A DNA stretch of 52,640 nucleotides from Sphaerisporangium cinnabarinum (GTDB taxonomy: Bacteria; Actinomycetota; Actinomycetes; Actinomycetales; Cellulomonadaceae): assembly GCA_003052455.1 (NCBI GenBank), contig QAPD01000048.1:1-52640 (forward strand). Reading direction: 5' to 3'. Positions within the stretch are counted from its first letter, which is position 1, and each line of letters opens with the position of its first letter. The notes under the pieces are model-generated. The model saw only the letters and a program-made list of their open reading frames with translations, did no database searches and was not told the DNA's origin. Positions 1 through 52,640 of this stretch are shown here, piece after piece. A program made the translations under genes and the position numbers.

Positions 1-599
1 GCGCGGCGGACCGCGAGGCGTGCGGGCGCCGGCGGGCGGACGAGCACGCCGGCCGTGCACACGAGCCACGCGAGGAGCGCGCCGCACGCGGCCGCGAGCG
101 CGCGCGGACCGACGTCGGCGAGCGTCGGTGCGCCCGCGAGGCCCGCGCCCGCGGCGAAGACGACGATCGTCGCCCCGGGCGGGCCCGTGCGGACGAGGAG
201 GCAGAAGGCCGTGGCCCCGGCGGCGAGGAGCGCGACGGCGGCGGTCGTGACGAGCGCGGGCGTGCCCGCCGCGGCGAGGAGCGTGAACGCCGCGATCGTG
301 CCGGTCATGAGGGTGCCGACGGTGGCGAGGAGCGCGGCCCGACGGCGGTACGGGTCGTACCGGCCGTAGAGCGACGTGAGCGCGCCGAGCGACGCGAACG
401 CCGCGAGGTCGGGACGCCCGAGGAGGCCCGGGACGGCGATCGCGAGCGCGACCGCGGCGCCGCAGCGCAGCGCGGCGGCGACCGTCGCGTCGGCGGGGCT
501 CACGCGCAGGGCGGCGCGGAGGTGGGCGGGGTCGAGGACGTCCTGGGCGGCGGCGCGCACGGGCGCGAGCGCCGGGCGGGCGGGGGAGGAGAGGGGCAT
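1..599 (-). CDS. FUSC-type integral membrane protein, N-terminal part (runs off the window)
   Basis: The minus-strand frame opens with ATG at 599 and stays open to base 1, so only the first 199 codons are present. After a short hydrophilic start, hydrophobic helices alternate with short loops. The stretch around residues 60-80, with FASLGALTSLYGRYDPYRRR, resembles the signature of FUSC/aromatic acid exporter-like membrane proteins, which are linked to efflux of small aromatic acids. A second run of helices follows to the edge. It is divergent from the MarR regulator at 675 and shares its promoter palindrome, so an efflux pump controlled by that regulator is a reasonable reading. The FUSC assignment rests on pattern recognition only, and the C-terminal cytosolic half cannot be seen. 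Confidence 0.6.
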   Translation of the reverse strand, partial: MPLSSPARPALAPVRAAAQDVLDPAHLRAALRVSPADATVAAALRCGAAVALAIAVPGLLGRPDLAAFASLGALTSLYGRYDPYRRRAALLATVGTLMTGTIAAFTLLAAAGTPALVTTAAVALLAAGATAFCLLVRTGPPGATIVVFAAGAGLAGAPTLADVGPRALAAACGALLAWLVCTAGVLVRPPAPARLAVRR

Positions 600-608
600 C
601 GACGGACC

Positions 609-668
609 AGCCTACCGGTTATTCCTTGGTGTTTCACCGGTGAAAGACTGTGAGCCTCGCCCTATCCT
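609..668. promoter_or_regulatory. Divergent promoters sharing a palindromic operator (FUSC / MarR)
   Basis: The perfect 14-bp palindrome TTTCACCGGTGAAA lies at 632-645. Its two arms read GTGAAA outward on each strand. On the plus strand GTGAAA (640-645) is followed after exactly 17 bases by TATCCT (663-668), 6 bases before the MarR GTG. On the minus strand GTGAAA (637-632) is followed after exactly 17 bases by TAGGCT (614-609), 9 bases before the FUSC ATG. The palindrome is therefore both -35 elements plus a central CG. This is the expected form of a MarR dimer operator that blocks both promoters. The geometry is read directly; the binding is inferred. Confidence 0.7.
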
Positions 669-674
669 GGGTCC

Positions 675-1163
675 GTGGACTACGTCGACCGCGTGCGCGC
701 GGAGTGGGCTGAGCAGCGGCCGGACCTCGACACCGCGACGTCGGCGGTCGGTGCCCGGCTGCGGCGCGTCGCCGCGCTGCTCGAGGCGGCGCTGGAACGC
801 TCGGCGGCGCGGCACGACGTCTCGCGCGCGGAGTTCGACGTGCTCGCGGCGCTGCGCCGCGCCGGGCGGCCGCTGCGTGCGGGCGAGGTCACCACGATGA
901 CCGGCGCCCCCGGCGCCTCGATCACCAAGCGTCTCGACCGGCTCGAGCGCGCCGGCCTCGTCGAGCGCACCGTCGCGGAGCGCGACCGGCGCGGCGTCCT
1001 CGTCGCGCTCACGGACGCCGGGACGGCGCTCGTCGACGAGGTCTTCCCGCAGCAGCTCGACCGCGAGCGCGCCGCGCTGGTCGACCTCGACGAGGCCGAG
1101 CACGCGGAGCTCGCGCGCCTGCTCGCCGTCGTGCTGCGCCGCCTCGACCCCGTCGACTACTGA
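675..1163 (+). CDS. MarR-family transcriptional regulator
   Basis: This 162-residue protein has the size and pattern of a MarR winged helix-turn-helix regulator. A helical N-terminus is followed by the DNA-binding core at about residues 50-115. The stretch SITKRLDRLERAGLVER gives the recognition helix, and ERDRRGVLVALTDAG forms the beta-wing with the usual D-R-R pattern. A C-terminal dimer helix ends the protein. The GTG start sits 6 bases after a TATCCT hexamer, so the mRNA is probably leaderless. MarR proteins usually repress themselves and a divergent neighbour until a small aromatic ligand binds. The palindrome at 632-645 fits control of both this gene and the FUSC protein. The ligand cannot be read from sequence. 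Confidence 0.88.
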   Translation: MDYVDRVRAEWAEQRPDLDTATSAVGARLRRVAALLEAALERSAARHDVSRAEFDVLAALRRAGRPLRAGEVTTMTGAPGASITKRLDRLERAGLVERTVAERDRRGVLVALTDAGTALVDEVFPQQLDRERAALVDLDEAEHAELARLLAVVLRRLDPVDY

Positions 1164-1197
1164 CCTCCTCCCCCCCCCGCGACGCCGGGGACGACGA

Positions 1198-1236
1198 AGG
1201 CCGGGCGGAGCGGGTCGTCCCCGCTCCGCCCGGCCT
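1198..1236. terminator. Bidirectional terminator between marR and fumC
   Basis: A perfect 17-bp inverted repeat (arms 1198-1214 and 1220-1236) encloses a 5-base loop. It lies between the stop codons of two convergent genes. There is no strong T tract, as is common in GC-rich actinobacteria. It could serve either strand. Confidence 0.75.
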
Positions 1237-1248
1237 CCGGCTGGTCGC

Positions 1249-2694
1249 TCAGGCCTGCGGCGGGCGCGTCATCGACAGGACGTCGAGCGCCTCGTCGAGC
1301 TGCGCCTCGGTGACCTCGCCGCGCTCGACGAAGCCCAGGTCGATCACGGCCTGGCGGACCGTGAGGCCCTCCTTGACGGAGTGCTTCGCGACCTTCGCCG
1401 CCGCCTCGTAGCCGATGACGCGGTTGAGCGGCGTGACGATCGACGGCGACGACTCGGCCAGCGCGAGGGCCCGCTCGACGTTGGCCGTGATGCCCGCGAC
1501 GGTCTTGTCCGCGAGGACGCGCGACGCGTTCGCGAGGAGCCGGATCGACTCGAGGACGCCCTGCGCGATCACGGGGATCTGCACGTTGAGCTCGAACGAG
1601 CCCGACGCGCCGGCCCAGGCGACGGTCGCGTCGTTGCCGATCACGCGCGCGGCGACCATGAGGACGGCCTCGGGCACGACGGGGTTGACCTTGCCCGGCA
1701 TGATCGAGCTGCCCGGCTGCAGGTCCGGGATGAAGATCTCGCCGAGGCCGGTGTTCGGGCCTGAGCCCATCCAGCGCAGGTCGTTGCAGATCTTGGTGAG
1801 CGAGACGGCGATCGTGCGCAGCGCGCCCGACAGCTCGACGAGGCCGTCGCGCGAGGACTGCGCCTCGAAGTGGTCGCGCGCCTCGGTGAGGGGCAGGCCC
1901 GTGTCCTCGACCAGCAGCGCGATGACGCGCTGGGGGAACCCGGCGGGCGTGTTGATGCCGGTGCCGACGGCGGTGCCGCCGAGCGGGACCTCCGCGGCGC
2001 GGGGGAGCGCCGACTCCAGCCGCTCGATGCCGTAGCGGATCGCGGCGGCGTACCCGCCGAACTCCTGGCCGAGCGTCACGGGCGTGGCGTCCATGAGGTG
2101 CGTGCGGCCCGACTTCACGACCGTCGCGAACTCGGCCGACTTCGCCTCGAGCGCCTCGGCGAGGTGGCCCAGCGCGGGCACGAGGTCGTGCACGACCCCG
2201 GCCGTCGCGGCGACGTGGACCGACGTGGGGAACACGTCGTTCGACGACTGCGACGCGTTGACGTGGTCGTTCGGGTGCACGTCGCGCCCGAGCGAGCGCG
2301 TCGCGAGCGTCGCGAGGACCTCGTTGGTGTTCATGTTCGACGACGTCCCGGACCCCGTCTGGTAGACGTCCACCGGGAAGTGCGCGTCGTGCGCGCCCGA
2401 CGCGACCTCGTCGGCCGCGGCGACGATGGCGGCGGCGACGTCCTCGTCGAGCACGCCGAGCTCGGCGTTCGCGCGGGCCGCGGCCTTCTTCACGCGGGCG
2501 AGCGCCTCGATGTGGCCGCGCTCGAGCGGGGTGCCCGAGATGGGGAAGTTCTCCACCGCCCGCTGCGTCTGCGCGCGGTAGAGGGCCTGCGCGGGCACGC
2601 GCACCTCGCCCATGGTGTCGTGCTCGATGCGGTACTCGGTCGTCGGTGCGGCCGCGCCGGCGGCGGCGCCGGGAGCCTCGGGAGATGCAGTCAT
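1249..2694 (-). CDS. fumC: Class II fumarate hydratase
   Basis: This 481-residue protein catalyses reversible hydration of fumarate to malate in the TCA cycle as a cytosolic tetramer. The superfamily signature [10 protein letters not shown] lies at residues 328-337 and carries the mobile catalytic serine loop. The TSSNMN motif is at 118-123, the SSND substrate-binding motif at 150-153, and the conserved histidine in [10 protein letters not shown] at 199. Length matches the family at 460-480 residues. The ATG at 2694 is chosen because the conserved core begins about 20 residues later and a CAGGAT hexamer lies 6 bases upstream, suggesting a leaderless transcript. A CRP-like GTGA-N6-TCAC site lies about 50 bases upstream. 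Confidence 0.95.
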
Positions 2695-2735
2695 GGGGCC
2701 ATCCTGCCGCACCGCGCGCGGGCGCCCGCAACCCG

Positions 2736-2751
2736 CGTGAGCGAGGTCACG
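2736..2751. promoter_or_regulatory. CRP/GlxR-like palindrome upstream of fumC
   Basis: The sequence CGTGAGCGAGGTCACG matches TGTGA-N6-TCACA at 8 of 10 positions. It lies inside a longer perfect inverted repeat (arms 2731-2740 and 2747-2756). Its centre is about 49 bases upstream of the fumC ATG. In corynebacteria, GlxR (a CRP homologue) binds such sites near TCA-cycle genes. The hairpin could alternatively help terminate the carbonic anhydrase transcript, which reads into it. Confidence 0.5.
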
Positions 2752-2815
2752 CGGGTCGCGGGAGCGCGTCCTCCGCGACCGCGCCGGGACCGCCGGAGCG
2801 GTCCGGGCCGTGGGG

Positions 2816-3493
2816 TCAGGCGTCGGCGCGGGGCTGCTCGCCGACGTCGCCCACGACGTCGACCAGGTGCGCGCGGCCCTCGGCGAAGTCGTACTCGACA
2901 CCGACGATCGCGCAGCGGCCCTCGGCGACGGCCGCGGCGAGGCCGGCCGAGTAGGAGTGCAGCATGTCGACCGTGTTGCGCACGTGCTCGCGCCGCAGCA
3001 CGGCGGGGTCGAGGCTCTCCAGGGTGCCGTTCCCGGCGCCGGTGATCTTCGCCACGGAGGGGATGACGCGGTCGACGACGGCCCGGACGAACCCGTTCGC
3101 CTGCGCGCCCGTCCGCAGGGTCTCGACCGCCGCGCCGACGGCGCCGCACGAGTCGTGCCCGAGCACCACGACGAGCGGAGCGGACAGCACCTCGACGCCG
3201 TACTCGATCGAGCCGAGCACCGTCGTGTCCACCACGTGCCCCGCCGTCCGCACGACGAACATGTCCCCGAGACCCTGGTCGAAGATGATCTCCGCCGCGA
3301 CGCGGGAGTCGGAGCAGCCGAACAGGACCGTGTGCGGGTGCTGCGCGGCCGACGTCTCGCGTCGGCGGTCCGCGCCCTGCGACGGGTGCAGGGGGGCGTC
3401 GGCGACGAAGCGGTCGTTCCCGGTCCGCAGCGTCGCCCACGCCTCGGCGGGGGTGAGCGAACGGACCGGCTGTGCGGGGGCGGGAGAGGTCAT
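2816..3493 (-). CDS. Beta-class carbonic anhydrase
   Basis: This 225-residue zinc enzyme interconverts CO2 and bicarbonate. The beta-class zinc ligands are all visible: Cys60 in FGCSDSR, with the Asp62/Arg64 dyad, then His113 and Cys116 in GHDSCG. The typical segment VVRTAGHVV follows the first motif. The protein is soluble with no signal peptide and of usual length. The ATG at 3493 is preferred over the in-frame ATGs at 3502 and 3505 because a GATGAT hexamer (3506-3501) sits 7 bases upstream of it. Transcription runs towards fumC on the same strand 121 bases away. Supply of bicarbonate to carboxylases is the usual role. Confidence 0.93.
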
Positions 3494-3623
3494 GGCTCCC
3501 ATCATCGCGCAGGTCGGGGCGTGCCCCGCGTGCCCGTTCGCATGGCGGGCCCGGCCGGGGGGCGGTATCCATGGAGGGTGACACCCCCGGTACTCGGGGA
3601 AGCCGCGACCGAGGGGAGCTGAC

Positions 3624-4916
3624 GTGCGCCGACGCACCCGAGCGCTCGCCGTCCTGGTCGCCGCGGGGCTCGTGGCGCCGCTCGCCGCGTGCGGCCCGGG
3701 CGACGACGGGACGCCGGAGCTCACGTGGTACATCAACCCGGACAACGGGGGCCAGGCCGACATCGCGGCGGCCTGCACCGAGGCCGCCGGGGGCGCGTAC
3801 CGCATCACGACCGAGCTGCTGCCGCGCGACGCCGCGTCGCAGCGCGAGCAGCTCGCGCGCCGCCTCGCGGCGAAGGACTCGTCGATCGACATCATGAGCC
3901 TCGACCCGGTCTTCATCGCCGAGTTCGCCGAGGCCGACTTCCTGGCCCCCGTGCCCGACGACGTCGCGCAGGCGACGACGCAGGACGTGGTGCAGGGCGC
4001 GATCGACGCCTCGACGTGGAAGGACGAGCTGGTCGCCATCCCGTTCTGGGCGAACACGCAGCTCCTCTGGTACCGCAAGTCCGTGGCCGAGGCGGCCGGG
4101 CTCGACATGTCGCAGCCCGTCACGTGGGAGCAGATCATGCAGGCGGCCCAGGACCAGGACAAGCTCCTGGCCGTCCAGGGCGCCAAGGCCGAGTCGCTCA
4201 CCGTGTGGATCAACGCGCTCGTCGAGGGCGCGGGCGGCCACATCATCGACAACCCGGAGGCCCCGGCGGACGAGGTGAAGCTCGGCCTCGACACGGACGC
4301 GGGCAAGGCCGCCGCGGAGATCATCGGGGGCATCGGCACCTCGGGCGTCGGCGGGCCGGGCCTGCCGAGCGAGGACGAGCCCGCGTCGCTCACCAAGTTC
4401 CAGGGCGACCGTGGGTCGTTCATGGTGAACTGGCCGTTCGTCTGGTCGTCCACCCAGGGCGCCGTCGAGGCCGGGTCGCTCGACCAGGCGCTCCTCGACG
4501 ACATCGGCTGGGCGCTGTACCCCCGCACGACGGAGGGCGAGGACGCCCGGCCCCCCTACGGCGGCATCTCGCTCGGCATCGGGGCGTTCGGCAAGCACAC
4601 CGACCTCGCGTACGAGGCCGCGCAGTGCATCGTGAGCCCCGAGAACCAGGCCGAGTACTTCGTCACCAACGGCAACCCGGCCGCGAGCATCAAGGCCTAC
4701 GACGACCCGGACGTCCAGAAGGCGTTCCCCATGTACGACGTCATCCGCGACTCGCTCGACCAGGCGGCGCCGCGGCCGCAGACGCCGTTCTACAACGAGG
4801 TCTCCACGGGCCTCCAGCAGACGTGGTACCCGCCCGCGTCGGTCGACCCCGACACGACGCCGCAGGAGTCCACCGAGTTCATCACCGCCGTCCTGCGAGG
4901 GGAGCGACTCCTGTGA
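3624..4916 (+). CDS. lpqY: LpqY-like sugar-binding lipoprotein (probable trehalose/maltose-type ABC importer)
   Basis: This 430-residue extracellular solute-binding protein starts with a lipoprotein signal: Arg-rich n-region, hydrophobic core and lipobox LAAC with Cys23 as lipidation site. The mature part is a family 1 sugar-binding fold. Early motifs such as LPRDAASQREQLARRLAAKD and the following D-x-M-S-L-D region resemble mycobacterial LpqY, which feeds the trehalose-recycling importer SugABC. The GTG start at 3624 follows a good ribosome site (GGGGAG). The stop overlaps the next gene by GTGA, so the operon is translationally coupled. Trehalose is the best guess; other alpha-glucosides are possible. 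Confidence 0.82.
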   Translation: MRRRTRALAVLVAAGLVAPLAACGPGDDGTPELTWYINPDNGGQADIAAACTEAAGGAYRITTELLPRDAASQREQLARRLAAKDSSIDIMSLDPVFIAEFAEADFLAPVPDDVAQATTQDVVQGAIDASTWKDELVAIPFWANTQLLWYRKSVAEAAGLDMSQPVTWEQIMQAAQDQDKLLAVQGAKAESLTVWINALVEGAGGHIIDNPEAPADEVKLGLDTDAGKAAAEIIGGIGTSGVGGPGLPSEDEPASLTKFQGDRGSFMVNWPFVWSSTQGAVEAGSLDQALLDDIGWALYPRTTEGEDARPPYGGISLGIGAFGKHTDLAYEAAQCIVSPENQAEYFVTNGNPAASIKAYDDPDVQKAFPMYDVIRDSLDQAAPRPQTPFYNEVSTGLQQTWYPPASVDPDTTPQESTEFITAVLRGERLL

Positions 4917-5959
4917 ACGCCGGACCTCCTACCGAGCCCGCGCCCCGCGGCCGGCACGCCACCACGCCGTCGACCACGACCGAGGCCGACCCGCCGCGCG
5001 GCGGGGCCGCCTCCCGGTCGGGGACCCGCGGCACGCCGGACGCCGCGGCGAAGGCCGCGCGCAGCGACCGCTCGCGGGCCGAGGCCCGCCTCGGCTGGTA
5101 CCTCGCCGGGCCGGCGTTCGTCGTCATGCTCGCCGTGACGCTGTACCCGATCCTCCAGGCCGTCTACGACTCGCTCTTCAACTACAAGCTCACCGCGCCC
5201 GACGACCGGGCGTTCGTCGGGCTCAACAACTACGTCGTGATCCTCACGGACTCCGTGTGGTGGCGGGACCTCGGGGTGACGCTCTTCATCACGGTCGTCA
5301 CGGTCGTCATCGAGCTGATCCTCGGGTTCGCGCTCGCGCTCGTCATGCACCGCGCGATCAAGCGCCTGCGCGGGCTCCTGCGCACCGCGATCCTCGTGCC
5401 CTACGGCATCATCACGGTCGTCTCGGCGTTCGCGTGGTTCTACGCGTTCGACATCACGTCCGGGTACGTCAACCACTGGTTCGACTGGGTGCCCGGCGTC
5501 GGTCCCGACCTCAACTGGTTCGCGCAGCAGGGCACCAGCCTGTTCGTCATCATCGCGTCCGAGGTCTGGAAGACGACGCCGTTCATCTCGCTCCTGCTCC
5601 TCGCCGGCCTGGCGCAGGTGCCGGGCGACCTGGAGGAGGCCGCGAAGGTCGACGGCGCGACCGCCTGGCAGCGGTTCGCGCGCGTCATCGTGCCGAACAT
5701 GAAGGCCGCGATCATGGTGGCCGTCCTGTTCCGCGCGCTCGACGCGTTCCGGATCTTCGACAACGTCTTCATCATGACGAACGGCGCGAACGGCACCGAG
5801 GTGCTGTCCCTGCTGGCCTACCGCACCTCGATCGGCCAGCTCCAGATCGGCATGGGCTCCGCGATCTCGGTCCTGCTGTTCCTGTGCGTCGTGCTCATCT
5901 GCTTCATCGCGATCAAGCTCTTCAAGGTGGATCTCGCCGGCGCGAGGGGGGAGAAGTGA
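4913..5959 (+). CDS. sugA: Sugar ABC transporter permease, SugA/MalF type
   Basis: This 348-residue inner-membrane permease begins with GTG overlapping the lpqY stop by four bases. The first 60 residues are a hydrophilic Pro/Thr/Arg-rich extension, after which the first membrane helix begins (GWYLAGPAFVVMLAVTLYPI). Six helices are expected. The EAA loop that docks on the ATPase is seen as EEAAKVDGATAWQRFARVIVPN. The protein pairs with the SugB-type permease to form the channel. The N-terminal extension is longer than in most MalF-like permeases; its role is unknown. The stop overlaps the next ATG by one base (TGATG). Confidence 0.88.
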   Translation: MNAGPPTEPAPRGRHATTPSTTTEADPPRGGAASRSGTRGTPDAAAKAARSDRSRAEARLGWYLAGPAFVVMLAVTLYPILQAVYDSLFNYKLTAPDDRAFVGLNNYVVILTDSVWWRDLGVTLFITVVTVVIELILGFALALVMHRAIKRLRGLLRTAILVPYGIITVVSAFAWFYAFDITSGYVNHWFDWVPGVGPDLNWFAQQGTSLFVIIASEVWKTTPFISLLLLAGLAQVPGDLEEAAKVDGATAWQRFARVIVPNMKAAIMVAVLFRALDAFRIFDNVFIMTNGANGTEVLSLLAYRTSIGQLQIGMGSAISVLLFLCVVLICFIAIKLFKVDLAGARGEK

Positions 5960-6810
5960 TGGGCAGCGTCCTCAGCACCAAGGCCAAGATCTGGTGGGCC
6001 GTCATCACGGTCGTCGTCCTCGTCGGCGCGCTGTTCCCCGTGCTCTCGATCTTCATGACGAGCTTCAAGGGGCCCAGCGACATCAACTCCGGGACGTTCC
6101 TGCCGCCGCAGTGGAGCACCGCCAACTACGAGCAGATCCTCGCGTCCGGCGGGTCCGCGCAGGAGCTGTTCCTGTCCGCGCTGCGCAACTCGATCGGCAT
6201 CTCGCTCATCGCGACGGTCATCGCCGTCGTGCTCGCGACGCTGTGCGCGTACGCGATCGCCCGCCTCGACTTCCCGGGCAAGCGCCTCATCCTCACGACG
6301 GCGCTCGGCGTCTCGATCTTCCCCGTCGTGTCGATCGTCACGCCGCTGTTCAACCTCTGGCGCAACATCGGCCTCTACGACACCTGGCTCGGCCTGATCA
6401 TCCCGTACCTGTCGCTCACCCTCCCGATCTCCATCTGGACGCTCGCGGCGTTCTTCCGCCAGATCCCGTGGGAGCTCGAGCAGGCCGCGCAGGTCGACGG
6501 CGCGACGCCGTGGCAGGCGTTCCGCAAGGCGATCGTCCCGCTCGCCGCGCCGGGCGTGTTCACCACCGCGCTCATCGCGTTCTTCATCGCGTGGAACGAC
6601 TTCGTCTACGGCATCTCGCTCACGTCGACGAGCGCGGCCCGACCGGTCCCGGCGGCGCTCGCGTTCTTCACCGGCGCGTCCTACTTCGAGGAGCCGACGG
6701 GGGCGATCTCCGCGGCCGCGGTCGTCGTGACCATCCCCGTGGTGATCCTCGTCGTGCTGTTCCAGCGCCAGATCGTCTCGGGCCTGACCCAGGGGGCGGT
6801 GAAGGGATGA
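5959..6810 (+). CDS. sugB: Sugar ABC transporter permease, SugB/MalG type
   Basis: This 283-residue inner-membrane permease is the second half of the channel. The first helix starts at about residue 10 (WWAVITVVVLVGALFPVLSI). The EAA loop EQAAQVDGATPWQAFRKAIVPL lies in the C-terminal third. Its size and layout match the MalG/SugB group. Translation is coupled to sugA by TGATG overlap. Its own stop overlaps the ATG of a 31-codon reading frame (ATGA at 6807), which in turn overlaps the ATPase gene. Codon use and composition match the neighbours. Confidence 0.9.
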   Translation: MGSVLSTKAKIWWAVITVVVLVGALFPVLSIFMTSFKGPSDINSGTFLPPQWSTANYEQILASGGSAQELFLSALRNSIGISLIATVIAVVLATLCAYAIARLDFPGKRLILTTALGVSIFPVVSIVTPLFNLWRNIGLYDTWLGLIIPYLSLTLPISIWTLAAFFRQIPWELEQAAQVDGATPWQAFRKAIVPLAAPGVFTTALIAFFIAWNDFVYGISLTSTSAARPVPAALAFFTGASYFEEPTGAISAAAVVVTIPVVILVVLFQRQIVSGLTQGAVKG

Positions 6811-6902
6811 GCACCGCGTCCCCGGCCCGCCCCGTCCACCACCGCACGCCGTCCCGGTCCGCCGGGCACCGTGCCGCACGCCGCACCCGAGGAGAGAGCT
6901 GA
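6807..6902 (+). CDS. 31-residue basic mini-protein coupled between sugB and the ATPase gene
   Basis: An ATG at 6807 overlaps the sugB stop (ATGA), and the frame closes with a TGA at 6900-6902 that overlaps the ATPase ATG (TGATG). The 31-residue product is rich in Arg, His, Ser and Pro, with no membrane segment and no recognised family. The bases GGAGAGAG just before its stop can act as the ribosome site for the ATPase gene. Every junction in this operon overlaps by one or four bases, and the mini-frame keeps that pattern. It could be a translational-coupling device that carries ribosomes across a 91-base gap, or a small functional peptide. GC-rich DNA gives open frames easily, so the product itself is uncertain. 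Confidence 0.4.
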   Translation: MSTASPARPVHHRTPSRSAGHRAARRTRGES

Positions 6903-8155
6903 TGGCGTCGATCACCCTCAAGGACATCGTCAAGCGCTACGGCGACGGGTTCCTCGCCGTGGACAACGTGAACCTCGACATCGCGGACGGCGAGTTCGTC
7001 ATCCTCGTCGGCCCGTCCGGCTCGGGGAAGTCGACCGTCCTGCGCATGATCGTCGGGCTCGAGGACATCACGGCGGGCGAGCTCGAGATCGACGGCGTGC
7101 GCGTCAACGAGAAGGCACCGCGCGAGCGCGACCTCGCGATGGTGTTCCAGAACTACGCGCTCTACCCGCACCTCACGGTCGCGGAGAACATCGCGTTCCC
7201 GCTGCGCCTCGCGAAGGGCAAGCACAGCGAGGAGGAGATCCGGGGCAAGGTCGAGCGCGCGGCCGACATGCTCGACCTGCGCGAGCACCTCGACCGCAAG
7301 CCCGCGAACCTCTCGGGCGGCCAGCGGCAGCGCGTCGCGATGGGCCGGGCGATCGTGCGCGACGCGAAGGCGTTCCTCTTCGACGAGCCGCTGTCGAACC
7401 TCGACGCCAAGCTGCGCGGGCAGACCCGCACCGAGATCGCGCGCCTCCAGCGCCGCCTCGGCACGACGACCGTCTACGTCACGCACGACCAGACCGAGGC
7501 GATGACCCTCGGCGACCGCGTCGCCGTCCTGCGCCGCGGCGTGCTCCAGCAGGTCGCGAGCCCGCGCGGCCTCTACGAGCAGCCGGTCAACCTGTTCGTC
7601 GCGGGGTTCATCGGCACGCCGCCCATGAACTTCCTGCCCGGCGAGGTCTCGGGCGGGAAGATCACGCTGCCGTTCGGTGAGTTCGACATGCCGGAGAGCA
7701 TCGCGACGGCCGTCGGCGACCGCGGCCTGGTGATCGTCGGCCTGCGGCCCGAGCACTTCGAGGACGCGCGGCTCGTCGACCCGGCGAAGAAGGACCGGGG
7801 CCACACGTTCGAGGCCCAGATCGACGTCACCGAGTGGCTCGGCGCGGAGCTCTACGCCTACGTCCCGTTCGAGATGCACGAGTCCGTGAAGGGCCAGCTC
7901 GACGAGCTGGACCGCGAGCTCGACGGCGAGGGCGTGCGCACGCAGTTCGTCGTGGCGCTCGACTCGGCGTCGCGCGCGCGCGACGGCGACGTGACCGACC
8001 TGTGGTTCGACCCGACGAAGATGATGATCTTCGACCCGGAGACGAGCGAGAACCTCACGCGCGACGACGCGGAGGCCGAGCGCATCGAGCAGGAGAACGT
8101 CGAGGACCGCAAGCGGTCGCTCGAGCGGGCGCAGAAGCAGGACGCGCAGGTCTGA
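6902..8155 (+). CDS. sugC: Sugar ABC transporter ATPase, SugC/UgpC (MsmK) type
   Basis: This 417-residue protein powers sugar import. Walker A (GPSGSGKS) lies at 37-44, the signature LSGGQ at 137-141, Walker B ending FDEP at about 160, and the D-loop SNLD just after. The switch histidine is in YVTHDQTEA. The C-terminal half has the TOBE/OB regulatory fold of the UgpC/MsmK/SugC group. The last 35 residues are a charged tail (Glu, Arg, Lys), longer than usual. The start is coupled to the upstream mini-gene. Together with the three genes before it, this completes a one-ATPase importer; such ATPases act as homodimers. Confidence 0.92.
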   Translation: MASITLKDIVKRYGDGFLAVDNVNLDIADGEFVILVGPSGSGKSTVLRMIVGLEDITAGELEIDGVRVNEKAPRERDLAMVFQNYALYPHLTVAENIAFPLRLAKGKHSEEEIRGKVERAADMLDLREHLDRKPANLSGGQRQRVAMGRAIVRDAKAFLFDEPLSNLDAKLRGQTRTEIARLQRRLGTTTVYVTHDQTEAMTLGDRVAVLRRGVLQQVASPRGLYEQPVNLFVAGFIGTPPMNFLPGEVSGGKITLPFGEFDMPESIATAVGDRGLVIVGLRPEHFEDARLVDPAKKDRGHTFEAQIDVTEWLGAELYAYVPFEMHESVKGQLDELDRELDGEGVRTQFVVALDSASRARDGDVTDLWFDPTKMMIFDPETSENLTRDDAEAERIEQENVEDRKRSLERAQKQDAQV

Positions 8156-8162
8156 CGCGGGT

Positions 8163-8196
8163 CTCGGCCGCCCGGGCTGTCGCCCGGGCGGCCGAG
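8163..8196. terminator. Bidirectional terminator between sugC and the sugar kinase
   Basis: A perfect 14-bp inverted repeat (8163-8176 and 8183-8196) has a 6-base loop. It begins 8 bases after the sugC stop and lies before the convergent kinase stop at 8240. Confidence 0.8.
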
Positions 8197-8239
8197 CCGT
8201 GTCCGGGCTCGTGGACGGGCCTCCGCACGGGGCTCCGGC

Positions 8240-9202
8240 TCAGGCGGAGGCGAGCTCCGCGCGTCGCGGCGGGTTGGCCCCGGCGCGCGAGACGGTGACG
8301 GCGGCGACCGCGACGCAGCGGCGCAGCACGTCCGCGAGCACGGCGGCGTCGATCGCGCGCAGCGCCTCGCGCCGGTCCGCGCCGAGCAGCCCGGCGTCCC
8401 ACAGGCCGTCGAGGAGCGCACCCATGAACGAGTCGCCCGCGCCGACGGTGTCGACGACCTCGACGCGCGGGGCCGTGACGCGCTGCTCGCCCGCCGCGGT
8501 GACGGCGACCGCGCCCTCGCCGCCGAACGTCACGACGACGAGCGCCGGACCGAGGGCGAGCCACTCGCGCGCGACGGCGACCGGGTCCGCGCCCGGCACG
8601 AGCCACGCCACGTCCTCGTCGCTCACCTTGACGACGTCGGCGAGCGCGACGAGCGCCTCGATCCGGGTGCGCGCGTCGGCGGGGTCGCCCATGAGGGCGG
8701 GCCGGGCGTTGGGGTCGTAGGTGATCGTCGCGGTGTCGCGCGCCGCGGCGACGAGCGCGCGGACGTCGGACGCGCCGGGCTCCAGCACCGCGGCGATGGA
8801 GCCCGTGTGCACGGCGAGCGTGCCGGCGTCGGGAGCCGTGCCCGCCGGGACGCGCCACTCCAGGTCGAACTCGTACGTGGCCGCCCCGTGCGCGTCGAGG
8901 TGCGCGGTGGCGACGCTCGTCGTGGGGGCGTCGGTGCTGCCGGGCGTGAGGGTCACGGCGGAGTCGTCGAGCCACGCCCGCACCGCCTCGCCGCGCGCGT
9001 CCTGCCCGAGCCACGTGGCCAGCCGGGCGTCGCGACCGAGGCGCCCGAGCGTGAGCGCGACGTTCGCGAGGCTGCCCCCGGGGTGCTCCGCGACGCTGCC
9101 GTCCGCGCGGTGCACGACGTCGACGAGCGCCTCGCCCACGACGAGGACGTGCTCGGTGGGCGCCGCGGCGGCGGGCTGGGCGGGGTCCGTGCTGGTGCTC
9201 AT
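8240..9202 (-). CDS. PfkB/ribokinase-family carbohydrate kinase (fructokinase-like)
   Basis: This 320-residue sugar kinase transfers phosphate from ATP to a sugar hydroxyl. The N-terminal motif [10 protein letters not shown] and the first PfkB signature region [15 protein letters not shown] bind the sugar. The second signature [18 protein letters not shown] near the C-terminus carries the catalytic Asp and the anion hole. The length and the opening VVGEALVD are typical of bacterial fructokinases. The ATG at 9202 overlaps the xseB stop by four bases, so it is probably translated after xseB. It is convergent with the sugar transporter operon. The exact substrate is not fixed by sequence. Confidence 0.88.
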
Positions 9203-9492
9203 GCGTCGTCTCCGGTCGGGTCGTCGGGGTCGGTCGTGCCGCGTGCCGGCGCCTCGTCCTGCGAGCGTGCGGCGTCGAGGCGGGCGCGTGCACCGTCGAG
9301 CCACTCCTGGCAGCGCGCGGCGAGCGCCTCGCCCCGCTCCCAGAGCGCGAGCGAGTCCTCGAGCGGCTCGCCCCCGGCCTCGAGCCGGGCGACGACCTGC
9401 ACGAGCTCGTCGCGCGCCTGCTCGTAGGAGAGCGTCGACACGTCGGGCGTGACAGCGTTGTCAAAGGAAGTCACGGCAGTATTCAACCCCAT
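9199..9492 (-). CDS. xseB: Exodeoxyribonuclease VII small subunit
   Basis: This 97-residue helical protein has the XseB core: [18 protein letters not shown], then [26 protein letters not shown]. It binds XseA to form exonuclease VII, which trims single-stranded DNA. An acidic tail follows. The ATG at 9492 is listed; a GTG at 9474 is an alternative because a TGAATACT sequence, which resembles a -10 element, lies between them. It follows xseA by 58 bases on the same strand and overlaps the kinase gene by ATGA. Confidence 0.88.
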
Positions 9493-9550
9493 CTGTGCGT
9501 CATGGCCCGACCGGTCGTCCGGCGGGCGGTCGGGAACCGGCGCGGGCGCC

Positions 9551-10879
9551 TCACGACGCCTCCCGGCCGGGAGCGGGTCCGTCGTCGTGCGTGCCGGTGA
9601 CCGCCGCGTCCAGCGCGCCGTGCGCGAGTCGCACGCGCACGGCGTCGCCCGTCGCGACGTCGGCGGGGGAGCGGACCACGTGCCCGTCGGCCCGCTGCAC
9701 GACGGCGTACCCCCGCTCGAGCGTCGAGGCCGGGGACAGGGCCCGCACCTGGGCCTCGAGCCGGCCGACCTCGCCCGCCGCGCGCACGAGCCGCGCGTCG
9801 AGCGCCCGGCGTGCCCGGTCCCGCAGGGCGCCGACCCGCTCCTGCCGGTCCGTGAGCATCCGCCCGGGGTCGGCGAGCACGGGCCGGGACCGCAGCGCGT
9901 CGAGGCCCGCCTGCTCGCGGGACACGCGCCCCGCGACCGCGCTGCGCAGGCGCTGACGGCCCTGCGCCACGCGGGCGCGCTCCTCCGTCACGTCGGGCAC
10001 CACCCGCTTGGCCGCCGCCGTCGGGGTGGAGGCGCGGTAGTCCGCGACGAGGTCGAGCAGCGGGCAGTCGGTCTCGTGGCCGATCGCGCTCACGAGGGGC
10101 GTGCGGCACGCCGCCGCGACGCGCACGAGCGCCTCGTTCGAGAAGGGCAGGAGGTCCTCGACGGCGCCCCCGCCGCGCGCGACGACGATGACCTCCACCG
10201 CCGGGTCCGCGTCGAGCGCGCGGATCGCATCGCCCACCTGCTGCACCGCGTGCGCGCCCTGGACGGCCACCTCGCGGATCTCGAACCGGACCTGGGGCCA
10301 GCGGGCGCGCGCGTTGACCACCACGTCGTGCTCCGCCTTGGACTCGCGCCCGCACACCAGCCCCACGACGGCCGGGAGGAACGGCAGGGGTCGCTTGCGG
10401 TCGGCGTCGAACAGGCCCTCCGCCGCGAGCACGCGCTTGAGGTGCTCGATCCGCGCGAGCAGCTCGCCCACGCCGACGGGGCGGATCTCGCGCGCCTGGA
10501 GCTGGAGCGTGCCGCGCCGCGTCCAGAACACCGGCTTCGCGTGCACGACGACGTGCGCGCCCTCCTCCACCGACGCGCCCTGCAGCACGCGGGACGCCGC
10601 CGACACCGGGAGCGACATGTCGAGGTCCGTGTCGCGCAGCGTGAGGAACGCCGTCGACGTGCCCGGGCGCCGGTTGAGCTGGACCACCTGGCCCTCGACC
10701 CAGACCGGCGCCATCCGCTCGACGTACTGCTCGATCTTGCGCGACAGGAGCCGGACCGGCCACGGGTGCTCCGCGCTCGTCTCGAGCGCACGCGCCGGGA
10801 GGGGGCCGCGCGCCGCCGGACCGGCGGACGCGGCACCCGGGCGCGGAGCGTCGTCGGGCAGCGGGACGGAGGCGGTCAC
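9551..10879 (-). CDS. xseA: Exodeoxyribonuclease VII large subunit
   Basis: This 442-residue protein is the catalytic subunit of exonuclease VII. An N-terminal OB-fold occurs at about 45-130 ([20 protein letters not shown]). The nuclease domain contains the glycine-rich motif [20 protein letters not shown] and the GHETD motif of the active site. A coiled-coil region with many Arg/Ala repeats is next, then a C-terminal cap with [13 protein letters not shown]. The GTG at 10879 is chosen because a CAGGCT hexamer lies 6 bases upstream. Adjacent ispH, xseA and xseB are a common actinobacterial neighbourhood; here the deacetylase gene lies between. Confidence 0.94.
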
Positions 10880-10973
10880 GGGACCAGCCTGCCGCACCCC
10901 ACCCACGCCCACCCAACGCGCCACGATGCCGAGCACGCCGCCGAGCGCGCCGACGAGCGCGCCGCTCGGGCGG

Positions 10974-12380
10974 TCAGGGCGCGAGCAGGTCGACGGTGAC
11001 GAGCCGGTAGCCCTGCGCGCGCAGGTCGTCGACGATGCCGGGCACGGCGTCGACGGTCGAGGCGTGGATGTCGTGCATGAGCACCAGGCTGCCCGGGCGC
11101 GCGCCCTCCACCGCGCGGCGTCGCGTCTCCGTGGCGTCGCGCGTCTTCCAGTCGAGCGTGTCGAGGTTCCACAGCACCACCTGGAGCCCGGAGCGGAGCG
11201 CGAGCGACCGCACGCGGTCGTCGACGTCGCCGTACGGGGGCCGCAGGAGCGTCGGGGTGATCCCCGCGGCGCTCTCGATCGCCGCCTGGGTGCGCGCGAG
11301 CTCGTCGCGGACGGCGTCGTCGTCGAGGGTCGTGAGCTGCGGGTGGTCCCAGGTGTGGTTCGCGAGCAGGTGGCCCGCGGCCGCCGTGTCGCGCACGACC
11401 CCGGGGCGTTGCTCGACGTTGCTCCCGACGAGGAAGAAGGTGGCCGAGACGTGCTTCTCCGCGAGCACCTGCAGGAGCCGCTCGGTGTCGGGCCCCGGGC
11501 CGTCGTCGAACGTGAGCGCCACGCACCGCTCGACCGCGCAGTCCACGCCCGTCGCCCGGGCCTGGTCGCGCCGCTGGGCGAGCTGGAGCGCCAGCCGGTC
11601 CGACCAGACGGCCTCCGTCGCGGCGAGCACCGCGTCGCGCAGCGCCACGGTCTCGGCGACCGGGGCGCCGCCCGGGCCGGCGTCGAGCGTCGTCGTCGCC
11701 TGCGCCAGCAGCCCGTCGAGCGTCGTGCGCGTGCCCTCGTCCGTGACGAGGCCGGCCGACTCCGTGAGGACGGGCCGACCCTCGGCCGCCGCCGCGTCGA
11801 GGCCGTCGTACGCCCACTGCCGCTGCGCCGTCGCGACGGGCTCCGCCGCCTCGACGACGGCGGAGGCGGCCTCGTGCAGGGCGTCCGCCGTGGGCTCGGA
11901 GCCCGTCACGACCTCGACGTGGACGGCGGGACGCGAGCCCGGGTGCAGCGGGTTCGGGCGGGACAGCGCGTCCACGGTGCGGTCCTCCTCCGGGTAGGCC
12001 ACCGGGGTCGTGCGGAGCGCGGTGGCCTCCTGGAGCGCCGTGGCCAAGGGCTCGCGGACCGCCGGGTCGTCCACCTGGCCCGCGCTCGCGGCGAGCAGCG
12101 CCGCACCCGCGACCTCGGCGGCGCTCGTCGGGACGAGCCGCGTGAGGTACGCCGCCTCGGCCCGCGCGCGGCCGTCCGTCGCGTCCTGCGTCACGCGCGC
12201 GACGTCGGCGTCGTAGCGCTCGACCGCGGCGACCCAGGCGCGGTGCTCCAGCGTCCCGACGACCACCACGGCCGCCGCGACGACGACGAGCAGCAGCGGG
12301 ACGAGCCACCACCACACCCGGCGGCGCCGTCGGGGCGCGTCGGGCGCGGGTGACGTCGTGCCGCCCGGGTCGTCGCTCAT
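10974..12380 (-). CDS. Membrane-anchored polysaccharide deacetylase (NodB domain)
   Basis: This 468-residue protein has a short basic cytosolic start and one membrane helix at about 22-44 (VWWWLVPLLLVVVAAAVVVV). A helical extracellular region of about 230 residues follows, then the NodB domain in the last 200 residues. Catalytic motifs are clear: TFDDGPGP (catalytic base and metal Asp), HLLANHTWDHP (metal histidines), LRPPYGD and LMHDIH. Such enzymes remove acetyl groups from peptidoglycan or other amino sugars, which can confer lysozyme resistance. The long extracellular spacer has no family I recognise. The ATG at 12380 has a CAAGAT hexamer 7 bases upstream and is divergent from ispH. Confidence 0.87.
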   Translation of the reverse strand: MSDDPGGTTSPAPDAPRRRRRVWWWLVPLLLVVVAAAVVVVGTLEHRAWVAAVERYDADVARVTQDATDGRARAEAAYLTRLVPTSAAEVAGAALLAASAGQVDDPAVREPLATALQEATALRTTPVAYPEEDRTVDALSRPNPLHPGSRPAVHVEVVTGSEPTADALHEAASAVVEAAEPVATAQRQWAYDGLDAAAAEGRPVLTESAGLVTDEGTRTTLDGLLAQATTTLDAGPGGAPVAETVALRDAVLAATEAVWSDRLALQLAQRRDQARATGVDCAVERCVALTFDDGPGPDTERLLQVLAEKHVSATFFLVGSNVEQRPGVVRDTAAAGHLLANHTWDHPQLTTLDDDAVRDELARTQAAIESAAGITPTLLRPPYGDVDDRVRSLALRSGLQVVLWNLDTLDWKTRDATETRRRAVEGARPGSLVLMHDIHASTVDAVPGIVDDLRAQGYRLVTVDLLAP

Positions 12381-12524
12381 GCCCTCGATCTTGGGGGGCG
12401 GTGGCACGGACGTCGACCCGACGCGCCCGGCGGGCGGGCGAGACACGCGTGCGGCGGGCCGAGGCTGCGGAGGGTCTGTGTGCTCCTCGCGCGCGGCTCG
12501 TGACGACGTCGAGGTCGGGCGGTG

Positions 12525-12570
12525 GGTGACCGGCCTCACCGGGGTCGGGAGACCGCCGCTCGCCTAGACT
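12525..12570 (+). promoter_or_regulatory. ispH promoter with a CRP/GlxR-like site
   Basis: A TAGACT -10 hexamer lies at 12565-12570, seven bases before the ispH GTG, so the transcript is likely leaderless. The sequence GGTGACCGGCCTCACC at 12525-12540 has the core GTGA-N6-TCAC. Its centre is about 45 bases upstream of the start, close to the position used by class II CRP activators. The GC-rich half-ends are a weaker match to TGTGA/TCACA than the gltA site. Confidence 0.5.
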
Positions 12571-12577
12571 CGGGAGC

Positions 12578-13657
12578 GTGAGCGTCCTCCCCGCCGGCTC
12601 GTCCGCGTCCCCGACCGACCGCCCCGTCGCGACCCCTGCCGTCGACGGGACCCGCAAGCGCGTCCTGCTGGCGGCGCCGCGCGGCTACTGCGCGGGCGTC
12701 GACCGCGCCGTCGTCGCGGTCGAGAAGGCGCTCGAGCACTACGGCGCGCCGGTCTACGTGCGCAAGGAGATCGTGCACAACAAGTACGTCGTCGAGACGC
12801 TCAGCGATCGCGGCGCGATCTTCGTCGACGAGACGGACGAGGTGCCGGAGGGCGCGCGCGTCGTGTTCTCCGCCCATGGCGTGTCGCCCGCCGTGAAGGC
12901 GGCCGCGGCCGCGCGCAACCTCGACACGATCGACGCCACGTGCCCGCTCGTGACGAAGGTGCACAAGGAGGCCGTGCGCTTCGCGAAGGACGACTACGAC
13001 ATCCTGCTCATCGGCCACACGGGCCACGAGGAGGTCGAGGGCACCGCGGGGGAGGCGCCCGACCACGTGCAGGTCGTCGACTCGCCCGACCACGTGGACG
13101 ACGTCGTGGTCCGCGACCCGGACAAGGTCGTGTGGATCTCCCAGACGACGCTCTCCGTCGACGAGACGATGGAGACGGTCCGTCGGCTGCGGGAGAAGTT
13201 CCCGACCCTCCAGGACCCGCCGAGCGACGACATCTGCTACGCGACGCAGAACCGCCAGGTCGCGGTGAAGAAGCTCGCTCCCGACGCCGACGTGGTCATC
13301 GTCGTCGGCTCGGCGAACTCGTCCAACTCGGTGCGCCTCGTCGAGGTCGCGCTCCAGGCGGGGGCCGGGGCGTCGTACCGCGTCGACCACGCGAAGGAGA
13401 TCGACCCGAGCTGGCTCGACGGCGCGACGACCGTGGGCGTGACCTCGGGTGCGTCCGTGCCGGAGATCCTCGTGGACGACGTGCTCGCCTACCTCGCGGA
13501 GCGCGGGTTCGGCGCGGTCGAGGAGGTCCGCACGGCCACGGAGGACCTCATGTTCTCGCTGCCGCGCGAGCTGCGTGCCGATCTCAAGGGCTCGACGGCC
13601 GACGGCGGGCGCCCCGCCCGCGGCGGCCGCACCTCGCTCTCCGTCCAGCCCGTCTGA
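12578..13657 (+). CDS. ispH: 4-hydroxy-3-methylbut-2-enyl diphosphate reductase
   Basis: This 359-residue iron-sulfur enzyme makes IPP and DMAPP in the last step of the non-mevalonate isoprenoid pathway. The three cluster cysteines are Cys38 ([12 protein letters not shown]), Cys122 ([11 protein letters not shown]) and Cys220 ([10 protein letters not shown]). Other family motifs are [19 protein letters not shown] and [10 protein letters not shown]. The first 27 residues are variable. It depends on a reductase or ferredoxin; a ferredoxin gene lies in this window at 38780, though not adjacent. The GTG start follows TAGACT by seven bases. The gene is convergent with rmuC. Confidence 0.96.
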
Positions 13658-13710
13658 CGCCGGCGTCGGCTGCGGCGGTCGGCCCGTCGCGGTCGGCCCC
13701 GGGGGAGCGG

Positions 13711-15219
13711 TCAGGCGCTCGCCCCTCCGGCCGACGGCTCCCGCCGGGGCTCGTCGCGGTCCTCGGGGCGCTCGTCGATCGCGACCACGGACTCGTTGAC
13801 GGACGCGAGCAGCTCGGGCGCGCTCACGGCGCTGAGCTGCGGGTTCACCGTCGGGGGCGTCGTCAGCTCGTCGTCGACCACGTGCAGGTCCGCGAACCGC
13901 CGCGCGCTGACGAGCACGCGCGTCTCGAGCGAGCCGACGGTCCGGTTGTAGGAGTCCGCGGCGCTCTGGAGCTGGCGCCCGAGCTTCGCCAGGTGCGACC
14001 CCATGACTGCCAGCCGCCCGTGGAGCTCCTTGCCGAGCGTGAGGACCTGCTGCGCGTTCGTCGCGAGGGCGTCCTGCCGCCACGCGTAGGCGATCGTCCG
14101 CAGCATCGCGACCATCGTCATGGGCGTCGCGATGACGACGTTCTTCGACACCGCGTGCTCGAGGAGCGACGGGTCCTGCTCGACCGCGGCCGAGAGGAAC
14201 GACTCCGCCGGGACGAACATGACGACGAACTCCGGCGCGGGGCCGAACTGGTCCCAGTAGCGCTTGGCGCCGAGGTCGTCGACGTGCTTGCGCATGTGGC
14301 GGGCGTGCGCGGCCAGGCGGTCGGCGCGCACGACCGGGTCGGTGGCGCCCTGGGCGTCGAGGTAGCCGAGGAACGCGACCTTCGCGTCCACCACGACCTG
14401 CTTGCCGCCCGCGAGCCGCACGACCATGTCCGGGCGCAGCGCGCCGTCGTCGGTCGCGACCTGGTCCTGCTCGACGAAGTCGACGTGGGGGAGCATGCCC
14501 GCGGCCTCGACCACGCGCCGGAGCTGGAGCTCGCCCCACGCGCCGCGCACCTGCGACGACCGCAGTGCCGTCACGAGCTGCGACGTCTCGGCGCGCAGCA
14601 GCTCGGACGCGTCGCGCACCCCGCGCACCTGCTCCGTGAGGCTCCCGTGCGCGGCGAGGCGGGCGCGCTCGGCCTCGGCGACCTCCGCGCGCACCTTCTC
14701 CAGCGCGCCGGCGAGCGGCTCGACCAGGTGGCGCACGGCCTCCTCGCGGCGCGCGAGCTCGGCCGCCCCCTGCTCCTGGCTGCGTCGCATGCGCTCCTCC
14801 GCCTGCACGAGGAACTGCTCCGTGCCCGCGGCGAGCACCTTGCGCGAGAGCGCCTCGAACTGGGCCTCGAGCCGCCGGTGGTCGCCCTGGACCTCCGCGA
14901 CGCGGCGCTCGGCCGCGGAACGCAGCTCCGCGAGCTGCTGCTCGTGGGTGGCCCGGGCGAGGTCGAGTCGCTCGTCGGCGCTGCGCTGGGCCGCGCCGAG
15001 CTGGCGCGCGAAGCCCTCCCGCTCCGCCTCGAGCCGCTCGGCGAGGCCCGCGCCGCGCGCGGCGTCCTGCTGCGCCTGGCCCAGGAGCTGGGTGAGACGG
15101 CGGACCTCCGCGGCCGCGGCGTCGGGCGAGGCGCGGCGCACCGCGAGCACGAGCGCGGCGCCGACCACCAGCCCCAGCACGAGTCCGACGGCGAAGAGCA
15201 ACCATCCCGAGGAGTCCAT
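13711..15219 (-). CDS. rmuC: RmuC-family DNA recombination protein
   Basis: This 502-residue protein starts with one membrane helix at about 6-28 (LLFAVGLVLGLVVGAALVLAV). A long coiled-coil region to about residue 200 is rich in Ala, Glu, Arg and Gln. The RmuC nuclease-like domain follows, with GAWGELQLRRVVEAAGM, DMVVRLAGGKQVVVDAKV and KRYWDQFGPAPEFVVMFVP. RmuC is linked to limiting inversions and to processing of DNA structures at repeats. The C-terminal tail is Glu/Arg-rich. The ATG at 15219 has GGGAGG about 9 bases upstream on its strand. Confidence 0.9.
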   Translation of the reverse strand: MDSSGWLLFAVGLVLGLVVGAALVLAVRRASPDAAAAEVRRLTQLLGQAQQDAARGAGLAERLEAEREGFARQLGAAQRSADERLDLARATHEQQLAELRSAAERRVAEVQGDHRRLEAQFEALSRKVLAAGTEQFLVQAEERMRRSQEQGAAELARREEAVRHLVEPLAGALEKVRAEVAEAERARLAAHGSLTEQVRGVRDASELLRAETSQLVTALRSSQVRGAWGELQLRRVVEAAGMLPHVDFVEQDQVATDDGALRPDMVVRLAGGKQVVVDAKVAFLGYLDAQGATDPVVRADRLAAHARHMRKHVDDLGAKRYWDQFGPAPEFVVMFVPAESFLSAAVEQDPSLLEHAVSKNVVIATPMTMVAMLRTIAYAWRQDALATNAQQVLTLGKELHGRLAVMGSHLAKLGRQLQSAADSYNRTVGSLETRVLVSARRFADLHVVDDELTTPPTVNPQLSAVSAPELLASVNESVVAIDERPEDRDEPRREPSAGGASA

Positions 15220-15339
15220 GGCCGCACCCTCCCACGGGGCACCGACAGCACGGCCGGTCGGCGCGCGGGACGGACGTCGTCGCGCAGGTCGTGACAAAAG
15301 GCACGGCCGTGCGCCCGGGGGCTCCGCTACCTTGGCGGC

Positions 15340-16218
15340 ATGGTCGATCCCCACCCCGTGCCACCCGTCGCGCCCTCCGGTGCGCCCGTCCCCGGCCTCG
15401 CGCCGGGCGTCGCGCCCGACCCCCGGCCCGCGGCTCCCCCCGGGCAGCCCGCACCCCCGGACCCCACCGCCGCGCTGTCCCTGCGCGCGCTGTGGAAGCG
15501 CTTCGGGGAGAAGATCGCGGTCGCCGGCATCGACCTGGACGTCCCGGCCGGCTCGTTCTACGGCCTCGTGGGCCCCAACGGTGCCGGCAAGACGACGACG
15601 CTCTCCATGGCGACGGGCCTCCTGCGGCCCGACGCCGGCTCCGCGCACGTCCACGGGACGGACCTGTGGGCCGACCCGGCCGCGGGCAAGCGCCAGCTCG
15701 GCGTCCTGCCCGACGGCGTCCGCCTCTTCGACCGCCTCACCGGCGCCCAGCTCGTCACCTACGCGGGCCTGCTGCGCGGCATGGACCGCGACACGGTGGC
15801 CGAGCGCACCACGGAGCTGCTCGCGGCCCTCGACCTCGCGAAGGACGCCAACACGTTCGTCGTCGACTACTCCGCGGGCATGACGAAGAAGATCGCGCTC
15901 GCGACCGCGCTCATCCACGCGCCGCGCACGCTCGTGCTCGATGAGCCGTTCGAGGCCGTCGACCCGGTCTCCGCGGCGAACATCCGCGACATCCTGGCCG
16001 GCTACGTCGCCAGCGGCGGGACGGTCGTGGTGTCGTCGCACGTCATGGACCTCGTCCAGCGCATGTGCGACCACGTGGCGGTCGTCGCGGGCGGGCACGT
16101 GCTCGCCGCGGGCACCGTCGACGCGGTGCGCGGCGACCAGAGCCTGGAGGACCGGTTCGTCGAGCTCGTGGGCGGTCGGCAGAGCACGGAGGGCCTCGCG
16201 TGGTTGCGCAGTTCGTAA
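15340..16218 (+). CDS. ABC transporter ATP-binding protein (exporter type)
   Basis: This 292-residue ATPase opens with a Pro/Ala-rich stretch of about 45 residues, then a full nucleotide-binding domain. Walker A (GPNGAGKTT) lies at about 78-86. Walker B with LVLDEPFEAVDP is near 205. The signature is YSAGM instead of LSGGQ, a variant seen in some actinobacterial exporters. TACCTT lies 6 bases before the ATG, so the mRNA may be leaderless. The following permease gene starts inside its 3' end (19-base overlap), so the two form one transporter. The substrate is unknown; there is no binding protein, which points to export. Confidence 0.88.
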   Translation: MVDPHPVPPVAPSGAPVPGLAPGVAPDPRPAAPPGQPAPPDPTAALSLRALWKRFGEKIAVAGIDLDVPAGSFYGLVGPNGAGKTTTLSMATGLLRPDAGSAHVHGTDLWADPAAGKRQLGVLPDGVRLFDRLTGAQLVTYAGLLRGMDRDTVAERTTELLAALDLAKDANTFVVDYSAGMTKKIALATALIHAPRTLVLDEPFEAVDPVSAANIRDILAGYVASGGTVVVSSHVMDLVQRMCDHVAVVAGGHVLAAGTVDAVRGDQSLEDRFVELVGGRQSTEGLAWLRSS

Positions 16219-17786
16219 GGCTCAAGCTCACGCTCATGGGGAACTCGTTCCGCCGGAGCGTGTGGCAGACCATCGGCTTCGTCGTGGGCGTCCTCTACGG
16301 GCTGTTCGTCGTCGGGATGCTCGTCGTCGGGATGGTCGTCCTCGGCACCGAGGACGCCGCGCTGGCGGGGTCGATCACGATCCTCGCCGGGGCGCTCGCC
16401 GTCCTCGGGTGGTGGGTGATCCCGCTCTTCGCGTTCGGCGTGGACGCGACCCTCGACCCGCAGCGCTTCGTGCTGTTCGGCATCCCGCAGCGCCGGCTGC
16501 TCGCCGGCCTCGCCGTCGCGGGCGTCGTCTCGATCCCGGGCATCGTCACGGCCCTCGCGGCGCTCGGCGCGTCGTTCGCGTGGTGGCGCACGCCGCTCGC
16601 GGTCCTCGCCGCGCTCGTGGGCGCCGTCGTCGCGGTCGCGCTCTGCGTCGTCGGCTCGCGCGCGACGACGACGGCGCTCGCGCCCCTGCTCGAGTCGCGG
16701 CGCTACCGCGAGGTCGTGACGATCGCCGCGTTCGTGCCGCTCGTCCTCATCGGGCCCGCGTTCGCGTGGCTGGGGTCCCAGCTGGGCGAGGGCCCGGTCG
16801 ACGGCGACGCGGTGCGCGGCATGGTGACGAGCCTCGCCGACGTCGCGGCCTGGACGCCGTTCGGCGCGCCGTGGGGCCTCGGCGCCGCGGTGCACGACGG
16901 CGCGTGGGGCCTCGCGCTCGCGCGGCTCGTCGTCGCGCTGGCGACCCTCGCGGTCGCGTGGGTCGTGTGGGACAAGTCGCTCGCACGCGCCCTCGTCACG
17001 CCGCCCACCTCCGGCGGGGGCGGCCGTGCCAAGGGCCTCGGCTTCTTCTCACGTCTTCCCGCGACGCCCACGGGTGCCGTCGCGGCGCGCACGGCCACCT
17101 ACTGGCTGCGCGACCCGCGCTACTCCGGGTCGATCGCGGTCGTCCCGCTCATCCCCGTCGTGCTGCTCGTCGTCGGCGGCGGCACCGGCTCGGAGATCTT
17201 CCTCGCGCTCGCGCCCTTCACGGCGTGGATCCTCGGGTTCTCCATCTCGGCGGACATCGCCTACGACCACACCGCGTTCGCGCTGCACGTGTCGTCGGGC
17301 GTCCCGGGGCGGGCGGACCGCTGGGGCCGGGCGCTCCCCGTGCTCGTCGCCGGCGGGGCCGTGACCCTCCTCTTCGCGCTGGTCTCCGTCGCGGTGGCCG
17401 GACGCTGGGACGCGCTGCCCGCCCTGCTCGGTCTCACCGCGGGCACGCTGCTCACCTCGACGGGCATCTCGAGCGCGACGTCGGCGCGCCTGCTCTACCC
17501 GGTGCCCAAGCCGGGCGACAGCCCGTTCAAGCAGCCGCAGGGCGCCGCGATGGCCACCCTCGCCGCCCAGACGGTCGCGATGCTCCTCGTTCTGGCGCTG
17601 TCGCTCCCGTTCCTCGTCCCGGGCGTCATCGCGATCGTCGCCGACCTGCCCGTGCTCGGGTGGGTCACCCTCGCGGTCGGCGTGGTCGTGGGTGCCGTCG
17701 TCCTCGTGATCGGCGTGCGGTGGGGCGCACGCACCTACGACCGCCGGGCGCCCGAGCTCCTCCAGCGCGTGCTGTCGTACGCCTGA
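16200..17786 (+). CDS. Large ABC exporter permease
   Basis: This 528-residue polytopic membrane protein has roughly ten to twelve hydrophobic segments in two halves around a cytosolic stretch at about 270-300 (TSGGGGRAKGLGFFSRLP). The motif DPRYSGSIAVVPLIP after the middle loop is typical of a group of actinobacterial transporter permeases found next to such ATPases. The GTG at 16200 overlaps the ATPase stop codon region by 19 bases; an in-frame ATG at 16236 is an alternative. No substrate can be assigned. The gene ends in front of a very strong terminator hairpin. Confidence 0.78.
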   Translation: MVAQFVRLKLTLMGNSFRRSVWQTIGFVVGVLYGLFVVGMLVVGMVVLGTEDAALAGSITILAGALAVLGWWVIPLFAFGVDATLDPQRFVLFGIPQRRLLAGLAVAGVVSIPGIVTALAALGASFAWWRTPLAVLAALVGAVVAVALCVVGSRATTTALAPLLESRRYREVVTIAAFVPLVLIGPAFAWLGSQLGEGPVDGDAVRGMVTSLADVAAWTPFGAPWGLGAAVHDGAWGLALARLVVALATLAVAWVVWDKSLARALVTPPTSGGGGRAKGLGFFSRLPATPTGAVAARTATYWLRDPRYSGSIAVVPLIPVVLLVVGGGTGSEIFLALAPFTAWILGFSISADIAYDHTAFALHVSSGVPGRADRWGRALPVLVAGGAVTLLFALVSVAVAGRWDALPALLGLTAGTLLTSTGISSATSARLLYPVPKPGDSPFKQPQGAAMATLAAQTVAMLLVLALSLPFLVPGVIAIVADLPVLGWVTLAVGVVVGAVVLVIGVRWGARTYDRRAPELLQRVLSYA

Positions 17787-17790
17787 CGCG

Positions 17791-17823
17791 CGGGCCGGGA
17801 CCGCGCGCCGCGGTCCCGGCCCG
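17791..17823 (+). terminator. Terminator hairpin abutting the ychF -10 element
   Basis: A perfect 15-bp stem (17791-17805 and 17809-17823) encloses only 3 bases. It starts 4 bases after the permease stop. The next base begins TAGACT (17824-17829), the putative -10 of ychF, so the hairpin also covers the ychF -35 region. Confidence 0.8.
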
Positions 17824-17837
17824 TAGACTCGGCCGAC

Positions 17838-18923
17838 GTGGCACTCACTATCGGCATCGTCGGCCTGCCCAACGTCGGCAAGTCCACCCTCTTCAACGCC
17901 CTGACGCGCAACCAGGTCCTCGCCGCGAACTACCCGTTCGCGACGATCGACCCCAACGTCGGCGTCGTGTCCCTCCCGGACCCGCGCCTCGACAAGCTCG
18001 CCGAGATCTTCGGCAGCCAGCGCGTCCTGCCCGCCACGGTGTCGTTCGTCGACATCGCGGGCATCGTCAAGGGCGCGAGCGAGGGGGAGGGGCTCGGCAA
18101 CAAGTTCCTCGCGAACATCCGCGAGGCCGACGCCATCTGCCAGGTGACGCGCGCGTTCTCCGACCCGGACGTCGTCCGCGTCGAGGGCTCGACGGACGCC
18201 GAGGGCGACATCGAGACGATCAGCACCGAGCTGATCCTCGCCGACCTCCAGACGCTCGAGAAGACGGTCCCGCGCCTCGAGAAGGAGGTCCGGATCAAGA
18301 AGGGCGACGCCGCCCTCCTCGATGCGGCCCAGAAGGCGCAGGCGGTCCTCGAGTCCGGCACGACCCTCTTCCAGGGCGCCGCCGCGGCGGGCCTCGACCT
18401 CGCGGACGTCGCGGGCCTGCAGCTCCTCACGGCGAAGCCGTTCATCTACGTGTTCAACACCGACGACGCGGGCCTCGCCGACGAGGACCTCCAGGCGCGC
18501 CTGCGCGCGCTCGTCGCGCCCGCCCAGGCGATCTTCCTCGACGCGAAGTTCGAGTCCGAGCTCGTCGAGCTCGAGCCCGACGAGGCGAAGGAGATGCTCG
18601 CGGAGTCGGGTCAGGCGGAGGCCGGCCTCGACCAGCTCGCGCGCGTCGGGTTCGACACGCTCGGTCTGCAGACGTACCTCACCGCCGGGCCCAAGGAGGC
18701 GCGCGCGTGGACCATCCGCAAGGGGTGGACTGCGCCCCAGGCGGCCGGGGTCATCCACACCGACTTCGAGCGCGGCTTCATCAAGGCGGAGGTCGTCTCG
18801 TTCGAGGACCTCGTCGAGACCGGCTCCGTCGCCGCGGCGCGCGCCGCGGGCAAGGCGCGCGTCGAGGGCAAGGACTACGTCATGGCCGACGGCGACGTGG
18901 TGGAGTTCCGCTTCAACGTCTGA
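17838..18923 (+). CDS. ychF: Redox-regulated ATPase/GTPase YchF (OLA1 family)
   Basis: This 361-residue Obg-related protein binds ATP rather than GTP and associates with ribosomes. The P-loop GLPNVGKSTLFNALT lies at about 8-22, and the G3-type region SFVDIAGIVKGASEGEGLGN near 70-90. A helical coiled-coil insert runs through about 125-200, and the C-terminal TGS domain includes KEARAWTIRKGWTAPQAAG. The length matches YchF exactly at about 360 residues. The GTG start follows TAGACT by 8 bases. The gene is bounded by strong hairpins on both sides and is likely a single transcription unit. Confidence 0.95.
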   Translation: MALTIGIVGLPNVGKSTLFNALTRNQVLAANYPFATIDPNVGVVSLPDPRLDKLAEIFGSQRVLPATVSFVDIAGIVKGASEGEGLGNKFLANIREADAICQVTRAFSDPDVVRVEGSTDAEGDIETISTELILADLQTLEKTVPRLEKEVRIKKGDAALLDAAQKAQAVLESGTTLFQGAAAAGLDLADVAGLQLLTAKPFIYVFNTDDAGLADEDLQARLRALVAPAQAIFLDAKFESELVELEPDEAKEMLAESGQAEAGLDQLARVGFDTLGLQTYLTAGPKEARAWTIRKGWTAPQAAGVIHTDFERGFIKAEVVSFEDLVETGSVAAARAAGKARVEGKDYVMADGDVVEFRFNV

Positions 18924-18941
18924 GACGCAGGTCACAGCCCT

Positions 18942-18977
18942 GGACGCCCGCCGCATCGTGAGACGCGGCGGGCGTCC
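18942..18977 (+). terminator. Terminator after ychF
   Basis: A perfect 13-bp inverted repeat (18942-18954 and 18965-18977) with a 10-base loop starts 18 bases after the ychF stop. Confidence 0.75.
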
Positions 18978-19248
18978 GTGCGTCCGGGGCCGGAGGTTTC
19001 GCGCATGTTTCCCGGCCGTCGCGGCCCGGAAACGCGCCCGTACCGGCCAGTATCAACTCGGTAACGATCACCTGCCGCAACCGGGCAAGGGGGAGATCCT
19101 TCGCAACTTGCTGGGTAGCGTGGGCCCAAACCGTGGTGGGCATGCCCGTCCACGCGCGCCGGCCGCAGGGCGAGCGTGCACGGACGGGGCGGCCGAGGGG
19201 CGATCGACGTCCGCTCGTCCGCGCCCACCATCCCTTGGAGGAGGAACA
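18978..19248 (+). promoter_or_regulatory. Long leader/promoter region of the peptide-binding lipoprotein gene
   Basis: No gene is seen between the ychF terminator and the TTG at 19249. The region is less GC-rich than its surroundings. It holds an imperfect inverted repeat at 19007-19033, with GTTTCC and GGAAAC as outer arms, which may be an operator. A TAGCGT hexamer at 19116-19121 is a possible -10, which would leave a leader of about 125 bases. A strong ribosome site, GGAGGAGGAA, ends two bases before the TTG. The promoter call is tentative. Confidence 0.4.
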
Positions 19249-21114
19249 TTGAAGATCAGGCGCACGAGTGCCGCCCTGGCCGTGACGGTCACGGGGGCGC
19301 TGCTGTTCTCGGCGTGCAGCGGCACGTCGGGTGAGGGCGAGACCGACGGCGGCGACGACGCGGGCATCAACACCGCGACCGCCGTCACGGTCGCGTGGGA
19401 GGCTCCGCTCAACGAGCTCAACCTGAGCTCGCAGAACGGCAACGCGACGCAGAACGCCGTCATCAACTACATGCTCAACTCGGGCTTCAGCTACTACGAC
19501 GCCGACCTGAACATCGTCAAGGACGAGTCGTTCGGCACGTACGAGAAGATCTCGGACGACCCGCTGACGGTGAAGTACACGTTCGGCGACGACACCAAGT
19601 GGTCGGACGGCACGCCGGTCGACGCGACGGAGATCCTGCTGGACTGGGCCGGTCAGTCCGGCAAGTTCAACACGGTCGAGGCCCAGACGGACGAAGAGGG
19701 CAACGTCACGAACCAGGCCGAGGTGGACGCCGGTGTCTACTTCGACGGCTCGGACCCGGGCGTCGCGCTCATCTCGCAGAACCCCGAGATCTCGGACGAC
19801 AACAAGTCGATCACCGTCGTGTACGACAAGCCGTTCGGCGACTGGGAGCTCAGCTGGACGAACGAGTTCGTCCCGGCGCACGTCGTGGGCCAGAAGGCGC
19901 TCGAGATCGAGGACCCGGAGGAGGCCAAGGCCGCCGTCCGCGACGCGATCCTCAACAACGACACCGCGGCGCTGGCGAAGATCTCGAAGTTCTGGAACGA
20001 GGGCTTCGAGTTCACCTCGCTCCCCGAGGACCCCTCGCTCTACGTCTCCAACGGCGCCTACACGCTCGAGGAGTACAAGGAGAACCAGTACCTCACGCTC
20101 AAGGCGAACCCTGACTTCAAGGGCAAGAACAAGGGCTCGGTCGAGACCATCACGGTTCGGTACATCGACGACCCGATGGCCCAGGTCCAGGCGCTCGAGA
20201 ACGGTGAGGTCGACCTCATCGGTCCGCAGGCCTCCGCGGACGTCCGCACGGCGCTCGAGGGCCTCGACGGCGTCGAGACCCACTCGGGCATCGAGGGCAC
20301 GTACGAGCACGTCGACCTGGTCTTCCAGAACGGCGGCCCGTTCGACCCGGCCACGTACGGCGGCGACGCCGAGAAGGCCAAGGCCGTGCGCCAGGCGTTC
20401 CTGCTGACGATCCCGCGCCAGACGATCGTCGACAACCTCATCAAGCCGCTGAACCCGGACGCGGAGGTGCGCAACTCGAACATCCTGCTCCCGGGCTCGC
20501 CGAACTACGACGAGATGGTCGCCGAGAACGGCTCCGACTTCTACGACGCCTCCAAGGCGGCCGAGAACCTGGAGAAGGCGAAGCAGCTGCTCGCCGACGC
20601 CGGGGTCGAAACCCCGGTCAAGGTCCGCTTCGCGTACAACAACGAGAACACGCGTCGCGTGAACGAGGTCGCGCTCATCACGGACACCGCGTTGCAGGCC
20701 GGTTTCACGATCGAGGACACGGGCCGCCCGGCCGCGGAGTGGGGCACGCTCCTCGCCTCCGGTCAGGACCAGTACGACGCGTCGCTGTTCGGCTGGCAGT
20801 CGACCTCGACCGCGGTCACCGAGTCGGACGCGAACTTCCGCTGGGCGCCGAACCCGGGCGTCAACAACTACGGCAAGTACAACAACCCCGCCGTGGACGC
20901 CGCGCTCGACAAGCTCCAGGTCTCGACCGACCCGGAGGAGCAGTTCCAGCTCCAGCTCGAGGTCGAGAAGAACCTCTGGGCCGACGGCTTCGGCGTGACG
21001 ATCTTCCAGTTCCCCGCCATCCAGGGCTGGGACGAGAACCTGAAGGGCGTCGAGTCGATCACGATCAGCCCGACGATCTTCCACGGGTTCTGGAACTGGA
21101 CGTTCGAGGGCTGA
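19249..21114 (+). CDS. Peptide/nickel-type ABC transporter substrate-binding lipoprotein (family 5)
   Basis: This 621-residue secreted lipoprotein has a typical signal: basic start, hydrophobic core and lipobox FSAC with Cys23. The mature protein is a family 5 (DppA/OppA-like) binding protein. Features include the KYTFGDDTKWSDGTPVDATE region, the lobe containing YVSNGAYTLEEYKENQYLTL and the later RQAFLLTIPRQTIVDNLI segment. The start must be TTG at 19249, because it lies next to GGAGGAGGAA and the signal peptide begins there. The gene is followed by two hairpins before the permease promoter. Lys, Asn and Glu contents are higher than in neighbours, as is usual for secreted proteins. The substrate is probably an oligopeptide. 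Confidence 0.88.
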   Translation: MKIRRTSAALAVTVTGALLFSACSGTSGEGETDGGDDAGINTATAVTVAWEAPLNELNLSSQNGNATQNAVINYMLNSGFSYYDADLNIVKDESFGTYEKISDDPLTVKYTFGDDTKWSDGTPVDATEILLDWAGQSGKFNTVEAQTDEEGNVTNQAEVDAGVYFDGSDPGVALISQNPEISDDNKSITVVYDKPFGDWELSWTNEFVPAHVVGQKALEIEDPEEAKAAVRDAILNNDTAALAKISKFWNEGFEFTSLPEDPSLYVSNGAYTLEEYKENQYLTLKANPDFKGKNKGSVETITVRYIDDPMAQVQALENGEVDLIGPQASADVRTALEGLDGVETHSGIEGTYEHVDLVFQNGGPFDPATYGGDAEKAKAVRQAFLLTIPRQTIVDNLIKPLNPDAEVRNSNILLPGSPNYDEMVAENGSDFYDASKAAENLEKAKQLLADAGVETPVKVRFAYNNENTRRVNEVALITDTALQAGFTIEDTGRPAAEWGTLLASGQDQYDASLFGWQSTSTAVTESDANFRWAPNPGVNNYGKYNNPAVDAALDKLQVSTDPEEQFQLQLEVEKNLWADGFGVTIFQFPAIQGWDENLKGVESITISPTIFHGFWNWTFEG

Positions 21115-21135
21115 GTGCCCTGAGTCCCTGACGCG

Positions 21136-21219
21136 CCCTGCCGCTGCCCCGCGCGGCGGCAGGGCCGTCCAGGTGTGAGACCGGGGGTCCCGGCGGCTGT
21201 CCGCCCGGGGCCCCCGGTC
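21136..21219 (+). terminator. Tandem hairpins after the binding-protein gene
   Basis: The first stem has 9-bp arms (21136-21144 and 21156-21164). A second, longer imperfect stem spans 21179-21219, with 9 perfect outer pairs and a further 8 inner pairs around CTGT. They separate the highly expressed binding-protein gene from the permease genes and can set different mRNA levels. Confidence 0.7.
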
Positions 21220-21295
21220 CTCGCGTGCACCCGCCCCGACGCCCAGACCCGCGGCGTCCCGGGCCCTCGGTTCACGACCACGCGAGACCCGCGCG

Positions 21296-21301
21296 TAGAA
21301 T
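21296..21301 (+). promoter_or_regulatory. Putative -10 element of the peptide transporter permease operon
   Basis: TAGAAT at 21296-21301 lies 51 bases before the permease ATG. TTCACG at 21271-21276 is a weak -35 candidate with a long 19-base spacer. A GAGGTAAG ribosome site follows at about 12 bases from the ATG. Confidence 0.45.
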
Positions 21302-21352
21302 CGACCGGCCCCTGACCCGGGGTCCCTACCGACCAGCGAGGTAAGACCTCCG

Positions 21353-22882
21353 ATGTTCTCCTTCATCTCGCGGCGTGTGCTGGCAGGGTTGGCGACCCTC
21401 CTCGTGTCCACGTTCGCGATGTACCTGCTCGTCGACGCCGCGATCCGGCCGTACATCTTCGCGGATCTCGAGTCGAGCACGAAGCCCAACAAGGCCGAGC
21501 TGATCGCCCAGCGCACCGCCGACCTCGATCTCGACACCCCGTCGGTGATCCGCTACTTCAAGTGGCTCGGCGACTTCGTCACCGGCGACCTCGGCACGGC
21601 CTGGCAGAGTGGCCAGTCCGTCTCGACGCTGCTCCAGGGCGCCGTCATCTCGACGATCCAGCTCGTCGCCGCCGCGACCGTCCTCGCCGTGGTCTTCGGC
21701 GTCATGGTCGGCATCGTCAGCGCGCTGCGGCAGTACAGCACCTTCGACTACCTGACGATCTTCGTCTCGTTCGTGCTGTACTCCCTCCCGGCCTTCTGGG
21801 TCGCCGTCCTGCTCAAGCAGTGGGGCGCGATCGGCTTCAACGACTTCCTCCGCGACCCGAACCTCTCGATCCTCGTGATCGTCGGCATCGGCGCGATCTC
21901 CGGCCTGCTGTGGTCCCTCGCCTTCGGCGGGACCGCGCGGCGGCGGCTCACGGTCTTCGGCCTGGGCTTCGCGGCGAGCGCGCTCGCGCTGCTCTACCTG
22001 CAGCTCTCCGGCTGGTGGGAGAAGCCGAACCTCGGCCCGGTCATCATCGTCGTCACGGGTGCCGCGCTGGCCTTCGCCATCACCGCGCTCGTCTCGGGGC
22101 TGAAGAACCGCCGCGCGCTCTATGCGTCGCTCACCACCGTCCTGATCGGGGTCGTCGTCTACTTCCCGATCCAGTCGGTCCTCAAGCAGGTCGACAACTG
22201 GTGGATCGTGCTGGTGCTCGCCGTGGTCACCGTCGGCGTCGGCATCGGGGTCGGGTACGCCTGGGGCGGCCCCGACAAGGGCGTGTCCGCGCGTGCCGCG
22301 GCCATCACCGCGTTCCTCGTCGGGTCCATGGTCTTCGTCGACAAGGTGATGTCGGTCTGGCCCGCGTACTTCGGCGCACCGGCGATCAACGGCCGGCCCA
22401 TCCCGACGATCGGCAACAGCACGCCGAACCTCGGCGGCAACTTCTGGGTGCAGGTCCTCGACCAGTACACCCACCTGCTGCTCCCGACGATCGCGCTCGT
22501 GCTCATCCAGTTCGCCGGGTACACGCGCTACTCGCGCGCCAGCATGCTCGAGGTGATGAGCCAGGACTACATCCGCACGGCGCGGGCCAAGGGGCTCCCC
22601 GAGCGGACCGTCGTCATGCGCCACGGGTTCCGCAACACGCTGATCCCGCTCGCGACGATCGTCCCCATCGACGTCATCACGCTCCTGGGCGGCGCCATCA
22701 TCACCGAGAAGGTCTTCGCCCGGCCAGGCATGGGCCTGCTCTTCCTCAACGCGCTGCAACGCGGCGAGATCGACCCCGTCATGGCGTACCTCGTCATCGT
22801 CGCGGCCCTCGCCATCATCGCCAACATCGTGGCTGACCTCATCTACGCAGCCCTCGACCCGCGGATCCGGGTGAACGCATGA
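21353..22882 (+). CDS. Enlarged DppB-type ABC permease with an extra membrane block
   Basis: This 509-residue permease is about 180 residues longer than typical DppB/OppB proteins. The first 160 residues match the family: an N-terminal helix, a periplasmic loop and helices with FDYLTIFVSFVLYSLPAFWV. The last 150 residues also match, with the EAA loop DYIRTARAKGLPERTVVMRHG, GGAIITEKVFARPGMGLLFL and a final DPRIRV. Between about residues 165 and 345 lies a block with about five extra hydrophobic segments, such as NLSILVIVGIGAISGLLWSLAF and NLGPVIIVVTGAALAFAITALV. It has no frame break. The DppC gene overlaps by ATGA. The role of the insert is unknown. Confidence 0.88.
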   Translation: MFSFISRRVLAGLATLLVSTFAMYLLVDAAIRPYIFADLESSTKPNKAELIAQRTADLDLDTPSVIRYFKWLGDFVTGDLGTAWQSGQSVSTLLQGAVISTIQLVAAATVLAVVFGVMVGIVSALRQYSTFDYLTIFVSFVLYSLPAFWVAVLLKQWGAIGFNDFLRDPNLSILVIVGIGAISGLLWSLAFGGTARRRLTVFGLGFAASALALLYLQLSGWWEKPNLGPVIIVVTGAALAFAITALVSGLKNRRALYASLTTVLIGVVVYFPIQSVLKQVDNWWIVLVLAVVTVGVGIGVGYAWGGPDKGVSARAAAITAFLVGSMVFVDKVMSVWPAYFGAPAINGRPIPTIGNSTPNLGGNFWVQVLDQYTHLLLPTIALVLIQFAGYTRYSRASMLEVMSQDYIRTARAKGLPERTVVMRHGFRNTLIPLATIVPIDVITLLGGAIITEKVFARPGMGLLFLNALQRGEIDPVMAYLVIVAALAIIANIVADLIYAALDPRIRVNA

Positions 22883-23916
22883 CCAACACACCGAACGACG
22901 CGTCGCAGAGCGGCGCGGTCGAGAACCAGATCGAGCTGCGCGAGGTCGAGGGCCTGTCCCAGGGCCAGATCGTCCGGCGGCGCTTCTTCCACCACAAGGG
23001 CGCCGTGGTCGCGCTCGTCGTGCTCATCGGCATCGTCGCGCTCGCGATCACCTCGATCGGCATCGGCGGCTGGCAGGGCTGGTACGCCTACAAGCCGTCC
23101 GGGCAGGGGTCCACGTACCCCCTGGTCAACGGCGGTGCACCGTCCGAGGCGCACATCTTCGGCCAGGACGAGGCGGGTCGCGACGTGTTCGCGCGCGTCA
23201 TGCAGGGCACGCAGACCTCGCTCCTCGTGGTGCTCTCCGTCGGCGTCATCGCGACGATCGCGGGCGTGCTGGTCGGGGCGCTCTCCGGGTACTACCGCGG
23301 TCGTACCGACTCGTGGCTCATGCGGTTCACGGACCTCATCATCACGATGCCCGTCATCGTTATCGGCGCCGTGCTGGCCCTGCTCTCCGGCGGCAGCAAC
23401 GCGCTCATCCTCGGGGCGTTCCTCGGGCTCGTGCTGTGGCCGCCGCTCGCGCGTCTCGTGCGCGGCGAGTTCCTCTCGCTGCGCGAGCGCGAGTTCGTCG
23501 ACGCCGCCCGCGTCGCGGGCGCGAGCGACACGCGGATCATCTTCAAGCACATGCTGCCGAACGCGGTCGGCGTGATCATCGTCAACGTCACGCTCCTCAT
23601 GAGCTCGGCGATCCTGCTGGAGACCGCGCTGAGCTACCTCGGCGTCGGCATCCAGGCGCCGGCGACCTCGCTCGGCAAGCTCATCAGCGACTACCAGGAG
23701 GCGTTCGCCACGCGCCCGTGGCTGTTCTGGTGGCCGGGTCTGTTCATCGTCGCCATCGCGCTGTGCGTCAACTTCATCGGCGACGGCCTGCGTGACGCGT
23801 TCGACCCGCGCCAGAAGCGCATCCCCTCCGAGCGCAAGATGGCCCGCGCCCAGCGCGTCGCCCGCCCGACGGCGGCCACGGCGCCGAGCGCGACCGGCGA
23901 GGCCGGGGCCAGCTGA
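22879..23916 (+). CDS. DppC-type ABC permease
   Basis: This 345-residue inner-membrane permease pairs with the DppB-like protein. The N-terminal cytosolic part has the family pattern SQGQIVRRRFFHHKGAVVAL leading to the first helix. The segment FGQDEAGRDVFARVMQGTQTS is the conserved DppC/OppC motif. The EAA loop is EFVDAARVAGASDTRIIFKH. The C-terminus includes NFIGDGLRDAFDPRQK and a short Ala/Thr-rich tail. Its ATG overlaps the upstream stop by four bases. The gene is followed by a hairpin and then by a minus-strand gene, so the ATPase gene of the same transporter is not directly downstream. Confidence 0.92.
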   Translation: MTNTPNDASQSGAVENQIELREVEGLSQGQIVRRRFFHHKGAVVALVVLIGIVALAITSIGIGGWQGWYAYKPSGQGSTYPLVNGGAPSEAHIFGQDEAGRDVFARVMQGTQTSLLVVLSVGVIATIAGVLVGALSGYYRGRTDSWLMRFTDLIITMPVIVIGAVLALLSGGSNALILGAFLGLVLWPPLARLVRGEFLSLREREFVDAARVAGASDTRIIFKHMLPNAVGVIIVNVTLLMSSAILLETALSYLGVGIQAPATSLGKLISDYQEAFATRPWLFWWPGLFIVAIALCVNFIGDGLRDAFDPRQKRIPSERKMARAQRVARPTAATAPSATGEAGAS

Positions 23917-23937
23917 TGACCGCCGTCGTCGCCGCCC

Positions 23938-23964
23938 GCCCGGGAGGTCGTGGACCTCTCGGGC
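23938..23964. terminator. Bidirectional terminator between dppC and the PH-domain gene
   Basis: A 12-bp stem with one G-T pair (23938-23949 and 23953-23964) closes a 3-base loop. It lies between the stops of two convergent genes and probably stops transcription from both sides. Confidence 0.65.
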
Positions 23965-23981
23965 GGCGCGGCGCGCCGCGG

Positions 23982-24560
23982 TCAGGCGGTGAGCGCCACG
24001 ACCGTCCCCACCGCGAGCGCGGCCAGCACGGCGAGCTGCACGACGTGCCACGTCGAGCGCGCGCCGGGAGCTCCCTGGGCGGCCCGGTCGAGGTGGCCGG
24101 CCGCCGCGAGCATCGCGTGGCGCTGCGTCACGGCGTCGGCCACGGCCTCGGCGCTCGCGCCGGTGACCACCTGCTCCTGGCCGACGGCGCGTCGTCGCGA
24201 GCTGCGCAACCAGCGGGCCGTGCCGCTCGACCGGGGTGCGGACCACGCGGTCACGCGTCCGCCCGCGTAGCGCACCTCGAGCGAGTAGCGGGTGTCGACG
24301 CCCTCGTACGCGGTCCACGGCACGTGCACGGTGCGCGTGACGTTGCGGACCTCGACCCCGCCGTCGGAGACCTCCACAGCGGGACGCCAGAACAGCATCC
24401 AGACGAGGTACGTGACGAGCGCGGCGGGGAGCAGAGCTCCCAGGACCGCGGCGACGTCCCCCGTCACGGCCGTGACCACGATCAGGGCGACGGCGACGAC
24501 GCCCGTCGCCACCGTGAGAACTCGGCCGTACGTCGAACGGAAGACCAGCGTGGGACCCAT
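23982..24560 (-). CDS. PH-domain (bPH_6-like) membrane protein inside the peptide transporter locus
   Basis: This 192-residue protein has two N-terminal membrane helices (about 11-30 and 35-58). A bacterial PH-like domain at about 60-125 contains VEVSDGGVEVRNVTRTVHVPW, where the Trp/Tyr region resembles the 'low molecular weight antigen 6' group. A last hydrophobic helix ends the protein. Function is unknown in this family; a membrane-surface role is likely. It lies on the opposite strand between the DppC gene and the ATPase gene, so it splits the transporter operon. The ATG at 24560 is preferred because it directly precedes the first helix. Confidence 0.7.
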   Translation of the reverse strand: MGPTLVFRSTYGRVLTVATGVVAVALIVVTAVTGDVAAVLGALLPAALVTYLVWMLFWRPAVEVSDGGVEVRNVTRTVHVPWTAYEGVDTRYSLEVRYAGGRVTAWSAPRSSGTARWLRSSRRRAVGQEQVVTGASAEAVADAVTQRHAMLAAAGHLDRAAQGAPGARSTWHVVQLAVLAALAVGTVVALTA

Positions 24561-24625
24561 GCGCCCATGCTCGCAGAGTCGCGGCGCCACGAGCGCCCGC
24601 TCCAGCAGGAAGGACACTGATCAGC

Positions 24626-26458
<1,833 letters not shown>

Positions 26459-26492
26459 CCGCACGCTCCACGGCTCGCCGAGCCATCACGAC

Positions 26493-26530
26493 GCCCCGGG
26501 GGCGGCCGCGCACGCGGCCGCCCCCGGGGC
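26493..26530 (+). terminator. Very strong terminator after the fused ATPase gene
   Basis: A perfect 18-bp inverted repeat (26493-26510 and 26513-26530) leaves only 2 unpaired bases. It starts 34 bases after the stop codon. Confidence 0.8.
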
Positions 26531-26615
26531 GTTCCGGCTGCCAGCACGGGCGCTCCGGGCGTCGGAGCCCGCGCTCCGGTTGCCGGGGTCCGCGCGTCCG
26601 ACAAGCCTTGAGGCC

Positions 26616-28463
26616 ATGAACGCCCCGCACCACGAGACGCCCCGCGAGCCAGCACGTGACGAGGAGGCCGCACCGGCGCCCGACGGGGGAGGGGCCGACG
26701 CGCCCCGAGACGAGGGGGCAGTGACGACGGACGCCGGGGCGACGGACGCCGTCGGCCCGGAGACCGCCGCCGCCCCGGTCGTGTCCGCGCACGATCCCGA
26801 CGCCCCCCGGACGGGCCGTCCCGACCCGCGCGTCTTCTACCCGGCGGCGGGCATCATCCTGGTCTTCGTCCTGCTCACGGTGCTCTTCACGGACACCGTC
26901 ACGGCCGTGCTGGACACGCTCCAGACCGACGTCATCGGCGCCTTCGGCTGGTACTACGTGATCGTCGTCGCGGGGTTCGTCGTCTTCTCGCTGTGGATGG
27001 GGCTGAGCCGCTTCGGCGACATCGTGCTCGGCAAGGACGAGGAGACCCCCCTCTTCCGGCTGCCCGTGTGGTTCGCGATGCTGTTCGCCACCGGGATGGG
27101 CATCGGGCTCGTCTACTGGGGTGTCGCCGAGCCGCTCTCGCACTACGTGAGCCCGAAGCCCGGCGTCGACGGGAGCGACGCGTCGCTCGCGCAGGCCGCG
27201 ATGGGGCAGAGCTACCTGCACTGGGGCATCCACGCGTGGGCGATCTACGTCGTCGCGGGTCTCGCGCTCGCGTACGCGATCCACCGCAAGGGTCGCCCCG
27301 TCTCGATCCGGTGGGCCCTCGAGCCGCTGTTCGGCGACCGTGTGAAGGGACGCCTCGGCGACGTCATCGACGTCGTCGCGATCATCGGCACCGTCTTCGG
27401 GGTCGCGACGTCCCTCGGGTTCGGCGTGCTCCAGATCTCCGCCGGGCTCGGCTATCTCGACGTGGTCGAGCCGAGCACGGCGCTGCAGATCGGGCTCATC
27501 GTGGCGATCTCGGCGCTCGCGACGCTGTCGGTCGTGTCCGGCCTCGGCAAGGGCATCAAGTGGCTGTCGAACGGCAACATGATCCTGGCCGGCGTGGTCC
27601 TGGCGCTCGTGCTCGTCCTCGGCCCGACGCTGTTCCTCCTGCGCGAGTGGGTCCAGTCGCTCGGCTACTACCTGCAGAACGTCGTGCGTCTCACGTTCGA
27701 CACCACCGCCTTCCAGGGCCAGGCCGGCCTCGAGTGGCAGTCGCAGTGGACGATCTTCTACTGGGGCTGGTGGATCTCCTGGGCTCCCTTCGTCGGGGTG
27801 TTCATCGCCCGGATCTCGCGCGGGCGCACGGTGCGCGAGTTCGTCCTCGGCACCCTCCTCGTCCCGACGATCGTCACGACGCTCTGGTTCTCCGTGTTCG
27901 GCGGGTCGGCGCTGTACCGCGAGCTCATGGAGCCCGGGAGCATGCTCGTGGACGGGGAGGTCGACACGGACACCGCGCTCTTCCAGCTGTTCGACGGCCT
28001 GCCCCTCGGGAACGTCCTGGCGGTGGTGGGGATCGTGCTCATCGTCATCTTCTTCGTGACGTCGTCGGACTCGGGCTCGCTCGTCGTCGACATGCTCGCG
28101 AGCGGGGGGAACCCGAACCCGCCCACCTGGAGCCGCATCTTCTGGGCGGGCACCTCGGGGCTGCTGGCCATCGCGCTCCTGCTCGCGGGCGGCCTCCAGG
28201 CGTTGCAGACGGCGGCGATCCTCATCGCGCTGCCGTTCTCCGTGGTCATGATCGGCATGGCCGTGTCCACGGTGCGCGCGCTGCGGGTCGAGCACGCCGC
28301 GATCCTGCGGGCAGAGCGCCGCGCGGCGCGCGCCGCGCTCACGGAGCACGTGACGACGCGCGTCTCGGAGTCGATCTCCGAGCAGTGGGAGGAGCTGTAC
28401 CCCGACCGCCCCGACCGGTGGCGCGCGCTCGTGCGCCGACCGCGGCGCAAGACGCCCTCCTGA
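26616..28463 (+). CDS. BCCT-family transporter (betaine/choline/carnitine type)
   Basis: This 615-residue polytopic membrane protein is a secondary transporter for compatible solutes. The first 75 residues are hydrophilic and acidic. Twelve helices follow. Family motifs include GMGIGLVYWGVAEPLSHY, and the signature region WTIFYWGWWISWAPFVGVFI with aromatic residues that form the substrate box. The C-terminal 65 residues are charged, with the Arg/Glu-rich pattern that senses osmotic stress in BetP-like carriers. The ATG at 26616 is chosen over an in-frame TTG at 26580; AAGCCT lies 7 bases upstream. It is a single gene between a terminator and the typA promoter. Confidence 0.93.
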   Translation: MNAPHHETPREPARDEEAAPAPDGGGADAPRDEGAVTTDAGATDAVGPETAAAPVVSAHDPDAPRTGRPDPRVFYPAAGIILVFVLLTVLFTDTVTAVLDTLQTDVIGAFGWYYVIVVAGFVVFSLWMGLSRFGDIVLGKDEETPLFRLPVWFAMLFATGMGIGLVYWGVAEPLSHYVSPKPGVDGSDASLAQAAMGQSYLHWGIHAWAIYVVAGLALAYAIHRKGRPVSIRWALEPLFGDRVKGRLGDVIDVVAIIGTVFGVATSLGFGVLQISAGLGYLDVVEPSTALQIGLIVAISALATLSVVSGLGKGIKWLSNGNMILAGVVLALVLVLGPTLFLLREWVQSLGYYLQNVVRLTFDTTAFQGQAGLEWQSQWTIFYWGWWISWAPFVGVFIARISRGRTVREFVLGTLLVPTIVTTLWFSVFGGSALYRELMEPGSMLVDGEVDTDTALFQLFDGLPLGNVLAVVGIVLIVIFFVTSSDSGSLVVDMLASGGNPNPPTWSRIFWAGTSGLLAIALLLAGGLQALQTAAILIALPFSVVMIGMAVSTVRALRVEHAAILRAERRAARAALTEHVTTRVSESISEQWEELYPDRPDRWRALVRRPRRKTPS

Positions 28464-28519
28464 GGGGGCCGTCCAGAGGGCGCACGACGGCGGGCATGGT
28501 GTCCCGAGCGCGGACCCGG

Positions 28520-28644
28520 TAGGATAGCCGAGCCCGGGTGACGGCCCGTGCTCCGTGATGCTGCGGCGGGCCGAGCCCGCCGTCGTGCGCGCTGAGGTGG
28601 CCGGCCGTCGTCGCCCCTCGTACCCCACGAAATGAGAACCGTAG
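28520..28644 (+). promoter_or_regulatory. typA promoter and structured 5' leader
   Basis: TAGGAT at 28520-28525 is a good -10 element. The expected leader is about 112 bases, unlike the many leaderless genes nearby. It holds a hairpin with 7-bp arms and a 3-base loop (28565-28581). The ribosome site is a modest GAGAA shortly before the ATG. A long leader may allow growth or temperature control of this ribosome-binding GTPase, but no known riboswitch is recognised. Confidence 0.5.
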
Positions 28645-30555
<1,911 letters not shown>

Positions 30556-30568
30556 CGCCGCCCACCGG

Positions 30569-31588
30569 GTGACCGTCCCGCAGAGCCCGCAGGCCGCCGT
30601 CGTGCCCGACGGCGGCCTGCTGGCCGTCCACGCCCACCCCGACGACGAGACCCTGGCGACGGGCGCGCTGCTCGCGACCTGGGCCCGCGCGGGCGAGCCG
30701 GTCACCGTCGTGACGTGCACGCGGGGCGAGCGGGGCGAGGTGATCGACACCCCTGCGCACCCGACGGGCGTCGGGCACCTCGAGGGCGACGGGCCCGCGC
30801 TCGCCGCGTTCCGCGAGACCGAGCTCGCCCGCGCGCTCGCCGCGCTCGGCGTGCGGGACCACGTCTTCCTCGACACGGTCGCGAGCCCGGGGGAGCCGTC
30901 CGACGGCGGCGCGCCCGCGCGGTTCGAGGACTCCGGGATGGCCTGGGTCGCGCCGGGCGTGGCCGGAGGCGTCGCGGCCGGGCAGCTCCCGCCGCGCGCG
31001 TTCGTCGGCGTCCCGCTCGACGAGGCCGCCGTGCGCCTGGCCGCGGTGGTGCGGGACCGGCGCCCCGCCGTCGTGGCGACGTACGAGGCGGGCGGCGGCT
31101 ACGGCCACCCCGACCACGTCCGGGCCCACGACGTCGCGGTGCGCGCGCTCGAGCTCCTCGCCGCGGACGGCGAGCCGGTGCCCGCGCTGTGGGAGGTCGT
31201 CGCCCCCGAGACCACGGTGCGCGCCGCGCGCCGAGCCCTCGCGGAGCACCCCGGTGCGCGCGAGCTGGTCGCGGCCGACGCGCGGCTCACGCTCCCGGAC
31301 CCGGACGAGGAGCTGCCCCCGCTCGCGCGTCCCGACGCGTCGCTGCGCGTGCTCGTCGGCGTGCCGGTGGGTCCCGTGCTCGACGACCTGCTCGCCGCGA
31401 TGCGCGCGCACGCGACACAGGTCCAGCACGTGACGTCGGCCCGCGCGCGTGCCGGGGAGGAGCCGGTGCTGCTCGGGTGGTACGCCCTGAGCAACGACGT
31501 GCTGGCGCCCGTCCCTTCACACGAGTTCTACGCTCCCTCCGGCCCGGCTCTCCCGGGCGACCAGGTCCGCCCCGGACCCACCCGTTAG
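30569..31588 (+). CDS. mshB: PIG-L family deacetylase, probably MshB of mycothiol biosynthesis
   Basis: This 339-residue zinc deacetylase removes the acetyl group from GlcNAc-inositol, the second-to-last stage before cysteine addition in mycothiol synthesis. The zinc motif HAHPDDE lies at 21-27, with the third ligand region YGHPDHVRAH near 178-187. The overall length and internal segments fit MshB; the related Mca amidase is an alternative. The GTG at 30569 follows the typA stop by 13 bases. The gene ends with TAG, which is also the start of the next gene's TAGCCT -10 element. Mycothiol is the main thiol of actinobacteria, so this is strong evidence for phylum. Confidence 0.82.
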   Translation: MTVPQSPQAAVVPDGGLLAVHAHPDDETLATGALLATWARAGEPVTVVTCTRGERGEVIDTPAHPTGVGHLEGDGPALAAFRETELARALAALGVRDHVFLDTVASPGEPSDGGAPARFEDSGMAWVAPGVAGGVAAGQLPPRAFVGVPLDEAAVRLAAVVRDRRPAVVATYEAGGGYGHPDHVRAHDVAVRALELLAADGEPVPALWEVVAPETTVRAARRALAEHPGARELVAADARLTLPDPDEELPPLARPDASLRVLVGVPVGPVLDDLLAAMRAHATQVQHVTSARARAGEEPVLLGWYALSNDVLAPVPSHEFYAPSGPALPGDQVRPGPTR

Positions 31589-31591
31589 CCT
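31586..31591 (+). promoter_or_regulatory. -10 element that includes the mshB stop codon
   Basis: TAGCCT at 31586-31591 begins with the TAG stop of mshB and lies 7 bases before the GTG of the next gene. Confidence 0.55.
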
Positions 31592-31598
31592 GGGACCC

Positions 31599-32048
31599 GT
31601 GGAGACCGGTATGGGGCGGCTCGTGGGCCGCAGGGTGGCGTGCGCGCTCGTGGGCGCGCTCGTCGGTCTCGTCGGCACGGTCGCGCACCGGGCGCACCTC
31701 CTGGGCGTCGACCTCCCGGGCGGGGCCGGGCTCGGCATCGTGCTCGCCCTGCTGACCGTCCTCGCGGCGGCCACGCTCGCCCGCGCCTGCGGCGGGACGG
31801 CGGGTCTCCTGGGGTTCGGTGTCGGGTGGGTCGTCGTCGTGCAGCTCCTCTCGCTCGAGGGGCCGGGGGGCGACGTGCTCGTGCCGAGCGAGCCCGTCGG
31901 GTACGTGTGGATCTACGGCGGCATGCTCGTGGTCGCCGCGGCGGCCTTCCTGCCCCGGTCGTGGTTCAGCGACCGCCCGGTCCGCACGGCCCAGCACGGG
32001 CGTCCCACCAGGCACGACGGACCCGAGAACCCCCTCGCGTCCCGCTAG
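31599..32048 (+). CDS. Small four-helix membrane protein (DUF6113-like)
   Basis: This 149-residue protein has about four membrane helices: near 12-30 (CALVGALVGLVGTVAH), 40-60, 66-83 and 103-120. A hydrophilic tail with His, Arg and Pro follows. It sits directly after mshB, which is where DUF6113 proteins are often found in actinobacteria; this assignment is from memory and position. No catalytic motif is visible. The GTG at 31599 is 7 bases from TAGCCT, so it is likely leaderless. Its own TAG stop is the start of the next TAGTAT -10 element. Confidence 0.6.
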   Translation: METGMGRLVGRRVACALVGALVGLVGTVAHRAHLLGVDLPGGAGLGIVLALLTVLAAATLARACGGTAGLLGFGVGWVVVVQLLSLEGPGGDVLVPSEPVGYVWIYGGMLVVAAAAFLPRSWFSDRPVRTAQHGRPTRHDGPENPLASR

Positions 32049-32051
32049 TAT
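32046..32051 (+). promoter_or_regulatory. -10 element that includes the preceding stop codon (VanW gene promoter)
   Basis: TAGTAT at 32046-32051 begins with the TAG stop of the upstream gene. It is a near-consensus actinobacterial -10. The VanW ATG is 73 bases downstream and has a GGAGA ribosome site. Confidence 0.6.
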
Positions 32052-32124
32052 TCGCCGTGCGGATCCCCGCACACCCCTCGTCGTCGCGCGGACCGCCGCG
32101 CGCCTTTCGTCACGGAGACAGTGG

Positions 32125-35100
32125 ATGGGTCAGCCGACCGACCGAGACGCCGATCTCGACTCCCCTCAGGACGCCGTGCCGGAGCCCGCCGAGACGGTCG
32201 AGCCCTCGGCTCCCGAGACGGTGCCCGGCCCCGACGCGCAGGCGACCGACGCTCCCGGCGACGTCCCCGCGACCACGCCGACGGACGGACCGGCGGACAC
32301 CGTCCCGGACGCCTCCGCCCCGACCTCGCCCGTGGACCCCGGTCCGGCGGGCGTGGAACCGGTCGAGCCCGGCCCTGCGGCCGAGGACCCCGGCGTGACC
32401 CCGACGGACGACGTGCCGGCCCCCGCGGAACCGCAGGGCACCGCGACCGGGGCTGCGACCGGCACCGACGCGACCGGCACCGCCGCGACCGGCACCGCCG
32501 CGACCACGGGTGACGCACCCGCCGTCGACGCCGCCGCGCAGGATCGCTCGGCGGACGTTCCCTCGGAGCCGGCCGCCGCCCCGGAGCCGGCTGCGACCCC
32601 GCAGCAGGAGTCCGCGCAGCCCGCCGGTGCCTCGGAGCACGGCGCGGTGGCGCCGGACGCAGCGACCCCGACCCCGACGTCGGCCCCGTTCCCGGCCGAC
32701 GCGGACGCGCGTCCGGGTGCCGACGTCTCGACCCCTGCCGCTGCGGCCGACGAGGCTGCCGGGACCGACGCGGCCACCGGTACGGGCGCACTCGCCGGTG
32801 CTGCGGCGAGCCCCGCCGTCGAGCCCGGCGCGGGCACGCGGGCCGAGAGCGGGACGGACGCGTCCGTCGTGGACGCCCCGGCGCCGGACGTGCCGCGGGT
32901 CGACCCCGTCGAGGCGCCCGGCGCGCCGACGCCGACCACCCCCGACGCCACGGTCGCGGACGTGCCGGCGGCCGGCGCTGCCGAGGCCCCGGGGCACGCC
33001 GGCACCGCGGACGACGCCGCCGGCCCGGACGCGCAGGCCGGCGGGTCGGGCAGGACCGACGCCGGTGCGGACGACGGCGACGAGGAGCCGTACGTCCCGC
33101 GCGTGTTCGCGTTCGACCCGAACGTCCCGGCCGTGCTCGTCCCGTCCCCGGGCGCGCAGGCCGATCCCTCGGCCGCCGCGCCGGCGGGCGACGTGGACCA
33201 GGACGCTCCCGCGTCCGACGTCCCGGCGGCCGCGGCCGCGGCCGACGCCACGGCGTCCGGAGCGCCGTCCGCGGGCGGCCCGTCCGACGACGCGATGCCG
33301 ACCGACCGGCCGGCCGCCCCGGCCGGGGGAGACCCGGCCGACGAGCGCGCGGCCGAGCGGACCGCCGTCGTGCCCGTGGTCCCCGCGCAGGAGGGCGACC
33401 AGGGCCGGCCCGCGGACGGGGGGAGCGGCACCGCGCCCGACGCGACGCAGGTGATCCCGCCCGTCGACCCGTGGTCCCGGCCCGCGCCCGTCGTGCGCAC
33501 CTCGATCCTCTCGCCGGCCTCGCCCGACGAGCCCACGGCCGCGGGCCAGATGCCGGACGCTGCCGCTCCTGCGGGTGCCACCGGCCCGGCCGACGGCCCC
33601 GGCACGACCGCGCCGTCGGGCACCGCGGCGACCGCCGCACCCAGCGCGTTCACGCCGGTCCCGCCCGACGACTCGCGCGAGGCCTCTCCCTTCGAGGGCT
33701 TCGACGAGGACGGGCCGCGGCGCGGCTGGGCCCGCGGGCTGCTGTGGACGGGGGTCGCCGTCCTGGTCCTGGGCGGCCTGTACACGGGTGCCCAGTGGTT
33801 CTTCTCCGACAAGGTCCCGAGCGGGACGAGCGTCGCCGGCGTCGACGTCGGGGGCCTGTCCCGGACGGCGGCCGAGGACCGGCTCGAGTCCGAGCTCGGG
33901 CCGCGTGCGGCCGAGCCGATCACCCTCTCGGCGGGTGAGGCGAGCACGACGCTCGACCCGGCGACGGCGGGCCTGACCTTCGACGCCGCGGGGACGGCCG
34001 AGGAGCTCACGTCGTTCTCGATGAACCCGGCGCGCCTCTGGCAGCACCTGTTCGGCGGCAAGGACGCGGAGCCCCTCGTCACGGTCGACGACGCGGCCCT
34101 CGAGGGGCAGGTCGAGGCGTTGCGCGGCACCTTGGAGATCGAGCCCGTGGACGGGGCCGTGCAGTTCGTCGACGGCGCGCCCACGAGCACGCCGGCCGCC
34201 GACGGCTCGGCGCTGGTCACCGACGAGGTGCCCGCGACCATCACGGAGAGCTGGCTCGTCACCGACGGCCCGGTCGAGCTGCCCACCGAGCCCGTCGAGC
34301 CCACGATCACGCAGGACGAGACGGACGCCGCGCTCGCCCTGGCGGAAAAGGTCGTGTCCGCGCCCGTCGTCGTGTCCGTCGGCGGCCAGTCGCCCGAGCT
34401 GCCCCCCGAGGCGCTCGCGGCGGCGGCCTCCTTCGCGGCGACGGACGGCGTCCTCACGCTGACCTTCGACGGTCCGGCGCTGGTCCAGTCCGTGGTCGAC
34501 CGGACGAACGACCTGCTCACCGCGGCGGACGACGCGCACTTCGTCTTCCGCGACGGCGCGCCGGTCATCGAGGGGGGCGAGCCCGGCACGACGATCGACC
34601 CGACCGCCATCGCGACGGCCGTCACGACGGCCGCCTCGGGCGACGAGCGCACGGTCACGGTCGATCTCGTCGAGTCGGACCCGGAGCAGTCCGTCGCGGC
34701 GCTCGAGGCGCTGGGGATCAAGGAGAAGGTGTCGGAGTTCTCGACGGTCGTGCCCAACGTCCCCGTCCGCACCGCGAACCTGCAGCGGGGGGCGGAGAAG
34801 GTGAACGGGACCCTCGTCAAGCCGGGGGAGACCTTCTCCCTCGTCGACACGCTGTCGCCCATCACGCTCGAGGGCGGCTACTTCGCGGCCGGCATCGTCG
34901 AGAGCGGGCGCCACACCGAGGGCGTCGGCGGCGGGCTGTCGCAGATGGCCACGACCACGTACAACGCGGGCTTCTTCGCGGGGCTCGAGGACGTCGAGCA
35001 CCGGCCGCACAGCTACTGGTTCGAGCGCTACCCGGCGGGTCGCGAGGCGACGATCTTCGTCGGGTCGATCGACATGAAGTTCAAGAACGACACCCCGTAC

Positions 35101-35376
35101 GGCGTCCTCATGCAGTCCTGGGTCGGCGGCGGTCAGCTGCACGTCGCGATCTGGAGCACCAAGTACTACGACGTCGAGACGTCGTCGAGCGGCAAGTCGA
35201 ACGTGGTCCAGCCGACGACCGTCACGCACTCGGGCGCGGACTGCGCCCCGACGCCCGCGGGCAGCCCCGGCTTCTCCATCACGAACTACCGCAAGGTCTA
35301 CCGCGAGGGCGAGCTCGTCAAGGACGAGTCCTACCGGTGGACCTACAAGCCGGACAACGCGGTCGTCTGCGAGTAG
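32125..35376 (+). CDS. VanW-family cell-wall protein with a giant disordered N-terminus
   Basis: This 1083-residue protein has three parts. Residues 1 to about 530 are an acidic Ala/Pro/Thr/Asp-rich, probably disordered region with short repeats. One membrane helix follows at about 537-558 (LLWTGVAVLVLGGLYTGAQWF). The extracellular part has peptidoglycan-binding-like repeats around 575-860, typical of PG_binding_4 domains, then a VanW domain from about 870 (VRTANLQRGAEKVNGTLVKPGETFSL) to 1010. The last Cys-containing segment ends in CE. VanW proteins occur in glycopeptide resistance clusters, but most are general wall proteins. The disordered half would be cytosolic. The ATG at 32125 has GGAGA upstream; the frame is open further upstream, but that DNA belongs to the previous gene. 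Confidence 0.85.
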   Translation: MGQPTDRDADLDSPQDAVPEPAETVEPSAPETVPGPDAQATDAPGDVPATTPTDGPADTVPDASAPTSPVDPGPAGVEPVEPGPAAEDPGVTPTDDVPAPAEPQGTATGAATGTDATGTAATGTAATTGDAPAVDAAAQDRSADVPSEPAAAPEPAATPQQESAQPAGASEHGAVAPDAATPTPTSAPFPADADARPGADVSTPAAAADEAAGTDAATGTGALAGAAASPAVEPGAGTRAESGTDASVVDAPAPDVPRVDPVEAPGAPTPTTPDATVADVPAAGAAEAPGHAGTADDAAGPDAQAGGSGRTDAGADDGDEEPYVPRVFAFDPNVPAVLVPSPGAQADPSAAAPAGDVDQDAPASDVPAAAAAADATASGAPSAGGPSDDAMPTDRPAAPAGGDPADERAAERTAVVPVVPAQEGDQGRPADGGSGTAPDATQVIPPVDPWSRPAPVVRTSILSPASPDEPTAAGQMPDAAAPAGATGPADGPGTTAPSGTAATAAPSAFTPVPPDDSREASPFEGFDEDGPRRGWARGLLWTGVAVLVLGGLYTGAQWFFSDKVPSGTSVAGVDVGGLSRTAAEDRLESELGPRAAEPITLSAGEASTTLDPATAGLTFDAAGTAEELTSFSMNPARLWQHLFGGKDAEPLVTVDDAALEGQVEALRGTLEIEPVDGAVQFVDGAPTSTPAADGSALVTDEVPATITESWLVTDGPVELPTEPVEPTITQDETDAALALAEKVVSAPVVVSVGGQSPELPPEALAAAASFAATDGVLTLTFDGPALVQSVVDRTNDLLTAADDAHFVFRDGAPVIEGGEPGTTIDPTAIATAVTTAASGDERTVTVDLVESDPEQSVAALEALGIKEKVSEFSTVVPNVPVRTANLQRGAEKVNGTLVKPGETFSLVDTLSPITLEGGYFAAGIVESGRHTEGVGGGLSQMATTTYNAGFFAGLEDVEHRPHSYWFERYPAGREATIFVGSIDMKFKNDTPYGVLMQSWVGGGQLHVAIWSTKYYDVETSSSGKSNVVQPTTVTHSGADCAPTPAGSPGFSITNYRKVYREGELVKDESYRWTYKPDNAVVCE
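32455..32505 (+). repeat. 15-bp tandem repeat within the VanW disordered region
   Basis: The unit GCGACCGGCACCGCC (first copy ends in GAC) occurs 3.4 times. It encodes ATGTA-type pentapeptides. The unit length is a multiple of three, so copy change would alter length without breaking the frame. Confidence 0.85.
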
Positions 35377-35406
35377 GCCGGCCCACCCACACACCACGGA
35401 GGTCCC

Positions 35407-36306
35407 ATGCTCGGACGCAGCGAACGGGAGTCGGGAGCGCAGGCGCTGCTCGCGGCCACGGCGGCGGGATGGGTCGACGGCGACCCGACGGAGGCGCTGC
35501 TCGACCTCGGGTCGACGACGGCGACGCTGTCGACCGTCGCGAGCATCGACGCGCTGGCCGCCGTCGTGCACCTGGGCCACCCCGCGCAGCCGTCGCACGA
35601 GCTCGAGCGCGCGCTGCTCGCGGCGCCGCCGTCGCTCGTGCTGACCGGCGCGTCGGCGGTGCCGTCGCAGTGGGTCTGGGTCGGCCGGTCGACGGCGGCC
35701 CGCGACCTGACGGGGCACGTCGTCGTCGACGAGGCGGGCATGCGCGACCGGCGCCACGTGCTGCGCACGATGGGTGTCAGCCCGTCGCTCGTCCCGACCC
35801 GGACCACGCTGGAGGAGCGCGTCGCGCTCGCCGGCGCCGACGGCAGCCTCGTCGTGGAGCGCTCGGTGGCCCACGGGCCGCTCGCCGCGCTCGGCTACGC
35901 AGAGCTCCCGGGCAGCGAGCTCCTCGGGGAGGGCGCGCCCGTCTGGTACGGCCTCCTGGAGAGCCGCGACGCGGCGCCTCGGGCCGAGGGCGTCGCCCAG
36001 GTGTGGCTCGCGTTCGGTCCCCGGGACGACCACCGCGGCTCGCTCCAGGAGACGCTCGCGCTGGTCGCCGCCGCCGGGATCGACCTGCAGCACCTGCGCA
36101 GCCACCGCTCGCAGGCCGGACCGCACATCTTCTTCTGCGCGTTCTCGTGCCCCGACGCGACGACGCTCGACGGCCTCGTCGCGGGGTTCGGCGAGCGGGG
36201 CGTCGCGCACCGGGTCCTCGCGGTCCTGCCCGGGCAGGAGTTCGTGCCCGGCCCCGACGCGCTCGAGCCGCGCTGGGCGACCGCCCCTGACCCCGTCCAC
36301 GCGTGA
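35407..36306 (+). CDS. ACT-domain protein coupled to pheA, possible prephenate dehydratase pseudoenzyme
   Basis: This 299-residue soluble protein has a C-terminal ACT domain at about 195-275. GSLQETLALVAAAGIDLQHL and the next RSHRSQAGPHIFFCAF align by eye with the ACT domain of prephenate dehydratases, where the phenylalanine motif is usually ESRP; here it reads RSHR. The first 190 residues have alternating strands and helices like a periplasmic-binding fold. They lack the dehydratase motifs GPxGTFS and TRF, so catalysis is unlikely. The stop overlaps the pheA GTG by four bases. GGAGG precedes the ATG. A regulatory subunit for aromatic amino-acid synthesis is the best inference; the family is not one I can name. 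Confidence 0.6.
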   Translation: MLGRSERESGAQALLAATAAGWVDGDPTEALLDLGSTTATLSTVASIDALAAVVHLGHPAQPSHELERALLAAPPSLVLTGASAVPSQWVWVGRSTAARDLTGHVVVDEAGMRDRRHVLRTMGVSPSLVPTRTTLEERVALAGADGSLVVERSVAHGPLAALGYAELPGSELLGEGAPVWYGLLESRDAAPRAEGVAQVWLAFGPRDDHRGSLQETLALVAAAGIDLQHLRSHRSQAGPHIFFCAFSCPDATTLDGLVAGFGERGVAHRVLAVLPGQEFVPGPDALEPRWATAPDPVHA

Positions 36307-37250
36307 GCGTCGGGTACCTCGGCCCCGAGGGGTCGTTCACCCACCAGGCGGCGGCCGCGTGGTCGTCGGCGCACGGCCGGACCGGGCTCGGGCTCGCGGC
36401 GCGCACGACCGTCGCGGACGTCTTCGCGGGCGTGGCCGCGGGCGAGCACGAGCGGGGCGTCGTCGCGATCGAGAACACGGTCGAGGGGTACGTGGTGCCC
36501 TCGCTCGACGCGATCGTCGGGAGCGCCAGCGTCGTCGCCGTCGACGAGGTCGTGCTCGACATCTCGTTCGACGCGTTCGCGCGCCCGGGCCACGGCGAGC
36601 TCACCGAGGTCACCGCGCACCCGCACGGCCTCGCGCAGTGCCAGGGCTTCGTGCGCCGGACGGACCTCGCGCCGGTCGCGGCGTCGTCGAACGCCGCAGC
36701 GTGCCGTGACGCCGGGCCGCACCAGGTCGCCCTCGGCCCGACGATCTGCGGCGAGCTCTACGGCCTGGAGACGGTCGAGCGCGCGGTCGAGGACTTCGCG
36801 GGCGCGCGCACCCGGTTCCTCGTGCTGGCGCCGCGCGCGGAGGCCGCCGCGGCGCTCGGCCGGGCACGGGGTCGCGGCGAGACGTCGTGGCGCACGATGC
36901 TCGCGGTGACGCCCGTCGTCACGGGACCCGGCGTGCTGGCGCGCATCACGCAGGCCTTCGGCGCGCGGGGCGTCAACCTGTCGAGCCTCATCACGCGACC
37001 GCTCAAGGCCGTCGCGGGGACGTACGTCTTCGTCCTCACCGTCGACGGCGCACCGTGGGACGCGCCGGTGCGCGCCGTCCTGGAGGACCTCGTCCGGGCC
37101 GGGGACGCGCTCAAGACGCTCGGGGTCGTGCCGGCGCGCGGCGAGCTCGACGAGTCGGTCCACGCCGACGTCGACGCCGCGCACGTCCCGGTCGGGAGCG
37201 TCGACGCGTCGACCGGCACGGCGGACCGCGCGACAGGGCTCCTGTGGTGA
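36303..37250 (+). CDS. pheA: Prephenate dehydratase
   Basis: This 315-residue enzyme converts prephenate to phenylpyruvate for phenylalanine synthesis. The N-terminal motif GYLGPEGSFTHQAA and the segment VVAIENTVEGYVVPSLD form the active site. The catalytic TRF motif occurs in GARTRFLVL at about 168. A C-terminal ACT domain at about 195-280 carries VNLSSLITRPLK where ESRP is usual, so feedback binding may differ. The last 30 residues are an extra tail. GTGA overlaps join it to the ACT-domain gene upstream and to tyrA downstream, so the three are translated together. Confidence 0.93.
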   Translation: MSVGYLGPEGSFTHQAAAAWSSAHGRTGLGLAARTTVADVFAGVAAGEHERGVVAIENTVEGYVVPSLDAIVGSASVVAVDEVVLDISFDAFARPGHGELTEVTAHPHGLAQCQGFVRRTDLAPVAASSNAAACRDAGPHQVALGPTICGELYGLETVERAVEDFAGARTRFLVLAPRAEAAAALGRARGRGETSWRTMLAVTPVVTGPGVLARITQAFGARGVNLSSLITRPLKAVAGTYVFVLTVDGAPWDAPVRAVLEDLVRAGDALKTLGVVPARGELDESVHADVDAAHVPVGSVDASTGTADRATGLLW

Positions 37251-38248
37251 CCGCCGCGGGAGCCGTGCCGGAGCCGGGCGCGCCGCGCCCGGTGGTCCGG
37301 GTCGGCGTCGTCGGCCTCGGGCTCGTCGGCGGCTCGGTCGCGCGGCTCCTGCACGAGGAGGGCGTCGAGGTGACCGGCTACGACGCCACGGCGACCACGC
37401 GCGCGGCGGCGCGGGCCGCGGGGCTCCGGGTCGTCGGCGACGTCGCGGAGGTCTGCGCCGAGGAGCCGGACGTCCTCGTGCTCGCCGTGCCCCTGCGCGC
37501 CATGCGGGCGGTCGCGACCGACGTCGCCCGGCACGTGCGGGGCGCGACGGTCGTCACGGACGTCGGCAGCGTCAAGGGCGCGGTGCGCGACGCCGTCCGG
37601 GCGGCCGGGCTCGACGCCCGGTACGTCGGGGCGCACCCCATGGCCGGGACCGAGCACTCGGGCTTCGAGGCGTCCGACCCGGCGATGCTCGCGGGCGCGC
37701 GCTGGGCCGTGACGGTGGACGCCAGCACGCGGCCGGATGCGTTCACGGCCGTGCTGCGGCTCGTCATGGGCCCGCTCGGCGGCACGGTGCACGTGCTCAC
37801 CGACGACGTCCACGACGAGTCCACCGCGCTCGTCAGCCACGTCCCGCACGTGCTGGCCACCGAGCTCCTGGGCGTCGTCGCCGACGCCCCCGTGCGCGAC
37901 GTCGCGCTGGGGCTCGCCGCGGGCAGCTTCCGCGACGCGACGCGCGTGGGGCGCACCGACCCGCGCCGGACCGAGGCCATGGTCACGGACAACGCCGCCT
38001 GGGTGGCGTCCGCGCTGCGCGTCGTCGTGCGCGACCTCGAGCAGCTCGTCCGCGCGCTCGAGTCCAACGCGCCCGTGGGCGAGTTCTTCGACCGGCCCGA
38101 CCCGGTGCGGGCCGCGGCAGGCGGCACCGGCGAGCCCGTGCGCGTCGACCTCGACGACGCGGGCACCTGGCGCGAGACCCTCACGGCGGCCGGGGCACGG
38201 GGCGCCGTCGTCGTGGGCGTCGAGGACCGGGCGGTCGTCGTCGCCTGA
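37247..38248 (+). CDS. tyrA: Prephenate dehydrogenase
   Basis: This 333-residue NAD(P)-dependent enzyme makes 4-hydroxyphenylpyruvate for tyrosine. The Rossmann motif VGVVGLGLVGGSVARLL begins at about residue 19. The family sequences DVGSVKGAV and HPMAGTEHSGFEAS follow, with the catalytic His in the latter region. DDVHDESTALVSHVPHVLA and the helical dimer region complete the fold. The final 70 residues may form a small extra domain, possibly ACT-like (VRVDLDDAGTWRETLTAAGARG). The GTG at 37247 overlaps the pheA stop. A terminator hairpin follows. Confidence 0.92.
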   Translation: MTAAGAVPEPGAPRPVVRVGVVGLGLVGGSVARLLHEEGVEVTGYDATATTRAAARAAGLRVVGDVAEVCAEEPDVLVLAVPLRAMRAVATDVARHVRGATVVTDVGSVKGAVRDAVRAAGLDARYVGAHPMAGTEHSGFEASDPAMLAGARWAVTVDASTRPDAFTAVLRLVMGPLGGTVHVLTDDVHDESTALVSHVPHVLATELLGVVADAPVRDVALGLAAGSFRDATRVGRTDPRRTEAMVTDNAAWVASALRVVVRDLEQLVRALESNAPVGEFFDRPDPVRAAAGGTGEPVRVDLDDAGTWRETLTAAGARGAVVVGVEDRAVVVA

Positions 38249-38264
38249 GGGCCGGCCCCTGGAT

Positions 38265-38291
38265 CCCGGTCCCGCCCCGTGGCGGGCCGGG
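38265..38291. terminator. Terminator between tyrA and the small minus-strand gene
   Basis: A hairpin with inner 6-bp arms (38271-38276 and 38281-38286) and outer 5-bp arms, with one bulged T, lies between two convergent stops. Confidence 0.65.
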
Positions 38292-38323
38292 TCGATCGTT
38301 CCGGTCGTCGGTCGGCCCGGTCG

Positions 38324-38626
38324 TCAGTCCGGGCGTGACGCGGGACGCCGTGGCGGCCGCGGCGGGACCGGCTTGCCGGCGACGATCGCGGCGAGCGGTA
38401 CGGACACCAGGGGAGGGGCGTCGTCGCGCGGGCCGTGGCCGCGGTGCGGCGGAGCGCTGCCGCCCGCGTCCTCGCGCAGGACGAGCGTGGTCGCGGTGGT
38501 CTCCACGACCACCCCGATCACGTCGGTGAGGGGCTTGCCCGCGGCGGCGGCGTCGTCGGGCGAGAGCCTGCGGCGGACGACGACCCGCGTCCCCGGCGCC
38601 CACGTCGTCCAGGGCGAGTCGGGCAC
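38324..38626 (-). CDS. Small SH3-like barrel protein (DUF6725-like)
   Basis: This 100-residue protein has strand-rich segments WAPGTRVVVRRRL, TDVIGVVVETTATTLVLRED and LVSVPLAAIVAGKPVPP. They resemble the SH3-like N-terminal domain of certain actinobacterial acetyltransferases (Rv0428c type), here without the enzyme domain. The family name DUF6725 is from memory and uncertain. The GTG at 38626 has a GGAG ribosome site on its strand. It is divergent from fdxA. No function is known. Confidence 0.6.
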   Translation of the reverse strand: MPDSPWTTWAPGTRVVVRRRLSPDDAAAAGKPLTDVIGVVVETTATTLVLREDAGGSAPPHRGHGPRDDAPPLVSVPLAAIVAGKPVPPRPPRRPASRPD

Positions 38627-38779
38627 GCGGCGGCTCCTCGGGTCGTGTGACGTTCGTCCACGGGCTGGTCAGAGAGGGTCGGGCACCGCCCGACCTGAGC
38701 GATACTAGTCGTGCATGCCCCTGTCATGACCTCGCCCCTCGCCGGGCCGGGTCCGGACGAACCAGAAAGGTACTCGGTC

Positions 38780-39097
38780 GTGACTTACGTGATCGCCCAG
38801 CCGTGCGTGGACGTCAAGGACAAGGCGTGCATCGAGGAATGTCCTGTCGACTGCATCTACGAGGGCAAGCGGTCGCTCTACATCCACCCGGACGAGTGCG
38901 TCGACTGCGGCGCGTGCGAGCCGGTCTGCCCCGTCGAGGCGATCTACTACGAGGACGACGTGCCGACGGAGTGGAGCGACTACTACCGCGCCAACGTCGA
39001 GTTCTTCGACGACCTCGGCTCGCCCGGCGGCGCCGCGAAGATGGGTCTCATCGAGAAGGACGACCCGATGATCGCCGCCCTGCCGCCGCAGGCCTGA
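38780..39097 (+). CDS. fdxA: Seven-iron ferredoxin
   Basis: This 105-residue acidic electron carrier has both cluster motifs. The first, [17 protein letters not shown], provides the ligands of the 3Fe-4S cluster and one of the 4Fe-4S cluster. The second, [16 protein letters not shown], provides the others. The tail [16 protein letters not shown] is typical of actinobacterial FdxA/FdxC. The GTG at 38780 is preceded by GAAAGG at about 10 bases. A GATACT hexamer at 38701-38706 is a possible -10. dapC follows 19 bases later, the same pair as fdxC-Rv1178 in M. tuberculosis. Confidence 0.95.
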
Positions 39098-39116
39098 GCC
39101 CTCGGCGCCGGCGCTC

Positions 39117-40259
39117 GTGGGACTCGCCGACCTCTCCGGTCTCGCCTATCCCTGGGACACGCTGACCCCGTACGCGGAGCGCGCGCGAGCGCACCCCCGC
39201 GGCGTGGTCGACCTCTCCATCGGCACCCCGGTGGACCCGACGCCCGCCGTGGTGCGCGACGCGCTCGCCGCCGCGTCCGACGCGCACGGCTACCCGACGA
39301 CGCACGGGACGCCCGCCCTGCGCGAGGCGGTCTCCGCGTGGTTCGCCCGCCGTCGCGGCGTCCCCGGCCTCGACCCCGACGCCGTGCTCCCCACCGTCGG
39401 GAGCAAGGAGCTCGTGGGGCTGCTGCCCGCGCTCCTGCGGCTCGGCCCGGGCGACGTGGTGGTGCACCCGCGGACGGCCTACCCCACCTACGACGTCGGT
39501 GCGCGCCTCGCCGGCGCGACGCCCCTCGCGACGGACGACGTCGACGCGTGGGCGGGCCGCGACGACGTGCGGCTGGTCTGGGTCAACTCCCCGAGCAACC
39601 CGACGGGCCGGGTCCTCGACGCCGCGCACCTCGCGCGCGTCGTCGCCGCGGCCCGCGAGATCGGCGCGGTCGTCGCGAGCGACGAGTGCTACGCGGAGCT
39701 CGCGTGGACGGAGCCCTTCACGACGACCGGCGTCCCGAGCCTGCTCGACCCGGCGGTGTGCGGCGGCTCGCACGAGGGTCTGCTCGTCACCTACTCGCTC
39801 TCCAAGCAGTCGAGCATGGCGGGCTACCGCGCGGCGTTCGTCGCCGGGGACGCCGCGCTCGTCGCCGACCTGCTCGCGACGCGCAAGCACCTCGGCATGA
39901 TCGTCCCCGCGCCGGTCCAGGCCGCGATGGTCGCCGCCCTGTCCGACGACGCGCACGTCGCCGCGCAGCGCGACGTGTACGCCCGCCGCCGCGAGGTGCT
40001 CGTCGCCGCGCTCACCGGCGCGGGCCTCGCGATCGACCACTCCGAGGCGGGCCTCTACCTGTGGTCGCGCCCCGCCCGAGAGGCCGGGGGCGACTGCTGG
40101 CGGACGGTCGCCGCGCTCGCCGACCGAGGCGTCCTCGTCGGACCCGGGGCGTTCTACGGGACCGAGGGCGCGGGGCACGTGCGCGTCGCCCTCACCGCGA
40201 CCGACGAGCGGGTCCACGAGGCCGCCGCTCGACTCTCCGGAGGCCTCCCGCTGGCGTGA
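39117..40259 (+). CDS. dapC: Succinyldiaminopimelate transaminase
   Basis: This 380-residue PLP enzyme of fold type I makes N-succinyl-diaminopimelate for lysine and peptidoglycan synthesis. The PLP lysine is in YSLSKQSSMAGYR at about residue 227. Other motifs are HGYPTTHGTPALREAV, VNSPSNPTGRVL and SDECYAELAW. The family opening LPxYPWDTL-like sequence (LAYPWDTLTPYAERAR) supports the DapC call over a general aminotransferase, as does co-operon with fdxA and dapD/dapE nearby. The GTG start is 19 bases after the fdxA stop. The stop codon lies inside the CRP-like site upstream of gltA. Confidence 0.88.
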   Translation: MGLADLSGLAYPWDTLTPYAERARAHPRGVVDLSIGTPVDPTPAVVRDALAAASDAHGYPTTHGTPALREAVSAWFARRRGVPGLDPDAVLPTVGSKELVGLLPALLRLGPGDVVVHPRTAYPTYDVGARLAGATPLATDDVDAWAGRDDVRLVWVNSPSNPTGRVLDAAHLARVVAAAREIGAVVASDECYAELAWTEPFTTTGVPSLLDPAVCGGSHEGLLVTYSLSKQSSMAGYRAAFVAGDAALVADLLATRKHLGMIVPAPVQAAMVAALSDDAHVAAQRDVYARRREVLVAALTGAGLAIDHSEAGLYLWSRPAREAGGDCWRTVAALADRGVLVGPGAFYGTEGAGHVRVALTATDERVHEAAARLSGGLPLA

Positions 40260-40332
40260 CCTGGATCACAGCGGGTGTGGTGTTCTCGTGACGGTTCCTG
40301 ATTGGTCACGTGCGGGTGAGGCGGGGTACGGT
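40255..40332 (+). promoter_or_regulatory. gltA promoter region with CRP/GlxR-like site
   Basis: CGTGACCTGGATCACA at 40255-40270 matches TGTGA-N6-TCACA at 9 of 10 positions and overlaps the dapC stop codon. TACGGT at 40327-40332 is the probable -10, with TTGGTC at 40302-40307 as a weak -35. The site is centred about 76 bases upstream of the expected transcription start. In corynebacteria, GlxR binds the gltA promoter, which supports the reading. Confidence 0.6.
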
Positions 40333-40374
40333 CGACCGCGCGGCAACGGCGCGAGCAGCAGCAGGAAGGGAACC

Positions 40375-41673
<1,299 letters not shown>

Positions 41674-41688
41674 CGATCCCTCCTCCGG

Positions 41689-41725
41689 ACGCCGCGCCCC
41701 TCACCCTCGGTGAGCGGCGCGGCGT
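41689..41725. terminator. Terminator after gltA
   Basis: A stem of 10 bp plus 6 bp separated by one C-C mismatch (41689-41705 and 41709-41725) has a 3-base loop. It lies between gltA and the convergent gene ending at 41771. Confidence 0.8.
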
Positions 41726-41770
41726 TCGCCGTCTGTGGCCTTGCGCCCGACGCAGTCCCGCGGCGGTCGG

Positions 41771-42748
41771 TCAGGACGCGTCGGGGACGGCGACGTGGAC
41801 GCGCAGGGTGCCCGGGTCGAGCGGGGCGAGGTCGGCCGGGTCGGGGGTCGTCCACGTCGAGCCGTCGCGCGACCAGCGGCGGTCACCCACCTCGACGGCG
41901 ACGACGTTCGTGGCGTCCGCGGTCGCGACGGCCCACTGGGCGACGGCCCACGCCGAGCGCTCGACGCCGCCGTCCTCCGCGGCCGCGGGGAGCGCGGACG
42001 CGTCGACGGCGACCGCGCCCCCGGTCCCGCCGTCGAACGGTGCGACGCGGACCGCGTCGCCGAGGTCGCGCGCGGCGCGCTCCCGGAACGGCTCGGTCGG
42101 GTCGCCGTCCTCCGGCATCTCCGCCATGGGCACCGCAGCGAGGTCGCACGTGAGCGACGCGGGCGACCAGCCGGTCAGCGCGGACGCCCACGCGCGCGAG
42201 CGGGGCTCGTGCTGCGCGTACGCGTCGGGGAACGCGGACCGCTGGACGGTCTGCGCGGCGACGGTGACCTCCATGCCCTCGTAGCCCTCGACCGTCTCGA
42301 GCGCGTCGTAGAACGTGTTGGTCGAGTAGACGGGGTCCATGATCTCCGCGACGGTGCCCCACCCCTGGGAGGGGCGCTGCTGGAACAGGCCGACGGAGTC
42401 GCGGTCGCCGTAGTCGATGTTGACGAGCCGCGACTCCTGCAGCGCGGTCGCGAGCCCGATGGTGGCGGCACGGGCGGGGAGCCCGCGCCGCACCGTGGCC
42501 CCGGTGATCAGTGCCGCGTTGTCCGCCTGCGTCACGGAGAGGTACCACGTGCGGCCGTCGGCGGTCGCGGCGCAGCGCTCCGCGACGGGCGTCGCGTCGT
42601 CGAGCCGGTTGAGCGCGACCACGACCGCGCCGACCCCCACCGCGGCCACCGTGACGAGGGTGACCGCGGTGCGCAGGGGTCGTCGGCGCGGCCGGACGCG
42701 CCCCGGCGCCGGGGCGTCGGGGGAGCGCGGGGGCTGCGTCGTCGTCAT
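41771..42748 (-). CDS. Membrane-anchored SLT-like (lytic transglycosylase-like) protein
   Basis: This 325-residue protein has a basic start, one membrane helix at about 27-46 and an extracellular domain. The motif LATALQESRLVNI with Glu105, followed by DSVGLFQQRPSQGWGT, mirrors the catalytic ES and G-L-M-Q motifs of SLT lysozyme-like enzymes. YSTNTFYDALETV is a hallmark of an actinobacterial family often named only as hypothetical. A C-terminal Ala/Asp-rich part may be a substrate-facing domain. It lies 31 bases after dapD on the same strand, linking wall precursor supply with wall turnover. Activity is inferred from the motif only. Confidence 0.68.
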   Translation of the reverse strand: MTTTQPPRSPDAPAPGRVRPRRRPLRTAVTLVTVAAVGVGAVVVALNRLDDATPVAERCAATADGRTWYLSVTQADNAALITGATVRRGLPARAATIGLATALQESRLVNIDYGDRDSVGLFQQRPSQGWGTVAEIMDPVYSTNTFYDALETVEGYEGMEVTVAAQTVQRSAFPDAYAQHEPRSRAWASALTGWSPASLTCDLAAVPMAEMPEDGDPTEPFRERAARDLGDAVRVAPFDGGTGGAVAVDASALPAAAEDGGVERSAWAVAQWAVATADATNVVAVEVGDRRWSRDGSTWTTPDPADLAPLDPGTLRVHVAVPDAS

Positions 42749-42779
42749 CGCCGAGGCGGGGCGTGCTCGGGAGGGCCGG

Positions 42780-43772
42780 TCAGTTCGCGTGCAGCGCGGC
42801 GTTGAGCTCGACGCCCGCGCCGGTCCGCGAGACCGCCTCGACCCCGCCGGTCAGCGAGTTGCGCCGGAAGAGGATGCCCGACCGCCCGGCGAGGTCGCGC
42901 GCCTTGACCACGAGCGGCTCGCCCGCGGCGTCCTGCTGCCCGACGACCGTCACCTTGGTCCCCGCGGTGACGTACAGGCCGGACTCCACGACGCAGTCGT
43001 CCCCGAGCGGGATGCCGAGGCCGGCGTTGGCGCCGAGCAGGGAGCGCTGACCGACCGAGATGACCTCGCGGCCACCGCCGGACAGCGTGCCCATGATGGA
43101 CGCGCCGCCCCCGACGTCGGAGCCGTCGCCCACGACGACGCCCGCCGAGATGCGCCCCTCGACCATGGACGTCCCGAGGGTGCCCGCGTTGAAGTTCACG
43201 AAGCCCTCGTGCATCACCGTGGTGCCCGCCGCGAGGTGCGCCCCGAGGCGCACGCGGTCCGCGTCGGCGATGCGGACGCCGGACGGGACGACGTAGTCCA
43301 CCATGCGCGGGAACTTGTCGACGCCGAGCACGGTCACGGGCTGACCCGTCGCGCGCAGGCGCAGGCGCGTCTCCTCGAAGCCGTCGACGGCGCACGGGCC
43401 GTGGTTCGTCCACACGACGTTCGCCAGCACGCCGAAGAGGCCGTCGAGGTTCAGGCCGTGCGGCACGACGAGGCGGTGGGAGAGCAGGTGCAGGCGCAGG
43501 TAGGCGTCGGCGGTGTCGGCGGGGGCGGCGTCGAGGTCGATCTCGGTCCGCACCACGACGACGTCCACGCCGCGCAGCTCGTCGCGCTCCGCGAGCGCGT
43601 CGAGCGACGCGGGGACGGCGGCGTCCGCCGGGGCGGCGCCGAGCTCCGGTGCGGGGTACCAGACGTCGAGGGTCGTGCCGTCGTCGGTGACGGTCGCCAG
43701 GCCGTAGCCCCACGCCGTACGCGGCTCGGACGCGCCCGCCGACGAGGCGGGCGCGGGGGTCGCAGAAGTCAT
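42780..43772 (-). CDS. dapD: Tetrahydrodipicolinate N-succinyltransferase
   Basis: This 330-residue enzyme succinylates tetrahydrodipicolinate in the lysine/DAP pathway. The C-terminal half is a left-handed beta-helix with hexapeptide turns, seen in [40 protein letters not shown] and [19 protein letters not shown]. The N-terminal half, including [19 protein letters not shown], is typical of the actinobacterial DapD (Rv1201c type). The ATG at 43772 is 7 bases from TAGGGT. It is divergent from dapE and shares a mirror-image promoter with it. Confidence 0.95.
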
Positions 43773-43779
43773 GCGCCCC

Positions 43780-43802
43780 ACCCTATCCGGCGCCGGTAGG
43801 GT
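43780..43802. promoter_or_regulatory. Mirror-image bidirectional dapD/dapE promoter
   Basis: TAGGGT occurs on the minus strand at 43785-43780 and on the plus strand at 43797-43802, separated by 11 bases. Each is 6-7 bases from a start codon (dapD ATG 43772, dapE GTG 43809). A 17-base spacer would put each -35 element next to the other gene's start codon, so the two polymerases cannot bind together. Confidence 0.7.
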
Positions 43803-43808
43803 GCTGGC

Positions 43809-44936
43809 GTGACCTCTCCCACCCCTGGTACCGGACCCGTGCTCGACCTCCGCGGCGACCTCGTCGCCCTGTTCCGCGCGGTGTGCGACCTGCCGTCCGT
43901 GAGCGGGGACGAGCGTGCGCTCGCGGACGCGGTCGAGGCGGCGCTGCGTGCGCTCCCGCACCTGGAGGTCGTGCGCGACGGCGACACGGTCGTCGCGCGC
44001 ACGACGCTCGGCCGCGAGCGGCGCGTCGTGGTCGCGGGCCACCTCGACACGGTGCCGCTCACGGACCCGCCGAACCTGCCGACGCGCGTCGTCGGCGAGG
44101 GCGCGCACGCCGAGGTCTGGGGCCGGGGCACGGTGGACATGAAGGGCGGTGTCGCGGTCGCGCTCGCGCTGGCCGCGGAGCTCGACGCCCCGGCCCAGGA
44201 CGTCACGTGGGTCTTCTACGACAACGAGGAGGTCGCTGCGGACCTCAACGGGCTCGGGCGCCTCGCGCGGAACCGTCCGGACCTGCTGGCGGCGGACTTC
44301 GCCGTGCTCGGGGAGCCCACCTCGGCGGGCCTCGAGGGCGGGTGCAACGGGACGCTGCGCGCCGAGGTGCGCGTGCCGGGCGTCGCCGCCCACTCCGCGC
44401 GCTCCTGGACCGGGACGAACGCGATCCACGCCGCGCACGAGGTGCTCGACCGTCTGGCCGCGTACGTCCCCCAGGACGTCGAGGTCGACGGCCTCGTCTA
44501 CCGGGAGGGGATGAACGCCGTCGGGATCGCGGGCGGGATCGCGGGGAACGTCGTCCCGGACGAGTGCGTGGTCACGGTGAACTACCGGTTCGCCCCCTCC
44601 CGGAGCGTGGCCGAGGCCGAGCAGCACGTCCGCGACCTCTTCACCGGCTTCGCGGTGACGCTCACCGACGCGGCGCCCGGCGCGCGGCCCGGGCTCGACG
44701 ACCCGCTCGCGGCGGACTTCGCGGCGGCCGTCCTCGGCGTGACGGGAGGCGCGCCGGCCCCGAAGTACGGCTGGACCGACGTCGCGCGGTTCGCCGAGCT
44801 CGGCGTCCCGGCGGTGAACTTCGGGCCCGGGAACCCGCTGCTGGCGCACAAGGACGACGAGCGGTGCCCCGTCGGGCAGCTCGCGCTGTGCCGCGACGCG
44901 CTCCGTGCGTGGCTCACGGCCGTACCTGCGGCATAG
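43809..44936 (+). CDS. dapE: Succinyl-diaminopimelate desuccinylase
   Basis: This 375-residue zinc peptidase-like enzyme (M20 family) releases LL-DAP from its succinyl form. The metal-binding motifs are [11 protein letters not shown] and [11 protein letters not shown], with the catalytic YDNEEVAA region. The lid domain with [20 protein letters not shown] follows, and the last metal-ligand segment [15 protein letters not shown] lies near the C-terminus. Size and order match the actinobacterial DapE. The GTG start is probably leaderless. The stop TAG forms the first three bases of the next gene's TAGGCT hexamer. Confidence 0.94.
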
Positions 44937-44939
44937 GCT
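44934..44939 (+). promoter_or_regulatory. -10 element that includes the dapE stop codon
   Basis: TAGGCT at 44934-44939 begins with the dapE stop TAG. It is 7 bases before the ATG of the LOG-family gene, which suggests a leaderless mRNA. Confidence 0.55.
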
Positions 44940-44946
44940 CGTGACC

Positions 44947-45786
44947 ATGAGCGACACGGTGCGTGACCAGCCAGGTTCCGACGACGGCGTGCCCCAGACC
45001 GGCACCGGGTACCGCAAGGGGCCGGTCCTGCTGCGCGGCGACCAGATCCCGGGCCAGACGACGGACCAGCGGCTCCTCGACTCGCGGGGCAACGCGGACT
45101 GGGTCCACTCCGACCCGTGGCGCGTCATGCGGATCCAGAGCGAGTTCGTCGAGGGCTTCGGGGCGCTCGCGGAGGTCGGTCCGGCCGTCTCCGTGTTCGG
45201 CTCGGCGCGCACCAAGCCGGACCACCCGGACTACACGCTCGCCGAGGAGGTGGGGCGCCTCCTCGTGGACGAGGGCTTCGCCGTCATCACGGGCGGCGGC
45301 CCCGGCATCATGGAGGCGGCCAACAAGGGTGCGTCGGACGCCGGCGGCCTGTCGATCGGCCTCGGGATCGAGCTGCCGTTCGAGCAGGGCATGAACCGCT
45401 ACGTCAACCTCGGCGTGAACTTCCGCTACTTCTTCGCCCGCAAGACGATGTTCGTCAAGTACGCGCAGGGCTTCGTCGTGCTGCCGGGCGGCTTCGGCAC
45501 GTTCGACGAGCTGTTCGAGGCGCTGACGCTCGTCCAGACGCACAAGATCACCGAGTTCCCCGTCGCGCTCGTCGGGACGGACTACTGGACCGGGCTGCTC
45601 GACTGGGCGCGCACCGCCGTCGTGGGCCGCGGCATGATCAGCGAGCACGACCTCGACCTCGTCCACCTGTGCGACGACCCGGCCGAGGCTGTCGAGTACG
45701 TGTGCGACCGCGGCGCCGAGCTGCGGGCGGAGGAGCGCGAGGCGACCGAGGAGCTCGCCCGGGCGCAGGCCGGCGACGCGAGCTGA
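44947..45786 (+). CDS. LOG-family protein (TIGR00730-type nucleotide phosphoribohydrolase)
   Basis: This 279-residue protein has the Rossmann-like LOG fold. [14 protein letters not shown] at about 118-131 and the active-site motif [14 protein letters not shown] near 180-193 are complete. Such enzymes release a nucleobase from 5'-monophosphates; in M. tuberculosis, Rv1205 makes cytokinins. The first 60 residues, with [20 protein letters not shown], are a known extension of the larger actinobacterial type. The physiological substrate is not certain. The gene precedes folP2, as Rv1205 nearly does. Confidence 0.9.
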
Positions 45787-45799
45787 CGGGCGCGGCGCG

Positions 45800-46798
45800 A
45801 TGACCGCAGGTCCGGGCGCGCCCGGCTCCGGCGCGGGCGAGCGCGGGGCGCCCACGCCCGGCGAGGGCGCGCCCGTCCCGCTGCCGCCCCTCGGGGTGCC
45901 CCCGCGCGGCTCGTCGCTCGTGCTGCGCGGGCGCGAGCTCGACCGGCCCGCGGTGATGGCCATCGTCAACCGCACCGACGACTCGTTCTACGCCGGGGCG
46001 CGCCAGCTCGACGACCGCCAGGCGCTCGCCGCCGTCGAGCGCGCCGTCACGGAGGGCGCCGAGATCCTCGACGTGGGCGGGGTGCGCGCCGGGGTCGGCC
46101 CGGAGGTGACCCCGGCGGAGGAGATCCGCCGCGTCGTCCCGTTCGTCTCACGGGTGCGGTCGGAGTTCCCGGACCTCCTCGTCAGCGTGGACACGTGGCG
46201 CGCCGAGGTCGCGCACGAGGCGGCGCTCGCGGGCGCGGACCTCGTCAACGACACGTGGGCCGGGCACGACCCGCGGCTCGTCGAGGTCGCCGGGCAGCAC
46301 GGGATCGGCGTCGTGTGCTCCCACACCGGGGGAGCGCGGCCGCGCACGGACCCCGTCCGCGTCGCCTACCCGGCCCGCCCCGGAGCGGCCGACCCGCGGG
46401 ACGGCGTGGTGCAGGACGTCGTGACGACGCTCCGGGCCGCGGCCGAGCGGGCGGTGTCGTGCGGCGTCCCGCGCGCGTCGGTGCTCGTCGACCCGACCCA
46501 CGACTTCGGCAAGAACACGTGGCACTCCCTGCACCTGCTGCGCCGCACCGAGGTGCTCGCCGGGCTCGGGTTCCCGCTCCTCATGGCGCTGTCGCGCAAG
46601 GACTTCGTGGGGGAGACGCTCGACCTCCCGGCCGACGAGCGCCTCGAGGGCACGCTCGCGGCGACGGCCGTCGCCGCGTGGCTCGGGGCGCGCGTCTTCC
46701 GCGCGCACGACGTCGCCGCGACACGTCGCGTCCTCGACCTGGTCTCCGCCGTCCGCGACGAGACGGCCCCGGCGGCGGCGCTGCGGGGCCTCGCGTGA
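45800..46798 (+). CDS. folP2: FolP2-type dihydropteroate synthase paralogue
   Basis: This 332-residue TIM-barrel protein belongs to the dihydropteroate synthase family but departs from the active enzymes. The first loop reads NRTDDSFYAGARQ where active forms have NVTPDSFSDGG. The second reads DVGGVRAGVG where active forms have D-I-G-G-E-S-T-R-P-G. Later parts such as SVDTWRAEVAHEA, LVNDTWAGHDP and LMALSRKDFVG keep the fold. The mycobacterial paralogue FolP2 (Rv1207) is reported to lack synthase activity, and this gene has the same neighbours. The first 40 residues are Pro/Gly-rich. The true role is open. The stop overlaps the next GTG. Confidence 0.8.
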   Translation: MTAGPGAPGSGAGERGAPTPGEGAPVPLPPLGVPPRGSSLVLRGRELDRPAVMAIVNRTDDSFYAGARQLDDRQALAAVERAVTEGAEILDVGGVRAGVGPEVTPAEEIRRVVPFVSRVRSEFPDLLVSVDTWRAEVAHEAALAGADLVNDTWAGHDPRLVEVAGQHGIGVVCSHTGGARPRTDPVRVAYPARPGAADPRDGVVQDVVTTLRAAAERAVSCGVPRASVLVDPTHDFGKNTWHSLHLLRRTEVLAGLGFPLLMALSRKDFVGETLDLPADERLEGTLAATAVAAWLGARVFRAHDVAATRRVLDLVSAVRDETAPAAALRGLA

Positions 46799-48012
46799 CG
46801 ACGCCGCGCGCGGCCGCCCTGCCCCCGGCACGGGCGCGGCTGCTGCGGCCCGCGACCTGGCGGTGGTGGGTCCAGGTGCTCGCGGTCTACGCCCTCGCCC
46901 GGGTGGTGAGCGCCGTCGTCCTGCTCGTCACCGCGCGGTCCCAGGAGCAGAACCTGTGGACGGACGCCGCGCCCTCCTACCTCGCCTACGTCGGCCGGAT
47001 GTGGGACGCGAGCTGGTACGAGCAGATCTACCGGTCCGGCTACCCGGACACGCTCCCGGTGGGTCCCGACGGCGCCGTGCAGCAGAACGTGTGGGCCTTC
47101 TTCCCGTTGTTCCCGGCGCTCGTGCGCGCGCTCGACACGGTCACAGGGCTCGGGTGGGAGGTGCTGGCCCCGATCCTCGCGCTGGTGTGCGGGGCGGGCG
47201 CGGTGCTCGTGGTCCACCGGCTCGTCGCGACGGCGGGGGCCGCCGCCGTCGAGCGCCGCCCGGGCCTCCCGCTCGCGACCGTGCTGCTCGTGAGCGTGTT
47301 CCCCTCCAGCCCGGTCCTCCAGGTCGCGTACACCGAGTCCCTCGCCCTGCTCCTCGTGGCGGGTGCGCTGCTCCTGCTCGCCCGCCGTCGCTACGCCTGG
47401 ACGGCGCTCGTCGTCGTCCTCCTCGGCTTCTGCCGCGCGGTCGCGCTGCCGATGGCGGCGGTCGTGCTGTGGCACGGGTTCGTGCGGTGGCGCCGCGGGG
47501 ACCTGCGCGGGCCCGACGCCGCCCGGCTGGGCGGCCTGCTCGTCGTCGCCCTCGGGAGCGGGCTCGTGTGGCCATGGTTGTGCGGCGCGGTGACGGGCGT
47601 GCACCAGGCGTACTTCCGCACCCAGGAGGCCTGGCGCGGCGGCGCGGAGGTCGTCCCGTTCGTGCCGTGGGTGGACGTCTCGCGGTGGCTCGCGGGCGAC
47701 GCCGGACCGTGGCTCCTCGCGCTCGTCCTCGTGGCGGCCGCCGCGCTCGTCCTCAACCCGGTCGCGGCGCGCCTCGGCCCGGAGATGCACGCGTGGTCCG
47801 GGGCGTACCTGGCCTACCTCGTGGCGACCGTCCAGCCGGGCACGTCCCTCGTGCGCTTCCTCCTGCTGGCGTTCCCGCTCGGCGCGGTGACGGTCGGGTG
47901 GACGCGGTCGCGCACGTGGCTCGCGGCGGTGACCGTCGCGTGCGTCGTGGGGCAGGTGTGGTGGGTGTGGTCGCTGTGGCGGCTGGTCCCGCCGTCGGGG
48001 TGGCCGCCGTGA
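46795..48012 (+). CDS. PIG-V-like GT-C membrane mannosyltransferase
   Basis: This 405-residue membrane protein has about eight to ten helices. The pattern WDASWYEQIYRSGYP in the first outer loop carries the acidic residue of GT-C transferases. NVWAFFPLFPALVRAL and FPSSPVLQVAYTESLALLLVAG match the PIG-V (Mannosyltransferase 2) group. Such enzymes use a polyprenyl-phosphate sugar outside the membrane. The GTG overlaps the folP2 stop by four bases, so the genes are coupled. In M. tuberculosis this position after folP2 holds gpgS, another glycosyltransferase, but the two are unrelated in fold. Confidence 0.75.
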   Translation: MTTPRAAALPPARARLLRPATWRWWVQVLAVYALARVVSAVVLLVTARSQEQNLWTDAAPSYLAYVGRMWDASWYEQIYRSGYPDTLPVGPDGAVQQNVWAFFPLFPALVRALDTVTGLGWEVLAPILALVCGAGAVLVVHRLVATAGAAAVERRPGLPLATVLLVSVFPSSPVLQVAYTESLALLLVAGALLLLARRRYAWTALVVVLLGFCRAVALPMAAVVLWHGFVRWRRGDLRGPDAARLGGLLVVALGSGLVWPWLCGAVTGVHQAYFRTQEAWRGGAEVVPFVPWVDVSRWLAGDAGPWLLALVLVAAAALVLNPVAARLGPEMHAWSGAYLAYLVATVQPGTSLVRFLLLAFPLGAVTVGWTRSRTWLAAVTVACVVGQVWWVWSLWRLVPPSGWPP

Positions 48013-48044
48013 CCGGGACGCCCGGGATGTCGGCACGCGTGAAC

Positions 48045-48134
48045 TAGACTGTCCTCCGGGCGTCGTCCGAGGTCGGACGCCCCTCCTCGCGCGTGCGGGG
48101 TGGACTCGGGACAAACGGAAATGGAGTGCCATCG
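48045..48134 (+). promoter_or_regulatory. Promoter and short leader of the DUF3117 gene
   Basis: TAGACT at 48045-48050 is a clear -10, giving a leader of about 78 bases. The first bases of the mRNA can form a hairpin at 48058-48082 with two 5-bp stem parts. A GGAG ribosome site lies 8 bases before the ATG. Confidence 0.55.
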
Positions 48135-48302
48135 ATGGCTGCGATGAAGCCGCGGACGGGTGACGGACCGCTGGAGGTCACCAAGGAAGGGCGAGGCATC
48201 GTCATGCGGGTCCCGCTCGAGGGTGGCGGGCGTCTGGTGGTCGAGCTCAACGCGACCGAGGCCAGCGAGCTGGGTGAGGCGCTCCAGGCCGTGGTGGGCT
48301 GA
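48135..48302 (+). CDS. DUF3117 protein, 55 residues
   Basis: This 55-residue protein is a very conserved actinobacterial peptide. The opening MAAMKPRTGDGPLEVTKEGR and the following IVMRVPLEGGGRLVVELN are nearly invariant in the family. The mycobacterial homologue Rv1211 has been described as a calmodulin-like protein; the role remains unclear. The ATG at 48135 follows GGAG. The next gene begins directly after its TGA and in the same reading frame. Confidence 0.9.
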   Translation: MAAMKPRTGDGPLEVTKEGRGIVMRVPLEGGGRLVVELNATEASELGEALQAVVG

Positions 48303-49928
48303 TTGCCCGCACGTGAGCGCCGGGTCTCCGGAACCTCGGAGATCCCGCGCGCGCTGCCGGAGGTGGTCGGCGCACGGGGCACGCTGAGCGACGCCCCGCT
48401 CGTCGACGAGTCACAGGCCGACGCGGTCGTGGTCGCCGTCGCTCCGCCGCGCGAGGCGGAGGACGGGCTCCAGCCGCGTGCCGGCACGGTCGACGCCACC
48501 GTGCGGTACGGAGTCGACCTCGCCGAGCTGGCCGAGCGGGCGGGCGGGCCGGGCTTCCGCGGCGCGGCCGGCGAGGTCGTGCGCGTGGACCTGCCGCGCG
48601 CGCACGTCGGGTCGACGACCCGGCTGCCGTGGGCGGGCCTGCCGCCCCGTCTCCTGCTGCTCGGCGTCGGCGCCGGGACCACGACGGACCTGCGCCGCGC
48701 CGGTGCCGCGCTGGCCCGGGCGTCCCGCGGCCTCGAGCGGGTCGTGAGCGCCGTGACCGCGGACGCCGGTGCGGCCGAGGTCCGCGCCTACGTCGAGGGC
48801 TACCTGCTCGCCGCGTACGCCCAGCCGCGACGGGGCGACGCACCGGCAGGCACGGAGACCGCCGCCGCGCAGCTCGTGCTGCTCACGCCGCCCGACCGTC
48901 CCGACGTCGCGGCACCGATCGAGGCAGCGACCCGCGCGGCTACCGCGACGTGGCTCGTGCGCGACCTCGCGAACACGCCCTCCGACGTCAAGGACCCCGC
49001 CTGGTTCGCCGAGCGCGCGCTCGGGCTGGCCGACGAGCTCGGCCTCGACACCACTCTCCGCGGCCCCGCCGAGCTCGCCACGGAGGGCTTCGGCGCGCTC
49101 CTCGCCGTGGGCGCCGGCTCGGCGCGCGGGCCCCGGCTCCTCACCGTCACCTACGACCCCGCGGACCACGGCGTGACCCCGGCGAAGGGCCGCGCCGCGC
49201 CGCGGCACGTGGTCGTCGTCGGCAAGGGCATCACCTACGACACGGGCGGCCTGTCCATCAAGCCGCGCGAGGCGATGGTGCCCATGAAGACCGACATGGC
49301 AGGTGCCGCCGTCGCGCTCGCCGTCGTGCTCGGGGCCGCCCGTGCGCGCTCGGACCGGCGCGTGACCGCCGTGCTGCCGCTCGCGGAGAACCACGTCGGC
49401 GCGGCGTCGTACCGCCCGGGCGACGTGCTGCGCACGTGGTCGGGCCGCACGGTGGAGGTCGCGAACACGGACGCCGAGGGCCGTCTCGTCCTCGCCGACG
49501 CCGTCGCGTACGCCGTGCAGGAGCTCGCCCCCGACGTGCTCGTGGACGTCGCGACCCTGACCGGCGCCGCGAGCGTGGGCCTGGGCCGGGGCCACGGCGC
49601 GCTGTTCGCCACCGACGACGGGGTGGCCGACGCGCTCGAGGGCGCCGCCCTCACCACGGGCGAGCGGGTGTGGCGCATGCCGCTCGTCGAGGACTACGCG
49701 GGTGCGCTCCGCTCCGACGTCGCCGACCTGCGGCACGTCCCGGTCGAGAGCCCCGGCGGCGGGGCGATCACCGCGGCCCTGTTCCTGCGGGAGTTCGTGG
49801 GCGACGTGCCCTGGGCCCACCTCGACGTCGCGGGGCCCGCGCGCGCGACGGCCGACCGCCACGAGGTCGTGGCCGGGGCGACGGGCTTCGGCGCCCGGCT
49901 GCTGCTCGAGGCGCTCGAGGGGCTCTGA
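48303..49928 (+). CDS. pepA: Leucyl aminopeptidase (M17 family)
   Basis: This 541-residue cytosolic metallopeptidase removes N-terminal residues from peptides. The two-zinc site motifs are VVGKGITYDTGGLSIKP, MKTDMAGAA and NTDAEGRLVLADA, which is the family signature. The N-terminal 180 residues are the variable macro-like domain. The start is uncertain: TTG at 48303 immediately follows the DUF3117 stop in the same frame, with no good ribosome site; GTG at 48363 is the next common start but has no well-spaced site either. It ends 10 bases from the convergent methyltransferase gene with no hairpin between. Confidence 0.9.
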   Translation: MPARERRVSGTSEIPRALPEVVGARGTLSDAPLVDESQADAVVVAVAPPREAEDGLQPRAGTVDATVRYGVDLAELAERAGGPGFRGAAGEVVRVDLPRAHVGSTTRLPWAGLPPRLLLLGVGAGTTTDLRRAGAALARASRGLERVVSAVTADAGAAEVRAYVEGYLLAAYAQPRRGDAPAGTETAAAQLVLLTPPDRPDVAAPIEAATRAATATWLVRDLANTPSDVKDPAWFAERALGLADELGLDTTLRGPAELATEGFGALLAVGAGSARGPRLLTVTYDPADHGVTPAKGRAAPRHVVVVGKGITYDTGGLSIKPREAMVPMKTDMAGAAVALAVVLGAARARSDRRVTAVLPLAENHVGAASYRPGDVLRTWSGRTVEVANTDAEGRLVLADAVAYAVQELAPDVLVDVATLTGAASVGLGRGHGALFATDDGVADALEGAALTTGERVWRMPLVEDYAGALRSDVADLRHVPVESPGGGAITAALFLREFVGDVPWAHLDVAGPARATADRHEVVAGATGFGARLLLEALEGL

Positions 49929-49938
49929 CGCTGGCGGG

Positions 49939-50592
49939 TCAGCGGCGGACGGCGAGCAGGAGGCCGTCGCCGCTGGGCAGCAGCGCCGGCAGCACGCGCT
50001 CGTCGGACCGGAGCGACCGGCCGACCTCCCGGACGATCGTCGTGACCTCGTCGCGCCGCGCGGGGTCGGCGACGCGGTCGTGCGACAGCGCGCCGTCGAC
50101 CGCCAGCACGCCGCCCGGGCGCAGGAGGCGCAGCCCCTGCTCCACGTACTCGGGGTAGCTGTGCTTGTCGGCCCCGACGAGGACCAGGTCGTACGCGCCG
50201 TCGGTGAGGCGGGGGAGCACGTCGCTCGCCCGGCCCGGGATCGTGCGCGTGCGGGACGCGGGCACGCGCTCCTCCGCGAACGCGGCCTTCGCCGCGCGCT
50301 GGTGCTCGACCTCGACGTCGATGGTCGTCAGCACGCCGTCGGTCGGCATGCCACGCAGGAGCCAGATCGAGGCGACGCCCGTGCCGGTGCCGATCTCGAC
50401 CACCGCGCGGGCCGCGAGGGACGCGGCGAGGACCTGGAGCACGGCCCCGACGCCGGGGAGGACCGCGGGGCAGCCGAGCTCGGCCGCACGGTCGCGTGCC
50501 CGCAGGAGGACCTCGTCCTCGGGGACGAACTCCTCGCTGTACACCCAGCTCGCCGCCTTCGCGCTGCGGTGGGTGCCGACGTCGCTGGTGAT
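49939..50592 (-). CDS. SAM-dependent O-methyltransferase (Rv1220c-like)
   Basis: This 217-residue protein is a class I methyltransferase of the O-methyltransferase 3 group. The SAM motif [18 protein letters not shown] is followed by [16 protein letters not shown] with the acidic ribose ligand, and [20 protein letters not shown] holds the metal-binding region. A homologue lies beside sigE in M. tuberculosis (Rv1220c). No ATG, GTG or TTG lies between the likely promoter (TACGAT, 50656-50651) and the conserved KAASW segment. An ATC codon at 50592 sits 5 bases after AGGAGG, so ATC may be the real start. A GTG at 50544 would remove conserved residues. Confidence 0.82.
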
Positions 50593-50650
50593 CGGGTCCT
50601 CCTGGTGGTCCGTCGTCCGGCCCCGGGGGCCGGGCCGGGCGCTGTCTCGG

Positions 50651-50656
50651 ATCGTA
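50651..50656 (-). promoter_or_regulatory. Putative -10 of the methyltransferase gene
   Basis: TACGAT reads on the minus strand at 50656-50651. The expected mRNA start near 50644 leaves a leader of about 50 bases containing AGGAGG. Confidence 0.45.
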
Positions 50657-50742
50657 CCCGTCCCCTCCCACACCGGCCCGTTCCCGCGCCGCGCGCGTGT
50701 GCACGGGCGGTGGACGTCGCGCGCACGTCCCGCGCGGGGCGG

Positions 50743-50768
50743 GGAACACGCGCCAGGCGTGGCGCGTT
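50743..50768 (+). promoter_or_regulatory. ECF-type (SigE/SigH-like) promoter of sigE
   Basis: GGAAC at 50743-50747 (within GGGGAACA) and CGTT at 50765-50768 are separated by 17 bases. This matches the GGAAC-N16-18-CGTT form used by actinobacterial stress ECF sigma factors. It lies directly before the sigE start, so autoregulation is likely. Confidence 0.7.
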
Positions 50769-50779
50769 CTTCTGGGACG

Positions 50780-51406
50780 ATGGACCACGTGGACGACGCA
50801 CGACCCAGGACCGGCACGCACGGCACGCAGGACGCGGGCACGTGGGTGCCGCCGTCGTGGGACGCGATCGTGCGGGAGCACTCGGCGCGGGTCTACCGGC
50901 TCGCCTACCGCCTGACGGGCAACCGCCAGGACGCGGAGGACCTCACGCAGGAGACGTTCGTCCGGGTGTTCCGCTCGCTGTCGAGCTACACCCCGGGCAC
51001 GTTCGAGGGCTGGCTCCACCGGATCACGACCAACCTCTTCCTCGACCAGGTCCGGCGCAAGCAGCGCATCCGGATGGAGGCCATGGGCGACGACGACGGG
51101 CACTACCCGGCGCGCGCCGAGGCCCAGCCGGAGCGCGGGTTCGAGCACGCGAACCTCGACCACGACGTCCAGCGCGCGCTCGACGCGCTCTCGCCCGAGT
51201 ACCGGGCCGCCGTCGTGCTGTGCGACATCGAGGGCCTGTCCTACGAGGAGATCGCCGTGACGCTCGGCATCAAGCTCGGCACGGTCCGCTCGCGGATCCA
51301 CCGCGCGCGCTCCCAGCTCCGTGCCGCCCTGCCGCACCGCGACCCCGCGGAGCGCCCGGCGTCGGACGACGCACCGACCGCCGTGGGCGCCCGGGGGGTG
51401 GCGTGA
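50780..51406 (+). CDS. sigE: ECF RNA polymerase sigma factor SigE
   Basis: This 208-residue protein is an extracytoplasmic-function sigma factor. Region 2 lies at about 35-95, with [17 protein letters not shown] and [20 protein letters not shown]. Region 4 lies at about 135-190, with [31 protein letters not shown] and the helix-turn-helix [13 protein letters not shown]. The neighbours (methyltransferase divergent, zinc anti-sigma downstream, probable HtrA next) are those of mycobacterial sigE, a regulator of envelope and heat stress. ATG at 50780 and GTG at 50789 are both possible starts. The stop overlaps the anti-sigma gene by GTGA. Confidence 0.93.
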
Positions 51407-52371
51407 CCCATCTCGGCTCGCGGCTCTCCGCGCTCGTGGACGGGCAGCTGTCGCCCGCCGAGGCGGAGCGCGCCCTGGAGCACGTGGCCTGCTGCCCGCG
51501 GTGCGCGGCCGAGCTCTCCGCGGCCCGGGCGGCCCGGCGCGCGCTGAGCGCGGCCGGACCGGTGGAGCCGGCGCCGGACCTCGCGGCACGCCTGCTCGCG
51601 CTCTCCGCCGAGATCCCGCCGACGGACGGCGACCCGCTGCGTGCGGCACCCGCACCGAGCGACCCCTGGGCCGCCTCCGCGACGCTCCCGCGCGGCGCCT
51701 GGAGCGGCGACGTGCGCCGGGGCTCGCTCCGGCGGCGCGTCGTCGGTCTCGTCGTCGGCGGCGTCGGGGTCGCCGCGGTCGGCCTCTTCGCGCTGGGGGA
51801 GAGCCCTCTCGTGACGCCCGACCTGCACCGCAGCGACCCGCTCACCGTGCTCGCGCAGGCGGCGCCCCGGACCACCGGCGCGCTCGTCGTCGGCGGGGTG
51901 CGCACCGACGGCCCGGACAGCGGCACGGGCGCCGCGACGGTCGCCGACGGCGGCGCGTCCGCGCTCGCGGCCCTCGCGGCGCAGGGCTGGTCCTGCCCCA
52001 CCCCGCTCCCGGACGGCTTCCGCGTGGCGGACGTGCGCGACGACGCGACGCGCGGGGTGCTGGAGATCGACCTCGAGGCGCCCGGCGGGGAGGCGGTCGT
52101 GCGCGAGCAGACGGGACTGCTCGACACGTCGGCGCTCGCCGGCAGCGAGACGTGGGACGTGGACGGCCGTCGGGTGCACGTGCTGTCGGAGGAGCCGTGG
52201 CACGTGGTGTGGCAGTCGGGCGACACGGTGATCGACGTCGTCGCCGACACCGAGCAGGAGACGGTCGCCGCCCTCGTGGCGGCGTTCCCGGCCCGTGACT
52301 ACGATGCCGGGGTCCCGGCGCGCATCTCCCGGGGCTGGACGACCATGACAGGAGCGCTCGGCACCTCATGA
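51403..52371 (+). CDS. rseA: Zinc-binding transmembrane anti-sigma factor (RseA-like) with outer sensor domain
   Basis: This 322-residue protein has the ZAS zinc motif H-x3-C-x2-C in [13 protein letters not shown] at about residues 26-38, which holds SigE. One membrane helix at about 108-126 ([20 protein letters not shown]) follows. The outer part of about 190 residues, with [20 protein letters not shown] and [17 protein letters not shown], resembles MucB/RseB-like sensor regions and is much larger than in the soluble mycobacterial RseA. A membrane version suggests control by extracellular signals and proteolysis. GTGA and ATGA overlaps join it to sigE and to the next gene. Confidence 0.88.
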
Positions 52372-52640
52372 CCGACCCCCAGACCGGACCGGAGCAGCCC
52401 GGTCCGCGCGACGCCGCGCCGAACCCGTTCGCGCCGCCGTCGGCCTACCGCAGCGTGCCCCTCCCGCCGTCCGCCGAGGCGCCACGGCCCGCCGAGGGCG
52501 CTGCGTCGGGGCACGTCGCGCCCCCGCACGGTCCGGGACCGGTCCCGCCGCCGCCCGCGGTGCCCGCGCCCGCGGAATCCTCGAGCGCGGGGCCCACGGA
52601 CCCCTGGGAGCGGCTGAGCGCGTTCGGCCAGCCCGAGGCG
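52368..52640 (+). CDS. N-terminal part of a probable HtrA-type serine protease (runs off the window)
   Basis: The ATG at 52368 overlaps the anti-sigma stop by four bases and the frame stays open to the last base, giving 91 residues. All of them form a Pro/Ala/Gly-rich hydrophilic stretch with no signal or motif. Such disordered cytosolic leaders are common in actinobacterial HtrA/DegP proteases, and htrA follows rseA in mycobacteria. The call rests on position only; the catalytic domain would lie outside the window. Confidence 0.5.
   Translation, partial: MTDPQTGPEQPGPRDAAPNPFAPPSAYRSVPLPPSAEAPRPAEGAASGHVAPPHGPGPVPPPPAVPAPAESSSAGPTDPWERLSAFGQPEA

Follow-up and report, generated by a model that had tools for sequence, protein, structure and literature searches.

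The window (the whole stretch of DNA analysed here, 52,640 nucleotides) carries a three-gene cassette, reg-pheA-tyrA, whose first gene encodes a protein with a predicted prephenate dehydratase (PDT) fold and an ACT domain. The alignments, the gene order and the predicted model suggest that reg is a catalytically dead PDT paralogue and that it regulates the enzymes of the adjacent genes as a non-catalytic subunit, a reading to which we give about an even chance. It is plausible, as our best guess, that such a subunit would sense an amino acid other than the usual one.

The gene reg (35407..36306, + strand) starts with ATG and encodes 299 amino acids. A GGAGGT spotted by eye at 35398..35403 (+) is its likely ribosome-binding site. 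The prephenate dehydratase gene pheA (36303..37250, +) starts with GTG at 36303, and the prephenate/arogenate dehydrogenase gene tyrA (37247..38248, +) starts with GTG at 37247. One GTGA is common to the reg stop and the pheA start, and a second GTGA is common to the pheA stop and the tyrA start. The ACT-bearing frame before pheA and both overlaps, as described by the first-pass annotation, are all present in the sequence. The genes upstream of reg in the window are a PIG-L family (MshB-like) gene, DUF6113 and a VanW gene, the last of which stops 30 bases before reg. The cassette is followed by a ferredoxin gene and a class I/II aminotransferase gene, which we take to be dapC-like. In the VanW-like frame (31819-35376) directly upstream of reg, a long stretch rich in Ala, Pro and Thr precedes the folded part; the frame overlaps DUF6113, and its true start is unsure.

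Reg residues 196-276 (35992..36234, +) form an ACT domain according to Pfam, conservation, the model and HHalign, with GSL and RS invariant. The Pfam match to ACT (PF01842) scored 14.6 bits over residues 208-244, under the 27-bit gathering cut-off; DUF5936 gave a sub-threshold 14.1 bits, and PDT (PF00800) gave no match at E<=10. The window PheA passed both cut-offs (PDT 127 bits, ACT 30 bits). NCBIfam returned a single weak match for reg, phenylalanine 4-monooxygenase (12.2 bits), over the ACT part. HHalign matched the ACT part to the ACT domain of cassette PheAs (92%, E 6.5e-7) and to that of canonical PheAs (89%, E 2.2e-6), and a separate comparison matched it to that of 4lub (E 0.007), which indicates homology to known PDT ACT domains and bears out the earlier assignment to the dehydratase type. 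The PDT part alone gave HHalign E-values of 0.025 against the canonical PDT domain and 0.33 against the cassette PDT domain and no significant hmmsearch score; by sequence alone, it is not recognisable as a PDT.

The predicted model places reg among proteins with a PDT and an ACT fold. Residues 1-190 (35407..35976, +) form a two-lobed PDT-like domain without the PDT catalytic triad in the model, the fold matches and the residue table. The nearest solved folds to this predicted part are PDTs. The "binding-protein-like" fold given in the first-pass annotation was thus right as far as it went, and is refined to a PDT fold. A match of the N-terminus to an unrelated enzyme family had been named as the result that would speak against the proposal; none was found, and the predicted fold matched PDT itself.

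A joint alignment was made of 49 reg proteins, 26 cassette-type PheAs (25 from reg-positive genomes and one from the family f4) and 26 canonical-group PheAs. The TRF triad, critical to substrate binding and catalysis according to PMC10845154, was found in 26/26 canonical-group PheAs. Cassette PheAs had T, R/Q/D and F at this position, with R in 24/26, and the triad of the window PheA (36810..36818, +) is intact. All 49 reg proteins had [VLI]-W-[YF], which in the window is VWY at residues 179-181 (35941..35949, +); this is the MAFFT placement, an ungapped reading by eye gives residues 180-182 (WYG), and neither contains Thr. PheA E57, G62, H106 and Q112 corresponded to G (46/49), P (49/49), D (49/49) and D (49/49) in reg. 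For the E. coli PDT, PMC8192741 names, in its own numbering, four residues important for catalysis and two glutamates important for binding the substrate. The first turn of reg (GRSERES) aligned with a gap, and the S11 and T13 rows were left out. The loss of dehydratase motifs and the pseudoenzyme reading, both claimed earlier, are upheld by the replaced triad and the predicted PDT fold. Reg combines an enzyme-like predicted fold with the absence of the catalytic residues and, judged by its residues, would be dead as a dehydratase.

Reg has a conserved set of its own. The residues E8, S9, D108, E109, R113, D114, R138, E151 and W180 were invariant in 30 sequences; in 49 they were either invariant again or conserved to 90% or more, and those from D108 onwards (D108, E109, R113, D114, R138, E151, W180) were invariant in both sets. 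D108, E109, D114 and W180 fell on the conserved PheA columns H106, P107, Q112 and R171 in the joint alignment, and the remaining residues were placed on PheA columns by ungapped reading by eye. These columns presumably line the cleft. Such a set is what would be seen if reg had become a new enzyme built on the PDT scaffold, with a cleft re-fitted for another substrate of the same pathway, which would also explain its place in the operon. We know of no obvious missing step in Phe/Tyr synthesis for it to fill, which counts against this idea, and a ligand-sensing subunit would equally show conserved cleft residues. The acylase/PDT GqqA (PDB 7am0, 7alz) shows that the scaffold can gain another activity and resembles reg in its changed cleft, but it retains PDT activity and complements an E. 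coli pheA mutant, as described in PMC8192741; reg, unlike GqqA, lacks the TRF triad. We consider a new enzyme unlikely.

Selection on reg was estimated with our own NG86 script. Over the 28 pairs of eight Cellulosimicrobium loci, reg had a median dN/dS of 0.226, compared with 0.225 in pheA and 0.246 in tyrA; by this sequence measure, reg is conserved as strongly as PheA. Since reg occurs in 103 of the 221 genomes from the family to which the window belongs (f1), with a median dN/dS of 0.23 within Cellulosimicrobium, it is not a chance reading frame. The lost triad and other lost PDT positions would fit a functionless relic of a former dehydratase gene, and a few copies are indeed split or shortened: reg gave two matches instead of one, apparently split, in 5/103 genomes (G014, G192, G233, G236, G240), and the frame is shorter in the loci L099 and L105. 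However, dN/dS is as low as that of pheA, many residues are invariant, reg occurs in 18 genera, and the other 98/103 genomes have one full-length or nearly full-length match. The relic is nearly refuted by dN/dS and conservation, and we give it hardly any credence. In L105 (6001-7300), from a metagenome-assembled genome of a Cellulomonadaceae bacterium, reg residues 81-179 and pheA past residue 176 are unmatched and no tyrA match lies downstream; there the whole cassette looks like it is decaying.

GAL and ESRP are the ligand motifs of PDT-type ACT domains in PMC10845154, and reg departs from both. The GAL position was G-S-L in 49/49 reg proteins. The Phe-binding ESRP is replaced in the window by RSHR (residues 231-234, 36097..36108, +), as had been noted before, and the first R and the S of this motif were invariant in 49/49. 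The ESRP glutamate column held R in 49/49 reg proteins, E in 25/26 canonical-group PheAs (Q in the other), and I, V, F or M in 26/26 cassette PheAs, one of which carries E one column later. The window PheA retains its own ACT domain with ITRP at 36990..37001 (+), the TRP-like variant reported earlier. TyrA was also scanned with Pfam, using 10 of the 18 collected sequences (17 genes). Of the TyrAs from reg-negative genomes with a canonical PheA (five f1, one f2), 6/6 matched ACT at the C-terminus, at E-values from 6.6e-6 to 0.0057 and with none reaching the Pfam cut-off; of the cassette-type TyrAs (the window, two reg-positive f1 genomes and two f4 genomes), 0/5 did.

We propose that reg, in place of the enzymes, carries at least part of the end-product sensing, because the cassette PheA ACT domain lacks the ESRP glutamate and the cassette TyrA lacks an ACT domain. 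In PDT dimers, Phe binding at the ACT interface shifts the open and closed forms, according to PMC8192741. Most simply, reg might join PheA, TyrA or both in a hetero-oligomer, replacing one PDT in a PDT-like assembly. Its ACT domain (GSL...HLRS) might bind a different amino acid, or bind otherwise than the canonical GAL/ESRP site, and reg with its own ligand site could then tune PheA and perhaps TyrA. We speculate further, and with considerable doubt, that the dead dehydratase twin could be an allosteric hub shared by PheA and TyrA, which would read the end product or products, perhaps also prephenate in the re-fitted cleft, and set the division of prephenate between Phe and Tyr.

The distribution of reg was examined by several searches. 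A species-level scan, with one genome per species and two short peptide patterns, found 75 reg loci; far relatives could be missed because the patterns were short. The loci came from Cellulosimicrobium, Oerskovia, Promicromonospora, Isoptericola, Sanguibacter and neighbouring taxa (Jonesia, Rarobacter, Timonella, one "Cellulomonas sp." and metagenome-assembled genomes). The nearest named locus to the window is that of C. funkei (99%, L032), whose genus NCBI taxonomy places in the Promicromonosporaceae. The profile search that gave 103/221 in f1 covered 18/25 genera (104/221 if the partial match in G107, E 4.9e-4, is counted). In genomes sampled from the order, reg was found in 19/396, all 19 in f1; partial matches (E 2.8e-4 to 0.0076) in G107, G096, G305, G467, G475 and G492 were left out and would make it 25/396. 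A protein search found reg in 31/59, again all in f1.

Reg is encoded with its proposed catalytic partner: pheA lies next to it in 75/75 loci. The two genes overlap by four bases in 51 loci and are spaced by -16 to +60 bases in 23, and one locus (L061) has a broken pheA frame. TyrA follows in 71/75 loci, including L052 and L061, each with an intervening broken frame. Apart from L105, the loci without a following tyrA are L050, with an N gap inside tyrA, and L056 and L063, where pheA runs off the contig and the contig ends before tyrA. This gene order and the co-occurrence with one PheA type agree with the earlier proposal that reg is dedicated to the Phe/Tyr branch.

Of the 103 reg-positive family genomes, 102 carry a PheA with 46% or higher identity to that of the window. 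The exception is G219 (genus g7, assigned to Promicromonospora because the coordinates of G214, G218 and G223 match those of L050, L053 and L057), which is also the exception to the gene order. Among the 118 reg-negative family genomes, 114 had a PheA match (best E 1.7e-28) and four had none; no identity listed exceeded 37%. PF00800 was present in 26/27 reg-negative genomes searched, and 26 PheAs from 25 of these positive genomes were 28-34% identical to the window PheA, with no tyrA match in their flanks (about 1.5 kb or less). The reg-negative genome G055 of family f4 has the cassette type, with PheA 45% and TyrA 42% identical to those of the window, behind DUF6113; neither reg nor VanW was found in the stretch examined, and its ferredoxin is on a different contig. 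At E<=1e-30, the genomes sampled from the order gave 19 PheA matches in f1, 29 in f4 and a single match (37%) in f11.

The gene order in f4 (G055, G297) is DUF6113-pheA-tyrA, and reg was found in f4 neither by the profile search of the order sample nor in the G055 stretch. The ESRP glutamate is missing from the G055 PheA, and the ACT match is missing from TyrA in G055 and G297. Family f4 is probably Bifidobacteriaceae, because a solved relative of the cassette PheA, PDB 3luy, comes from Bifidobacterium adolescentis. This structure is titled putative chorismate mutase and is called a PDT in PMC8192741; its sequence relates it to cassette PheA and not to reg. Since f4 runs the same pheA-tyrA type without reg, these enzymes can evidently work without it, and the sensor shift is probably older than reg. 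On this sequence comparison, f4 speaks against any obligate role of reg. The co-occurrence of reg with one PheA type may reflect a single shared inheritance and not many independent events.

The site of the cassette was compared between genomes. VanW lies directly before reg in 14/14 reg-positive loci checked, and a ferredoxin match lies further downstream in 11/14, being absent from the examined stretch in the other three. In 6/6 reg-negative f1 genomes that have a ferredoxin locus, VanW, ferredoxin and dapC follow one another and the three cassette genes are missing; no ferredoxin match was obtained for G017, and no locus for the second ferredoxins of G028 and G067. Because the reg-negative sites run in this order, reg-pheA-tyrA is present or absent as a block in f1. 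We infer that pheA-tyrA is older and that reg was added later.

In G219 (L156, C1:2611000-2620000, one contig), reg (279 codons) and tyrA (345 codons) are both intact, and tyrA starts 43 bases after the reg stop. One frame of these 43 bases reads R-G-L-L-R-stop by eye, which looks like a remnant of the PheA tail (GLLW) with an altered W, and no pheA match was found in the 9 kb around reg-tyrA. The dN/dS of this reg was 0.12-0.19 against nine congeners. A second TyrA-PheA pair lies elsewhere in the genome (L155, C1:1766638-1768471; 30% and 39% identity). Reg can thus persist without a neighbouring PheA, at least for some time, and TyrA or the second PheA may still be its partners. As read from these sequences, G219 and f4 both cut against the simple form of the regulatory-subunit reading. 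An extra PheA-like gene (35-39% identical) was seen in the Promicromonospora group genomes G214, G223 and G219; the G214 copy has internal stops, and that of G219 adjoins the second tyrA-like gene.

The intact reg and tyrA left after the loss of pheA from G219 would also be expected if reg were mainly a partner of TyrA, a regulator or stabiliser supplying the ACT sensor that TyrA lacks, with PheA incidental. The TyrAs of the window and of two f1 cassettes have no ACT match, whereas canonical TyrAs have one. However, G219 is a single genome in which the deletion may be recent and in which reg could act on the other TyrA-PheA pair; the predicted reg fold is that of PDT and not of TyrA, and the f4 TyrAs lack ACT, yet f4 has no reg. 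We regard a primary TyrA partnership as distinctly improbable. The partner cannot be named from the gene neighbourhood alone, so reg might sense an amino acid or intermediate and act on some other target, such as DAHP synthase or chorismate mutase, its operon place reflecting co-expression only. The predicted PDT fold and the overlap with pheA would favour PheA instead, and we think action elsewhere very unlikely.

The regulatory-subunit reading was compared with known systems. Reg differs from prephenate dehydratases (PDB 3mwb, 2qmw, 2qmx, 4lub, 6vh5) in having no PF00800 match, a replaced TRF and RSHR for ESRP. HisZ is a histidyl-tRNA synthetase paralogue. IlvN/IlvH are separate ACT regulatory subunits of acetohydroxyacid synthase, encoded beside their enzyme as reg is; reg additionally has a whole pseudo-PDT domain. 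In the HisZ-HisG_S ATP phosphoribosyltransferase, HisZ enhances the catalytic subunit and mediates histidine inhibition, according to PMC9734150. This system is nearest to reg in mode, not in family, and the reg complex is a proposal. Unlike HisZ, reg shares its predicted fold with the enzyme encoded beside it. No PDT pseudoenzyme regulator was found among the literature matches listed, the larger listings being judged by title and start of abstract, and this is no proof of absence since most subscription journals lie outside the coverage. If the reading is true, Phe/Tyr feedback control in these soil actinobacteria would lie at least partly in a separate pseudoenzyme and not only in the ACT domains of the enzymes, and aromatic amino acid synthesis would be added to the known cases in which a catalytically dead look-alike of an enzyme regulates a pathway. 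It also offers a function hypothesis for a protein that has no name at the Pfam and NCBIfam cut-offs, and the three-gene system is small enough for rebuilding in E. coli.

The two PheAs of L107 and L108 (G048 and G041 of the order) represent a further type in a separate tree group, starting with QGEPG[SA]NSD and carrying ESY, not ESR. The cassette-type PheA ends, or nearly ends, in an invariant LLW (window 37239-37247, residues 313-315). It was present in 30/30 sequences of set A2, in 25/25 of set A4 and in G055, and was kept where further residues follow. The PheA model predicts a helix at residues 306-312 directly before LLW, which is possibly a docking tail, perhaps for TyrA.
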